Source: Holtermannia corniformis
Taxonomy: Eukaryota > Basidiomycota > Tremellomycetes > Holtermanniales
Length of the DNA stretch: 64,000 nt
NCBI GenBank assembly: GCA_001599935.1
Contig: BCIJ01000042.1
Location: 15,648-79,647, forward strand
Direction of reading: 5' to 3'
Shown here: one piece after another, positions 1 through 64,000 of the stretch
Layout of the letters: every line of letters starts with the position of its first letter
How positions within the stretch are numbered: position 1 is the first letter of the stretch
Translations under genes and position numbers: made by a program
The notes under the pieces: model-generated
Seen by the model: only the letters and a program-made list of their open reading frames with translations
The model's database searches: none
Told to the model about the DNA's origin: nothing

Positions 1-1278
1 AAGATGGCGCACTTCATCCCGACAAAGAAGACGGACGATGCCAAGGCTCTGGCACGGGACTTCCTCAAGCACGTCATCCGACTCCACGGCCTCCCGAAAG
101 AGATCATCTCTGACCGCGGTACGACCTTTGTTGCCAAGTGGTGGCGCGAGGTACTTCGACTACTCGGCACCGACACCAAGCCCTCGACAGCGTTCCACCC
201 GCAGACCAATGGCCAGACCGAACGCATCAACCAGGTCCTGGAACACTACCTCCGAATGTACGCAAACTACCAGCAAGACGACTGGGTGGACCTCATCCCC
301 ATGGCCGAATTCGCCTACAACAACGGTTACCACTCCTCCCTGGGCGCTTCGCCATTCCAAGTCAACTACGGTCAAGATCCCTACGCGCCAGGCGCACTAG
401 TCCCTCCTCCTGCCCTCGACAACATCGCTCCCGCTATCCCTGCCGCCACCTCCCATGTTCTTTCCATCCACCAAGCTCACGACAACGCCCGCACGCACCT
501 TGCTCAAGCTCAAGAAACCTACAAGCGCTTTGCAGACAAGAAAAGACGCGACTTCGACCCCTCGGACTACGAACCTGGCAAGCTGGTCATGCTTCGCCGC
601 GTACACATCAAGACGGACCGGCCCTCAGACAAGCTGGACGACAAATGGGTTGGCCCCTACGCCATCGANAAGGCTATCGGCAGCCGATCATTCCGACTTG
701 CGCTCCCTCCTGGCTCNCGCGTTCACCCNGTNTTCCACGTNTCCCTCCTCTCGCCCTACNCCAACGCCAATGACTTTCCCTCGCGAACTCAAGACCCCCG
801 GCCGCCACCTGTGATCACGGGTGACGGAGACATCGAATACGAGGTTGAACAAATCCTCGACTCACGGCTGTTCGGACGCGGCAAGAAACTCAAGTACTTT
901 GTGGACTGGAAAGGCTACGGCAAGGAGGCCCGGGAATGGGTGGACGCGGACGACTTCGACAACGACGACAGCCTGGTGATTGCGTTCCACACGGCCTACC
1001 CCAGCAAACCCGGACACGAACGGATCACTCGAGCTGCTGCTGCCACCTGGGTACGCGACCGACCACCACACGAGGACCTTGGCATTGCCCGCGACAAACT
1101 TCGGACCCGGTACCGCAGGTACCTTGGACGCAAGAACCTACGGCGCTCGGAGCGCGCCTTGCAAGGGGGGGATAGTGTCATGATCCCGCCTGGATCCTGT
1201 CAGGCTCCGGCCGGCCGGTCCGATCGGCCGCAACCGGCTTCGCTCATTGGATCGGCTCGCACTGCGCAACGGTCGTAG
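1..1278 (+). mobile_element. Ty3/gypsy chromovirus pol 3' end: integrase C-terminal half plus chromodomain
   Basis: The open frame enters from outside the window, so only the end of the polyprotein is seen. The first part is the integrase core: the region around residues 35-80 carries the D-R-G-T-x-F block and the H-P-Q-T-N-G-Q-T-E-R block, which contains the catalytic Glu. It is followed by the usual A-Y-N-N and S-P-F segments. Residues about 275-335 form a chromodomain ([11 protein letters not shown], then Y-F-V-D-W-K-G-Y). In chromoviruses this domain steers integration to heterochromatin marks. The frame runs about 100 nt past the start of the LTR before its stop. Protease, RT and RNase H would lie upstream of base 1. 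Six ambiguous bases (669-760) fall in the segment between integrase and chromodomain. Confidence 0.93.
669..760. other. cluster of six ambiguous bases
   Basis: N at 669, 717, 729, 732, 741 and 760. All lie in the retroelement, in a 92-bp stretch, as expected when near-identical repeat copies are collapsed in an assembly. A single further N lies at 14555. Confidence 0.8.
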
Positions 1279-1520
1279 GAATGATCGGGACTGCGCAAGC
1301 TGCGCACAGGAACTACTGGAAGCGGAAGGAATTGGTCGGGTCGACGTCGGTGTCGACGACGGTGACGACGTCGACGACGACGTTGACGCGCGCGCAATCC
1401 CGAAGGCCACAGGGTATAAGAGAAGGGGCTTTGGCTGTTGTAGTTCTTCATCTGGTCTTACCTTTCATGCACTCCTGAACCACGGGTAGCTGCCGAGTCC
1501 TCCAGAGCTCACTCTTGACA
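1176..1520 (+). repeat. 3' LTR of the chromovirus (345 bp)
   Basis: The LTR begins TGTCA just after a purine tract (aagggggggata, 1163-1174) that fits a polypurine tract for plus-strand priming. It ends TGACA at 1516-1520, so the termini form a perfect 5-bp inverted repeat starting TG and ending CA. A TATA box (gtataaga, about 1414-1421) sits inside and would start the R region near 1440-1450. A CG-rich simple stretch of gac/gtc units lies at about 1340-1390. The 5' LTR is outside the window, so LTR divergence and the target-site duplication cannot be read. The 5 bp after the LTR are gccac. Confidence 0.82.
1413..1421 (+). promoter_or_regulatory. LTR TATA box
   Basis: The sequence gtataagag lies about 100 bp before the LTR end and is the only good TATA-like element in the LTR. 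It points toward the gene that starts at 1599. Confidence 0.5.
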
Positions 1521-1598
1521 GCCACGCGCCAGACCGGCCTGCATCATACTCGGTGGTGGACAACCGACCACAACTTCCCCGCCCGTCACCCTCATCAC

Positions 1599-2465
1599 AT
1601 GGGGATCCAAGGCTTCGAAGACGTTTATTCGGACGTTCAAGACTTCTTCGACGGCAAGTACAGTGCGCTGCAGCAGCGGGATAAGCAAGGCGCAGATCTG
1701 GAGAAGCGGATGGCCTCGCAGCGGCAGGCGCAGCGTAACAGTCTCAAGAACGAGGTACACCAAAGCTTTATATACTTGATAGCTTTATATCCAGCAGCTA
1801 ACTCACTTAGATCTTCCGCCGGGACCTCATGACCGGCACTGCCAGCCTGGCTTTCCAGGTCTCCCCTTCCGCCGCCCTGCCCAATCGGCCCCTGTCGTCC
1901 TACTCGATCGTCGGGCCAAACATCCCTTATACCGATCGTAATGCTGGGATTCTGCGCCGCATCGAGGACTTGGTGGCTCAGCTCGTGGTTCCGGGTGTGG
2001 TCGAGATGAGGAGGGATGAGGTGAAGCGCTGCGGTGGGAAGCCTTTGCCTGAGTTGGGTGAGTTCTATTTTATATACGGCTCATCAATGACTGACCCATT
2101 TCCTCTTAGACGACGAATACGACGAGGACGAGGCCCACCGGCGTGGTGACGAGATCCGCGCAAGCGAGGACGTCGGCGTCAAGAGCGAGGGCCAGTCGGG
2201 CTCGGCGAACAAGGCCAAGTCGACCAAGTCGACGCCAAAGTCGACTCCGTCCAAAGTGACGCCGCCGTCTACGCAGTCCAAGAAGCGTAAGCGGCCTGTG
2301 CACGATGGCCCGGTCCGCAAGTCTCCTCGTTTCGGGAAGGGCAAAGAGGTCGTTCGAGAGGACGAGAGTGAGGCGGAGCCCAGCGAGAGCGAGTCGGAAG
2401 GCGAGTCCGAGCTGTCCGGGCTGTCTGATGGGTCTGGTGACGGCTCGACGACCGACGACGAGTGA
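1599..2465 (+). CDS. uncharacterised acidic/basic nuclear protein, 252 aa, three exons
   Basis: Three exons are read: 1599-1754, 1811-2057 and 2110-2465. The 56- and 52-nt introns have clean GT...TAG ends, and the joined frame gives 252 aa. I do not recognise the family. The first 50 residues look helical and charged (F-E-D-V-Y-S-D-V-Q, then Q-Q-R-D-K-Q-G-A-D-L-E-K-R). The middle has a Pro/Ser patch followed by R-R-I-E-D-L-V-A-Q-L-V-V. The C-terminal 110 residues are low complexity: Lys/Ser/Thr/Pro-rich, with a K-K-R-K-R-P cluster like a nuclear localisation signal, then Glu/Ser/Asp runs. A nuclear or chromatin role is inferred from composition only. Its start codon lies 79 bp downstream of the LTR end. 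Confidence 0.72.
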
Positions 2466-2559
2466 GTCGAGCTTGTCGGTGGTCCGGTTCCGTGTCTGGC
2501 CTGTCTTTATAGTCTCTGTTGAGATTATATGCAGCCGCTTGTCGCTTCTACATCACTTG

Positions 2560-2594
2560 CCTGGCGCACCTAGCCTGGCGCACCTAGCCTGGCG
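2560..2594. repeat. 14-bp direct repeat, 2.5 copies
   Basis: Two exact copies of cctggcgcacctag are followed by a partial copy. The repeat lies downstream of the acidic protein gene. No function is evident. Confidence 0.7.
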
Positions 2595-2943
2595 ACCGCT
2601 GCTGGCTGGCTGAGGACTTTATATCCCCCGCGAAAGGTCAGAGTCCGCGGACGATTCCGCGGACGCCTCTGAGAGGCTTGCACCGTTGTAAATACCAGTA
2701 GGTTGGCCAGGCACTTTTCTCGCATAACTACCACTCTAAGACGTACGGTATAGGTGACTGCGATGACGAAACACGACCGCGTGGCCACGCGGGTTTCCGG
2801 CAAACAGCCGAATACACTCAACTGAGCTGTCAGCAGCGTGTGGGCAGTCACACCCAGACAACCAACTGGACATCAAAGACACCACTGAAGTAGATGCGGG
2901 TGAACGTTTACAGCAGAGGACCACGAATTATGGGTTGCAAACA

Positions 2944-2959
2944 GCAAAAAAAACAAAAA
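2944..2959 (-). terminator. RNA polymerase III terminator of the tRNA
   Basis: On the minus strand the tRNA is followed at once by ATTTTTG and then a run of eight T residues, a standard Pol III stop signal. Confidence 0.75.
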
Positions 2960-3042
2960 TACTAAGGACGGGGGTCGAACCCGCGACCGTCTGCGCACAA
3001 AATTTTGTAAAGCAGACGCGCTAGCCACTGCGCCACCTCAGC
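2960..3042 (-). tRNA. tRNA-Val (anticodon UAC) with a 10-nt intron
   Basis: Read on the minus strand, the sequence folds into a full cloverleaf. The 7-bp acceptor is GCTGAGG/CCTTAGT with two G-U pairs. The D stem is GCGC/GCGC, the anticodon stem TCTGC/GCAGA and the T arm GCGGG-TTCGACC-CCCGT, with discriminator A. The region between the anticodon stems is 17 nt. Taking out 10 nt (2996-3005), directly 3' of position 37 where eukaryotic tRNA introns lie, leaves the loop TTTACAC. With its stem this is the typical eukaryotic tRNA-Val(TAC) anticodon arm; the anticodon is at 3007-3009. The internal B box (GGTTCGACCCC) is intact. Confidence 0.87.
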
Positions 3043-3240
3043 AATAGTGGAGGTCTATGACGTAAAATGAGGTTCGATATGTTCTAACCATGAACTCAGG
3101 TGGTTCTCTGGAAAGGTATCAAGTCGAAAAATGTCAATATCTCAATGCGGCGCAAGAACCTGCTCCTCTATCCCACGGCCTCCGCCCATCAAGTGCCAGC
3201 ATCGCGTCGATCAAGAGCAGCAGCGCCAACGACGCATCCA

Positions 3241-5339
3241 TCACGCCTTCTTAAGCCTCTTCCTCCCGCCCGCCTCCATCTCCCACTGGTCGCCGTTCTC
3301 AGCCCAAAGCGCCTTCAGCCACTGCTCGCATTCGTGGGCCGTGCCCGTCGGGTGATCCAGCTGCCAGTTCTCGGCGGCGCGCTGGACTGTGTTCCGGACT
3401 TTGGTTGGTGGGAGAGAGAGGAGGGTTGCGATTTGCTTGCCCTGGGTGACGTTAGGCGATGCGATGCGATGGTGGGAAAGAGAGGGACGTACGTCTATGA
3501 TTTTGGGCTTTTCGATTGCGTGATCGAGTTGGAGATGTTCGATCCGGGATATGAAAGCGTTGTATTGGTTGATGATGGCTTGTGCTTGTGCGTGTGCTCC
3601 TGCGTGGTGTTAGTTCGACCTGGTGGCACGTAAGCGACGCACCGTCGCGGTATTGTCCAGCCTCAAGATCCCATAGCGGCAGTAGGCGCATCACGATCGT
3701 GAACGTGATCGAGCTCGCCCAGTGCGCTAGCGACGGTTTCCCTGGCACCTTGGGTTTCGCGTGCGCTTTCGGATCCGAGATCAGGTTGCCTTGACGACAT
3801 TAGCTCGATATCAGTCAACACGGCCACCGACCAATCGACGAGCGCTCATGAGGACCTTGATACAGCTCTGGTTCTGGTCTGGTAAAGAGCTCGACTGCCG
3901 CATGGAGGTTTGACGCTGCGAGTTTCTGGTCGGTCGAGAGCTACGAGCGATCAGTGGTTTCCAACGGATTCGCGCACACCTTCAAGCCCTCGCCGACTAC
4001 GAGCTCGAGCGCCTTGACGTCCTTTTTACCGAACCGGACTAGGCCTTCTCGAAACGGGGCGACGGCACACGCGAGCCATAGTAACTCTTGACGTGCCCTC
4101 GCTTCACGCAGTAGGGTTGGGTGCAGGCCAACGGTTGGCTCGTTTAGAAGCCCGTGCAGGATCTGTGCGGTCGCGAGAGCGTCGGTCGTGGGTGCTTGCG
4201 GTGGTGTTGGGGCGGCGGGAGGTGGGATGGTGAAGATTGAGGGGTAAAGGTTGAGGTGGTTGATCAGTGTCAACGAGTGGACCGGGTCGGGCCCTGAGGC
4301 TGTTAGCCTCTCGGAAGTTTGATCACGATTCAAGCACCTTTCAACATCTTCAGGACCTCGATCCCAACGCGCTCTTTCGAGATCTTGGTCCGGAGTGCTT
4401 CCTATGGCATTCGCGTCAATGCCTCGTTCTAGGTCACAAGCCTACCAACCAAGACACCCCCAGGCCCAGCGCCCTCCCTCAATACCGCCTCGACTCCGTG
4501 CTCGACTCTGAGCGCAAAGCGACTCGCAAACCTGACGAGCCTCAGAATCCTCAATGGATCATCCTGAAACGTCTGTAGCGGCGGTAGAGGCGTGCGCGCG
4601 ATCCTGTTCTCGAGGTCGTCCAGACCATGCCCGGTGTGATCTTCCACAGACCGCGTATGTACGTTGTAGAACAATGAATTGATCGTCAGGTCTCGTCTCA
4701 GGGCGTCTTGGCGCGGCGTGCCGAGTTGCTGCGAGCGTGAGCCGCGGTCTAACATTGGATATGGGATGACGGACCACGGCGTCTGGGATCCGACTGCCCT
4801 CGGCATAGCTCTCACTCCTGAGACCGACAAAGTCGCATTCGAGGCCCATGATGCGCGTCGTAGCCGTCTCGAGATGCTTGCTCTGCTCCGGGTTGGCTGC
4901 GACTTTACCTACCGACCCGACGGCGACGTTGCGTGGCGGCGTGGTGAGAAACTGTGTAAAGCCGAGAGCGAAAGCGTGGCCTGATGCGGTAGACAGCGCG
5001 ACGTCGAGGTCTGATGAAGGGAGCGAGAGCAGCTGCGGGATCCGGTGAGCGGTGGCGAGATGGGACTAGACGGACCTTGTCTCGAACCCAGCCGCCAGCG
5101 ATCCGACATTCGACCGTTTGGTCCCGACCGGCCTCGGCGTGCTCTGGCGGGACGTAGGACTGTGCAAACTGATCGAGCAGGTCGAGGAACGTGGCCTCGG
5201 TCTCGGTCAGGGTGATTGATGGCGGGTTCATGGTGCGTGCGGCGGCGTGAGTGAGACGTGCGAATGCGTGCGATGCGATGCGAGTCGTCGTGGCCGGTCG
5301 TAAGGTCGAGAGTGGTGCCAGTCGTAGAGTCTGGCGCAT
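3241..5339 (-). CDS. CCA1: CCA-adding enzyme (tRNA nucleotidyltransferase)
   Basis: Adds or repairs the 3' CCA of tRNAs in mitochondria, cytosol and nucleus. Class II nucleotidyltransferase landmarks appear in order. First is R-I-A-G-G-W-V-R-D-K. After an intron comes the catalytic metal site S-S-D-L-D-V-A-L, then R-R-D-L-T-I-N-S-L-F-Y-N, then G-x-x-D-L-E-N-R-I-A-R-T-P, then D-D-P-L-R-I-L-R-L-V-R-F-A-S-R-F. The C-terminal part is helical and ends in a basic G-G-R-K-R-L-K-K-A tail. Several short introns were read in the 3' half, with exon joins near 3460, 3600, 3650 and 3850-3960. The first Met (5339) gives a 36-residue leader rich in Arg, Thr and Ala, typical of a mitochondrial presequence. 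A second in-frame Met at 5231 would give the cytosolic form, as in yeast Cca1. Confidence 0.93.
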
Positions 5340-6322
5340 AAGCGTTCAGACTGGTGGTTTGGGCAGGTAGCTGACTAGGTGGGTGGGATGCCGTGTGGTG
5401 TGTTTTGTAGTACGATCTGAGCTTGACACTACCCTACTCGAGACGGTGTCCCAACGCAGGTCACCACTGCCTTTGTGTAGACGAGCTCTCTGACTTTGTC
5501 AAGTACTAGCGTTACGGTAGCGCTGCCGCACCGTGCTAGCTCTTCTAGCACTACAAAATCATTTCCCTAGCGCAATGCCGTAAAGACCCGATTGGGGTTC
5601 AGTGGGGTTTAGTGAGCGTCTTGACGGCTGCACTCTAGTGCTCTTGCTCTTGCTGTCTTGTTGACCCGGTCGTGATCCTTCCTCATCTACGCCATCGTAG
5701 CCAGTCTCTACCCTAGTCGTAGCCAGTCGAGAGATGCATCCCGTAGCCCGCACGCAGCCAATCGGCACTGGCCCGTACGAGGGCCAGGGTCAACCTGATC
5801 CGGGTCGTGGCGGCGCCGTCACCCCGAATCGCGCTCGGCGTCGTCGCTGTCGTTGAGACCGCACACGACACCGAGCACCGCGCTCTAGTCCATCTCACAC
5901 GGCAGAGAACGACAGAGAACATCACCAAAGGCCAGCCAAGCTTTCGGACCGTGCACCGTGCACGGCGCCGCACGTCAAGCCAACGTTGGAGCCGACCGCG
6001 AATCCGTCTGCGAGACCAACGTCACGCACGCTGGGACCGGAGCCTGCCTCGGTCTCGACAGTCGACGAGCATAAACCGTATCGACGCGAGTGGGCCGGTC
6101 ACGCTAGACGCTAGCTGGCGCTCGACGGCCGGTGGCGAGCAGACGGTAGCAAGCGAGTTAGCAGAGCGCTCGCACGACTTTGTCGTGTGCGCCGTATCAG
6201 GCGCGTGAGCGAGTGAGCAAGCGTAGCACGATCCGTCAGTCTCTGCTGCAGTCCCAAACTTGACATCGCATCGCATCGCACAAGCCCATCAACTGACACA
6301 CTCGCAGCCGAGGCACCCCAAA
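5340..6322. promoter_or_regulatory. divergent intergenic region between CCA1 and the kinase gene
   Basis: About 980 bp separate the two outward-facing start codons, so both promoters must lie here. I see no supported gene and no clear TATA box. Small ORFs on both strands lack any recognisable family. Confidence 0.5.
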
Positions 6323-9300
6323 ATGTCCCTCTTGTCCTCACTGCCCGCTCTCGGTCCCGAGCACACGGAGAAGTTTGACATTGACCACCTCTCGCTCGCC
6401 TCGACGCTGTCTGGCGAGACCCAAGCTTCCGCCTCGTCTTCAAGCAGTCACCGGCACACGCCCGCACCTCCCTCGAGCGCCGGCACAAAGACACCCGACG
6501 CCGCAGGCTACGGTCTGCTCTCGCCTGCATCAGCCTCGGGTTCAGGCTCGGGCTCGGCCATAGGCTGGGGTGCAACACCGAGACCGGTCGGAGTCCGACG
6601 GCAGAGCTCAACAAAGAGTTCGACCGGAGGGAGCGAGATCCGCCATGGCTTGGGATTGTCCACCAGCGAGCATGCAGACGGGATTGGCGGCTCGTTGGGA
6701 CTCCATCGAGGACTAGGCTCGTTCAAAAAGGGCAAAGCGAGGGATGACAGTCTTCCGCACAGTGTCGTACAGTCACCGAGCATAGGCTCCGAGGGCGATG
6801 TGTAAGTTGATCCCTCCGCTCGCTAGTGCTGGCTCACACGCACTAGGATCGAGACGAACATGGTCACCATCGAGCGCCACCTTGAGACGGGTCGCAAAAT
6901 GATCAATCAGTACCTTGTGCGCCTCTCCTCTCTGGGTCCATTCCACCACTCACACCTACAGGTTCTCGATCTCCTAGGCCGCGGTGCACACGGCGACGTC
7001 CGCAGAGGTCGCGACATGTCGTTTCACGAATCCCCAACCGAAGAGGACGAGCAGCACGACGAGCCGCCACCCCACTATGTCGCGATCAAGATGGTCAAGC
7101 GGACGGGCAAGAAGACGCTCACTGGGTTCACACAGCAGCGACTCGCCAAGATGCGCCAAGGCGCACCGCCAGAGGGAGAGTCAGTACTGTGGCAATGGCC
7201 CGGGGACCAGTCCTGACGTGCACACAGCTCGATCCAGAGGATCCGGCGCGAGATTGCAATCTTCAAAAAGGTCAACCACCCAAACGTCGTCAAGCTCAAA
7301 GAGGTCATTGATGACCCGGACTCGAGCAAGATCTTTATGAGTCAGTAGCAGGTTGAATAATCACCCTCAAGCTGACAGTGGCCAGTCTTGGAACTCTGCG
7401 AAGGTGGCGAGATCAAGTGGATGGATGAGGACGGTGGGCCTGCTTTGACGCTGGACGAGACGCGGCGCATCTTGCGCGACTCGATCCTGGGCTTGGAGTA
7501 TTGTGAGTTACGGACCTTACTGTGAGCGCCGCTGATGGCCACAGTGCATCACCAGGGTATCATCCACCGCGACATCAAGCCGGCAAACTTGCTGTACTCG
7601 CAGCCGACCGGCACCGTCAAGATATCCGACTTTGGGTGCTCGCACTACTCTGACGCTCTACGTGTCGCGAGCGCAGGCTCGCATGATCCCGATGGCGAAC
7701 CACCCGTGTTCATCGACGACCACGAGCTCGCAAAGACTGCAGGCTCACCAATGTTCTACGCTCCCGAAATGTGCTATACCGGGATCGAGCCCGAGACGTT
7801 TACGCCCTCGCCGCAAATCTCACCAGGCGTGACGCCTGTGACCGAGCCGCCGACGTTTAGCTTTCGCCCGCCGTCGCAGGCTGGAGACAAGCCGAGTTCG
7901 ATCCGGACCGTCTCGTCGCACACTGTGCAAACGCGCAAGAATGAGCGGCTGCCGATCACGGATGCGATCGACGTCTGGGCGCTCGGCGTCACACTGTATT
8001 GCTTACTGTTTGGCCAGACACCGTTTGACGCCCCGAACACGTATATCCTCATGCAGCAGGTCATCCCGGTCGTTGAATATCCGGTGCCGGCGACGATCGG
8101 TAAAGAGAAGCTCAAGACGGGCGGTCGGTACGGCGAACAGGCAGACAGCGAGGACGTGCGTGAGGTGCTGGATTTACTGAGCGAGATGCTGGAAAAGGAC
8201 CCGTCGAAGCGGATCCGACTTGACGTCGCCAAGGTGTGTTGTGCAGCGCGAGTCAGGTTCAACGCTGACATATCAGCGACACCCGTTCATCCTTAAGGGC
8301 ATTGCCGACCCGTCCGCTTGGCTCGCCAGTACCGACCCGCAAGCGCAGACATTCGTCACTGTCTCCAACGACGAAGTCGCCGCCGCCGTCACGAAATCGT
8401 CCACGTTCAAGGACAAGTTTCGGCGCGGGTTCAAGACCATTTCAAACAAGCTCCAAGTGCTCGCGAGTGGTGGGGGCCGAAGTCGGAGCAAGAGTATCGG
8501 CACAAACGACGAAGCCGACAGCGCGGCATCGACGGTCCCGTCGAATGCGTCGTCGACCGCGCCGAGCATGATCAACCTGCAGACGTTGCAGAACACAAAC
8601 GTCCCGACTGGCGTCAAGCAGTCGGGCAGGGTGCGCTCTGCAGGCAATCAGCGCGAGGCTTCACCGCTACCGAGCCCAGCTGCGACCCTCACTCGACGGT
8701 TCTCACTACTCGGTTCACGCCAGAACACTGCGGACAGGCTGCCGTCGCCAAACCCTTTGTCGGCTGCCACCGTGCGGCCACCCGCATCGCCTCGACGGTC
8801 GACCATTCAATTGGGATCATCGGGTCCCGCACCTCTCCATATCCCATCTCCTGCACCCTCGAGCGAGATCCTAGGACGCAGTTTCAGCAGTCAATCATCG
8901 ACGTCGCCGAATCGCGGGTTCATTGTCCATCGACGCATGTCGGCTCATCTTGCCCCACCCCATCTGTTGCCCGGCGCTCGGCAGCCCGATCGAGCGAGCC
9001 CGTTCTCCGCCAGTCTTAATTCAGAGGACGAGTCGCCGAGGTCGCCTAGCCTGGTCCGAAAAGGCGGTTCATCAGCTTCACTCGACAAGGCTGCGCGAGC
9101 GCCCGGCAGTGCTCTGAGTCCCGACCATACGAATCTGTCACCATCTGGCAGTCTGCGACGGCGGCCGTCGGTCGATGCCGAGGGTGGTCGCCAGCGATCA
9201 TCGAGCATTGCTAGCGGGGCGAGCAGTGCCATGGGCTTTGGCAAGATTGTGCGCCTGCTCTCGCGCAATTCCAGCCAACGAAGCGGTTCAAGGATCCTAC

Positions 9301-10268
9301 GGCGTAGAAAAGAGGCTTCTGGTACGAGTGCCGCTTCCGACGTTGAAGACTCGGCCATCACGTCTGGCACGACGTCTCCTGTCGATCCAACGGCGCGAAT
9401 GAGTCTCGACGATCAACAGCGTCAAAGCCTGGATACGTACGAGTCGGGCTCGTTCTCTTCTCGTGGCGGCCTCGCAGCCAGTCCGGAACGAGTCATGCAT
9501 CCATACCGCGATCGAAGGCCGTCCAACGGGCCTTTCCGACGGGGATCGAACCTGAGTGAACCGCTGTCGACCCACTTGGACGAAGAGGTCGATTGGGACG
9601 GCGACGATGGCTCGGCGGATGATGATGACTTTTACGGCGACGAAGTCAGATCGTTCAACCGGATTCCGCGGAGCGCCGAGGACCTCAGCTCGGGTATCTG
9701 GAAGCTGGACGCGGCGTCAGGCTGGCGAGGCGACGAGTCTCGAGATGGTCTTGGCCTCAACATCCCCGAAAGCAACAAGCACCCGCCGGTCGTATCGACT
9801 ACACCATCCTTACCCCCTATTCCCGATATGTCGCCCACTTCCCTGCAAGCACTGCCGATCCACTCGTTGTCACCCGTCACCCCACCCCCATCTTCACTCC
9901 TTCTATCGCCACAAGCCAAAACCACAGATGTCGATCACAAGAGCTTGTCACCCACTCATCCTTCGTTCCCCCCATCTGATTTTGGTCGTCCCCGATCATT
10001 ATCACGAAACAGTGCACGCGCTTCACCATTCCGAGGTCCAGACCGCGCACGCAGCCCTCTGGGCGGCGCATCGACCCACCTCGAGGCTCACCGCAACAGT
10101 CCCTTGCGTCTGAACCCTGCCACTGGCGGGCCTGTGCTAGACGACGACGACGAAGACGAGGGTCTCGCCATCGACATGGGCAAACGCGGGCGCAAAGCCT
10201 CGAGCACCCTCAGTACGCGCCCAGCTGCGCCAAAGCCTCCGCACTCCAGCTCCCTCTCGCCCACTTAA
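6323..10268 (+). CDS. Ser/Thr protein kinase, CaMKK/Ssp1/Sak1-like, with long disordered tail (1225 aa)
   Basis: Seven exons join cleanly: 6323-6801, 6847-6916, 6962-7179, 7228-7340, 7386-7502, 7545-8233 and 8277-10268. The kinase domain starts near residue 170 with the family-typical I-N-Q-Y leader, then L-G-R-G-A-H-G-D-V and the V-A-I-K lysine. Next come H-R-D-I-K-P-A-N-L-L, D-F-G-C-S and an activation segment ending G-S-P-M-F-Y-A-P-E. An insert of roughly 60 residues rich in Pro, Ser and Thr sits before D-V-W-A-L-G-V-T-L-Y-C-L. The G-x-x-H-G-x-V loop and the I-N-Q-Y leader are typical of the CaMKK/Sak1/Ssp1 group that activates AMPK/Snf1-type kinases. The last 640 residues are Ser/Pro/Arg-rich, probably disordered, with many R-x-x-S sites. 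The N-terminal 160 residues are also low complexity. Confidence 0.9.
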
Positions 10269-10413
10269 TCCGTGTGCATTTGCTTTTAGAACACCTAGAA
10301 TATGTTTCTTTACGCACGAGCCGCGCCTGCAATGTATCGTTTACAAGTCTGCATCAAGTCTCGATTTTTAATGTACAGGGTCGTGGCTGGAGCTCTGGAG
10401 ACTGTTGGCGCCT

Positions 10414-13400
10414 CTAATGTCCATTCTCTTGTCCAATCGACGAATCGCCCAAGGCCATCGAGTTCATGCTCGTCTCGAGACTGGGCGGCGCGACGTGTTT
10501 GAAGTGTGCGGGCTCCGAGCCACCAGCCTCGGCAAGCTTGCGCTCGCGCTCCTCGCGCTTGCGGCGCGCAGATGGGAAGTCGGGCTTGGGCAGACCGAAG
10601 TAGACCCATGGCTGCGGGTGTGAGCGCGGCAACAGTCACTGAGCGTCCACTTACCGGAGTGCAGGTCGCGACGGCACGCCTCATACCAGTCGACAAGCAC
10701 TGAAGACCGACTTGGTAGGCGGCTGTCAATGCGTGAGTACAGCTTTGAATCGATGCACCTGAATACTCACCGTTCATCCAGCCAAAGCCTTCACGAGGCA
10801 CAAACTTGAAGTCGACACCCTGGTTGCCGCTACCAGCTGTCAGCTCAACCTACGGGGCACGGACAACTCACTATTCGGCGTCGACCAAGTGGCTGAGCTC
10901 GACAGCGTCGAATTTCTCGGGTACGATGCCGTTGAAGTCGACAAACGAGAGGGTCATCCTGCATTTGCATCAACAATTGCGTCGAGGTAGTCAAGTGACT
11001 CACATGTAGATCCAGCGGTAGGCAAGACGAGCAGAGTCGTCGAGGAAACCATAACGTTCGAGACCGACCCAGGCCATGATCTGGTGAGGGGGCCAGGCAA
11101 AGGGGTAGTCTATCAAGGTAAGCTCCTAGTCAGAGCCCGACATGCCACTCACCCCACTGTCGGTTTGGCCGGTCGAGGGTGATCACGCCTCGCGACTCTT
11201 CGGTTCCCGGCACCAAGCCACCTGCGACTTCAAACTTGGACAGCGAGTTGCGCCTGCGGCACATCAGCTTGGGCCCTGGTACTACAGACACCTACACAAG
11301 ACGCAAGGCCTGATGCTCGCTGGCACAGCCGGCCCATAGCGGCCAGAGAGCGGTGACCGTCTCGTAGCGGCTCTGCTTCTTCTTGACCATATCGTAGTCA
11401 AAGTAGAGGCTCTTGCCCTCGTTCCACAGGTACTTGTCCATCTGCTGCTGTCGGAATGTCGCACGATCGCGCCACTCTTGCGCAGTCTGCTTGCGTGAGA
11501 TGGAGCGCTCTCGGGTGGGTGCACCCTTGGCAAAGGCCTCCGGGGTGATCGGCCAGGGGGACAAGGCAAAGTCTTCGTCGAGCTCGATTTCGCCGTCAAA
11601 GATGTGCTCCAGAGCTTGTGCGATGTCGGTTTCGTACTAGTCGTGGTCAGCCTTGCAGTACTCGTTCAGATCAGACACACCTTGTAGAGCAGCGAGTTGA
11701 GGTCAACAGTCACGAGGTTAGCGCACCGCTTTTCAAACCGATACGTAGTGTCGTGACCCGACTCGCGCACAGCCCGGTCGTGCATAAAGTACTCGTCGAG
11801 CTCGGGCTCGAGGATCTCGAGGTCATTGTAGCGATCGATGAACTCGAGAACCGAGATCCCGTGCTTGGTGGCGTAAGGCTCCAAGATGTGGGTAAAGTGC
11901 GAGGCCTCGGTTTCAGGTGGGACGCCGCGACCAGCGGGACGGTAGCGCGACAGACCTGTCGTCACGTCGAGCGATGGCTCAGACATCCAGTAGTAGTGGT
12001 ACTCCTTGATGGCTGACTTGATCGCGCGTTTGAGCCAAGCCTTGTTGAACGCGGCATTGGCGCGATCGAGCTGGTTGTAGATCTGAAGCGCCAAGTCGGT
12101 CAAGAATGGTGGCTGCGAGCGACCGAGGTAGTACGATCGGTTACCGTTGAGGACCTAAAGTGTCTCAGTCTGAGCCCTTGTATCACCAACAGCAACGTAC
12201 CTTGTTGTAGTACTTGATCTCGAAGACACAGTGTTCGACAACGTTCATGGCCATGTCGATTCTGCCATCGACGAGCAGACCCAAGCTCTGCGATGAGTCA
12301 GTAGGGCATTCTTTGTCCATCCCGCTGCCGCCGCACCATGAAGTACTGTGAGGTTGATCAGCATTGTCCAGCACCATCAAGAGACCACTCACGCTGTCCC
12401 AACCATACTTCTCGTTGAAGCGCGCACCAGGTACGATGAACGGCACGGGTTCGAGCTTGATCTTGCCATCCGGTCCAAGTTTCCTGTTCATGGCAAGCGC
12501 AAGGATACCCGGCGACTCATTGAGGGATTTGACGTATTCGGGATCATCGCATTTTTCCGGCAATTCGATGACCTCGAGCTTGAGCTGCGGCTTTTGCTTT
12601 CCACTACGCAGCTGTTAGCTAGTATCCCAGTCACGGTGCGCCAGACAGTACGCACATGTCGTTATAGTAGTCAATAATGTCCTGCTCGCCGTGCGGAACA
12701 TAGATCAGCGAGCGGGCATGCTGTGATCGGTTCTTGGGGTCGGCGCATGCGATCTCAAGACCCTCTGAATTGATCCGGCGGGTCAAGGCGTTCCAGAACG
12801 AGTTCTTGATCATGCGCGACAGGCGGTCAACAGGGTTCTCAGCCAACCGAGCCTCGTCAAGTACGATACGCTTGCGGCCAAAGTCGCGCGCGAGCGCGAG
12901 CTCTTGGAGCAAGTTGGAAAGCATGTAGGTGCCCTGAGGTCATGAGCGTTGAAGATTTAGACGTCACCCGTACGTACGCGAATGTCGAACGAGCGGTAGG
13001 CATTTGAGCTGGCTGTGCCGAGTGACAACAGCTTTGGGCCCGAGTCGAACACGGAGATCTGGAAGTCTTGGTTGGTGTCTTCCTGCTCGAGCACAATCTG
13101 AATCGTCTCCTCGACATCGACGAGGAAGCGTCGAGGTGCGGAGGGTGTGATCTCATCTGTGATGACTCAGCCAAGCTTCAGGGTCGAGCCGTCGTACGCA
13201 CCGTGCGACAACCGCCGGTTCCGCAGGATCTGATCATTGTTCATCGTCGGTGGCCGACGCTTGTTGGATCCCGGAACACCGGCCTGCCTTGTCAGTCCAC
13301 AGCCAATCACCAAAGGTCAGACACTCACATTCGAATACGTCCGTGCCCGACTCCAGACCTCCTTACCGCCATAATACTCTGCGGGCTCGGCATGCACGTG

Positions 13401-13778
13401 CGGTAGACCGTCCCTGTTGGCAGCCTCCATTTTCTTGTCGACCTCGTGCTGTCCCTTCTTCAACGCAGCCTTGATCTTTTCAAACTCTTCGGTCGTGCCC
13501 TTGATCTGCTGCACGTCGGCCAACGGGTGATCCTTGGGTGGGGTGCCGGCTGGCGAGACCTGAGTCGAGGCAATGACGGGGTCGGGGACGATCGTCTTTA
13601 CTGGCAGTGCAGCGGCGCCGTTGGCGACTTGCGTCAAGGTTGCGAAAGGGTTTGCAACCGCTTGAACCGAGGGGGTTGTTGTGCCGGATGTCGGCTGCGA
13701 CGGGGGAAGGTCATTGTCGATGTAGCGCAGCGACCTCGATTGCGGGAGCTGTGGGCGCAAGCGAGTCGGATCCGACAT
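10414..13778 (-). CDS. NTH1: neutral trehalase (GH37)
   Basis: Hydrolyses cytosolic trehalose to two glucose. Family landmarks run through many short exons. Near the N terminus is a basic S-R-A-R-T-Y-S-N block, then R-N-R-R-L-S-H, a PKA-type R-R-x-S site. Next is [10 protein letters not shown] and the calcium-binding-like D-T-N-Q-D-F-Q-I. The core follows: [13 protein letters not shown], then [17 protein letters not shown], the signature [12 protein letters not shown], then [12 protein letters not shown], then [11 protein letters not shown]. The stop at 10414 follows a charged tail. The start is set at M-S-D-P-T-R (13778). An open frame on the same strand just upstream (13831-14190) could be an extra 5' exon, so the N terminus is uncertain. 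PKA control, as in yeast Nth1, is inferred from the R-R-L-S site. Confidence 0.94.
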
Positions 13779-13830
13779 GAGAGATAGTGGGATACATCCG
13801 GGAAAAGTCGAAAAATGTGACAAACGATGG

Positions 13831-14190
13831 TCAGCTGACGTTCAGGGGCGGAGCACAGACTGGGCCGTCACATGGCAAAGGACTGTGCAGCCCAAAGGAC
13901 GGAGTGTGAAAAGCACTGACCCTAGGCCTCGCGGGCGGTGCGTCGCGAGAGTCCGCCATGGTGTTGAGGGGAAAGTGGACTGAACTGCGTTCTTCTGCTG
14001 GAGTGACAGGTGCAGACGCGGCAATGGGCGACAACGCATGCGTTGTAGTTGGCGAAGTCGGAGCAGTGGCGACACCATCGGGAAACGTCGTGATCGGTAG
14101 CGTGACATTGTCACCATATGTAAAGGTGAGGTCGAGGGGGCGGGGCGGACGCGGGCGTCGTAGTGAAGGCGTAAGGGGATGACGAGTCAT
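13831..14190 (-). other. possible 5' exon or leader of the trehalase gene
   Basis: An open frame starting M-T-R-H-P-L-T-P runs about 90 codons and contains Pro/Thr/Ser-rich sequence and an L-T-F-T-Y-G-D-N-V stretch. It lies directly upstream of the trehalase start, on the same strand. A donor (GTCAGT, near 13919) follows P-P-A-R-P-R. Splicing to the AG near 13835 would keep the trehalase frame open through 13778. I cannot decide between this longer protein and an untranslated leader. Confidence 0.3.
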
Positions 14191-14286
14191 AATGGTGAGA
14201 AAAGGCGGAAAACAATCGTCAGCTTTATGCGCAAGGAGGAGTGTGACGTTGCAACGAAGGCAAGCGGGGCGCGAGAGCATACACAC

Positions 14287-15968
14287 AACAAAGGACGGTA
14301 CGAGCGGCTGAGTAGTAGTCTATACGATGAACATTCGACTTCCGCCAAGTCTCGACCTCAAAGGGACGGATGGGAGTGACCGCACGGAAGAGGCTGTCGA
14401 TACAAGGGTGGCGCAGTCTCAGTCGCTGCATGCGAGACCGGGACCCGCTTGCCGACCACACAGGTTCGCACCCTTCTCGTTGGCGCACCTTGGCCGCGAT
14501 CACGGGGCACCCTTGACTCTGTAGCTTGAGCAAGACAAGCGACAGTCAGGGCGANTTGAGACATGCAGCCATGTGACTGGATCACAATTGCGGGACGCAA
14601 GCCCAGGGCGCTGAGGGAGGGCCCGTCTAGATAGGTTGCCCTCTGCAGGCAGTTCAGTGCGGCAGATGGGCTTCCAGTGGCTAGCAGGCTTGGTCAACAC
14701 GTGAACGCAGTGCTGACTGGCACTTAAAGAGAAACCCACCGAAGCAGTCGAATCTGTAGACTGCTACACGGTAAGCCCAACAGCTGTACGCTACCATGGG
14801 TGACCCCGCGCGGCAGTCGATACTGGTAATTCGAGACCCAGCGGCACCAGGCAGCACGCGTTGTACGGCGTGCGTGTTCTGAACATAACGCCACATTGAG
14901 TGATGATGGAGAATTCGAGGCTACCAGTTGATGGCAGGTGGGCTGCAGGTACGCAGCCTCATTGGCTCGAATGGCTCAGACAAGACATCCTGTCAAACCG
15001 CTTCCTCGCGAGTTGCGCAAGTGCACACGTCCTCTTGGCACACACATACAACCATGCAGACAACCGTCCAGCACCATGCAGTCCGCTCAGGTTGGTAGCC
15101 ATGCCGTTCAGAGGCGTCTGCTCAGCAAAACACGTAGGCAATTCGAGAGCGAGCGAGCGAATGCTCATCGGAGGCCAAGATGGTGCTTGGGAACCTTGAC
15201 CAAAGAACGACCTGACGCGTGTTGACTACATGGCGCGTCGACTGGCTACATTGGTCGCGAGGCATTGCATGCAATACCATGCCATGCCTTGCGACCCCTA
15301 TGACAGCCAATTTGAACGTACTGACAAGCACGTCACGATGACCAAGTCGTGAGATGCGTAGGATGTACACACTAGCAGCTGCCGCGGATCCATATGCAGG
15401 GTGGACCACGCGGCCATTCGAAGGAAGCAGCCTACGCTTCGCGAGGACGTTGCCAAGACGTCTTGTGCACGAAAGTGCAAGACTGAGGGCTGAAGCGCCG
15501 CGTTCGTGTCTTGGCGCGATATGCGAGGGCGACCGCTTGCAAATCTGCCCCAGGCATTTGTTCCCCACTGCGTGCTCGCTGCCTTGATGATCTGATCGGA
15601 CGACAGGGAGGGAAGACTGACCTCTATTTGCTGCGTTTATGAGTCTACCGAGCCGTGGTGTGGGCTGGAATTTGGTTGTTGAGCGTCGTACGGCGCGGTA
15701 TCGATAAAGGAATGCCTGCCGAGTGCTCGGTGTTTGTCAGCTACTGTCTCGATCGACCAGACCGCGGGTATCCCACACTGCGTGATGACGATGTGGATCA
15801 GCAGACGACTGTACTCACCGCTGGTGTTGTTCCAATCTGCCCAACAAGGTCACCCGGTTGCCGTTGAGAAGCGTTGCGTTGCGGGGTTGCAGCGGGGGAA
15901 CATTTAATCACACCAAAACGTCACGAGCCCCGTTACGTAACCCATCGACAATCTGTAGCATGGCCACA
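14287..15968. other. 1.7-kb stretch without a supported gene
   Basis: Lies between the trehalase 5' end and the MFS transporter 3' end, both on the minus strand. It should hold the trehalase promoter. Short frames on both strands give no recognisable protein and no convincing exon chain. One ambiguous base lies at 14555. Confidence 0.5.
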
Positions 15969-18134
15969 TCAAATCGGCACCGCCAGTTTACTACTACTGC
16001 CATCGAGCGCACTGAACTCGAGTTCGGGCTCTTGCTGGGTGGGTGTGTGGTCTACGTGGAGGAGACTGGCGGCGATGGAGACGGCACTGATGACCGTCAT
16101 GGCGATCCACCTGGGCTTCTAAGCTGCCACCCCGTGCAATGAGAGGCGGGACCGGACTGACCAGAGATGCCCGTGGAGGACTTGGGTGTCGATCGAGATT
16201 GCGAATAGAGCGCTGACTATAGCGGGACCTAGAACCCTTGCCATGCACTGATGAGAATCAGCTTGATCCCCCGCGTAATTCAGTACTGACCCCCACTGCT
16301 GTACTCAGCCCGTTGACGGCCCCAAACGAGTTACGATCCGGAGCCGCCATGTTGACAATCACCATCTGCAGACTGCTAGCCATCCCAATCACCGTCGTAA
16401 AGGCGAGTTGCAACGCGAGGGCGAGCCAGAGCCAGACGCCGCGCGATGCGGCGCTGTATGGCGGGTTCTCGGTCGCAAGCACTATACGATGAAGCAGGGG
16501 GACGATGGGCCATGCCAGCACCCAGCCGGCGTTGAGGAGCTGATAGGACAGACTGACGCCGAATCGACGCCGGATGCGAGAGAGGAACGCAAGCTGACAT
16601 ACAACGGCCCAGACGCCGTTGAGTGCTAGTGCGGACCCGATCGAAGACGCCTAGAGGTGTGAATAGGGATGACAAGGTGGGTAGGGTCTTGCTTACAGGC
16701 ATCCCAAGACCGCTGTTGTGCATTAGCAAGAGGATACACCCACCCAGACTGAATCAACCAACTCACCCGCGCTCCACCGGCGTATAGAAAAACAATAACG
16801 ATACAGCACCCCAGGCACTCAGTACAAACCTGTTCACATCTCATCAGCCCATCCCATCTCATACCAGCCCACGTACGTGTTCAAAAACAGACTCAGTCCC
16901 ATGATCCGGATCGCCTTGAGCCGCGCCAACTCCCAAAACCCCCAGACTTTAACCCCGTCCCTCTCCTTCAGTAACGGCGACTCGAGATCGCCAACAAGAG
17001 TGTCTTCGGATCTTCGGAAAAGCGCAGAGAGGGAGGAAGAGCGGCGGTGGCTTTGAGGTGAATTGACGATGGCGGGCAAGGATTCTTGGTAAAACAACGA
17101 GGCGAAGACGAGGCCTAGAACTGTGCAGAGGGCCGAGATAAGACATGCTACGAGTGTGCGCGCATCAGACCCGCCAGAGGCCACTTGACTTGGGTGGTGA
17201 CCCACGAAGGAAAAACGGATGCCGCTGGAAGATTGTCCAATGCCCAAAAGTGTCCGGAAAGCGCTCGTACGGATGAGATGCGACGCCACCCAGCGCCGAG
17301 CTGTAGTTCATCAATACTGAGCCCTGCCTGTTCACACGCTACGCACCCCAAGATCGAACCCACGATCCACGTCAGCCCATAGATGGCAAATGCCTCTGTC
17401 GAATTGTCCGGGTTGGTGATGTCGCCGAGCGAAGCTTTGATCACGGCTACGTTGCCGTTCAGGGCGCCGCTCAGACATCGTGTGAGCAGCATCATCCAGA
17501 AGGATGTCGAGAGGCCGCTGGAACGCGTCAGGCCGGCGGCGGCGCGCAAGGGACACACTCACAATAGCGCTCCAGAGATCGAGACGCCAACCAGTCCTAG
17601 CAGAATGACTGGTTTCCGGCCGTATGTGCTGAACAGAGTCAGAATCGCAGTCTCGTAAGCAGCCGACACCGACTCGGATAATGTGCTCCATTGATACACT
17701 GTCAGCATCTGCACGAGCGAGAAGGAGCTCTCCTAAGGCCAGCGTCAGCTCGAAACCCCCGGAGTCACTTCCGACGGACCACGAGGCCGCTATAGAAACC
17801 GACTCGGTCGGGGTTGTCCGTCACGCCGACGGCTTCGGTCATCTCGTTTATGAACGCGAAGATCACTAAGCATCGCGATCAGCGCTGTCCGATGCTTCTG
17901 GAGCGTTCAGCCTGACCCGTGTATGCGACTGTATGGCAATCAGTCCATGATACGTGCAATCTGCATCCGACCAGATGACTCACTCGGTTCGGCCAATCTC
18001 ACGCCCATCAACACGGCCAACTGCGTCTTTGGCAGCTCGGACCGTGTGCCAGTTTTGCGCGGCAACGCCGTCTGCACCTGCAGCTTCTTCAGCATGCCCT
18101 TGTCCGGCGTGCCGCTCCTACGGCTGCTGGCCAT
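15969..18134 (-). CDS. MFS transporter, DHA1-like drug:H+ antiporter group
   Basis: A twelve-helix plasma or vacuolar membrane carrier is inferred. The N-terminal segment E-L-P-K-T-Q-L-A-V-L-M-G-V-R-L-A-E-P is the usual first helix of this group. It is followed by T-V-Y-Q-W-S-T-L-S-E-S and motif A as F-S-T-Y-G-R-K-P-V-I-L-L-G. Then come M-L-L-T-R-C-L-S-G-A-L-N-G-N and I-T-N-P-D-N-S-T-E-A-F. The middle loop is Ser/Arg-rich (S-H-R-R-S-S-S-L-S-A-L-F-R-R). Near the end are G-A-V-N-G-L-S-T-A-V-G and, after two introns, V-L-G-P-A-I and a last hydrophobic helix with a short Glu/Ser tail. The stop is at 15969-15971. M-A-S-S-R-R (18134) is taken as start; upstream in-frame Mets at 18149 and 18251 are possible. 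The substrate cannot be told. Confidence 0.87.
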
Positions 18135-18734
18135 GGCCGAGCCAGGCATGGGTGAGCGTGCACGCAGCAGCATTCCGGTCCGGAACGGTTGCAGAGCTTT
18201 GGTCGAGTCAGAGGCGCGTGCGAGAACGATCCCAATATAGTGTGGCGGCATCAGGTGCCGCGCCGGCCGACGAGGGGCACCATGTGTTGGGAATCTGTCA
18301 GTGGCACAGAGAACGGTCAGCGGTGCGCTCCGTCAGGTTAGCGAGGGTCCATGAGATTGCGATAAGGTGTGAGATGCGAGCAAGGTCACGAAAGGGGTCA
18401 AACGGATCTGCACGGTTTGAACAAAGTTTCGACGGGTGGCGGTGCGCAAGTTACCCTTCATAGATTCGGTTCTCAACCGGACCCTATGCTGATGTCACCG
18501 TTTAGACGCCAGGGTGTGCATGTGTCCAGCCATAGCAGGGATCTGGTGGTGGGCTTGCGTACGCCAAACAGACTCTGAGAGATCTGTACACATTTCAGGG
18601 TATCGTCCCACACCCTGAACCGGCCAATGCCCTTGCCGTCGAGGAAGCACAGGCTCTGGCTGACCACAATCTGCGGTGCATGCCAGAAGAGACACAAAGC
18701 GGCTTGCAATGTACATGGATCAATCCTCTCACGC
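18135..18734. other. intergenic between MFS transporter start and bZIP stop
   Basis: About 600 bp that should carry the MFS promoter and the bZIP 3' UTR. No supported gene or RNA was seen. Confidence 0.45.
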
Positions 18735-19775
18735 TCATCTCGCTCCCTGCGGCTGCAGGCCCAGCCCGCCGTGACCGCTCGTCTCCTCGAGACCAAGTCG
18801 TTCGCGGTAGCCGCCGATCTCGTGACGTGCAACGTCGAGCTGCTGGCGGAGACTATTGATCTCGTCGTTGCGAAGCTGAATTGATGCCTCAAGAGATGCG
18901 ACGTAATCTGGACAGGTGAGCATGCGTTGGACGGCAAGCGTGAATGCTACCCACCTTTGCGTTTGGCCCGGAATCGTCTTGCGCCGATTCTGTAACATCT
19001 GGTTAGTCGGGGAACTGTTGGGGTTGATTGAACACGAGCGAGATTGCGCGAATCGCTGGCCCTAGATGCTCGACTCACCGATTTCGCACTTGCTTCTTGT
19101 CGCGCGGATTCAACGCCCGGTATTCATCTTGCGGCATGCCCCACGGCTCCTTTTCATTCACCTCCCCGAGGCCATCGTCGTGCATGCCGAGCCCGTTCGC
19201 CTGACCGTTCTCATCATCCCACGAGGACGTGCTGGCACTCCGTCGCTTGACAAGCGGCGATGTCTGGACAGGCGCAGCACGAAGCGGATACCCGTGAGGT
19301 TGAGGCTGTGGTGCGCGTGATCCTGACGCCGATGCCGGCGAGGGCAAGTGCGAGTGCGAGCCTGACCCACCGGTGGTGTACGAGTAGGTAGTTGTGGGCG
19401 ACGTCGATGTGTGCATGGGAGCAGGTGTGGCGTATGGCATGGGAGCCGATGGATAGCTTGGCGACTGCGTCGGAGCATAGTGCTGCGGGTAGAACTGAGC
19501 AAATGGTGGGAGGTGGTGGGGTGAGCTGCTAGGTCCTGTCGAGCTTGGCTTGGGCGGCGCCTGATACGACTGCTGACGCTGCGGATATGTGTTCGCACGT
19601 TGGTGCGTGGACGCCTCAGGAGGGTGCTCTAATCCCCCATGGTCTGACACCGTCCTCGGATCTGACTGATGTGTCTCGGAATAGTAATAGCCAAAGCCCT
19701 ATGAGCTGCGATCAGCTTGTGTCCCTCGCAGCGCTTACGATCGAGCTGAGCTCGACGTACCCAGTTCTGATCCAT
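18735..19775 (-). CDS. bZIP transcription factor
   Basis: Exons join in frame. The first encodes only M-D-Q-N-W (19775 down), followed by an intron with ends gtacgt...ctcatag. The main exon is Gln/Pro/Ser/Tyr-rich and ends P-R-D-K-K-Q-V-R-N-R. A 35-nt exon supplies I-G-A-R-R-F-R-A-K-R-K. The last exon carries the leucine zipper (D-Y-V-A-S-L-E-A-S-I-Q-L-R-N-D-E-I-N-S-L, then heptads to R-E-R-L-G-L-E). The basic region N-R-x-G-A-R-R-F-R-A-K-R has the Asn and Arg contacts of the bZIP fold. The protein is about 265 aa and nuclear by inference. The target is unknown, but the basic region resembles fungal Atf/Zip-type factors. The bZIP coding capacity ends at the stop at 18735. Confidence 0.9.
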
Positions 19776-21603
19776 CCTTGGGCCAGCAAACTCTGACGAG
19801 GCGACGCCGGGCGCCGGATGGGGTGCGAGAGAAGTAATGGTGGCGATTTGCGTTTGGTGAAAGTCTGCGCTGGTCCTACACGGTGGCCGTCAAGCATAAG
19901 CCAACGGGGAGTCGTCGATGGGGCTGGAGTGGCACGTACTCGTATAATAGCCCTGGACGCCGGCTCGACGTCGCACTCTTGCTGCTCGCAAAGGATATGT
20001 AGGACGCGGACCGCCGGCGGGTGATTCTTATGAGGCAAAAAGGCCCGCGGCGGTGCTGCTGATCACCACGGCGAGCGCGAGCATGCTTCCCGACGAGGCA
20101 GAACCCGGGCGGGACCAAACAAATCAAAATCCTACGGCTACCGACGGAAGTATCGGGCGCTCTCGTCATAATGAGGGCGTGCGATCAGCACGCGGAGCGC
20201 CAGCTTGGCCGATTGCCAGAGACGTCACCACGAGTTTCGGGTCCGGCCCTACCAGATCTCCTCGGGCGGATCAATGTAGTAACGGCTCAATAGCGCCCTC
20301 GCCGAATTTGACAACCAGCTGTCACCACGAGCCGGTAGAGTCATTGCGCTAGAGCTCTGGTGACGTGAAACACTGTTCGAGTTCACGTCTGTTCACGCGC
20401 ACGCGCTTGGGCCGTCTATCTTTGGCTAGCAGCCGTCAGCAGCCCGACGCTCACCCGATACATACATACAGCGCAACTGATCCGCCGCACGAACCTTCGC
20501 CACGGTACATACAGTGCGATGCATTGGCGATCGCTCAAAATCGCCTCTCTCGCAATGTCGTGATCGGCGCGGTCAGGGTTGACTGCGTGTCCGGATATTT
20601 TCAATCCCCGCGCCGGGGTAGACTCGAGTTTATCAGACGGCAAGGCGTGGAGTGGAGCACGCTGGGAAGTGTGCTTCCGCCAAGAGACCTGGTTCTGCTC
20701 TGACCGAAGCAGGTACATGACGCTTCGTCACGCCGATCTCTAGCGTACCATCGACGATCCCTGTACGGACCCGCTGCTCGGTGGCGAGTGGCGCTCCGTC
20801 CGTCAAAGCACAATTACATCGCCCATGCCAGCATCCTACCCAGAGTTGTGATCACCCCCGACCCTTCGGCCCCGCTGCCGTATCAACGATGACTCATCAA
20901 GTCATCAATGACAGCCGCAGCCGACTCGTATGCTTAAAGCGGCGCGTCGTCGGTCTCATCGGACGTCGTCGTCTACGCTTGAATGGATGCTGGATAGGCT
21001 GACGACGACCGAGACTCGGCATGCCGGAGCCGGTGATCTGGACGCGGCTACGATGCAGATCACCACGGCATCCGTAATGTCAAGATCGCGATCCCAGCAG
21101 ATCGACGCAATGGCCCATCCTCTTGCACCACCCAGACTCGACGACTCGATCGTCGGATGGTGCGGGATGAAGGCAACAGGGTCTCACCCGAGCCGCAAAA
21201 GCGGTAGAAGCCGACGCAATGGTCATGCACTTGTCGAAAGGCAATCGGAGCAATGCTCTGATATGTTTGCAATGCGCAGCTCCCTGCGGACAGTCTACGG
21301 TGCAGGCGCATAGTTTCTGCTATTGCGCATAGCTCTATTTGAGAATGTGGTCCACTGGCAAAGCCCTCGCCCAATATGAGTGTGCAGATATTGCCAGTGC
21401 TTGCAGTGATTGGGTCCGGCGGCATTGCTGCCCGGTGCTCAGTCACGCACAAGGGCGTTGCGTTGAACTGCAGCGACTGGTTCAGGCCATGGCATCTTTG
21501 TCATGCTCGGATTTCATTTCACTATGATACACTGACATCCCCTACCGACGCTCGCCAATCCTAGTGCGGCCATTCAAACCAAAGCAAATCCTTGCGCGGT
21601 GGC
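19776..21603. other. 1.8-kb stretch without a supported gene
   Basis: Upstream of the bZIP gene and downstream of the small mitochondrial protein gene, both on the minus strand. A long upstream region is plausible for a regulated transcription factor. ORFs here are short and of unknown type. A gcgccccgc/ggcgcgggg-like palindromic patch lies near 20605-20620. Confidence 0.5.
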
Positions 21604-22227
21604 TTAAACGGTACGGTACTTGTGGGGTGCGGCATCTTTGAGCTGAACGCCATCAGTAACGGTTCTGTAGCGTAAAGGTGGCAAGCGTAGTCTGCTCACG
21701 TTTCGGATCTCCCCGTTCATGACTGGCAAAGAGTCCTCCATGTTACCCTGAGGGGTCTTGTAGCGATACTTGAACGCAGCAGTCGCACTGGAACGACGTC
21801 AGCATGTGCTAGCCGGAAAGGATCGGCGGACAAGCCCGAGAGCTCGCCACAAGAACAAAGGCTTACCTTGGGTGCGTGTCCGTGTTCTTGTCCCAGGGCT
21901 GGACGACGCTGCCAGTTTGCATGAACGCCTTGGCCGGGTCAGGGGTAGAGGCCTTTGTAGTGCTACGCAAGAGTCAGCGGATGCGTTGCAATCATGTTGC
22001 CGGGGACGCACAGGAAGTATCCAGCAACGCCGACAATGCCAACGACGACAATGCTCAGAGGATACAAGGCAGGGTCACGCTTGGCGAATCGGTTGACCTT
22101 TGAGGTGGCCTGTTGCAGGTTCTGAGCCTGCGTAAGGTTCTTGGGGTTGGCCTGGTGCACGTCAGTAATGATACTCGTCGCCTCGGGCGGCACTGACCGA
22201 GGGCTCACGGGGAGGAAGGGATGACAT
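21604..22227 (-). CDS. small single-span mitochondrial membrane protein (B12D/NDUFA4-like), ~129 aa
   Basis: Five coding exons were read from ATG 22227 (M-S-S-L-P-P-R-E-P-S) to the stop at 21604. The joins are clean: S|A after gtcagt...caccag, then at the end of the membrane helix, then after H-P, and finally N|L. The protein has a helical basic segment (A-T-S-K-V-N-R-F-A-K-R-D-P) and one membrane helix (A-L-Y-P-L-S-I-V-V-V-G-I-V-G-V-A-G-Y-F). Next is a soluble part with V-V-Q-P-W-D-K-N and A-F-K-Y-R-Y-K. The P-A-L-Y-P-L helix start, the P-W motif and the K-Y-R-Y motif resemble B12D/MLRQ (NDUFA4)-type proteins of the inner mitochondrial membrane. That assignment is by pattern only. It ends H-K-Y-R-T-V. 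Confidence 0.7.
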
Positions 22228-22631
22228 TGTTGGTGTTGGTGGTCTGATGTGTTGTCTTGAGCTGACTGATGCTGTCTGGTCGGGCGATCCTTCGATGGTG
22301 AGCTGAGCGGATATACTCTGGTCACAGGGCGCGGTGACGTCAAAGAAGGCCCCGGGAGAGGGGGTTGCGGCCTTTCGGCGCAATGGCACAAGGGGTTCAC
22401 ACGTGCATATTGTGTAGTTTTCCCTCGGCCCCGGCATTTGGCGGAGGTGTTTTGTGTAGGTGCGCGACGTCTGCGTGTTACTAGTAAGGCGCGCCTGCGT
22501 GTTCTAGCAGCTCTCTATGATTGTGCATTTTGTGTTAGCTCCGCTAGCAGCTGTTTGGGTGTCAAGTGCTAGCTAAGATTTCCGTTGCAGCTGCGTCCGT
22601 CTATGCCCCAGTATTACCGCAACAACCCAGC
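22228..22631. promoter_or_regulatory. divergent promoter region, small mitochondrial protein / Ptc7-like phosphatase
   Basis: 404 bp between two outward-facing start codons of genes whose products both look mitochondrial. No clear TATA box. Confidence 0.45.
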
Positions 22632-23988
22632 ATGCGCGTCACAAAGCTCCTCCGTCATGTCCACCCAGTCTCCTTCACCTCGCAGACACCCCTGTCCCTC
22701 TCTTTAGGCTTGTCATATGCGTCCAAAGACTCCCCACCGTTCGTAGCAGCTACAGATCCCGTCTCTACAACGGGTTTTCAACCGCCATCCAAGATCGGTA
22801 ACTGGGTACGACAGAGCTTGTCGCTTCGTGCTGGACGAGGGGAATTGAGTGCAACGGAGGAGGATAAGGATGATGGTGAGGGCTCGGCAGAGCTGGCAGT
22901 GTTGAGGAGGGAGAACGAGCTGGTGGATCGGCGGCTCAAATATGGTGCTGGTGAGGACTTTTTCGCGCTCTCATCCGGAGTTGGCTCGGTATGTTGCTTC
23001 GTTGGCCCTCCAAGATTACATACTGACAGTGGTCGAGAGTACACATCTGGCCGTATCAGACGGGGTGGGCGGCTGGTCCCCCCAGTTCGATCCGTCGCTC
23101 TTCTCCCAATCCCTCATGTATCACTACCACCGAACTGTCACCGCCAACCCTTCGATCAACCCCTCAGGCGCTCTGCAAGCTGCATATGCTGCTACACAGA
23201 CCGAAGACGGCGTCAAAGCCGGGTCGGCGACAAGCTGTAGCCTCAAGATCGACTTGAGCAGAGGACGAGGTTGGGCTGCAAAGTGAGTGGCCTGGCCTGC
23301 CAATGACGACAACTTGATTGACATGATATTAGCCTGGGCGACTCCGGCTACTCCATCGTGCGGGACAACAAGGTGATTTACGAGAGTAAGCCGCAGATTC
23401 ACTACTTCAATTGCCCTGTGAGCACTATCAGATTCGCGCAACCTACTCGAGCTCACAATCACCCAGTGGCAACTTGCCAAGATCCCCAAGGCGATGCGAA
23501 AGGATGGAGCCATCTCGAATGGCCCACTCGACGCTGATTTGACCGAGTTTGAGGTGCTGCCCGGAGATATCCTGCTGCTCTACGTACGTGTCCTATCGCC
23601 CAGCTCCCACTTGACACCGCTCTGATCTACGGCAGACCGATGGCCTCTGTGATAATCTACCCACGGCTCATATCCCTCTACTCTCGCAACACATCCACGA
23701 TCTCTTGCACAGATCGCCCCAGAATGCACACTTGGCACCAAGCGAAAAACTGTCCGAGCAAGCGCGAATCCTGGCCGATGTCCTGGTCGCATACGGTCGA
23801 TACGGGATGATGCGGACAGGTCAGGAGGAAGGGTGGAAGACACCGTTCGAGGTCGAGGCGAAGCGGAATGGTGTCAACTTCAAGGGTGGCAAGATTGACG
23901 AGTGAGTTGCAAGGCAAGTGAAGGAATCATGCTGACTGATCAAAGCATCACTGTGATCACTGCTGTCGTGTCGGAGACGGCGTCGTAA
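22632..23988 (+). CDS. PTC7: PP2C-type protein phosphatase, Ptc7-like (mitochondrial)
   Basis: A metal-dependent Ser/Thr phosphatase; yeast Ptc7 acts in mitochondria on coenzyme Q biosynthesis proteins. The start at 22632 gives a basic N terminus (M-R-V-T-K-L-L-R-H-V) that fits a presequence. Family motifs in order are K-Y-G-A-G-E-D-F-F, then T-H-L-A-V-S-D-G-V-G-G-W (metal-binding Asp and Gly-Gly). Next are G-S-A-T-S-C-S-L, L-G-D-S-G-Y-S-I-V-R-D, S-K-P-Q-I-H-Y-F-N-C-P-W-Q-L, G-D-I-L-L-L-Y-T-D-G-L-C-D-N, and at the end D-I-T-V-I-T-A-V-V. Five short introns are placed at 22990, 23284, 23385, 23415 and 23585, and a last one near 23902. The stop is TAA 23986-23988. It converges on the NmrA-like gene with about 135 bp between stops. 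Confidence 0.92.
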
Positions 23989-24123
23989 TGATAGAGGAAC
24001 AAGACATGCCCTACCATGTATCGCATAGCTCGAATCAGATCCTGCGAAGGAGCTGTCGTATCCTACGAAGCGTGCGCCAACCCTCTCGCCTGATGTACAA
24101 GTATATCGCATGGCACCACAAGC

Positions 24124-25146
24124 CTACAAATCCTTGATAAACTCATCGATCGTAACCTTCTTGCCGCCAAACTCATACACGTCATCCCCGCCATTGATCC
24201 CAGCGTCCTTCCAACTCTTCTTGATCGTCGTGCCGAGCGCCGCGCCAGTACCCTTGTTCTGTTCGTACGCTTCATCGACCTCCTTAGCGGGCGTGTACGT
24301 GATCTTTGGCGCTTTGCCGTGCTTGCGCTCCAGTGCTGCGGCGATCTCGTCGACGTTGGCGGTGAATTCGACGAGGGACAGCTCGCGTCCGGCGTAGGAG
24401 TCGAGATCGGGGGACGTCAGGAGTGCGGCGTAAGCTTGAGCAATGTATGCGATGGAACTGAGGAAAGAGTTAGTGATAGAAAGTAGGTAGTTATAGCTGG
24501 ACGTACGCAAAGACAACGGTGTTGTTGTTGCCTTCGCCAGGGACGGTGATGCTGTTGCCCTTGGTGTCGACGCCGAGGAATCTATTCAATGATGTCAGAG
24601 ATCATGCTTGCACGGTAGCACAACTACGTACGGGAAGCCAAGACCAAACTCGGCGATGCTCGACGAGTGTAGCAAGATGTACTTGAGGCCTGACGCCTTG
24701 AGCTTGTCTTCAACCTGGCCCTTTGCGACAAGTGCGGGTACGGTCGAGCGCCGTTCGGGCGTATACTTTGGTCCGAGGTCGGAAGGTAGGAAGAGCGGGA
24801 CCTTTGCAGCAACCGCAGCATCAACGAGAGGGAGCTGCGCCGTAAGGCCATCACCGCCCGTAGCGCCGCCTCCAACGATCGAACTGCACATCGTTAGCAG
24901 GGCCCCGATTACCAACCGAATCAGTACGTACACAAAGACGTCAACCCCCTGCAATGCCTTTGTCACGGCCTGGACATCATCATAGTCGACCTTGACAGTC
25001 TCGACGTTGTCGGGCAGAGAAGAAACGTCCGAGCTCGGGCGGTAGAGGACGCGCAGCTTGATGGACGACTCCTTGGCAAGCGCTTGTACGGTAGGCTTGC
25101 CAACCCTGCCCGAGTGGCCGACGAGAGCAACGGTACGGATAGCCAT
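24124..25146 (-). CDS. NmrA-like / isoflavone reductase-like NAD(P)-binding protein
   Basis: An atypical short-chain dehydrogenase. The N terminus M-A-I-R-T-V-A-L-V-G-H-S-G-R-V-G-K carries the dinucleotide motif G-x-x-G-x-x-G. It is followed by R-V-L-Y-R-P and V-D-Y-D-D. After an intron come V-P-L-F-L-P-S-D-L-G-P-K-Y and I-L-L-H-S-S-S-I-A-E-F. Two further introns (near 24640 and 24500) lead through G-V-D-T-K-G-N to the C-terminal part that ends K-V-T-I-D-E-F-I-K-D-L. About 300 aa in all, with the usual N-terminal half of the family. The substrate is unknown. Such proteins act either as reductases or as redox sensors, and the sequence does not decide which. Confidence 0.88.
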
Positions 25147-25479
25147 TGTGAGTAGTGTTTAAACTTGTAGGTAAGTGGTTCTCTTGTAGTGCGACTATGA
25201 GTGAGGAAGTGGTTGGCTCTATCGCGGGTCGCTGCGCGCTTCTTATACCTGTGCATGACGCCTCAAGCGAGGGCGGTGATGCGATCAGCGTTAGTCAGGC
25301 TGAGGTGCTTGAACGTGATTATCAGCGCAGCCTCGGGCATTCGGCGTCGGCCGCGGGAAATAGCTTGACACTTTCGGCAATACGCCACGTGGCCGAGGGA
25401 TTGCTCGGTCAGCCGTAGAGAAAGGGCATACTCAGCAAGTCAAGGCGATGAATCAGCGTGCTGTGGTGTCATTGATGCA
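25147..25479. other. intergenic, NmrA-like promoter / CPSF6-like 3' region
   Basis: 333 bp with no supported gene. It contains the NmrA-like gene's upstream region. Confidence 0.4.
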
Positions 25480-26733
25480 TCACTCTTGACGCGGGCGCTT
25501 GCGTGCGCCATCTGCGTCTTCGCCGCTACCGCCGTTGGCAAAGCCCCCGAAGAATGCAGGATTGTACGCGGCCTGCGCGTAGCCCTGCGCGCCACCTCGG
25601 CCTGGGTCGATGCGTCAGCGCCACGTCGCCAACTCGGATCAGACGCACCCATACCGCCCATACCCATGCCCATGTTCATGCCCATCATGCCCTGCTGCAT
25701 CATCATCGGGTTCATCATCCCTGAGCGGAAGGTCAGCCTAAACTCGGCGATAGTGCAAGCGAATGCACCCATGTTCATGCCCATACCCCCACCGCGCATG
25801 CCTCGCGATGGTCCCGTTGGCAGCCCACGGCCGCGCGGAACATAGGCGCCTCGGCCGCGCGGTCCAGATGGCGCACCCACCACAGTCTTGGTTGTGTCTA
25901 GTGCGCGTCAGCCAGTCTACGGTAAGCACTTTCATGAACAAACCTCGAATATGAGACTTGAACGGATTACCGGACGCCGTGGAAGACAATGTCGCCGCTA
26001 TCCGCTTGTTCTGGAACTCGCTGTACCACATGCGTCAGCCTGATTGTGGGCTTAGCGAGGGTCGTACTCACTTCTGATCAAACCAATTCTTGACCCTTGC
26101 CGCGCTCTCGTCACTATGACATTCCACAAACGCGATCCTAAGTTCATCAGCTTAGCCGGTCGTCGTTGACGGATCAAGTTTACCCTCTTGATTTGCCATT
26201 CTGCTTGATCTCGGAAAACGCAATATCCGGATAATCAACTGTGACGCCAGCATGTGCAATCGCCTGCTTGAGGTCCTCGTCGGATGTCCACTGACCCGGT
26301 GCATCAGCGTGACGCAGATGTCCTGACAATGACCGAGACGTACCCAGTGCAATTCACCGAGATAAACGCCATCATGCCCTGGCACGACTCCTTGGACTGG
26401 GCCAGCGGGAACGGCGGGAACAAGTGGTGGTGCTTGCACTTGTGACGGCTGTTGATACTACAGACGCTTTGGTCAGTGTGCCTCGTCGCGATATACGAGT
26501 ACCGCACCAAAGTCGAGCTACTTGCAATGGGCTCACTCTGTATCCAACGTCAGCGAACATCCCACCTGACCACCACTATCACACACGCACCGGTTCAGGC
26601 TCAACAGGTAATACACCCAGATCTGGGGCCGCATCCTGAATCAGCGAGTCCCCATACAGATCCTGGTGTACGTTCAGCACCGCTGATAGCTCCAGCCATC
26701 GGATGCACGCACAAAGTCATCGTCGTCGTCCAT
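25480..26733 (-). CDS. RRM protein of the CFIm68/CPSF6 type
   Basis: Likely a nuclear mRNA 3'-end processing or RNA-binding factor. The start is M-D-D-D-D-D-F (26733), followed by an acidic leader split by short introns. The RRM begins [15 protein letters not shown] and continues [19 protein letters not shown], then I-A-F-V-E-C-H and V-K-N-W-F-D-Q-K. The W-W-T and N-G-K-S-[RK]-G-x-A-x-V features match CPSF6/7 rather than SR proteins. The C-terminal part is Gly/Met/Arg-rich (repeated G-M-G-M-N-M and R-G-R-G). After two more introns (donors near 25771 and 25665) it ends Y-N-P-A-F-F-G-G-F and a basic K-R-P-R-Q-E tail. Roughly 250 aa. The stop is TGA at 25480-25482. Confidence 0.83.
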
Positions 26734-27112
26734 GCTGTGCGATTGCGTGATACTAGGGAGAACAAGCAAGATCAGATAACGTTCATTGGGCTCTTGGCTA
26801 TGTACAATCCCCTCTGAAAGGCGCGTGGCAAGATGCTGTACTCACTTGGTGGATGTGATGGTCGTAGGGTCGAGAAAGGCATTAGGAGGCAAGGAACCTT
26901 CTATTAGCGGGTGGATTGTAATGAATTAACATAATCGAAAGTGGCAAATATTGGTGGCGAATATTCGAAGCAGTGGAGATTGTGGATGCTCGATAACAGC
27001 AGACACTGCGCCAAAGCTGTCGATCAAACCTGACTACTGTAGATCGAGGCAGCTCGAGGTGACGAGGGTATGCATCTATAGGAGGAACGACGGGAGGCAT
27101 CGCTCGAGTGTA
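26734..27112 (-). promoter_or_regulatory. upstream region of the CPSF6-like gene with a probable 5'-UTR intron
   Basis: On the minus strand a strong donor (CCAA then GTGAGTACAG, near 26848) is followed by an acceptor (TTCTCCCTAG, near 26758) about 25 nt before the start codon. This fits an intron in the leader. A short upstream ATG frame just before the donor is out of phase with the protein. Confidence 0.4.
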
Positions 27113-28250
27113 TCAACGCTGCTGCAAGGCGAACGACGAGTCGCCTTTGATCAAGATTGCCGCTTGCTCGATGTAGGGTGGCGGCCAGCGAATGATGTAG
27201 ATCCCACATGCAAGCTGTACCTCTCGTTCAGCTCCGTCTTCAGGTTCAAAGATTGACTCACCGCCATGGGTGCCGCGTCGAACGCAAAGAGATACCACTC
27301 TTTGCTCCTCAGCTCGCCTCCGTGTCCCTGTGCGAACTCGATCAGACGGTAGATAGAGCGAATGACGATGAAGAACGAAGAGAAGTAGATGGCGTTGAGT
27401 AGCCGCAGGACGGGGTTGCCTGCTCCAATGAGATAACCGCCTTTGTTGAGCGACCGTCGAAAGCTCCACATGAGCCACATGAAGATGAGATAGGAGAGGA
27501 ACTGGAGGATGACACCAATGAAGACGACTGGGCGCTGAGGGTTAGCCAAAGCCCAGGCGCGGGTTGATTGACCTACTTTTGTTACCGAGCTTGGCAGTAT
27601 CAACGTCTTTGCTCGTCAGCATGCTACTTCCGCCCGACTGGATCAAGAACGCTGCACAAGTCAATAACCGTGAGCACATGCCAAACGGCTCTTACTGATC
27701 ACGTCCGACCAGACAAACAGCTTGGCCGTCCGCTCGGGCTTGATCTTGGAATGCTCTGGTCCAGCCGCAAGCGCCAAGCGGCCTTGAAGGATATAATTGC
27801 CTGCGAAAAAGAATGCAGGCGAGACGACAATGATGACTTCCTACAAGCATGCAAGTTGAGTAACTGCGCCAGGGGCGCTTTGGCGCTTGATTCTGTCGAC
27901 CTACCTCAATTGCGAACCAGGGTATCGAATCCGTATGATACGAGTAAATCAACCTCGTCGTGAACCTATCCTCCAGCATCAGCAACAGCAACAGCAAGTG
28001 ACAGTGGTAGCCTCACCCCGCAGCCATCAACGTCGCGCCAATCGGCTCGACCAAAAAGTACTTTGTGCGCGTCTGAACCGAGCGTCCGATCAGGGCGCAC
28101 GCAATCGCCGCATAAACGATGATGAACACGATGTTCGCAGGGCGATTCGGGCGATAGCCCGACAAGACTATCTCCACTGCAATCGAGTCGCGTCAGCGTC
28201 CGTGGCTGAGACTGGCGCACAACACACGACTTGCCTTGCTGATCACTCAT
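27113..28250 (-). CDS. RTA1-family seven-helix membrane protein
   Basis: RTA1-like proteins are fungal lipid or sterol stress-related membrane proteins (flippase-like, drug resistance). The start exon is only M-S-D-Q-Q plus one base. The next exon gives I-V-L-S-G-Y-R-P-N-R-P-A-N-I-V-F and then helix 1. Further on come K-Y-F-L-V-E-P and S-I-P-W-F-A-I-E-E-V-I-I-V-V-S-P-A-F-F-F-A-G-N-Y-I with the typical E-x(7)-P and A-x-x-Y. The family signature I-Y-R-L-I-E-F-A-Q-G-x-x-G-x-L, E-W and F-D-A-A-P-M is near the end. The last exon gives W-P-P-P-Y-I-E-Q and stops at 27113-27115. The first intron reads G|GCAAGT...CAG, a GC-AG intron. The frame only stays open if this site is used. Confidence 0.87.
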
Positions 28251-28809
28251 CTCGGTGTAGTTCTAGCACGCGGAGCGCAACTTGTAAGACCATACTGAAT
28301 TTATACCTGCATGCTGGTCTGCCATGACCAGTCTGGTTATCACAGTGTGACCGCACTGCTTCTCCGGCGGCCGGAAGAGCATGCATGCCGAAGCGACATC
28401 CTTTGTGCGATGTTTATGACACCGACAGCGATTGCTCTGATGACACCAGCACCGCCCTGCCGGCGGCCGACTAGTATGCTCAAGCACAGACCCGGTTGCA
28501 TCCTTTGTGTGTACGTGCGGATATGAAACATGCTTCCGGCGCGATGCCAATATGACAAAGGAGGGTCCGATGTACCGCATGGTGAAAGCTGTCTACTCGT
28601 ACATCCAACTCTACCGTACACTACCTACCAAAAGAGGCCACCATAAAGTCCCGCTGTGTCCGTCCATCGAGTCTCGAGGTGGTCGGTCGGGGTCGAGCTA
28701 TCTACAGCTAGCTACGCTACGTACACTACCCTATACCCGGCCAACTCAACTTGCGAGCTCACCAGAAGGAAAAGGAAAAAAACAAAAAGGAGGAACATTA
28801 CGCGCTGGT
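28251..28809. other. intergenic, RTA1-like promoter / Bqt4-like 3' region
   Basis: 559 bp without a supported gene. The two flanking genes are both on the minus strand. Confidence 0.45.
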
Positions 28810-30587
28810 CATCAGAAAAGCATCGACGCCAGGCGAGGGAATACGGAGCTTTGTGAAGGTCAGCGCGGGCTGCGCGGGATGGCGCGTCACGCAGGACTGA
28901 CGTAGCACCGACACCGAGACCAAAGATGGCGGCACCTAGAGCGGCGCGCTTGATCTTGGTACCAAGCGATTCTGCCTCTACTCGGCGGTGCTGCACGATC
29001 GTGCGGCCAGCTCCAGCAATCTTGAGTGGGTTGGACAGGTCATCCGCTTGCTCCGCCTCGGTGGCATCGCGCTTGCGGCCCCTCTCGCGAGGAGCGGCGG
29101 CAGCGCCGGAAGCACTCGTGCCGGCAGGCTCGGTCAGCTGCTCGCCGTTCGCGACGCGGACCTCGAGTTCGCGCTTGAGATCGAGAACGAGTTGCTTGGC
29201 TGCCTGAATCTCGGCTTCCATGTCGAGCGGGGTCCCGGACGGCGCAGTGATCGACGTCGTGGCTTCAACAACGACCGGGCGAGGTTCATCGACCTGCATG
29301 TTGGCTTGGGCTGGGGTGTTGCGCTGACGCTTGGGGGCAGGAGGTTGTACGGCATCGGTGGCGGAAGCGGTAGCAGGGATCGGGCCAACGAGGTTGCGAC
29401 GCGCAAGCTCATCGGCAGCAGCTTGAGAGCGTTGCGACTTGCGGTAGACGACGTTGGGATCGGGCTCGGCGCGTGTTAGAGCCTAGCAGACGTCAGTCGA
29501 ACTCGGTGCCATCTGTCCGTTGATCGACACGCACCGAGACGAGTGGGTGGAGACCGTATGCAGGCGCAAGGTGAAGTGCGAGGTTACGGCTCACCCTGCT
29601 GGCGTCAGTCTTGCCGTGTCCGGCCTGCTAAGAACACACCATTGCCCAGCAAGCTTGACAGTTTCGTTATCCCGCCCGCCGTTCGTGAACCGCGTATCAA
29701 ACGACGATCGAACCTGAGACCCACCAGCATCAGCCTGTGCCTTAGCCGAACACACCAAGCCACTCACCCAATCCATCTCGCGCTTCTCGTCATCATCGGT
29801 CGCTGCCGGGAAGGCAACTTTGAACATGGTCGTCAACGACACGGCCTGCGTGTCGTAGCGCCTCAGAATGAACGCGTGCGAGTTGACGCCAGGTGTGGGG
29901 ACCTTGATGCGACCGACGACAATCTCTCTGCCCTCGCGGACAATCGTCTGGAATTTGACAATGGCAGCTTCTTCGGGTACTGCGGTGGGTCAGAAGGGTG
30001 TTTGCCAACAAAAGATGAACCATCATGCTCAACGACTACGTGCTGAAGTTGACGCGAGCCAGACGAGGCTGCAAGCGTGTAGTTCCGACAATGCAGTATA
30101 GAGATACCTTGCAGCCAGATGCTGAAGACGTCTTTGGAAGAGAATGCAGCTGTAAAAGCGCGGCAAAGCAGGGAGATACAGTGCCAAGCCTTTTGTGAGC
30201 TCGCAGTGACAGCCGTCCAGATTGAGATGTGAGGCATGTAAGCTGCGAGTCGACAGGAGACATGCTCCTGCAGTGTACCACTTCACCAGCTTGCAAGTAT
30301 CCCAACTATGCAATCGAGCAGGATGAGACGATGCACATGAGCGCGTCGCCACCGCCCCAGCGATGCCAGCCGCAGACTCCTTTCGCGTCTTATGCAGTCC
30401 ATCTGATCCCATTCTTCCCGATCATTTAATTTGCGTACCACGACTACTCACGGGTGTTGAGGTGGATGTTGCGGTAGGCTTCCGGCAGCCTCGGGCGGTT
30501 GCTGATGACCTGGGGCAGGATCCGACCGTCGTGGCCGTGCCCCTGAGAGGTGGCAGCGTACGGTGGTGGCGGGTTCAGGTCTGTCAT
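28810..30587 (-). CDS. BQT4: Bqt4-like inner nuclear membrane protein (KilA-N/APSES-like domain)
   Basis: S. pombe Bqt4 ties telomeres to the inner nuclear membrane. Exon 1 (30452-30587) begins M-T-D-L-N-P-P-P-P-Y and ends I-H-L-N-T. After a 472-nt intron comes L-P-E-E-A-A-I-V-K-F-Q-T. The domain continues R-I-K-V-P-T-P, F-I-L-R-R-Y-D-T, S-L-T-T-M-F-K-V-A-F-P-A-A and the M-D-W join. Next are K-L-A-G-Q-W and, after introns, A-L-H-L-A-P-A-Y-G-L-H-P-L-V-S, A-E-P-D-P-N-V-V-Y-R-K-S. The R-R-Y/D-T, M-F-K-x-x-F-P and P-D-P-N-x-x-Y-R blocks match the Bqt4 group. A Pro/Gln/Thr linker and a helical stretch follow. The C terminus, restored by splicing out 28831-28881, is A-A-I-F-G-L-G-V-G-A-T-S-V-F-P-R-L-A-S-M-L-F. 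It is a tail-anchor-like hydrophobic end. Confidence 0.82.
29980..30451 (-). other. 472-nt intron of the Bqt4-like gene
   Basis: Donor GTGAGTAG and acceptor CCCACCGCAG join exon 1 to the KilA-N exon in frame. It is about nine times longer than usual for this window. No tRNA or obvious C/D snoRNA boxes were found in it. Confidence 0.6.
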
Positions 30588-30919
30588 TGCGGTGGCGTGT
30601 GCGGTTGGCGGTCGAAGCTGTGGGCGTTGGTTGGTGAGAGATGGTGTTTATGCTGTTTGCTGTCGGGACAATAGACTGAGCGCGCGAGCTGTTGACTGGA
30701 ATTTGATTCCGCTAATGCACTCCGGCGATTACAACAGCCGAACGAAATAGCATTAGGATACGGGGTGTGATGCGGGACCAATCCGATTATGATAGTGGAG
30801 TGTAATCGCATAAGGAGACGGATTGTAATGTGTAGTGGGATCACGTGCAGCCAGATTATTTCAACCAGCAAGCCGTACCACCACCACTTGCACCCACAAC
30901 ACGGCTCACTCTCCTCACA
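30588..30919. promoter_or_regulatory. divergent promoter region, Bqt4-like / Mrt4
   Basis: 332 bp between outward-facing start codons. A ttaggata-like A/T-rich patch lies near 30750-30800. No clear TATA box. Confidence 0.4.
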
Positions 30920-32209
30920 ATGCCCAAATCAAAGCGCTCCAAGGTCGTGTCGCTCACAAAGACGGACAAAAAGGTCAAGGATGACAAGAAGCGGCTTGTA
31001 ACAGACGTGCGGGAGAAGCTGGACGAATATGAGCACTGCTGGTTGTTCAGCGTCGGTGACATGCGGAACGAGGGCTTGAAGGAGGTTCGGAAGCAGTGGA
31101 AGAGGTTGGTAGTGCTGCTATATGGAGATGAACGATACTGATTGGACGTGATAGTACCGGCCGCATGTTCTTCGGGCGGAACAAGGTCATGGCGATCGCG
31201 CTGGGTGTGACGCCAGAGCAGGAGCACAAGGAGGGCTTGAGCCAAATCGCAAAGGTGAGCCGGCCGGTCAAATATCTACCTCGGTGCTCACACCCTCGCA
31301 GAAGCTCAAGGGTCCGCTCGGCCTCTTCTTGACCTCGCACGACCCCAAGGAGACCAAAGAGTGGTTTGAGAGTTTCAGCATTAAAGAGTTTGCGCGCATG
31401 GGCAACAAGGCCACACACGAGGTCGTTCTCCCAGAGGGTGAGTCGGATTAGTGTCCAGACAGAAATGGTCGAGGGTGGGGTTGCTTGTCTGGCAGGCGTA
31501 TCCCTCATGTTTTACATGAGCGGTATGGCCGGAAGCGAGCTGGTTATTACTCGATCGTTGCTTGTGATTGAGCCCGTTTGGTGGCTGGTGGTGAAGGATG
31601 AGCTTAGCGGAAGTGCTTTGGCAGCGTCCTCTGGCTCGAGAACGCAGCGAGCTTCGATTACAGACGGGTCATGCCGCCATGATCTACACGGAGGAAGCGG
31701 GGTCATATACTCGCTTCCGGGTTCACAGACTGATTCATTTACACCTTTCGCTCGAATCTCCGAGCGCAGTTTCGACCTTGCTCCATACGCCGATTCCATC
31801 TTCCGTCGCTCAGCTTGCATTCATATTACGTCTGCAGCGGCTAACCCTGTGCAGGCCCTATCCTCTCATACGCCTCCGACCCCTTCCCACACAGCATGGA
31901 CCCGCAACTCCGTTCCCTAGGCCTCGCAACCGTCCTCGTCAAAGGCGTACCGAGCCTTAACAACCCCCACGTAGTCTGCCGAACCGGTGAAAAGTTGACA
32001 GCCGAAAAGGCGAGGCTGTTGAAGCTCTTGGGAATCCAAATGGCTGTCAGTGACGCGCCGCGCTGCGATGTGACGCGGTAGAAACTGATGATATGCTGCA
32101 GGAATTCCGGGTACAGCTTGGTGATCGGTGGACTAGGGATGTTGGCTTTGTCGCTGGGGATGAGCTGGATGATGAAGGCCAGAGCGCGGATGAGGCGATG
32201 GAGGAGTAG
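30920..32209 (+). CDS. MRT4: ribosome assembly factor Mrt4 (uL10/P0-like)
   Basis: Mrt4 occupies the P0 site on pre-60S particles in the nucleolus until exchanged for P0. The start M-P-K-S-K-R-S-K-V-V-S-L-T-K-T-D-K-K is diagnostic. It is followed by Y-E-H-C-W-L-F-S-V-G-D-M-R-N and W-K. After an intron come R-M-F-F-G-R-N-K-V-M, then G-L-F-L-T, then E-F-A-R-M-G-N-K-A-T. A 417-nt intron (31438-31854) follows. Then come P-H-S-M-D-P-Q-L-R-S-L-G-L, L-T-A-E-K-A-R-L-L-K-L-L-G and, after a last intron, E-F-R-V-Q-L. The tail is acidic (D-E-L-D-D-E-G-Q) and ends with TAG at 32207-32209. The protein is about 240 aa, normal for the family. The long intron separates the ribosome-binding half from the end. 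Confidence 0.94.
31438..31854 (+). other. 417-nt intron of MRT4
   Basis: Donor GTGAGT after P-E-G and acceptor CTGTGCAG before P-I-L-S-Y keep the Mrt4 frame. A ggaagcg/cgcttcc inverted pair lies inside. No RNA gene could be recognised. Confidence 0.6.
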
Positions 32210-32420
32210 GCCTTTGGGTGACTTGATGCATTGATCTGCTGTACTAAGATGAACGCGAGCATGAGTCGAAGTGTCATTAAGCCTAAAGCACGCAGTGTGC
32301 GTGTAGCCGTAGTGGCGTGGAAGACTGTAGACCGACAGTCGGCTCTGCAGCTATGCGCTGTTGGTGCGACTTACACTCGCAGGTGCCGCATGCTGTGCCC
32401 ACCCATCCCCGCAAGCCATC

Positions 32421-34290
32421 TCATTGCTTTCTCCCAACCCAAGCCCAGACCATCACCTCGCCCTCTCTAGGCTGTCCCTCCACCGGCCCGACCTTGTCTC
32501 CATCCTCTTCACTCGACGTCATCCCTCGAGGCCCAACCAGAGTCCCACCCCATCTCTCCTCGCCACCCCATTTCCTCAGTTCCCTACCCATCCGATCCGC
32601 AACATCACGTTCCTGCGGTTTAGTCTTCAACGTCCTCACCAAGCCCGTACCGCGCCCCGCGAGCGCACTCCGGACCCAGGACAGGACGGCGCCACGGAGG
32701 GCGCCGGGCGCGGACTCGGCGTTCCAGGTCCGACTGTAGGTCGGTTTGCTGACGGTCGAGCATCGCAGCCCGGCGGTGGACGGGAGCGCAAAGTTCAAGG
32801 GTAGGGAGGGGAGTGGGTGGACGTAGTGTGCGAGCAGGAGGGAAGAGTACGAGTGGATCAGAGAGGGCGGTGATGTGGATGGTAGCTGATAGGATGTCTC
32901 GACAATCTGTGTAGTGTTTCAGCTGGGCTGCGCTTCGTAGACGCGACTGACCTCGATCACGCCTCCACGCTTGACGACACGAACGACCTCTTCTAGCATA
33001 TCGCCCCATTTCGTCTCGGGTATACCCAAGCCGACAAGTCGAAGATGCACCATGTCAAAGCTACCCGTGTCGTACGGTAACGGCTCGAGACTGCATCGTG
33101 CTCAGCCCGACTCGTCGAAAAGCCACGCCCACGCACAAATCGCCCTGCTCCCACCGTATCCGCTGTTGGAGATCAACCCACATCGACCGCACGGCGCGCG
33201 GTGAAGCCGACTCGGCAGCGGCGAGTACGTCGAGGTCGAGGTGGACTGGGACGGCGTCAAAGCCTACGAATGTCGTTTGAGGCCAGACGGCCGCTTGAGC
33301 GATTGGCCAGCTGTGCTGCGTCAGCCCTAAAGTCAAATTGCTGCACGCTCACAGGCCTAAACCTGTCCCGAGCTGACGCAGATCAGCCTCATCACATGTG
33401 TTTGATCTGGTCGAGACTTACATCAAGCACAGTTCTCGGGACAGGCGCTTGCTTGCCCTCGCCAAACTTTGCAAAGGTATGACTTTCGCCCGCGAGCTCA
33501 TACAGCGTCATGTGCATCCTCGCCTCCCTGGGAAATCATGTCAGCTAGGTTATGTCTATGAGTCGCTGTGCACGCTGTGCACGGTAATTTCAGACTTATA
33601 GCAGCAACAGGACTGTTTCGCCAGCTGGCGCTCCTGGAGTGGCGCATGTCCTGGACATAGCACAACAGGCAATTCGTCGCTACTACATACCCCGTTGGAA
33701 CGGATACATGCGCGTCCGCGGCAACAGACAGATCACCTCGCATTGGCTTATCGCCAGACGGGTGACGCGACCTCGCAAGCTGGTCGCGCTGCGTTCGGCT
33801 CGAGTGCAAAGGCAGCTGGCATGATTGCTTAACAGTTCATCAGACGAGTCCTGTCCATTGCGGCCCTACAAGCCGAGCCGGATGATAGACCGGTTTGCAA
33901 ACCAAACGACGGGTACCACGCCCGCTGATCGACTCACAGATCTAGAACATCCCGCTCGAACCCGACGTGATACACACCGACGACCGGCTCGCCCTCCTCA
34001 GTCGTCTTGGAGGTCTTCCAAACCTTTTTCTGACCGCCTTCGATCACCCATGCACCAGCCTCGGCCGTGTCACCCGTGTCCCACGCACTGAACTTGCGTG
34101 TGGTTGACAATGGTAGGATTGCAGCCGCACCCAGCGACGGCCGACGATTGAGACCACCGCCAAGCTCGGTCGACAGCTGGTCATCCCACCCCTGGGCGCC
34201 CGCACGGGATCTGGGGTCACCGATTGCTGGTGCAGTGCTGCTGCTGCTTGCCGGGTTGGACGGCGGGCGGGCGCGGTTCACGGCTGCCAT
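32421..34290 (-). CDS. class I SAM-dependent methyltransferase
   Basis: The first exon (33938-34290) begins M-A-A-V-N-R-A-R-P-P and ends Y-H-V-G-F-E-R-D-V-L-D. A 410-nt intron then joins in frame (CT|G) to L-E-A-R-M-H-M-T-L-Y-E-L-A-G. The P/Y-x-x-x-[YF]-[DE]-R-x-x-L-D-L-E block before the SAM site is usual in basidiomycete methyltransferases of this group and supports the long intron. Motif I is V-L-D-L-G-T-G-L-G-L-W, completed across an intron, followed by T-F-V-G-F-D-A-V-P-V. Later come G-S-F-D-M-V-H-L-R, then W-G-D-M-L-E-E-V-V-R-V-V-K-R-G-G-V-I-E-I-V-E. The C-terminal part is variable and ends in A-W-V-G-R-K-Q. Substrate unknown. An in-frame Met at 34329 is an alternative start. Confidence 0.83.
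33528..33937 (-). other. 410-nt intron of the methyltransferase gene
   Basis: Donor GTGAGTCG after D-V-L-D-L and acceptor ATTTCCCAG before E-A-R-M-H. Phase and family alignment agree. Without this join the N-terminal block would be an orphan ORF. Confidence 0.55.
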
Positions 34291-34329
34291 GATGGTGATC
34301 GCGTAGGCTGTGGGTATAGACTGCTCCAT

Positions 34330-35010
34330 CCAGCATTAGGGTCGCAAAGGGATTAGACTGGGCGTAAGAGGTCCATGCGGTCAGAGTTAGCAAGGATCAG
34401 CACGGGCCGCCGCCGCTATTGTCAGTTGGTCTTATTGTTCGACCGCGAGGACGCCGTCAGCCATCTACCAGTGTACCACCGTGTGCATTCGAGCAGCGTC
34501 TCGCACTTGGGTGTCTGGCAAAGCAGACTCGAGCGTGCAGAAGCTGCTCGGCAACCGACGAGACGATCAGAACACCGCGTTTCAGAGCAGCGGGGGCAAA
34601 ACCCACCAGCCGCCGCTCATTGTTGCTGCTGCACTCGCCGTCTGCTGCTGACGATTGATCGCCTGCTACTGATGTTGCCGTCTGCTGCTGATGGTCACGG
34701 CGTGCCGCCTGCAGGCCTGACCGCCGTGCACTGACCCCTGAGCGCGAAAGGACGCAAGTACGTGCGCTAGGGGCAAGTCGGCGGCTTCTCGTGCTCGCCT
34801 CGGGTCGTACGCCTAAGCGCGACGAGTGGCCCTCGGATCTGCATGTTGTGCTGATGACCCGTCCTCGGCGCTCTATCGGGCAACTGACTAGCACTGCTAA
34901 GCGAAATTTTGCACTGATCCCTACGACAGCAGAGACGCGTCGAGGGGTACGTGCTGTGTCCCGTGAAGTGGCAAGTGCTGACAGGCAGGCGAGGTAGGCG
35001 ACCTGGCGCC
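34330..35010. promoter_or_regulatory. divergent intergenic region upstream of the Gln-rich gene
   Basis: 681 bp between outward-facing starts. It contains tgctgctg-type trinucleotide runs near 34620-34695. No gene is supported. Confidence 0.4.
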
Positions 35011-38000
35011 ATGTCGTTCCTACAGGCGTATCAGACGCATCCCCAGCAGTACGCCCTTCAGCAGCAACCGCAACTGCAACCTCAGCTCCAGCTCCAGCCG
35101 CAGCCGCAGCTACAGCCAATGTACCAGCCGGTCGCCAACCAGTATACGCAGCAGCAGCCCGTGGCTCTGCAGCCGCAGCCGCAGCCGCAGCCTCAAACGC
35201 AGCCGCTGTACCAGCCAGCAGCACCACCGCCAATGATGCAGCCGCAGCCGCAGCCGATCATGGCGCCTGCCCCAGAGTATCCGCAAGTGATGTACGCGCA
35301 GCCGTTGCAAGCTGCACCGTTCGAGTCGTATCAGCCTAATCCGCAGCTCTGGCAACCTCAGCAGCCACAAGCTGGTCGTGGTATGCAGACCCAGAGGGGT
35401 AGTTGGGGCGGCAGAGGTGGCAGAGGTCGTGGCTCTGGCGGGCAGGGAGCAGCTCAACGGCCAATGCTGAGGCCTCGCAACGGCGAGCCGATGCACGGTA
35501 CAAGGTCTCAACAGCAAGAGTTCGCACCGCAGCTGCAGACGACCATGGTCGCGCCGCAAAAGCCCGCCATGATCCAATATCAGCAGCCGACGCCGCAAAT
35601 GCAGTACCAGCAACCGACGCCCATCCCTCAGACGCTGCACGGTCCGTCGCCTGCGGTACAGTACCAGCCGATGGCTGCACCACAAATCCGTCCGTCAGGG
35701 TTACAGCCTTGGCAGGCCCCTTCAGCGTCCCAGCAGCAGCAGCATACCACGTCGATGCCGTTCAGGCCAGTTTATCAAGCTCAGACCGCCGTTGCCGCCC
35801 CTACGCCCGCAAAGCAACTGTACGGGCAAAGTGTGCAGCCAGCTGCCGTCCCTCCCACACTCAGCCAATCGTCATTTCACCAGGTTGTACGCCAAGACAG
35901 TGGTTCACCCGAACCACCGGCGCCCGGTGCAGCCAGCAACCCTCCCGAGCCCAAGCCGGCGCTCAAGGTCGCGCTCCCGGGACTCACGCCCGCTCGGATC
36001 TCTACTGATGCCAACCTACCGGTCGCACCTGAGAAACCGACCGAGCCAGAGCCAGAGCCTCTCGCAATCGACTGGCTGCACCCCGAAGAAGAGAGCGACC
36101 CGCTCATCTCCGCCCCGACACTGATCGAGCATCCTGCGAGGGTGTGGAATGGTCTCCTGCATGGTCTGGACAGAGACATACAGCCCATCGTGCGCTGGAG
36201 TTTCGAGGTCGGCGAGGGCACCGGTGAGTGGCTACAGTGCTGCGCGCCGACATTAAAAACTGATATGCGCTCTGTAGACCCTCTGACTACGGCGCACTTG
36301 ACGCTGGTGCTCCCGCCCACGCATCCGGCAATCCGTCAGCACTCTGCGACAGCGGCAATGCCCAAGTCACGCTATGATGCAGCGTATGAGCCCGCAGCTG
36401 AGGCTATTGGTGCCGTCAAGCGCTGGACGGGCATGGCCAGGCGTCTGAAGGTCAGCTCCCCGTCTGTCTGTATTTCATGGCTGAGCTGATCACCCTAGCT
36501 TGATGCGCAAAACACAACTATTACGCTTGCGATCTCAGAAAACGCGCTCGGATGGGTAGAGAACCCATACAATCAAGCGCCAATCTCGGACTTGCAGCAA
36601 TCGGTTGCGCCTGCCGTCGAGCAGGCTTCCGTGCAACGCCAGGTCGTCGTACCCACCGCTGCAACGACATCTCTGCCAGCGCCCGCTACTGTCCAACCCT
36701 GTCCGGAAAGTACCGCAGTCAACCCACCACGCTTCACTTGGCCGACCGCCGCGGCGTCTGCACCGACCTCCCTGCCGCCTGCTCCAGCGCCGCCGCCGCC
36801 CCTCCCCGAGCCCACTCAAGCCCCATTGGCTCATTTGCCGGTCGTGCCGCTGCAAGATTGGCGCTCAAAGTCTGTCTCTGTACCCGCAGTACCACCGGCT
36901 TGCGCGCAGCTTGCAGCTGGATTCAGCTGCGATACGGTGCCGGATCCAACGGGGTTCACGGGAGATCGCTCTACCGCCTTGCAATCACCTGCGGCGGTAC
37001 TGCTCGCACGCGCTTCCTTGTCCGTCCCTACTGCAGCAGTATTTCCTGCTTCATCAGAGCTCATCAAGCTGGAATGGGGAGGGGGTGTTGCCAATGGAGG
37101 TGGCGAATTCTGGGTGCCCGTCAGCTCGTTGAACCAGATGAAGTCCCAGATTCCACCCGGTCCGCCCGAGCGAACTGCGGTATCGCCACAACCACACAAC
37201 GATGCGATCCTCATCGACATCTCGACACCCCCGAAGCAGTCCGCCGAACCCATCAGCGTAGGCTCAAGCTCCTCGTCTATTGTACTCGTATCGCCAAAGA
37301 CAATCCAGGGACCTCGGACGGTCGCGACAGTTCAGCCGGTAGCTGTTCCGTTGCCGCTCAGTCCAGTTTCGGCAGCTGTGCAAGCTCTTGCCAATCGGAC
37401 GGATATCGAGCTGATTGACAGCACTTGCTTGAGCATGGGCAAGGGCGGTATCGAAGTCGAGTGGTCAGAGACATCCGACCAAGTGACCCAGCGTACGTGC
37501 AGCAGTCTCAGCCAACAGCACTGTTTGCTGACACATGGCAGTCTATGGGTGTGAACTCACGATTGATGTGTGCCCGAGTGTCAGGCGCTTTTTCTCGACG
37601 CCGAAGCAGCACAAGACAGTGGAGGAGGCCAAGACGGCGTGCGCTGCAGTGGCCATCCGGAAGGAGATCCTCCCTTTCATCCACAAGTATGGCAAGTATG
37701 CCAAACCGAAGAAGCCGGCGACCGTCGCTCCCTCGCCAGTGTCGCACCCGAACGCCAGCGAGCCAGCCAAGCCCCCGCCGCTTATCTTCAGTGGCGGCCG
37801 ATTTACTCTGCCTCCCAAGCCGGACGATAATCAAGCTTCACCCGCAGTGACTCCTGCTCTTCCGACCGCGAGCGAGGTGCAAGATTCGCTTCCGAGTGGC
37901 ATGACGTCGCTGGATATGCTGCTAGAAGCACTGCGGGACTCTGTCGACCCATCGCAACAAAGCGACGTCTTGCGCTTCGAGCCAGTCATCGAAGATGATG

Positions 38001-39111
38001 GGACCAGTAGGTTCACTCTTCGGTGAGAAGTCCGCTAACGGCCGCCACAGGTCACGGTTGTGCACTGCACGTCAGCGTTCGCGGGCAAGAACGCACCTAC
38101 ATGGTAGAGTCCGTGCACACCTCCATGGACGCCGCGCGCGAAGCTGTCTGTGCTCGCGCTCTGGAGCTCAACGTCAAGGACTGGATGGCTTGGGCGGAGG
38201 AGACGTTCAAGCCAATTCTGCCACCAAAAGCCGATCCAGCCAGAGCACAGGTGCCAACGCCTGAAGCGGTCAACTGCTGCACCCAGATCTACTCCGCGCT
38301 TGGCGAAATTGGCATGAAGCCAGAAGTAAACTACACCAAGGACTCCACCACTGGTCGTACGTACAGTGGTTTCGGATGATGAAGTGCTGACATGTCAGTC
38401 TATGGGGCGGCAATGATCATCCCACTACCCGGACGTGAACCCGTTGCGCTTGGCGTGCTAGACGAGCATCTGCACAAAGCGGAAGCACGGGAAGCGGTCT
38501 CAGCTTTTGCAGTGCAGCAGGGTATTCTCGACATGATCCGTCAGGGTGTGCCAGAGCCATCCATCGCGAACACCAAAGTACAAGTCACCCCGCACGACAG
38601 CCAAGTGCAAACGACTAACCTGTCGTCACCGCCCCTCGAAGTGCAGCAGCTGGACGTTGTCGCCATTCCCGCGCAAGCTGCCGTTAGGCCCGCCAAGAGA
38701 TCTTGGAAGGGCAAGCGGAAGCTCCCGCCAAATGATTTCAACCGGAATCACGACGAAGGCTGGCCAAACAAGAAGCGCAAGTCTGTTGACGCCGAATGGG
38801 TCAACAAACTCACTGGTGAGATCAGCGTGAGCAGAGATGAGAAACCGCTAAGAATCTCAGCCATCTGCTTCCAGGACGACTTGCCTACGCCGACGTTCGA
38901 GACCATTGCCATCGGCGACATGGAGGATCTCGAGGAACCCTTGTATCGCGTTGCAGTTGTGGTCGGCCTCAAGCGATTCTTTGCCCCGTCAGTGTCTACG
39001 ATGCCTGCTCGTATCTCCACTGACGCCTGCAGTGCAAGTGAACCATTCGACAACGTCGATGACGCCAAGGAGTACATCTGTCGCAAAGCCTACGAGCAGC
39101 TCTCATCTTGA
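35011..39111 (+). CDS. Gln/Pro-rich protein with about five dsRBD-like repeats (1287 aa)
   Basis: Six exons join in frame: 35011-36223, 36278-36450, 36499-37492, 37542-38006, 38051-38356 and 38399-39111. I do not recognise a named protein. Residues 1-330 are Gln/Pro/Ala/Tyr-rich, prion-like, with an RGG-type patch (W-G-G-R-G-G-R-G-R-G) near residue 135. The rest shows recurring alpha-beta-beta-beta-alpha modules at about 372-465, 750-840, 913-995, 1020-1096 and 1194-1287. Each ends in a helix of the type E-E-A-K-x-x-C-A-x-x-A-I, A-A-R-E-A-V-C-A-R-A-L or A-E-A-R-E-A-V-S-A-F-A-V. The order (helix, three strands, Ala-rich helix) is like double-stranded RNA-binding domains. The basic K-K-x-A-K patch of active dsRBDs is weak or missing. 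A basic stretch (K-R-K-L-P-P, N-K-K-R-K-S) near 1150 may be a nuclear signal. Confidence 0.72.
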
Positions 39112-39280
39112 AAGCCCAACGTGTCGCATCAATTTGCCCAATAGCCCCTCCCATCCAATTATCTCGTGTTGCATAGCATCGCTTGCATCTGCCGGACCTT
39201 GTACATGTGCAGATGCAATGCGCCATATCATACTTTCATCGCGGGTCTACCGGCTCGTTTAATTGCACAACATCCGCACT

Positions 39281-42200
39281 CTAGACGGCAGATCTCAACC
39301 CGCTGCCAGGCAGTCCAACTTGCGTGATAGCATCGACCACACAAATGGTGTTCTTGTACTCTGGTAGGTAGCGAGCGCCAGTGTAGGCCGACTGAACGGA
39401 AGGCGAGCCAGAGTAGATGGGGGTGAGGGATGCAGGGCATATGTCGAAAGCGGTGAAGTGGTCGTAGGCGATCTCAGTGGCGTCACGCGGGTTGCGATCG
39501 CCCTGAGTCAACACAGCGCGGGCCTGAAACATGTCAGGCTTCAAGTCTCGCTCACACCTCAGCACGCACCTGAGTGATGACCTTTGTATCCGCAGGGTTG
39601 GCGTCAATCAAGCGTCGGGCGAACACAGCCGCTGTGGCATGGTTCTGCGCTTTGGAGAAGACACTCATGGCTGACCGCAAGGCGAGCTGAACATGGGCAG
39701 GTTGCAACGCCAAGTGGGTAAAGTAGGCTGCAAGCTCGAGGTTTCGCGCGACTTGATCCGGCTGCTCAGCCACGAGTTTGCGGCGCTCAGTCTCCAGCGT
39801 GAGGCCGACAATGTACTCTTTACAGCTTGTAACCGCCTCCTTGACCTGGATGAAGTGTGAGCCGGATACAGTCAGAGTCACACGCGAAACGTACCTCAGC
39901 CGCCTGGCTCTCCGACTTGACTACGACCAGCAAGAGTTTTTGCAAGATTGTCCGGAACAGCGTCAAGCTCTCGACAAACTTGCCGCGGCTGAACAACCGA
40001 TACGCCTCGGTCAACTCGCCTGCCTTGATGTCCTCGAACTCGAATGAGATGACCGGTAGGATCTCGCGCAAGTCGGTCGAGTCGGGGTTCCGTCGTACAT
40101 TGTACGACAGCGGGGGGAGGTTGGGGTTGGCAGCGACGTAGACGTGAGAGGATTGATAGGCGGTCAAGAACAGGGGTTTCAACGGCGCAAAGTTGACGGC
40201 GGCCACTTGGCGGTTGAGAAGTTGCATGGCCGATTCAAACGAGCCTGCCGCGGCGTGATCGGCCGCTAGTGGGGAGTTGCGAACCCAATGCTCGTCTTCT
40301 GGCACACCGGGTGCGACACCAGCTGATAGATCGACCGCTTCCTCGACCGGTGCCTCCTCTGCGACCTCCGGCTCAGGCTCCGCAATGACTTCAGCGTCAA
40401 GATCCCAGCCCTCGTCCTCGTCCTCTTCAGCTTCAGCCTCGCCATCAAGCTGAGTGTCGGCAGCCCAGGCATCGAGAGCCTCGCCGTTGGCGCCACTACT
40501 CTCCGCAGCGCCACCGACGACGCCCTCCGCTGCACCAGCGGCCAGTGCGCGGTCGAAGAAGCTTTCGCCGAGGTTTTTGATGGGCCAGTTGAGGTCCGCC
40601 TGTGATGTGACGACGGGCGGAGGCGCAAGCGAAGTGTGCCCAGAGTTCTGCGGAGGCGGTGGCAGGTCATCGTCCGTCATGCCAGCCTCTTCAAGGATGT
40701 CGCCGGCCAAGTCATCCAGACCATTCGTCTTGGCAGTGTAGTAGGCGAGTGGGTCTGCACAACGTCAGTCGTTGGACTTTATCAACTGCAGGTGACCTAC
40801 ACATGCCGGTCTCCCGCAGGACGGCGACCCGAGCCTGGACATCGCCCAAGTACAGCGAGTTCTGGAAGCGCGACATTTGGTCGCCGCGCTTGGCGGCAAT
40901 GGCTTGCATCATGCCAAGCTTCTTGGTGTTACCCGTGATGAGGTAGAGGAACGAGAGCTTGTCAAAGTTCTTCGCCTTTTGGTACGCTGTCTCGACAATC
41001 TGCAGATGGGATTCAGCGACGGTCTAGGTCTACGAACAGCAAACCCACCGAGTGATTGCCCTGTTTGAGCGCTTGTGCACCCAAGCGATTCCAGACATCG
41101 TCCCTGTCAACGGCACGCGCCATCTCAAGCGCAACCGTAAGGTTACCGCACTCAATCGCCAAGTCGAAGCGTGTCTTTTGATCTTCGACAAAGTGGAGCG
41201 CAATCTCCGGGTAGCCCTTCTTCTGCAAGTAGGCAATGATGCTCTGCCCCACGAGGTTACTCGATCGAATGATCTGCAGGACCTCGTCATAGTTCTTGCG
41301 CACGAGCGCGAGCTTGAATCGGTACTCTGTCGGGTCGATGGTGATGGTGCGTGGACGTGCGGTACGGTCAAGGCAGTGGATTGTCTGACCCTTGACGCGC
41401 GTCAGGTACACGGGCTGCTCGAGCGTCTTGATGATGCCGTTGTCGCCGTTCGGGAGCGCATACTTGATGTGGTTGAGCGTGGTGTAGATCAAGATACCGC
41501 TGTCGTCCCACGCAGCCGACTTGATACGGATCGTCTCGTGGATGAGAGCGCTCTGACCCAAGGATTTGTTGGCAATGGTGATGGCTAGACGGCATCAGCG
41601 CACGTCACACTCGACGCGGGTTCGACCCACTGTGCTTGCTCAAGAGTGCAACCATGTTGCCATCAGCGCTCCAGACGACATACTTGACCGCCGGCGTAGC
41701 AATCTCGGCCAACGTCTTTTGCTGCTGAATGTCGAAGAGAACAACCGAGGTCGGCGTCGACAGGAGCAGGGACGCGGTACCGCCATAGAAGACTTCATTG
41801 GTCTGAACGGGGCACTTGACAGTCTTTGTCACCGCGTTGTTCAAGTCCTTGATCTCGATGTTCTATGCCGGGCATGAGCGTTTGAGGATGCGCACTGCGA
41901 GCAAGACCAACCTGGGTAGCCTTGTCGAGCACAGCCAAGCGATTGCGAGCCACAAAGATTGCGGCCAAACCAGTACCGGTCTTACCGCCCGCACTTGGAT
42001 ACTGGCCCTCGGCTGCGGTCGCGGTGGCCGGCAACGACACGAGCTCATATACGCCATTATCGGTCGTCTATCCAATCCATCAGCATCGTCCACTGCAAGG
42101 CGCCGAACGCACAGAAGTCACTAGTACAGCGCGCTCGGCCGGGTTGTACGAGAGAGCACGGGGCGGGACCCACTGCCCACCAAGCTTCTTGACGTTGACG

Positions 42201-43690
42201 GTCCCGTGGTCGGCACCGGACGCAAGGTCGTGGATCCGGATCACCTTGTCCTTGATGTAGTAGAGCGAGTTACCAGACAAAGCAAACGCAGGGCGTTCGC
42301 GCTCGAGCTTGAACACGATCAAACCATTGTCATGACCGGCAGCGAACAGGTTGAGCTCGGGGTGAGCGGTGAGGACCCAGAACCGGTCGTGCTCGCGACG
42401 GAACGTCTGTACGGCCGTGCGTTTGCCCATGTCCCATACGCGGATCGTCTTGTCTTCACTTGCAGACAGAATGAGCTCGTGGCGCGGGTGGAAGAGAGCC
42501 ATCGAGACGTTGTTGAAGTGGCCGCGGCACGTGTCGACTTCCCAAGCCTTGGTCTCGGACATGCGCCAGAGCTTGACTTGGCGGTCATCACCGCAAGAAA
42601 CGATAAGCGGCAATGTTGGGTGAAAGTAGGCCCAGTTGACACCACGGTCATGCTGCGCGCTGTCAACATAATTTCACCTGACCCCAAATCATCGACGTAC
42701 CCCCTCGAGAACGTATTTTACTACGGCGTCCGTGTTCCCGAACAAGTCGGCCTGACCCTGGTTTGCACGCGTGACCTGCTCATCAAAGCTTAGAGGCTGC
42801 TGGTGCGCCTGGTTCTTCTTTCGCAGACCAGAGATATCCCACACGCGCACAGTCAAATCCATCGAGGCCGAGACGACGAGATCATCCCACGGGTGGAACT
42901 GGGCGCACATGATGTAGTGGTTGTGTCCGGTGAGGATGGCAATGCAGGTTCGCGATTGCCAGTTCCAGATCCTGATCGTCTGATCGTCGGAGGCTGAGAT
43001 GATCCAGGGGTATTCGCGGTGGAAGAAGACGGTGCGGACATAGTCGAGATCTGGAAAAGTCAGCGTCGTATCTTACACAAGGTCGTTGTGCACGGCAACG
43101 CTTCAAAGCTGTGTGATCGGAAGCAAGCGTCGGTCACAACGCTGCTCGAAGCGCACGCAGCACCTGTGAAGCGAGAGACGCGTCTGTATGACACCGATCG
43201 ACACTCACGCCCAGTCAGGGTGAACAGGCACTTGCGCTGCTTGTAGTTCCAGACCTTGATCTTGTAATCGTCACCGCCGGAACAAAAGATGGGTTGCGTC
43301 GGGTGGAAACAGATGCCTCGTACGGGTCCTGGGCATCCGCGTGTCAGCCAAGGAGCTGTTGAGCTGGACTGCACTTGCCGTCATGCTCGTCATATCGGTC
43401 CACGAGGGTGCCCATCTGGTAGTTCCACAACTGAATAGTGCCATTGTGCAGCGACGCGGCGAGGAGGGGTGTCTTGGGATCTACATTCGGGTCAGACGTG
43501 TTGCGTTCAGAGCTAGCTCTAGCGACTACGCACGGAAAGCAATGCCCTTGACCCGGGGGCTTTTGGACTCGAACTGTAGGCTGCATCAGTATCGTACACG
43601 TCGAGCTGGCCACTGGGAAGTCTTGGATGTCCACAGATCCGTTCCGTCGCAAGGTTCAGCAGCTTGACTGACCTTTGTGAGCATCTGCAT
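39281..43690 (-). CDS. COP1: coatomer subunit alpha (COPI)
   Basis: Alpha-COP of the COPI vesicle coat acts in Golgi-to-ER retrieval. The start M-Q-M-L-T-K (43690) is followed, after an intron, by [13 protein letters not shown], the universal alpha-COP start. WD40 repeats follow in many short exons: [50 protein letters not shown]; and [11 protein letters not shown]. The second propeller includes [21 protein letters not shown]. The middle is an alpha-solenoid ([22 protein letters not shown]). The C-terminal domain ends Y-T-G-A-R-Y and [15 protein letters not shown]. An acidic linker ([10 protein letters not shown]) precedes it. All landmarks are present, so the gene looks intact. Confidence 0.96.
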
Positions 43691-44205
43691 CTTGCCTGCG
43701 CCTCGCTGTCACGTCGCCCGTCTGAGCTCTAGGATGCGTGCTTTCGGCCCGTTTCACTTTGGAACAACGCGCCTGGCTGAATCTGTGGCTCGTAGCTTGT
43801 CTGCTGGCGCGCCTGATGCTGCTGGACACGCAGAGGGTGAGTCTGGATGCCTCGTCGAGACGTTGACAGCACCGTGGCGCCGCGCAGGACACGTTCAGCC
43901 AAACCCCCTTTGAACCGGAGTTAGCTCACTTGGGGTTTGGTGCCCATCTTTGGCAGCTGGCTAGTACAGGCCGCACACGACAGCGATAGACGTGGACAGA
44001 GTGGTCCGCAGGCATCGGGAATCCTTTGCAGGGCAGATCTCAGAACGACTTGCTCCATCGCAATGTCCCGTCAGCCGTCGCTCACCGCTTGTGACAGTTC
44101 CGGTCGATTGTAGCTTGGGCAACAGCGCCGCCTCGGCGCACAGTCGACAGCAAGGCGCACGACAATGCATTTCCTTGTTTACCCTCTCTATCCGCGACTC
44201 CAAGC
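43691..44205. other. intergenic, COPI alpha promoter / COX12 3' region
   Basis: 515 bp, no gene supported. Both neighbours are on the minus strand. Confidence 0.45.
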
Positions 44206-44974
44206 TCACGGCTTGAGCGAGGCGGGAAAGGTGCCAGCCTCGACCTGCTCGTCCCACTTGCCCGACTGAACGGTGCGTCAGTATACGCTCAACCGCCGTG
44301 CGTGCGCGCGCCGCAGTGACACACCCATTCGTCTGTAGGGCGCAACGTCAGCACACATACAAGGTAGGGAAGACGCAGAGGACGTACTAGGGCAGAGCGA
44401 TTGGTAGGCGCGCTTGAACTGCTTGCATGGCGCAAACTCCTCTCCCTTGGCGTTGATGCACTTGTGGTAGTCGACGTAGTTTTGCTGCGCGTGCAAGTGA
44501 GCCAACACTGACCGCGGCAACAGCCGAGCTATACTGTACGCACCCAGCTAATCGAATCAACAGAACCCCATCGCGGTCAGTCTCTCCACAGCAGCTCGTC
44601 CAACCTCGGCGACGTACCAGTGCTTGGTCTGGTTGGTGTTGGGGAACCGAGCGCTGCGCGTCACACTCGTCAGCAACCGTGCTGTCCTTCAAGGCTCCGT
44701 CCCGGATTATCCCGAGGGCAGAACCTCACAAGCCGTTCACTCACTCAAAGCCAGCGGTCTGGAGCTGTAGATCAACCGGCGATTGCCGCTCGATCAGTCC
44801 TGTATTTCACGACCACCACACCACCGTGCAACTCACAACGTATTGCCTGGAATCCGTATCATCCAATAGGTGCAGAGACAGAACCAAGAGTAAAGGCGAG
44901 ATTGTCAGCCCCCGACCAGCTCGGTTTCGCCTACCAAACGACGCAGTTGAGTATACTGACTTTTCCTCTGCCAT
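44206..44974 (-). CDS. COX12: cytochrome c oxidase subunit VIb (Cox12), eight exons, three of them microexons
   Basis: A small intermembrane-space subunit of complex IV. Family landmarks are [29 protein letters not shown] and F-A-P-C-K-Q-F-K-R-A-Y, ending K-W-D-E-Q-V-E-A-G-T-F-P-A. The twin Cys motifs C-x9-C (residues 27 and 37) and C-x10-C (48 and 59) are intact. To recover this the coding sequence must be joined from 44961-44974 (14 nt), 44837-44846 (10), 44745-44764 (20), 44618-44653 (36), 44544-44547 (4), 44388-44484 (97), 44325-44332 (8) and 44206-44265 (60). Every junction has GT and AG. The sum is 249 nt, giving exactly 82 aa plus stop. The 4-nt exon supplies the conserved Trp after Cys27, and the 8-nt exon supplies the conserved N-E-W. 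Confidence 0.9.
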
Positions 44975-45214
44975 GATGAATCCGAGGTCGCTGCTGTCGT
45001 CCGAGGTCTGCCTTACTGTGCGCTCGGGTCGATTCTCCTGGCGACGGACGAGCGGGAGCATTTCTTGGCGGGTGGGAGAATTCGGAAAGAACCCGAGTGG
45101 CCGGTGTGGCGGACGGGGCAGAAGGTCGCGCCAAGAGATGCGTGCATGTCCCAAGCTATGCATAAAGGAGTATATCTCAGTGTTCTGCTGGGCAGGCCAA
45201 TACACGACGTGCTT

Positions 45215-45481
45215 TCAATCTGCCGCAGTACCGTTGATTCCATTGGTCAATGGACCCGCCCGCCTGTCGCGCTCAGCCCATGCCGCCGTTAGCGCCTCGC
45301 TCATCGCCCCGTGATCGGTTGTGGACGGTACATCGATCTCAACGTCTTCTCCAAGTCGGTAGCAATGGTCGCTTATATGCGTCGCAGTGACGGTGACTTT
45401 ATGCGCGTGCTCCAGGAGGCCGCGGTGGGCAGGGTAGTAATCGTGGGTAGTCTGCGATGCTCCTCGTAAACTCGTCGTCAT
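45215..45481 (-). CDS. array member 1, small His/Cys protein (88 aa)
   Basis: Starts M-T-T-S-L-R-G. The shared block reads Y-Y-P-A-H-R-G-L-L-E-H-A-H. The conserved Cys is in S-D-H-C-Y, and the C-terminal part has E-A-L-T-A-A-W-A-E-R. It is the most diverged member, recognisable mainly by exact His spacing and the end helix. There is no signal peptide or membrane segment. An in-frame Met lies 7 codons upstream (45502). It sits 240 bp upstream of the COX12 start on the same strand. The function is unknown. Confidence 0.5.
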   Translation of the reverse strand: MTTSLRGASQTTHDYYPAHRGLLEHAHKVTVTATHISDHCYRLGEDVEIDVPSTTDHGAMSEALTAAWAERDRRAGPLTNGINGTAAD

Positions 45482-45888
45482 GGTTTTATCGGGCAAGATC
45501 ACAACGCAGACAGCTAGAGGCTACTTTGAGGAAGCCAAGACGGACTTGAGGGAGAAAGGATGACAAGCGCCGTTACGAAGCTTCGAACAGGCACCTACAT
45601 AGCGCGGTGAATCCCTGTTTGTGTCGGTCCAAAGCTCCTGGTCGCCTACACCGCAGACTGGTCGGCATAGACTCATGTCTCAGTGCTCGGTACACCAAGA
45701 TTGGGAAGGTGTGGGGGCACACAGTCACATCGGACTAAACGTCACTGCCTGCCGGCTGTCTGCGAAGGATTCTGCGGTAAGTAGGCGGTGTGTATCATCG
45801 GTGAGAAGCCATGCAGTGTGTAGCAGTGAGACGGCAATAAACTATCATACGCTTCGCTATCGTCTACCGAAAATGTGCGGGCGCGTGC

Positions 45889-46134
45889 TCATGCTTGCTC
45901 CGAGGCTGACCAGAGTGCCTTTGCCGCTTCCTTCACATCGCTTGGACAGGCGTTGGCTGCAACTTCGACCACTTTAGAGTTCCTGGATTGTGAGCACCAG
46001 TCGCGAGCCCCTTGGGTAGAAGCCGGTGTCATGGTATGGTTGTGAGGACCAGAGGAACCGTGCGAGGTTGAATAGGTCGAGCTTATGGGCCACTGATTGG
46101 GATCATCGGCGGCGGGGAGCATGTCAACGGCCAT
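45889..46134 (-). CDS. array member 2, small His/Cys protein (81 aa)
   Basis: Starts M-A-V-D-M-L-P-A-A-D-D. The shared block is Y-S-T-S-H-G-S-S-G-P-H-N-H, followed by T and then D-W-C-S-Q. It ends with an Ala-rich helix (V-K-E-A-A-K-A-L-W-S-A-S). A good TATA box (TATAAAT on the minus strand, 46192-46197) lies about 58 bp before the ATG. An in-frame Met further upstream (46182) lies beyond the start expected from that TATA box. No signal peptide. Function unknown. Confidence 0.6.
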   Translation of the reverse strand: MAVDMLPAADDPNQWPISSTYSTSHGSSGPHNHTMTPASTQGARDWCSQSRNSKVVEVAANACPSDVKEAAKALWSASEQA

Positions 46135-46191
46135 TGTGAAGGCTTGATATGTTGAGCAGCTATCTTTCCTTGCTGAGCACATTTATAAGTG

Positions 46192-46197
46192 GCGAAG
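46192..46197 (-). promoter_or_regulatory. TATA box of array member 2
   Basis: ACTTATAAAT on the minus strand, about 58 bp upstream of the start codon. Confidence 0.45.
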
Positions 46198-46544
46198 CTC
46201 GAAGGCGCTCGAGCGCATAGGAAGAGCACGATGCGACAGACCAGACGCTGCCTCTGAAAGGTGCCTGCCTTCCGTGCAAGCAGGCTTCGTCACCTCGGTG
46301 AGCTTCACATACAAACGGCCAGTCTCCTGTGTGCTCAGTACTACGATGGGAAGCTCTGTTGTGGTCTCCAGAAGGACAGCGCACTGTGGTGGTCGTGCGC
46401 GTCTTGTCCGTCGAACCTTCTCGACGGATTTGGATGGATCGCATGTGGATCGCGTAGGCCAGATTGGTGCATAGCATCGAACAGTCAAACAGCAGCTGAT
46501 TCACCGCAGCTTCCTATCTCGACAAGCAGCAAGGCGTTCGTCCT

Positions 46545-46575
46545 TCAGCCGGAGCCGGAGCCGGAGCCGGTGGAG
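46545..46575. repeat. 6-bp simple repeat (ccggag)
   Basis: Four or so tandem ccggag units encode the Gly-Ser tail of array member 3. Confidence 0.6.
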
Positions 46576-46835
46576 GTGCTACCGGTGTCGAAAGCGTAAG
46601 TCCCTGACTGCCCGGACTGATACTGGCTCCATAAGGCTGTAAGCTTTTGTATATTGGCTTCCCTTTTGGCTTCCTCGTTGACAGGATACGATATGTCCTC
46701 AAAAAGGAGCTTCGTGAGTTTGAGTTGGGAGCAGGAATCCCTGAAACAGATTCTGCCCTCAGACAGGTAATCGGACGCTGTATGCGAGTGCGGAGTCATC
46801 CCCCCATGTCCGGATTCGTATGTAAGTATTGCCAT
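46545..46835 (-). CDS. array member 3, small His/Cys protein with Gly/Ser tail (96 aa)
   Basis: Starts M-A-I-L-T. The shared block is Y-E-S-G-H-G-G-M-T-P-H-S-H, followed by T-A-S-D-Y, then C-F-R-D-S-C-S-Q. The C-terminal helix contains N-I-Q-K-L-T-A-L-W-S-Q-Y-Q, closely like members 1 and 2. The last 15 residues are a Gly/Ser/Thr tail (G-S-T-S-T-G-S-G-S-G), encoded by a ccggag trinucleotide-pair repeat at 46545-46570. The open frame extends upstream of this Met, but the chosen start matches the length of the other members. Confidence 0.6.
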   Translation of the reverse strand: MAILTYESGHGGMTPHSHTASDYLSEGRICFRDSCSQLKLTKLLFEDISYPVNEEAKREANIQKLTALWSQYQSGQSGTYAFDTGSTSTGSGSGSG

Positions 46836-47140
46836 GTTGAGATTGCGGATTGGTAGACAGCCATCTAAAAATACGCGCACGTCATGTCTTATGCTCAAGA
46901 CCATGGAAGGCACCGCGCAGTATATGGTAGGACTCCCTTCTTGCACTGCCATTGTATCCTCGCTGGCTGCTTCGAACAGAAGGATCTCGGAATGACCTAC
47001 ACCATTGTCGTTCGCGAAGCCCATCTCGATTTGAAATTTTTACTTTGCATGAGTAGACAACTGAACTGACGAATCTCATCTCTATTATCGAGGGTCAAAA
47101 CTTTGAGCACCTCCGCGGCAGAGACCACGAGTATCGGTCG

Positions 47141-47476
47141 CTACTCGCGCAAGTGTTTCGGAATCCACATCTGCGATGGGTTGGGAGTGGCACGCGGTTC
47201 TCGATCGACCGGCATCAATACAACATCGGAATATGTCTTGCCCTGGTAAAACCGAGTGACAACGGAAGGGATCGTGCTAGGCGGGACGTTCTCATTCAGA
47301 AACGTAGAGCATTTCCACGCCGAGCACGAATCCATGATTCCCTTGAAACCGGTGGTTCGGGAGGTATGAGGCCAGGAGACGTGAAAGTGAGCGGGTAAGT
47401 CACTGTGGGTCACCGAGTGTTTATGGCTCTGGTAGCGCTTGGATTCGCTCGGAGTCAGTCCGGGCAGCGAGCTCAT
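47141..47476 (-). CDS. array member 4, small His/Cys protein (111 aa)
   Basis: Starts M-S-S-L-P-G-L-T-P-S-E-S-K-R. The shared block is H-S-V-T-H-S-D-L-P-A-H-F-H, then V-S-W-P-H-T-S-R-T-T-G, then D-S-C-S-A-W-K. It is the longest member, with a basic/Pro tail (P-R-A-T-P-N-P-S-Q). With members 5 and 6 it forms a subgroup sharing S-W-x-H-T-S-R-x-[TS]-G-x-x-G. The P-S-E-S-K segment near the start is also in member 5, so these two look like the most recent duplicates. Met 47527 upstream is an alternative start. Confidence 0.65.
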   Translation of the reverse strand: MSSLPGLTPSESKRYQSHKHSVTHSDLPAHFHVSWPHTSRTTGFKGIMDSCSAWKCSTFLNENVPPSTIPSVVTRFYQGKTYSDVVLMPVDREPRATPNPSQMWIPKHLRE

Positions 47477-47941
47477 GGTGTAGTCGATTGTGAGTCGCGA
47501 CCACGACTTCGAGGTGCTTAAGTACATGTCTCGCCGCTCGACACTGCCTTCTGACCAGCTGCTTCGCGACTCTAATGAAAGTCACAGATGAGCAAGTAAC
47601 ATGCCAAAGTCACCATGTGCGTGACGAAGAGATCAAGCCATCTCGCGGTTTGATTGCGAGTACCTTCTGGATCGAAGCCGTTCAGCAACCTGCACGCGTT
47701 CGAAGGCTATGCACTTGCATCTCTTGATGCCATCGTGACGTTCTCTGACAACCGTAGGAAGGCATGCGCAAGAGGGCGCGCAACCCGATTCCGAAAACGA
47801 GAAAGAAGCAGTTGAGACTAATTTGCATGCGACATGAAGCACGTAAGAGATATCCGACCTCGCGCACAGCCAGGATCCAACCTGTTTATTGCCGACAGAG
47901 GCATTGCATGTTTTTCAAAGAGAAGCTACGGTTGCGAACCC

Positions 47942-48244
47942 TCAGACGTCGTTCTCGAGCTGCCTGATGATGTCCAAATCATCTTGTGTCAGGTGACTAG
48001 ATGCGCTGTTGACAGACGTCCCTGTCGTTTCGTACGCTTGGCGGATGCCTTTCGGCCAGTCTTTGTATACTGGCGCGGGCGTGAACCACACTGAATCCTT
48101 GTGCGCCGAGCACAGCGAGATGATCCCTTGTTGACCAGAAGTCCTCGACGTGTGCAACCATGAAGTATGTTTATGGGCAGGCAGCCCGCTGTGGGCGACG
48201 GGGTGATTGAAGTGCTGTGATGCTTTTGACTCGCTTGGATTCAT
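47942..48244 (-). CDS. array member 5, small His/Cys protein (100 aa)
   Basis: Starts M-N-P-S-E-S-K-A-S. The shared block is H-P-V-A-H-S-G-L-P-A-H-K-H, then T-S-W-L-H-T-S-R-T-S-G, then S-L-C-S-A-H-K-D. The tail is acidic/polar (L-T-Q-D-D-L-D-I-I-R-Q-L). A TATATA-like element is at 48280-48286, about 40 bp upstream. It is closest to member 4 in both protein and DNA. Confidence 0.65.
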   Translation of the reverse strand: MNPSESKASQHFNHPVAHSGLPAHKHTSWLHTSRTSGQQGIISLCSAHKDSVWFTPAPVYKDWPKGIRQAYETTGTSVNSASSHLTQDDLDIIRQLENDV

Positions 48245-48707
48245 GATCGTACGAGGACATGCCGGTGTGCGTTGCTCCGAATATATGCTTCAGGCTCGCC
48301 TGGCAAAAACGTGATCCACTTAGTTGATAGTCCGCCCACAGTGGATACTACGCTCCTCCGTTGACGAGCAGCAGCCCTTTATGGATCATGCGTCATCAGC
48401 ACGCCTTGCCAGCCTTTCTCCTTTCTCTCCTGTATGATGCAAATGAAAGGCATTCCGTCATTGGTCTTTAGTATCGTCGGAGTGAAGCTTGGACTTTGTA
48501 CTGCAAAGCGAGGGACCGCCAAAACGTCGGCGTCCCTTCAATCAGCCGACAGCGACAGCTGAGCATGGTGTTGCTTGCTTCCTTAGGTCGCATGTATACA
48601 TCTGCCTTTGCATGTTGAAGTGGGCCCAGACAAATCGTAAAGCGCGACGCAATCGCAAGTGGCAAGGACGACAGGCTTGCATGACACCATTTAGCGCATG
48701 GTTCGAC

Positions 48708-49004
48708 CTACACTTGATCCTGCCCAATACTGTTATCCGTCTCATGTACAGCCGACAAGGCCGACTCCTTTGTCAATTGCTGCCAAAACGCGTCGAGCGT
48801 GTCGCGGAATGCACTTGGCGGTGGATGACCCTCCATGAACAGCGTCACATCCCAGGCTTGGCACGAAGTGATGACGCCAGCTACGCCTGTCGCTCTGGAG
48901 GTATGGTACCATGATTCATGGCGGTGCGGCCCTTCACCGCCATGTGAACATTCGTAGCCGACATAGCCAGAGTTCTTGGATGTGCGAGGATCTGATGACG
49001 CCAT
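48708..49004 (-). CDS. array member 6, small His/Cys protein (98 aa)
   Basis: Starts M-A-S-S-D-P-R-T-S-K-N. The shared block is Y-E-C-S-H-G-G-E-G-P-H-R-H, then E-S-W-Y-H-T-S-R-A-T-G, then T-S-C-Q-A-W-D. The C-terminal stretch is R-D-T-L-D-A-F-W-Q-Q-L. A TATA box (TATAAA on the minus strand, 49052-49057) lies about 48 bp upstream. It combines features of both subgroups (Y-E-x-S-H-G-G of members 2/3, S-W-x-H-T-S-R of members 4/5), so it may be nearest to the ancestral form. It is transcribed divergently from the HCNGP-like gene. Confidence 0.68.
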   Translation of the reverse strand: MASSDPRTSKNSGYVGYECSHGGEGPHRHESWYHTSRATGVAGVITSCQAWDVTLFMEGHPPPSAFRDTLDAFWQQLTKESALSAVHETDNSIGQDQV

Positions 49005-49051
49005 GGAGAAGATGGTGCTCTGTATGTGAAAGAAACTGGCAGCAGCACCAC

Positions 49052-49057
49052 TTTATA
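49052..49057 (-). promoter_or_regulatory. TATA box of array member 6
   Basis: AGTTATAAAG on the minus strand, about 48 bp upstream of the start codon of member 6. Confidence 0.45.
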
Positions 49058-49211
49058 ACTGCTTCAAGTGACCCTGCTGCTCCGCCGAGCAAGGGAGGAC
49101 GTCATTTGCGCAAGGCTCGTCAAAAGAAGATTGCCGAGGGGGTTTGGCGGCCAACTTGGACTTGGCTCGGTGCTGGCTGCGAAGACTTCTGACCGTCGTC
49201 AACCACGGAAA

Positions 49212-50468
49212 ATGCAAGGTAGGTCGCGCCAATCGTTGCTGCACAAGTCATCTTGAAGACCAGCAGGCTGACACTGTCACAGGGCTCCTGAGCTACAACG
49301 ACAACTCATCGCCCGAATCGTCGCCCCGTCGCCCACCAGCGGGACCTTGCGTACGTCTTGTCGCCTCAACTTGATGGCTGTTGAATCACGCTCTGCCCTC
49401 CCCATTCTTTCGATCTAAACGGCTTGCTGCGCTATGTCAACGTACTGGCGCTCATAGAATGGTGCAGGTGAGCTGCGGCTGATGGGTACTGGCGGATGGT
49501 TGTTGACGAGGAGTGCAGGGCCCAGCAAAGTGAACGCCGTTGCGAGCTCTTCATCAATGCCACTACCCCCCTCTCGGCCTAGTAAAACGATCTCACACCT
49601 GCCGTCCGGCGTCAAGGTGACCAAGACTCTATCGGCATCGCCAGCTTCAAGGCCGGCGGCCGAGACCAGTGCCCCGCCAACCAATGTGCACACGCCAGCC
49701 AAAGACGTTCCAGCTGCGACGCGGGATACTCGAGGCAAAGAGTACGAGGGGCTAACGGACGAGCAAGTGCTCCGGATCGTCACGCGACCCAGTGATTGGC
49801 AAGGTGAAGAGGATTGGGGCATCCCGGCGGCCGTTCCAGCCGAGCAGGCGAGCGAGAGCCTCAAGGTGTGCAATACTACGGGTGGTCCAAGCTTGATGTT
49901 GACATGTGCAGGCCAAGGTTGCCAACTTTCTAGACCTCAAGTATACAAAAGACCAGCACATCAACACGTCGCTGCTGTCAAGTACGGCGTTTGCCAATCC
50001 GAATATCTACAAGAAACTGGTGCGTCGCGCGTGTACGGACCTCTCACACGTCGCTGAGTCAATCAGGTCGAGTTTGTTGCCATCTCCGAGTCTGCGTCCG
50101 CTTTCCCTGGAGGCGGTTGGCTGACACGTCAGAGGTTGGAAACAAACATGGACGCCTGGGGCCCATCGTCCATCTCTGCTGCACAGCGAGCCGAAGCCGA
50201 AGCTATCAAGGCCAAGCAGGAGCGGGGTGCGCGATCGGAGATCTCCTTTGCATCTGCGTCGGGTAAAGACCGCGAGGCGAGGTTACGCGAGGGGCTCGAG
50301 AAGCGAGATCGCTACTCGAGAGGCCTGACAAGCGACGCCGGCGGCTCTGGGCACAAGCGAGAACGAGAGCGGGACAGCAGGGAGCGCTATGGTGACGAGC
50401 GGCGGTACAAGGAGCGCGAGAGGCCTAGAGGGAGAGAGCGCGAGGACGAGTACAAGCATAGGCGGTGA
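49212..50468 (+). CDS. HCNGP/SAP30BP-like nuclear protein
   Basis: HCNGP-family proteins are nuclear and linked to transcription and splicing. The core is Y-E-G-L-T-D-E-Q-V-L, then E-E-D-W-G-I-P, then K-V-A-N-F-L-D-L-K, then N-P-N-I-Y-K-K-L joined to V-E-F-V-A-I and F-P-G-G-G-W. The I-Y-x-K-L-[VI]-x-F and G-G-W blocks match HCNGP. The C-terminal 70 residues are Arg/Glu/Asp-rich (R-E-R-E-R-D, R-G-R-E-R-E). The best 5' structure has a first coding exon of only 7 nt (49212-49218), then L-L-S-Y-N-D-N-S-S-P-E-S from 49282. A possible 10-nt exon precedes G-P-S-K-V-N-A. The last two introns (49867, 50019) are clear. The 5' microexons are tentative. Confidence 0.78.
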
Positions 50469-50625
50469 TGCCAGTTTCGCTCACGCGCCTAAGTGCAGTG
50501 TTAAATTGCCACCCGCACAACTAAGCACGCGCCTGACTTTTTGTTTGGTCATTGTCTCTCTCGACCTGTGGGTTGCTTGTACGACCTGTCTCCGACTTGC
50601 TGCACGACTGTGAGAGCTTACAGCA

Positions 50626-52805
50626 ATGTCCACACCACTGGCAAGACACAGAAAGTGTCACTCGTCATCGGCGCTGAGCGCCGTGCTCGACTCGCCATCA
50701 ACTTCATCCCCGGGTCCAAGCAGGCGGCCCGTGCCACAACAACCGCGAGACAAGGACACTGCTTCGCTCGCCTTCCTCCCGGGCCTCATGACGCCGTCTC
50801 GCAAATCTGCGATGGCCCTCGACAAGAGTCAGACGCGATCACCGGCCAAGGCGCGCGTCAAGGCGGAAGCTACCGAGGCCGACATCAACGGATGGTTGAA
50901 TGATGTTCGTCTGCTTGCGGCTGTCACCTCAGACGGGGCTGACACGCACCCAGCTCCGATCCTTGCGATCCTCTCATCGACGACGTAGAGTGGCTCTGGA
51001 AGGACTTGAAAAGGCTTTGTTACGAGTCTGCGTCAGACGAACAGAGAGGCCCGAGCGAACCAAACATTCGTCGGGCGACAGCCTGCCCACGCTCTCATTT
51101 TTGGTCGGCTTGCAGCGTAAGCTTATGACGTGACAGTACCGTATACTGACATCCTCAGCTCATGTACCCCTCATCGGACTGCTCAGCAGGCACTCTCAAC
51201 AACTGTCCCTCCTGACATCCCTTCCGCTGCCCTCGGATCCAAACGTCGGCATGGAGCAGGCTCAGCTTCTCCCGCAGCTCATACTCGAGCTCGAGACGGC
51301 TCTGTCAGTCTTGCAGGGTCTCTCATTGCTTGATTGCGGCGCAAAGGCGACTGTAGGAGAAAGCTGGTGTATCGAGGTCAGTCTTGACCTGGCTAGCTCG
51401 TCGTCACACTGATAGCCCAGACCCTCATCGACTTGCTGCTGCTGCTGCGAACACAGCCAGCAATGAAGCGAGAAACCTCGGGACCCGCCGAGGGCTCGAC
51501 CCACCCCATTGCGTACACCATCCTCGACCTGTTGTTCTGCATCCTCGTCGATTCACCGCAGAACGCTCGGTGCTTTGAACGTATCGGCGGCCTCGAGGCT
51601 ATCGTCAGGCTGCTCAAGGGGACGGGCGTCGCGCGAGAGGTTCGGTGCGTATATCATGGCCGCCGGCAAATCAGCTCACACGTGTGCAGGATGAAGTGCA
51701 TCGAGTTCCTCTACTTCTACCTGCAGCCCGAAGATGCGTACAAGCAGCAGATGCGATCAACATCAAATACCTCGGCTGGCTCCTCCTCTTCGGGCTCTGC
51801 ATCACCGCTCTACCCACCTTCCCCACTGTCATCCTCCAGCCGCTCATCTTCCGACTCTTCCGCGACGACGCTGTATTCATCTCCAACGCGTGCGAAGCGT
51901 GCTCAAGCGAAAGCAACGGGTGATCCAGATCACTGGTCTGATCTTGACATTCCCTTTGTGCCACAGACACCGTCGCGCAAACCTCAGCCCGAGCTCGGCT
52001 TCTTGACACCGACTACCGGCCGCGTGGCGTCGTCCGCCGGCCTGACGCGCAGCGGCAGTGCACAGCAACTGAGCACCCCGCTCACCAATCGGCGGATGGG
52101 CAAGGCCTCTGCCCCGGCTGGACCTGGAGCAGGTTCGGCGTCACTCGGCATGGTGCTGGAAGAAGCCGCTCAGCACCCTGTTCCACCCAGCCCGCGCTTC
52201 ACCCCTCGACGGCGTGACGACGAAGCCAAGATTGGTCTCGGACTAGGATTGCCGAGAAGCAACAGTCGCGGTTCGACTTCGTCATCTTCGTCGCGCGAGT
52301 CGGATCTGTTTGCGCCGACGGCCTCAAGCCCGGCACTAGGCATGTCGAGATCACGCACGAACCCGGCGCTAGGCCTCTCGCACTCGAGTTCATCGGTGGC
52401 CGAGTCGGGTCACAAGCGCAGGCCATCACGCAGTCCGCTCGTGCAATCTACTACCCCTGGCTCGGCTTCTCCAGTCACGGAATCGACATCGACGCCCAAA
52501 GCACCGCCTAGGCTACGGGACATTGCCAAGTCGCGCTTGCCGGCCTCGTCTTCTTCACCGGCATTGGCCAGTCTGGTCTCAACACCAAAGGCCAAAGGCT
52601 CTCCCGTGCCCGTCCTACCGCCCGATGACGGCGGTGTGAGGAGGTCGGTGCAACAAAAGAAGGAACTGGTGAGTCACGCTGCGATCGCTTGTGCCTTGCG
52701 CTGAACATCCCGCAGCTGAGCGTATGGCTCGGCAACGTCGACGACCTGATCCAAGGCGTGGACAATGTTGGCTTCTGGCGTTCGCTGGGCGGCCGCAAGC
52801 CGTGA
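50626..52805 (+). CDS. cdc14: SIN component Cdc14 (Sid1-partner type, not the phosphatase)
   Basis: In S. pombe Cdc14 binds the Sid1 kinase in the septation initiation network at the spindle pole. Landmarks run through short exons: I-N-G-W-L-N-D, L-E-G-L-E-K-A-L, L-V-G-L-Q, then L-E-T-A-L-S-V-L-Q-G-L-S-L-L. Next is P-I-A-Y-T-I-L-D-L-L-F-C-I-L-V-D-S-P-Q-N-A-R-C-F-E. Next come G-G-L-E-A-I-V-R-L-L-K and K-C-I-E-F-L-Y-F-Y-L-Q-P-E, both highly typical of the PF08045 fold. A Ser/Pro/Thr-rich insert of about 300 residues follows. The last exon gives L-S-V-W-L-G-N-V-D-D-L-I-Q-G, the family's end motif. The insert has many S/T-P sites. The stop is at 52803-52805. Confidence 0.88.
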
Positions 52806-53008
52806 TCCCTCTACTGGACTGTACCCACCCGCTAGGATGCATCTGATGACTAACGACCGACATGGCGGATTATATGCATCGTATATGTGCAAATGGGGTT
52901 GGATCATGGCTCATGCAAAGTGACATGCAGTGTGGTCTACAGGATCGTGAGCGACCGCGACAGCATGCTGTAGAGTGTCGACGGACCTAGGGATGATACA
53001 GCCGTGCG

Positions 53009-55221
53009 TTACATGATCACGCACTCCTTCTCGGCCTGCTGCCGAGTAGGCCGCGCAGCGGCCCGAGCAGCGCCTTGTTTCTTCATCTCTGTGAGACGCT
53101 GCATCGCGCGCTTGTTTCCTTGCGCTGCAAGGTGATCAGCATCACTTCGTCGTGCGTCGACGCGCGCTTGAATCGCGACCACTCACCCGCCGCGCGCATA
53201 TACCACCGTTTCGCAAGTTCGAGATCCTGCTTGACGCCGATGCCAATCTCGGTGTAGTCTGTCCAGACATGAGTACGGCAACGGCTGTACTAGACGCAAG
53301 GGCCTGCTGTGGCGCAGGAATACTTACAGCCAACGGCGTATTCAGCCTTTGCGAGACCCTTGTTGGCGGCTTTGCGGCCCCACAGGTATGCTTCTGTATC
53401 TGATTGCTTCAGGACGCCCTCTGTGCCATGTCAGCTTGGACGACTCGTGGTGGGACCAGACTGACCGCTGCCGGTCAGGTACCAGCCGCTGAGTGCGAGC
53501 TCTGCCTCTGAATCGCCCTTTTCCGCCGCTTTACTGTACCAAGCGATACTCCGCCTCGGATCGACTGGACAACCAAGCGTGCCGTACTCGTAGCATGTCC
53601 CGAGCTTGAATTGCGCGGGCGCATAGCTCAGTTGCGCAGCCTGGGTGTACAAGTCTTTTGCCGCGTTCGGATCGTACATGACGACCTTGTTGTCCTGGCG
53701 TTCGTGCAGGATGGCGAGCTCGTGCAGGGCGTGTGGGTTCTCCTCGTCTGCTTGGTTGGCGGCGCGGCGGAGCCATGTGATGGCTTCGCGCGGGTTGCGC
53801 GCTTGCGACAGCAGACCGCCGAGCAGGATCATGCCGAGCTTGTACATTGCCGCCGTGTCACCCAAAGCTGCCGCTTTGCGGTAGAACAGTACAGCACGGT
53901 TATGCTCTTTGCGCGTGCCGGCGCCAATCTCGTTGCACACGGCGGTCCGGTACGTGGCCGCCGGGTGATTCTGCTTGGACGCCTGCATGTAGAGCTGGTA
54001 TGCTCGCTCGTGATCGACCTGCAACCCAAGCTGACCCGTGCCATACAAGTTGGCGAGAAAGAATTGAGCGTCGGCATACGCGTCGGTGCCCGTCGCCAAC
54101 TTTTTGACGAGCTTGAGACTCTCGCCAACGAGTAGATCACGGTATTTGCGCCCTGATCGCGGATCCCGTTTACTGACTTCGTCGCCCAGGATCTTGGCGG
54201 CCTCGATCAAGTACTTTGCAAACCCAAACTGCGCTTCCGGATCGGGATCGCCCTTCATACGCGTTCGGTACTCGTCGACGAATGCCTTTGTGTAGGGCGG
54301 CTTGTTGACGTCGATGGCCGCTTGCGTGCCTTTGCGCCTGGCGTTCGAAGAGCCGATAGAGTTGCCGTTGGTGATGCTGCGCGAGAGGGAAGAGGTATTG
54401 GACAGGGCCGAGGCAGTGGTATTGGTCCGGTTGAGCGAACCCGGCTGTGAGACTATCGAGGGTGGACCGCCACCCGAAGGATATACTGGCGCGCCTGGCG
54501 GTAAACCGAGAAAGTCGTTGGCGGCCGCATAGTAAGGATTGGCATAGTCTTGCCGTGGTGGTTCCCAGCCATTGCCGCCTGGATACGCCGGTCCTGGGCC
54601 CGCCGGCTGTGCACCGTACGCGCCCATCCCGCTGTCCAGGCTGTAGACCGAAGCGGCGGCATCACGCAGCGGTTGGACCGTATCCTCGCCCTCGCCATAC
54701 GCATCATAGATCTGCTCTGCCGTCGTCGTCGCCCGTGCGTGCGGCTGAGCCTCTGTCAACCGGAGCGAAGACAAGTTGATGTCGTTCGGGTCCGATACCG
54801 GTCTTCTTGGCGGGCCGGGATGCTGCGGGTGATGATACGTTTGAGCTTGTGGTGGATGCTCATAGTCGACTGGCGAGTACGGTGCTTGTTCAGAGTTGGA
54901 AAAAGGTGCTTGCGGCGGGCTAGCGTACGCCGTGTCATATTGCTGTGGCTGTGATGGGAGGGGCGGTGCGCGCTCACGCATGTGTGCTTGGGATGCTACG
55001 ATCCGGATCCCATCAGCACCGAGACCACGACCGTAACAGCAAGACTGACGTCGATCTCTCAAGCTCTGACTCCTGGCCGAGCTCCCCGCTGAACCTCCTG
55101 CGACCGCGTACGCTCGCTCATCCTGCTCGTATCCCGGCGGGCTACCGTACGAAGGGTCCATCGTGTGCGCCCTGCGCGGGTGCGACGGCGCCAAGGACGA
55201 GGTCGAGCCCGGTCGTGACAT
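53009..55221 (-). CDS. SKT5: chitin synthase activator Skt5/Chs4 with SEL1 repeats and C-terminal CAAX box
   Basis: Skt5/Chs4 recruits and activates chitin synthase III at the cell cortex and neck. The N-terminal 320 residues are Pro/Gln/Ser/Tyr-rich. The repeat part starts P-P-Y-T-K-A-F-V-D-E-Y and carries six to seven SEL1-type units (A-D-A-Q-F-F-L-A-N-L-Y-G-x-G; A-A-M-Y-K-L-G-M-I; A-Q-F-K-L-G-T-C-Y-E-Y-G). Introns near 53460, 53320 and 53135 lead to N-K-R-A-M-Q-R-L. The protein ends Glu-Cys-Val-Ile-Met, a CAAX farnesylation box, as in yeast Chs4. The start is set at M-S-R-P-G-S (55221). An intron near 54987-55046 would remove an odd Cys-containing segment (S-C-C-Y-G-R) that is open in frame. 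Stop TAA 53009-53011. Confidence 0.92.
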
Positions 55222-55489
55222 GATCCAAAGGGGGACGATGCTGCGGATAGGGGATCGCACTCAACCTTGGGACGCGAGACGGCACAGTTTCGGTCGTGTG
55301 CTGTGCTCGAGTGGCTTCAGTGCGCAAACGCTCGAGGGGGATGCAGACTGTGATGGTGATAGAGTGGAATGCGAGCTGATGCCAACAAGACAGACGTGAA
55401 CGGCAGTGTTCGTGGCGGCGGCGGCGATCGATCCGTGTACAGGTTCATCCCAGCATGCAGCGAGCGAGCAAGACAGAACTGTACAAGCA

Positions 55490-56507
55490 TCATACACTGC
55501 CATCCGGCCCACCCTCGGCCTCGGCCTCGTCTTCCTCCACAAAGATCTCGTGGTATCGCTCAAGAATAGTCTCAATGGCCTGAGCGAAACCGTCAGCTCC
55601 AACACCACCGCTGGCGATCTCGCAACACACCTTGCACTGGAAGCTCATGTGTTCGAGGTTGAGACCGCCCTCTTCTGGCGGTGCACCGAGCAGTGTCGGG
55701 CCAAAGACGATGCTCAGGTTCGAGACGGACATCTGGTTCATGTGCTCTTGTCGCCGGACCCTGAGCCGCATCAGCCTGCCGCAGCTCGCCACGCCAGCCC
55801 CACTACACACTTGTCAAGGTGGCCCATGAAGAACTTGAGCGTAGCATAGTTTGGATCCGGCAGCTCGTTGACCTGCTCGTGAAGCCGGATATGCCGCAGT
55901 CGGTCATTCTCATAGCCTGGCTCGATCAGTTCCGCATCTCTCACTACGCGCTGGAAGAGCTCACGCGCAGCGTCAATGAACCCATGGTACAGCCCATACG
56001 TCAACAGCGGTTCTGGCAACTCGCGGAACCACAGCTTGAGAGCGCCAGAGACGACGTTGATATCGGCGCTCCACTCGTCCGACATGATGTCGACCGCGTC
56101 AATGTCTGCTCGTCCATCAGCATGTTGCTTGGCCTGTCAAACAGGACACACCTCGATCCAAAGCATTCTTCAATGATTGCACGCGAGACGTCATGCCCGA
56201 CAAGCGATAGATACCCGTCGAATCGAGTCCTATGCAGCCGTCAGCCAGCCTGTGGTGCAACTCGACCGCATAGCCGTACCATACGTCTCGATCGCCTCGG
56301 CGCACTTTTCAACAATCTTTGGCACCTCGCGCCCATCCCGCACGAGCTGCTCGCCCAGCTCGACCCCGAACGTCGCCCCGCCAGGAGTCGAGTGATTTCG
56401 GCTCGCAATCTGATCGACAATGACATTCGCGTTGCCTGATGATGCTTGGGTGACTGGGGCGGCGGATCCCGAGATGCCGTTGGAAGGGTATGAAGAGGGC
56501 TGTTGTG

Positions 56508-56541
<34 letters not shown>

Positions 56542-58212
56542 TTGCGCTTGCTGCGGGGCTTGAGCTTGGTTCTGCGCTTGTGCGTTGACCTGCGACTGCA
56601 CATGTGGCGGCAACGGCGGCAGCTGTGACCGTCTATCAGCACGATCCTCGCCCAACCGAACCCCACGTACAAACCCGTCCTCGTACGGTCCCTCACGTCT
56701 TGGACCTCTCGGAGTCCCGCGCGCGACCGCATAGTTTTGCATGTAGGCCTTGAAATCGGAACGGTTATCGATCGACTCGATGATGGCGCTCAAACCAGGC
56801 CCTTCAAACCGATCAGTGTCTGATCATGCACTGCGTTGACATTACCCACCGTCCTCGGTCGCCCCCAGCGGGTTCACCAACGTCCCATCGCCAAGTAACG
56901 TCGACTCGTACAAGAAAGCATAGCGCGAGAGATGGTATTGCGTGCCCATGTCGAGTTCGTCGGCGCACTCTTTGAGAAGCTCAACCAAGCGTCAGCGCTG
57001 CCATCAACAGAACGGATCCAACCGACCCGCAGGATCTTGGGTAATTGAAAGTTGAAGTACTCCTGGCGGATCGCCTGTGATTCCAGCACGGCTTTGCGAA
57101 AGACTTCACTGACGGCCGACATGCGCGACCGAACGTCGTCTTCTTGCCGTTGCATCTGTGATGCGTTAGCTGCTCTTGTGGTTTATGTGCGTTAGGTCAC
57201 ACCTGGGCCGGACCCTTGCCCTTGAACAGCAGTCCACCCTTCATGGCCTTTCCGAGTCCACGCTTGCCCTCCTTGCCCAAGCCGTTGATTGTGCCGGACC
57301 CGCTCGCAGCCATGTAGGTGGATGATCCCGAGTTGGACGTGCGCATGCCCACGTCCTTGAAGGATTCACCCTCTTTGGCAGCCAAAAGGCGCTCGAGCTC
57401 CTCCGCGGTCGAGTCAAAGCGTTGCTTGGCCTGACGAGTCAATACCAGCACCTTATCCACAGAGCAGAAACCAACCTTGTCCATGATCATCTCGCTCTCC
57501 TGCAGATTCCGCTCAAAGCGCGTCCCATTGTCCTTATGCTACAGCCGTCAGCTTCGACACCACCGAGACAAACGACGGATCGACGAACCAACTTGCGCAA
57601 GCGCTCTCCTTCCTTGGCAAGCGTCAGCAGCTCGTCGCTCATCTCGATTAATCGTTGTGCGAATCGCAATCGATTTTGGGCAAGCGCGTCTTGTAGCCTC
57701 AGCGAGTTTTGATAGGCGTTGACGAACGAGCTACGGAATCAATCAATCATCGTATCCCTTGATGAACTGAGGTAGCCGACTCACCCCGCCTTGCAGTCTC
57801 CGCGCGCGTACACGTCCGAGGTGATGCGTGCGAGCTCGGTCAACGACCTCGCGTACTTTTCCTCGACTTCGGCCCGGGACCGAAAGTAGACTGCGACTTG
57901 CTGCAGAGGGCGTCAGCTCGGCGCACTGCGTCGACTAGATAGCCAAGCGATTCACCTTGCAAGATGCTATACTCTGCTTTATCCGGTCCGCGAGCAGCGG
58001 TAACGCACACTGTGCCCATCAGCGGCCGATCTGGTCCAGACCAGTGCACCCACGTCCATGTCACACAGGCTGCGCAGCACGCCCTCATCGAAAGCGACCG
58101 GGACGACATCGCCATCAGTTAGCTTGCTGAACCCCGAGCTGACCCTGTGATCGACACTGGGACGAGCCGCATGATCCGTCGTCGAGCTGGACGCTGACGG
58201 GTGCGAGGACAT
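55490..58212 (-). CDS. RGD1: F-BAR plus RhoGAP protein (Rgd1-like)
   Basis: A membrane-curving GTPase-activating protein for Rho GTPases at sites of polarised growth and septation. The start M-S-S-H-P-S-A-S-S-S (58212) leads into V-A-F-D-E-G-V-L-R-S-L-C. The F-BAR helices follow over many short exons (E-E-K-Y-A-R-S-L, R-F-A-Q-R-L-I-E-M-S-D-E-L, F-D-S-T-A-E-E-L-E-R-L). Next is the end of the F-BAR (Y-E-S-T-L-L-G-D-G-T) and a linker with a Gln tract of 12 or so residues (CAG repeat near 56512-56540). The RhoGAP domain has V-P-K-I-V-E-K-C, then G-I-Y-R-L-S-G (arginine finger region), A-L-K-L-W-F-R-E-L-P-E-P-L-L and M-S-V-S-N-L-S-I-V-F-G-P. It ends in an acidic tail. Confidence 0.9.
56510..56545. 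repeat. CAG/CTG trinucleotide repeat (poly-Gln)
   Basis: About ten ctg units encode the Gln tract between the F-BAR and RhoGAP domains on the minus strand. Confidence 0.85.
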
Positions 58213-58289
58213 GGAGGGTGGAGAGGGCGGTTGGATGTCGAGAGCTGTAGAGATGGCCGTGAGCGGGTTGGGATGGCCATAGCTTTGGC

Positions 58290-58693
58290 TCACAATATGC
58301 TCTTGAGCGTTCGACTTCGGCGCCGTTCATGTTGCGCGCCGGCCGTGCTGACGACCTTGTCTAGATCCAATGTCCCGCAGTTGACCTGAGATGCTTTGCA
58401 GACGTTGGCGAGACGAGCCAGGCGTTTGATGGTCGAGTCGAGACGACGGTCGACGACAGCCCCTGTTCGGCCCACGACGCCGTCGAGCTGTCTGATCCGG
58501 TTCGACGCCGACGTCGCCGACGACTTCAAGTCTTGTTAGCGAGCAATATCAACAGCTTGAGAGCCGTCGCGGTTGGACTGCGATGGATAAGATGTTTGGT
58601 CGTCACCAAACAGAGAGTCGCGCGCCCGTCGACCGTACCGACTGCGGCCGATGCTGGCTGAAGCGACGTTGGGTGCTGCAGCAGCAGTGAACA
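58290..58693 (-). CDS. uncharacterised small protein, possibly coiled-coil
   Basis: Not recognised. An upstream exon starting M-F-T-A-A-A-A-P-N-V contains R-Y-G-R-R-A-R-D-S-L-F. It joins in phase, with a GTGACG donor and an AACAAG acceptor near 58620/58535, to L-K-S-S-A-T-S-A-S-N-R-I-R-Q-L-D-G-V-V-G. A helical region with R-R-L-D-S-T-I-K-R-L-A-R-L-A-N-V follows. The frame ends 78 bp before the RGD1-like start, so it could also be an untranslated or alternative 5' part of that gene. The helix pattern is weakly like small SNARE or vesicle-tether subunits, which is only a guess. Confidence 0.35.
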
Positions 58694-58734
58694 TGCAGAG
58701 ACAATGCATCTAGTCGTACCGTATCCAAACACCA

Positions 58735-60498
58735 CTACAGCTTGTCAACCGAGATCCCAAAGCCATCCACCGCGACGCCGCTCTCTGCTGCCTGGCCATT
58801 CTCCCACAAGACCGTGCTCGGCCCCGGCGCCGTCGCTGCCCGGCCGCGACTGCCAAAGCGCTGCACCTCGCCCATCTTGACGGCTTCCCACTCGACGCGG
58901 ATAAAGACCCAGCCCCAGCGGCGCATGAGCTCGAGCGCTTCCATCATGAAGACGCCCGATTCGATTTCGGAAATCGTGTGCAGGTGCGACGAGAGCTTGA
59001 GGGACCAGGTGAAGCGGAGGATAAGGTCGATCAGCGTGAACAGGTAGTATACCGAGGCGTCGGGGAGCAGCAGGGTCGGTCGTAGGCCCCAGGCTGGACG
59101 TGGCGAGGGCAGACTGACCGGGTGGGCGGTGATGACGGGTGAACTGGGGTTGGGCGATGGGCAGGGCGAGCGTTGGTGTTGGTGTGCCGAGCCGGTACGG
59201 AAAAAGCGCTTGACTCGCTCCACGATCGTCTCTTGCCTTCGCGGGCCCTGCGAGAGCGAACGGGGTATTGTCAAAGGCGAGCCAAGCAACCCGTTCCCAG
59301 CACCCGCCACCTCGTCTGTCCGTCCCAGCGGTCTCCCAAACCACGTATCGGCCTCGAGCAGGGCCAGTCCCCAATCTCGACTGACGTCCCACCAAAAGCT
59401 GAACACCGAGTTGACGACGACGCTGAGCAACCAGAGCCGGAACAGGCGGTGCTCGCCAAACCACCGATCGCCCGTATCGCCGAGTTCTTGGATCGACATG
59501 CCGCGCTGGGTCGCAATCTCACTCACGACCGTCTTTTGCGCGGCCGAGAGCAAGATGACGGGGAACGCGGAAAAGTACTTGCATGCGTTCATGAGCGGCC
59601 GCGGGTTGCTGTAGGCCGATTGGTGGAACTCGAGCATGCACTGGCGAAAGCGGACGAGGTAGGGTAGGCTGCGTCGTCAGTAGACGCAGACGTGGATACG
59701 GCAGACATACCACACCATGGCGAGTACGACCCAGCCACTCCAGCCGGGTCGAGCGACTCGACCTTCGGTGATCCCACCGGTCCAGATCTGGCACGCAGAG
59801 ACCCAGAGGTCGCCTAGGACCTTGGCAAACGAGGTCAGGATATCGGCCAGGATGACATCGGCAAAGTGGATAGGCTGGGTTGTGGGCGGCATGACGATGC
59901 GGCGGACGGCTCTGGGAGACGATCAGTACCAGCCGGCCGAGGACATGACATACCTGAGGAATGCATTGCGTTCCCGCTGCACTCCCGCTCGGCGCGACGG
60001 TAGCATGCATCCCAGCACGACGCCGAGCATGATGACGCCCACGAGCGCTCTGTACCGCTCCATACGGTCCGGCTCACCCCTTGTCACGAGCCGAAAGATG
60101 ACCCAGCCCGCACCGACCCAAGCGGTGTAGAGCAGAAAGATGCGATACACGGGCTGGTAGAGCGTACCAGGACTCGGCCTAGGAGCGACATGTACTGCCG
60201 GTCTAGCATGGCCTGGCCGAGTCGGCGTCTCTGGCTCGGTCGATGGTTGGGCGGCATTCTCGAGCTCGTCGAGCTCCAACGGGCCGTCCTCGTCCTCGCC
60301 ATCTCGAAAGTCGAGGACCCAGCTAGTGTCCAGTCCGAGCTTGGAGAGGATGTGCAGGTTGAGGGCCCACAGCAGCAGAGCGAGCCCCAGCAAGAACAAG
60401 ACGCGGAACGGGAGTGGGAACGAGGCCGAGAGGGAGGGCAGGGTGATGTGCGAGTGCGTCGGGTGGTACGTGTCGGTCGGGGGAGAGTCAATGTCCAT
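58735..60498 (-). CDS. ERD1: EXS-domain membrane protein, Erd1-like
   Basis: Yeast Erd1 is a Golgi membrane protein needed for retention of luminal ER proteins, Golgi glycosylation and phosphate recycling. The start M-D-I-D-S-P-P-T-D leads to a first hydrophobic helix (F-R-V-L-F-L-L-G-L-A-L-L-L-W-A), then W-V-L-D-F. More helices follow, and P-I-H-F-A-D-V-I-L-A-D-I-L-T-S-F is the EXS-family block. After short introns come R-F-R-Q-C-M, N-A-C-K-Y-F-S-A-F-P-V-I and W-D-V-S-R-D-W-G-L. A Ser/Pro-rich loop follows, then L-P-D-A-S-V-Y-Y, W-S-L-K-L-S-S and E-A-L-E-L-M-R-R-W-G-W-V-F-I-R-V-E-W-E. These are the typical EXS/XPR1/Erd1 motifs, without an SPX domain. Stop at 58735. Confidence 0.88.
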
Positions 60499-60670
60499 CT
60501 TCCCACTCGTCTAGCACCGGCTCGGTGCAGACAGACTGGGTCGAAGCAGGACAAGAGGGTGAACAAGTCGGTCGCACGAAACCGGCGCGTCGATTGCTCG
60601 CTTGGTTCTCGGTCCTCGTCGGTTGCGACCAAGAGAACGACGGCGACGGCGAGCTAGGTATCAGAGAGCC
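60499..60670. promoter_or_regulatory. short divergent promoter, Erd1-like / SDHAF1-like
   Basis: Only 172 bp separate the two outward-facing start codons, so the genes likely share promoter elements. Confidence 0.4.
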
Positions 60671-61265
60671 ATGCCACCAGGAGCGCGGGTAGCAGCACGG
60701 TCAGGTCTGCAAAAAGATGTCGTCGACATGTACCGTCGGTGCGCAGCTCGATCGGCACAGCCAACAAGGCTGATCGGATCTCCCAGCGGTGTTCGGATCG
60801 CATACAGCAAACCACTGGTCAGTCTCACAGCTACGCAACGCTCAAGAGCTGAAGAGATTCCCAGGCCGTGCGGCAGGCGTTCCTCACCCACCTCCGATAC
60901 AACTTTCACCACCCACCCCTCACCAAACGAGACTATACCGCGATCGAGCATCAGGTCGGTCACTGTCGGAGCTGACTAGCCGTGCACTCTGCGGCTAGTT
61001 CCTGGCTGTGATTGATGATTCTCCACACTGACTTTACCAGCTCCGCCGGTTCGATCGCACCCTCGACATGCTCGCCGACAACTCGGTTCAGCGTATAAAC
61101 GTCAGCAAAGACATGGAGGCGTGGTGGAGTGCTCAAGTCGATCGTGTCCGCGCTTGCTCACCCTCAGAAACTGCACAAGCCGACAGTCCCGAGCCCAAAG
61201 CGACAGGCGCCGAGGCCAAAGCTGAAAGCTGGGGCGGTCGACTGCCCGGCCCGGGCGGTACATGA
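60671..61265 (+). CDS. SDH6: LYR-motif assembly factor, SDHAF1/Sdh6-like
   Basis: Sdh6/SDHAF1 helps put Fe-S clusters into succinate dehydrogenase in the mitochondrial matrix. The start M-P-P-G-A-R-V-A-A-R-S-G-L-Q-K-D-V-V-D-M-Y-R-R carries the LYR-type motif as M-Y-R. It is joined (donor gtgcgc, acceptor ctcccag) to G-V-R-I-A-Y-S-K-P-L. That is joined to A-V-R-Q-A-F-L-T-H-L-R-Y-N-F and D-Y-T-A-I-E-H, matching the K-P...R-x-x-F...F-R...I-E-H pattern of the family. The last exons give L-R-R-F-D-R-T-L-D-M-L and W-W-S-A-Q, then a polar tail absent from short homologues. The alternative without splicing breaks these motifs. Stop at 61263-61265. Confidence 0.82.
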
Positions 61266-61740
61266 TCCTGTCGCCCTCTCTCCATTATTGTACTTGTAAC
61301 CCTACATGCAGTCACCGCATCTCATACCGTCATGGATCCACTCCCGCCCAGGTCGTGATCCTACAAATCGCAACATGACGCAAACGACCCACCTTGATGG
61401 TGGCGCTGGTAGCGTGCTTTCTGTCTAATGCCTGCTCTGCGTCCTGGCTCGTGTTCGATTCCATGCCTGGATTCCACATTGTGTTCACAACCGACTGGAA
61501 AAAAAACGACGGTTTCCTGGAGACGTCCAGGTTTTTTGCCACTCTGCAGGCGTGCTGTCGATCCCTCGAAAACAGCATCCTGCTCCCCGCGCTAAATTGT
61601 CAAGGGCCTCCCCTCTGCTGTACTTTGTCCACTCAACCTCATCGTACACGCGAGAACAGTCCATGCATCCCTGTCGCTATTCACTAGACTTCTTCCTATC
61701 CACTCTGCCTTGACACGTCTCGGCTGTTCGCTGGATGCGC
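61266..61740. other. intergenic between convergent genes
   Basis: 475 bp between the stops of the SDHAF1-like and fasciclin genes. A 97-codon frame (61394-61687, plus) has a hydrophobic start but no other support. Confidence 0.4.
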
Positions 61741-63466
61741 TTACTGCTCGGCGGCCCATTCGAAGAGCCAGCTACACATCGTCAGTAACCCTCTCGATCG
61801 AAAGGAGGCCAACCGACCTCTCCCAGTTGTCCCACGTGCCCTGCTCGAGCAGCTCGCCGTCATGGTCGTGGTGCTTGTGCGGCGGGACGAGGACCTTGCC
61901 AATCACATGGATCACACCGTTGATGGCCGGCACGTCGGTCTTTTCAACCTGCTCGCCGTTGACGCTGATCGTGACCTTGACCGCACCAGGCACAGGCAAG
62001 ACCTTGGTCTTGTCGACCACGATGGCAAGCGAAGCGTTGTTGCCGAGGCCCGACGGGAGCGAAAACTCGTGGTGGAACGAAATGTCGTCGCCGAGCGAGG
62101 GAACGGCGTTTTTGTGGTCATGGTGGACGACGTGGAGCAGTTCAGAGAACAAGATGGTGTTGGGCAACGCGTGGTACGCGAGCACCTTTGTGAGAACCTC
62201 TTTGCCAAACGGCGAGAACAGGAAGAACTTGAGCTTTGGCGGAAGCTGGTGGAACGCATCGTTGGTCGGCGCGAACAGCGTCACGGCGCCGGTACCCTTG
62301 AACGCGGCTATGAAACATCAGCTTTGATGTCGAGTGACAGACAAGCGACTTACGTTTGCCCTCCTTGCTGTTCTTGGAGTCATACTCCCACTCGAGGTAC
62401 TTTTCGCCGCCAACCTGCGTGTCTGTCAGCCACTGCTTGGCTCAACGATCGACCCAACACACCTTCTGTACCGATGATGTGAGCGTCGAGAACTCTTCTG
62501 GGAAGAGGAACGCAATGTCGAGCACCGACGGCGCCGGAAACAACGGGTGCTCGATCGTGTGGATGTAGCCGTTCTTGACCTTGAGATCGGCCGACTTGAC
62601 CTTGATGTAGTAGTTGAGCTTGAGCGCTGTGCAAGTCAGCTTGTGCGAGGGATGCACTGGGGGAACACTGACTGGGCGGAACGAAAGACTTTTCAATCTT
62701 GATGCGGCGGTGGAGGCCGCCAAACGAGCCAAAGTCGGCCTTGAGGGCCGTGCTGAGACGGTCAGCCATGACGGCAAGCGTCGCTAGTTGGGCTCTACTG
62801 ACGCGACCGTCGAGTTTTCAGCGAGCTCTGACGCGCTCAGAGCGCGTTCGAGGCCGTGATACTGCAAGACGCGCTTAAGGATCTCCTTGAAGATCTGCTT
62901 CTTCTTTTCGTCGTCCTTGTCGCCACCCTTGTGCTCGTGGTGCTCATAAGCTGGGTAGCGGGCGATGAAAGCGAGAATGTCGGTCGGGGTCGGCGAGGAC
63001 GCGAGTGCACGCTGATGCCATCAGCCGTGACCGCTTCCATCTCGATCTACTAACCAACGCGGCCTCGTCGTCATCATCGTGATCGTGGTGCTTGTGCGGG
63101 TCCGGGATCGCATCATTATCAGGCGCAAAAAAAGTGATCTGCAAGCTCGCATCGTCAAGATACTTTGCCGCCGTGCCATCAATCTGTCCGGATCAGTACC
63201 CGGATCGGCCGATCGATCGCGCAGTGACCGACCTTGATCAGCTTGACGAGCTTGCTAAACTCTTGCTTTTCCTGCAGGACCTGCCAGACTGTCTTTTCTT
63301 CGTCGTTGGCGACGTGGACGGGCGCAAAGTACTCTGCGGCCTTGTTCCAGATCTGGCCGGTGAAGCCTGTTTGGATAGAGTGCCATTCGGCTTCCGAGAG
63401 CTCGTTTGTGGTTGCGGGTGCGGCGAGGGCCAGAGGGAGCAGCGGCGCGAGGAGAGCCCAGCGCAT
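61741..63466 (-). CDS. secreted fasciclin (FAS1) domain protein, two domains
   Basis: FAS1 proteins are extracellular or cell-wall adhesion-type proteins. The N terminus M-R-W-A-L-L-A-P-L-L-P-L-A-L-A-A-P-A is a clear signal peptide. The first FAS1 domain has V-W-Q-V-L-Q, then I-T-F-F-A-P-D-N-D-A-I and L-K-R-V-L-Q-Y-H, then I-H-T-I-E-H-P-L-F-P. The second has V-T-L-F-A-P-T-N-D-A-F-H-Q-L, K-V-L-A-Y-H-A-L-P and I-N-G-V-I-H-V-I-G-K-V-L-V-P-P. The last exon, after an intron near 61810, gives W-L-F-E-W-A-A-E-Q and the stop at 61741. No GPI-type hydrophobic end is present, so it is probably secreted. His/Asp-rich patches (K-H-H-D-H-D twice, E-H-H-E-H-K once) stand out. Confidence 0.9.
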
Positions 63467-63819
63467 GATGGATCGATGGAGAGTGACAAGGCGGGTGCTG
63501 AGATCTTATAGCGTGCGAGGGAACGGAACGGGAGAATGCACCTGGTCAGCAGAGCACGTCGGCGTTGCTCATCGCGCGTCAGTGGGGGACCGCAGTGGCA
63601 ACAGCACAGACCACGTCGGTCACAGCAATCTGTAGCATCGAGGTGCGCGGTTGATGTTCATGGGCAAGCGGGTGATGATCCCAACGCTGCATCGTCATGA
63701 TCGATGCAGCCAACTCAGCAAAAGTCAAAAAGCCATGCACCTGCGTTCCGTTCCAAACCTCCGATCGGCCGAACAAGGTTCCGCACGGTCACTGTCGATG
63801 GCGCACGCGTCACATCACG
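63467..63819. promoter_or_regulatory. upstream region of the fasciclin gene
   Basis: 353 bp with no supported gene. It lies between the FAS1 start codon and the stop of the next minus-strand gene. Confidence 0.4.
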
Positions 63820-64000
63820 CTATCCAAACATGCTCAGATCAAACTCCATGGCGCCCTGCGATGCATCCGGCTGGGCTGCCTTCATCAGACTCGCGACCTT
63901 GGCCGAACCCGGCGGGTTCTCCGCCTGCACGGCTGGAGGGCTCGCAGGTCGGGATTCCGCAACAACGTCCATGTCCATGATCATGGATTCGCGAGGGTGG
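63820..64000 (-). CDS. C-terminal end of an unidentified protein (partial)
   Basis: The frame enters from the right edge and stops with TAG at 63820-63822. The visible 59 residues are Met/Pro/Ala/Ser-rich (M-I-M-D-M-D-V-V-A-E-S) and end K-V-A-S-L-M-K-A-A-Q-P-D, then M-E-F-D-L-S-M-F-G. The acidic/hydrophobic end looks like a short docking tail. There is not enough to name the family. Confidence 0.5.
   Translation of the reverse strand, partial: HPRESMIMDMDVVAESRPASPPAVQAENPPGSAKVASLMKAAQPDASQGAMEFDLSMFG

Follow-up and report, generated by a model that had tools for sequence, protein, structure and literature searches.

A row of six short, intronless open reading frames (ORFs) on one strand of the Holtermannia corniformis genome raises the question of whether such frames form a real protein family, and what their products might do. 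Genes confined to one taxon tend to be solitary, short and difficult to prove, and short intronless genes can slip past family libraries. The window considered here (the whole stretch of DNA that was analysed, 64,000 nucleotides) lies within contig C42 of a 20.2 Mb genome in 55 contigs, and a genome search found two extra family ORFs in tandem on contig C2. Having seven to eight paralogues in two clusters gives internal evidence for selection without outside homologues. We refer to P0004, P0005 and P0006 in the window, together with P0007 (95 aa) and P0008 (107 aa) on C2, as the core five. The array ORFs, numbered P0001 to P0006 from low to high window coordinate, are present where the preliminary description had placed them:

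48708..49004, minus strand: P0006, 98 aa; core member, with both C2 copies as its nearest relatives
47942..48244, minus strand: P0005, 100 aa; core member
47141..47476, minus strand: P0004, 111 aa; core member
46545..46835, minus strand: P0003, 96 aa; divergent member, with another in-frame ATG at 47024
45889..46134, minus strand: P0002, 81 aa; divergent member
45215..45481, minus strand: P0001, 88 aa; probable member by position, spacing, strand and motif

The spacing had been described as near-regular, and the ATG-to-ATG distances calculated from the ORF coordinates are indeed 641-768 bp. All six array ORFs carry the motif H-x5-H-x-H, followed, as had been claimed, by a Cys 13-19 residues past the last His; in P0003 two Cys follow, at distances of 12 and 17 residues. 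The window has 159 ATG ORFs that reach 80 aa, and 9 of them contain the motif, whereas His content predicts 0.64 occurrences; the array accounts for six of these nine. One of the three others lies on the opposite strand, over the P0006 motif. Because the ORFs had been picked through the His motif in the first place, the invariance of its residues in P0001-P0003 is partly a product of that choice. The start of P0003 is uncertain, since this frame forms the C-terminal part of a 159-aa ORF. A candidate seventh copy in a spacer ORF (46160-46477), where H-x5-C-x-H can be read by eye, was rejected: tested alone it had profile E-values of 0.023-0.046, and its 0.3-1.5 bits fall well short of the best decoys. 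The downstream neighbour of the array is alpha-COP, divided among several open frames that carry Pfam COPI_C and COPA/B domains, and an open frame with a CDC14 domain lies in the upstream flank.

The arguments first drawn from missing introns and from TATA boxes are both weak. The lack of introns amounts to about one observation, because the paralogues descend from a single ancestor. TATA sites had been assumed for the genes in general; three of the six array genes have a TATA-like hexamer no more than 200 nt from the ATG, and the others have none (four of eight genes once the C2 pair is counted). Those in the array are:

49052..49057, minus strand: TATAAA, 53 nt upstream of P0006
48280..48285, minus strand: TATATT, upstream of P0005
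46182..46187, minus strand: TATAAA, upstream of P0002

The case for a family is carried by a genome search that is independent of the His motif. With P0006 as the query, the two best relatives are C2:666318-666545 (E = 1.8e-18, 46%) and C2:667008-667250 (E = 1.0e-17, 43%), followed by P0004 (E = 1.5e-10) and P0005 (E = 2.6e-7), so that both C2 copies resemble P0006 more than its own array mates do. The C2 ORFs lie on one strand with their starts 720 bp apart. P0004 matches P0005 at E = 1.2e-12 (55% over 55 aa) and finds the C2 copies at E = 4.7e-9 and 6.6e-9, and queries with P0004, P0007 and P0008 return the same five genes. With mutual significant similarity and common invariant residues, the core five are, as judged from their sequences, certainly one paralogous family.

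The core five have 14 invariant columns, including H-x5-H-x-H-x2-W-x-H-T-S-R and a Cys, and their start Met is aligned. In the alignment of all eight proteins only Met1, H21, H27, H29 and C48 are invariant (P0006 numbering); the core five additionally share P6, S9, K10, W32, H34, T35, S36, R37 and G43. Similarity to P0006 in the eight-row alignment is 41% for the C2 copies and 28, 32, 27, 25 and 16% going from P0005 to P0001. At the DNA level the pattern H-x-H-x2-W-x-H-T-[S]-R has five zero-mismatch sites in the genome, which are exactly the core five; with up to two mismatches it occurs at 52 places, compared with 30 for the reversed pattern used as a control, and the only known family members among the 52 are those five. 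Two possible distant copies, C4:29012-29275 (E = 0.25 from P0007, with two stops) and C1:858694-858852 (E = 0.39 from P0007), did not rise under the core profile and were discarded. In a tree of seven members P0004 pairs with P0005 (98/98), the remaining forks are supported at 94/93 or are open, and the end branches are mostly long.

Membership of the other three array ORFs calls for profiles. As single queries against the genome, P0002 and P0003 find each other only weakly (E = 0.08 and 0.05) and P0001 has no match. Of 1700 frames, the core-five profile places P0002 sixth (E = 0.0068; 13.1 bits) and P0003 seventh (E = 0.028; 11.1 bits); the best of 3817 decoy frames scores 11.3 bits, and P0003 does not exceed the decoys by this profile alone. 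When each is left out in turn, P0002 is recovered by a profile of the core five plus P0003 at E = 2.9e-6 (24.3 bits; best of 3817 decoys 10.2), and P0003 by the core five plus P0002 at E = 8.7e-5 (19.7 bits; best of 3817 decoys 11.3). Alignment to the core with hhalign gives E = 0.0009 for P0002 (0.88 when reversed) at a probability of only 23%, and E = 0.0042 for P0003 (0.31 when reversed) at only 8%. By the leave-out profiles, membership of P0002 and P0003 in the family is well supported. P0001, searched among all frames, has profile E-values of 1.2-5.9, under the best decoy; profile-tested alone it has E-values of 4e-4 to 3e-3, and with hhalign 0.041 against the core (reversed 0.18) and 0.0054 against a profile of P0002 and P0003 (reversed 0.66). 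Its membership is probable. There is thus good support for seven genes, the C2 pair included, and an eighth is probable.

The divergence among these genes is informative about their age. Pairs within the core five have pS of 0.70-0.94 and pN of 0.37-0.53; dS is incomputable in 8 of the 10 pairs because of saturation, and dN/dS is accordingly given as bounds only, with no point value. Leaving aside Met and Trp, residues that never vary among the core five use different codons in different genes. Because synonymous sites are near saturation while invariant residues are kept with differing codons, the core duplications appear to be old and the proteins constrained. Codon usage was scored against 2,949 codons from putative exons in the window: the true frame scores best in five of the eight ORFs (P0002, P0004, P0005, P0006 and P0008) and is not the top frame in P0001, P0003 and P0007, and the scores are near zero, so that the genes are only putatively expressed. 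The proposal of an expanded, perhaps lineage-restricted, small-protein family under protein-level constraint is supported by homology across contigs and near-saturated synonymous sites. The counter-possibility raised with it, that these are degraded copies of a larger gene, has no support: no longer homologue appeared, the start Met lines up across the core five, and the C2 copies, which were picked by similarity, carry no stop.

Protein databases were searched with P0006, the eight-row alignment and a control gene, P0009 (a long open frame near the array, with Sel1 repeats, at 53434-55224). In Pfam and NCBIfam neither family query found a relative. In a database of 5.8 billion proteins P0006 yielded 3 candidates, none at E ≤ 0.001, and the eight-row alignment yielded 506, none at E ≤ 1. 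For the control P0009, 7998 proteins were scored and 2293 of them passed E ≤ 0.001. Its best matches among the 120 listed are two records at 92-93%, then named Tremellales at 75-80%; among the matches listed are the Tremellales Kwoniella, Tremellales sp. Uapishka_1, Naematelia, Tremella and Cryptococcus, and close matches in Mrakia (76%) and Cutaneotrichosporon (74%). By this gene the host would sit in or near Tremellales, an order made likely, though not certain, by how closely Mrakia and Cutaneotrichosporon follow. The database plainly holds Tremellales proteins. Short genes are often skipped in fungal annotation, and the search depends on shared 5-residue words; for these reasons, restriction of the family to a genus or family, as judged from protein databases, is only likely.

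Searches farther afield gave the same picture. Matches of the sequence profile to PDB entries 7mbk (E = 0.25), 3q7r (E = 0.78) and 9r8v (E = 7.3) were set aside as noise. In PHROGs six families had one matching member each (best E = 0.086), with no pattern, and a viral fold library, searched with the first AlphaFold2 model only, returned nothing at E ≤ 0.001 (best E = 0.10). The core alignment picked out 33 peptide-pattern stretches in prokaryote genomes and 16 in viral contigs, none of them a relative by tblastn. A literature search gave no account of such a family among the papers listed. The description of the family as unrecognised thus agrees with the databases searched, where no known family matched; this is a real paralogous family, to our knowledge undescribed, with a function that is predicted.

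What might the proteins do? By hydropathy none of the eight has a membrane span (Kyte-Doolittle, highest 19-residue mean 1.06) or an N-terminal hydrophobic signal core (highest 11-residue mean 0.61), in keeping with the preliminary description. Two AlphaFold2 models concur on a compact domain with a core pLDDT of about 90, in which about 70 residues form four strands and then a helix at the C-terminus, with a short P-x2-S-K segment leading in at the N-terminus. Among solved structures neither model has a match above the stated noise level of the tool.

The reading we favour, with moderate confidence, is that of an ancient tandem family of soluble single-domain proteins having a metal site of three His and one Cys, a W-x-H-T-S-R partner surface and an intracellular role. 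Such a combination of three His with a Cys is well known among metal sites. Metal binding, suggested by the conserved residues, would draw on H27 and H29, where strand 2 begins, on C48, where strand 3 ends, and on H21 in the loop that joins strands 1 and 2. Together the four would hold a single metal ion, probably zinc, and this ion would pin the loop onto the sheet. From the predicted strands, H27 and H29 would be expected on one face of strand 2, and strand 3, joined to it by a short turn and ending in C48, would be expected beside it. The W-x-H-T-S-R strand and turn may be a working surface for a partner, either protein or nucleic acid, and the further residues shared by the core five, from P6 to G43, can be read in part as belonging to this surface. 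Because this strand and turn is invariant in the core five and lost in P0001-P0003, the array would comprise two branches, one conserved and one that diverges more freely. Since hydropathy shows neither a signal peptide nor a membrane span, the proteins are probably intracellular and may be small adaptors or regulators. A more specific version, which we put forward only tentatively, is that the family is restricted to a genus or family, that its domain around the His-x5-His-x-His and Cys metal site has no counterpart among solved structures, that it both arose and expanded in one branch of Tremellales, and that one subset carries the W-x-H-T-S-R surface while the others retain the metal site alone. 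With a small and easily expressed domain whose prediction is of good confidence, the family could serve as a test case for the origin and spread of a new folded, perhaps metal-dependent, domain in a yeast lineage.

The same residues could instead be the catalytic site of a small enzyme, like that of a metal-dependent hydrolase or nuclease, rather than a structural metal site. The core five never vary at His34, Thr35, Ser36 and Arg37, a polar conservation beyond what a structural site needs; we nevertheless think this unlikely, given that P0001-P0003 keep the three His and Cys without these four residues, that no enzyme family matched in the libraries searched and that the domain is very small.

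It is similarly improbable that the family is an offshoot of a known fold working in translation or transcription, whether the GGQ domain of release factors and peptidyl-tRNA hydrolases or an Elf1/TFIIS-like zinc ribbon. Residues H21-E24 read HGGE in three of the eight proteins and HSGL, HSDL, HGGM, HGSS and HRGL in the others. A by-eye alignment of H-G-G-E with the release-factor GGQ was dropped, because structural alignments place the GGQ of that domain elsewhere, out of register with the array-family sequence. Compared with the class I release factor/ArfB GGQ domain (PF00472) the family lacks GGQ, and the host genome matches PF00472 at other loci, most strongly on C10 (E = 3.3e-24). The Elf1/ELOF1 zinc ribbon (PF05129) is built on C-x2-C...C-x2-C, whereas the array family has no common C-x2-C pair, its candidate ligands being three His and one Cys, and no Pfam match. 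Elf1 is not among the structure matches listed for the second AlphaFold2 model, all of which are below noise; the PF05129 model has 0 matches in six frames of the host genome, where introns perhaps split the gene.

A fast-evolving family with a defence, killer or host-interaction role, exported without a classical signal, would fit genes that are tandemly expanded, highly diverged and taxonomically restricted, as is typical of such families; we hold it to be quite improbable, as hydropathy reveals no signal peptide, each protein has just 1-2 Cys, and near-saturated synonymous sites with a conserved core are unlike recent positive selection. Nor does hydropathy reveal the N-terminal hydrophobic signal core that a small secreted effector would have. 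Unexpressed relics of an old, decaying family, with a gradient of loss from P0006 to P0001, would account for the rough drop in similarity to P0006 along the array, the weak codon bias and a P0001 inseparable from decoys, yet decay at such divergence should bring stops and frameshifts, whereas the three His and Cys are retained and the C2 copies found by similarity are stop-free (the open frames of P0001-P0006 having been chosen as such), which makes this reading improbable as well.

Among known metal-binding proteins, metallothioneins have many Cys, unlike the family with its 1-2 Cys per protein, one of them invariant across the eight. Cupin motif 1 is G-x5-H-x-H-x3,4-E-x6-G; the family lacks both a second motif and a Glu at the spacing required, has no Pfam match and is too short, although its G-G-x-x-x-H-x-H followed by aromatics resembles that motif. 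The WRKY-GCM zinc domain is characterized by WRKYGQK and C-x4-5-C-x22-23-H-x-H. The array family differs in that its H-x-H precedes the single conserved Cys and in having no WRKYGQK and no Pfam match, but it resembles this domain in its beta sheet with an H-x-H pair, and AtWRKY4 appears in the Foldseek lists of both models (E = 0.64 and 2.3, below the noise level).

Within P0005, a 100-residue member of the His/Cys mini-protein array, a frame-preserving stretch of 72 nt (47964-48035) has intron-like ends and contains a branch-like CTGAC, and it might represent an optional intron. We also find open frames between the array members and opposite one of them:

46160-46477, minus strand, spacer ORF of 105 aa with H-x5-C-x-H followed by SCSSY
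48911-49189, plus strand, open frame of 93 aa on the opposite strand of P0006, another member

The spacer ORF looks like a degenerate family copy, but its profile score falls below the decoy level, and it was rejected as a family member. The antisense frame has its own H-x5-H-x-H match, which overlies the P0006 motif.

The tandem family copies P0007 and P0008 on another contig of this genome, C2 (stretch L006, C2:662000-671900), are flanked by:

L006:5795-6367, allantoicase-repeat open frame, on one side
L006:1566-2273, match to PLP-dependent enzymes, below cut-off, on the other side and farther off

Elsewhere in the window we observed:

51397-52701, plus strand, open frame with a CDC14 (septation network) domain
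61775-62317, minus strand, open frame with a fasciclin domain
2960-3042, minus strand, tRNA gene matched in Rfam

The CDC14-domain frame has a long, serine-rich extension, and the fasciclin frame a His-rich tail (PPHKHHDHDGE) downstream of its domain. ARAGORN gives no match for the tRNA gene. The terminal part of an LTR-retrotransposon polyprotein occupies 1-1275 (plus strand); its integrase core match is below cut-off, and its Tf2-1-like SH3 and chromodomain score above it.
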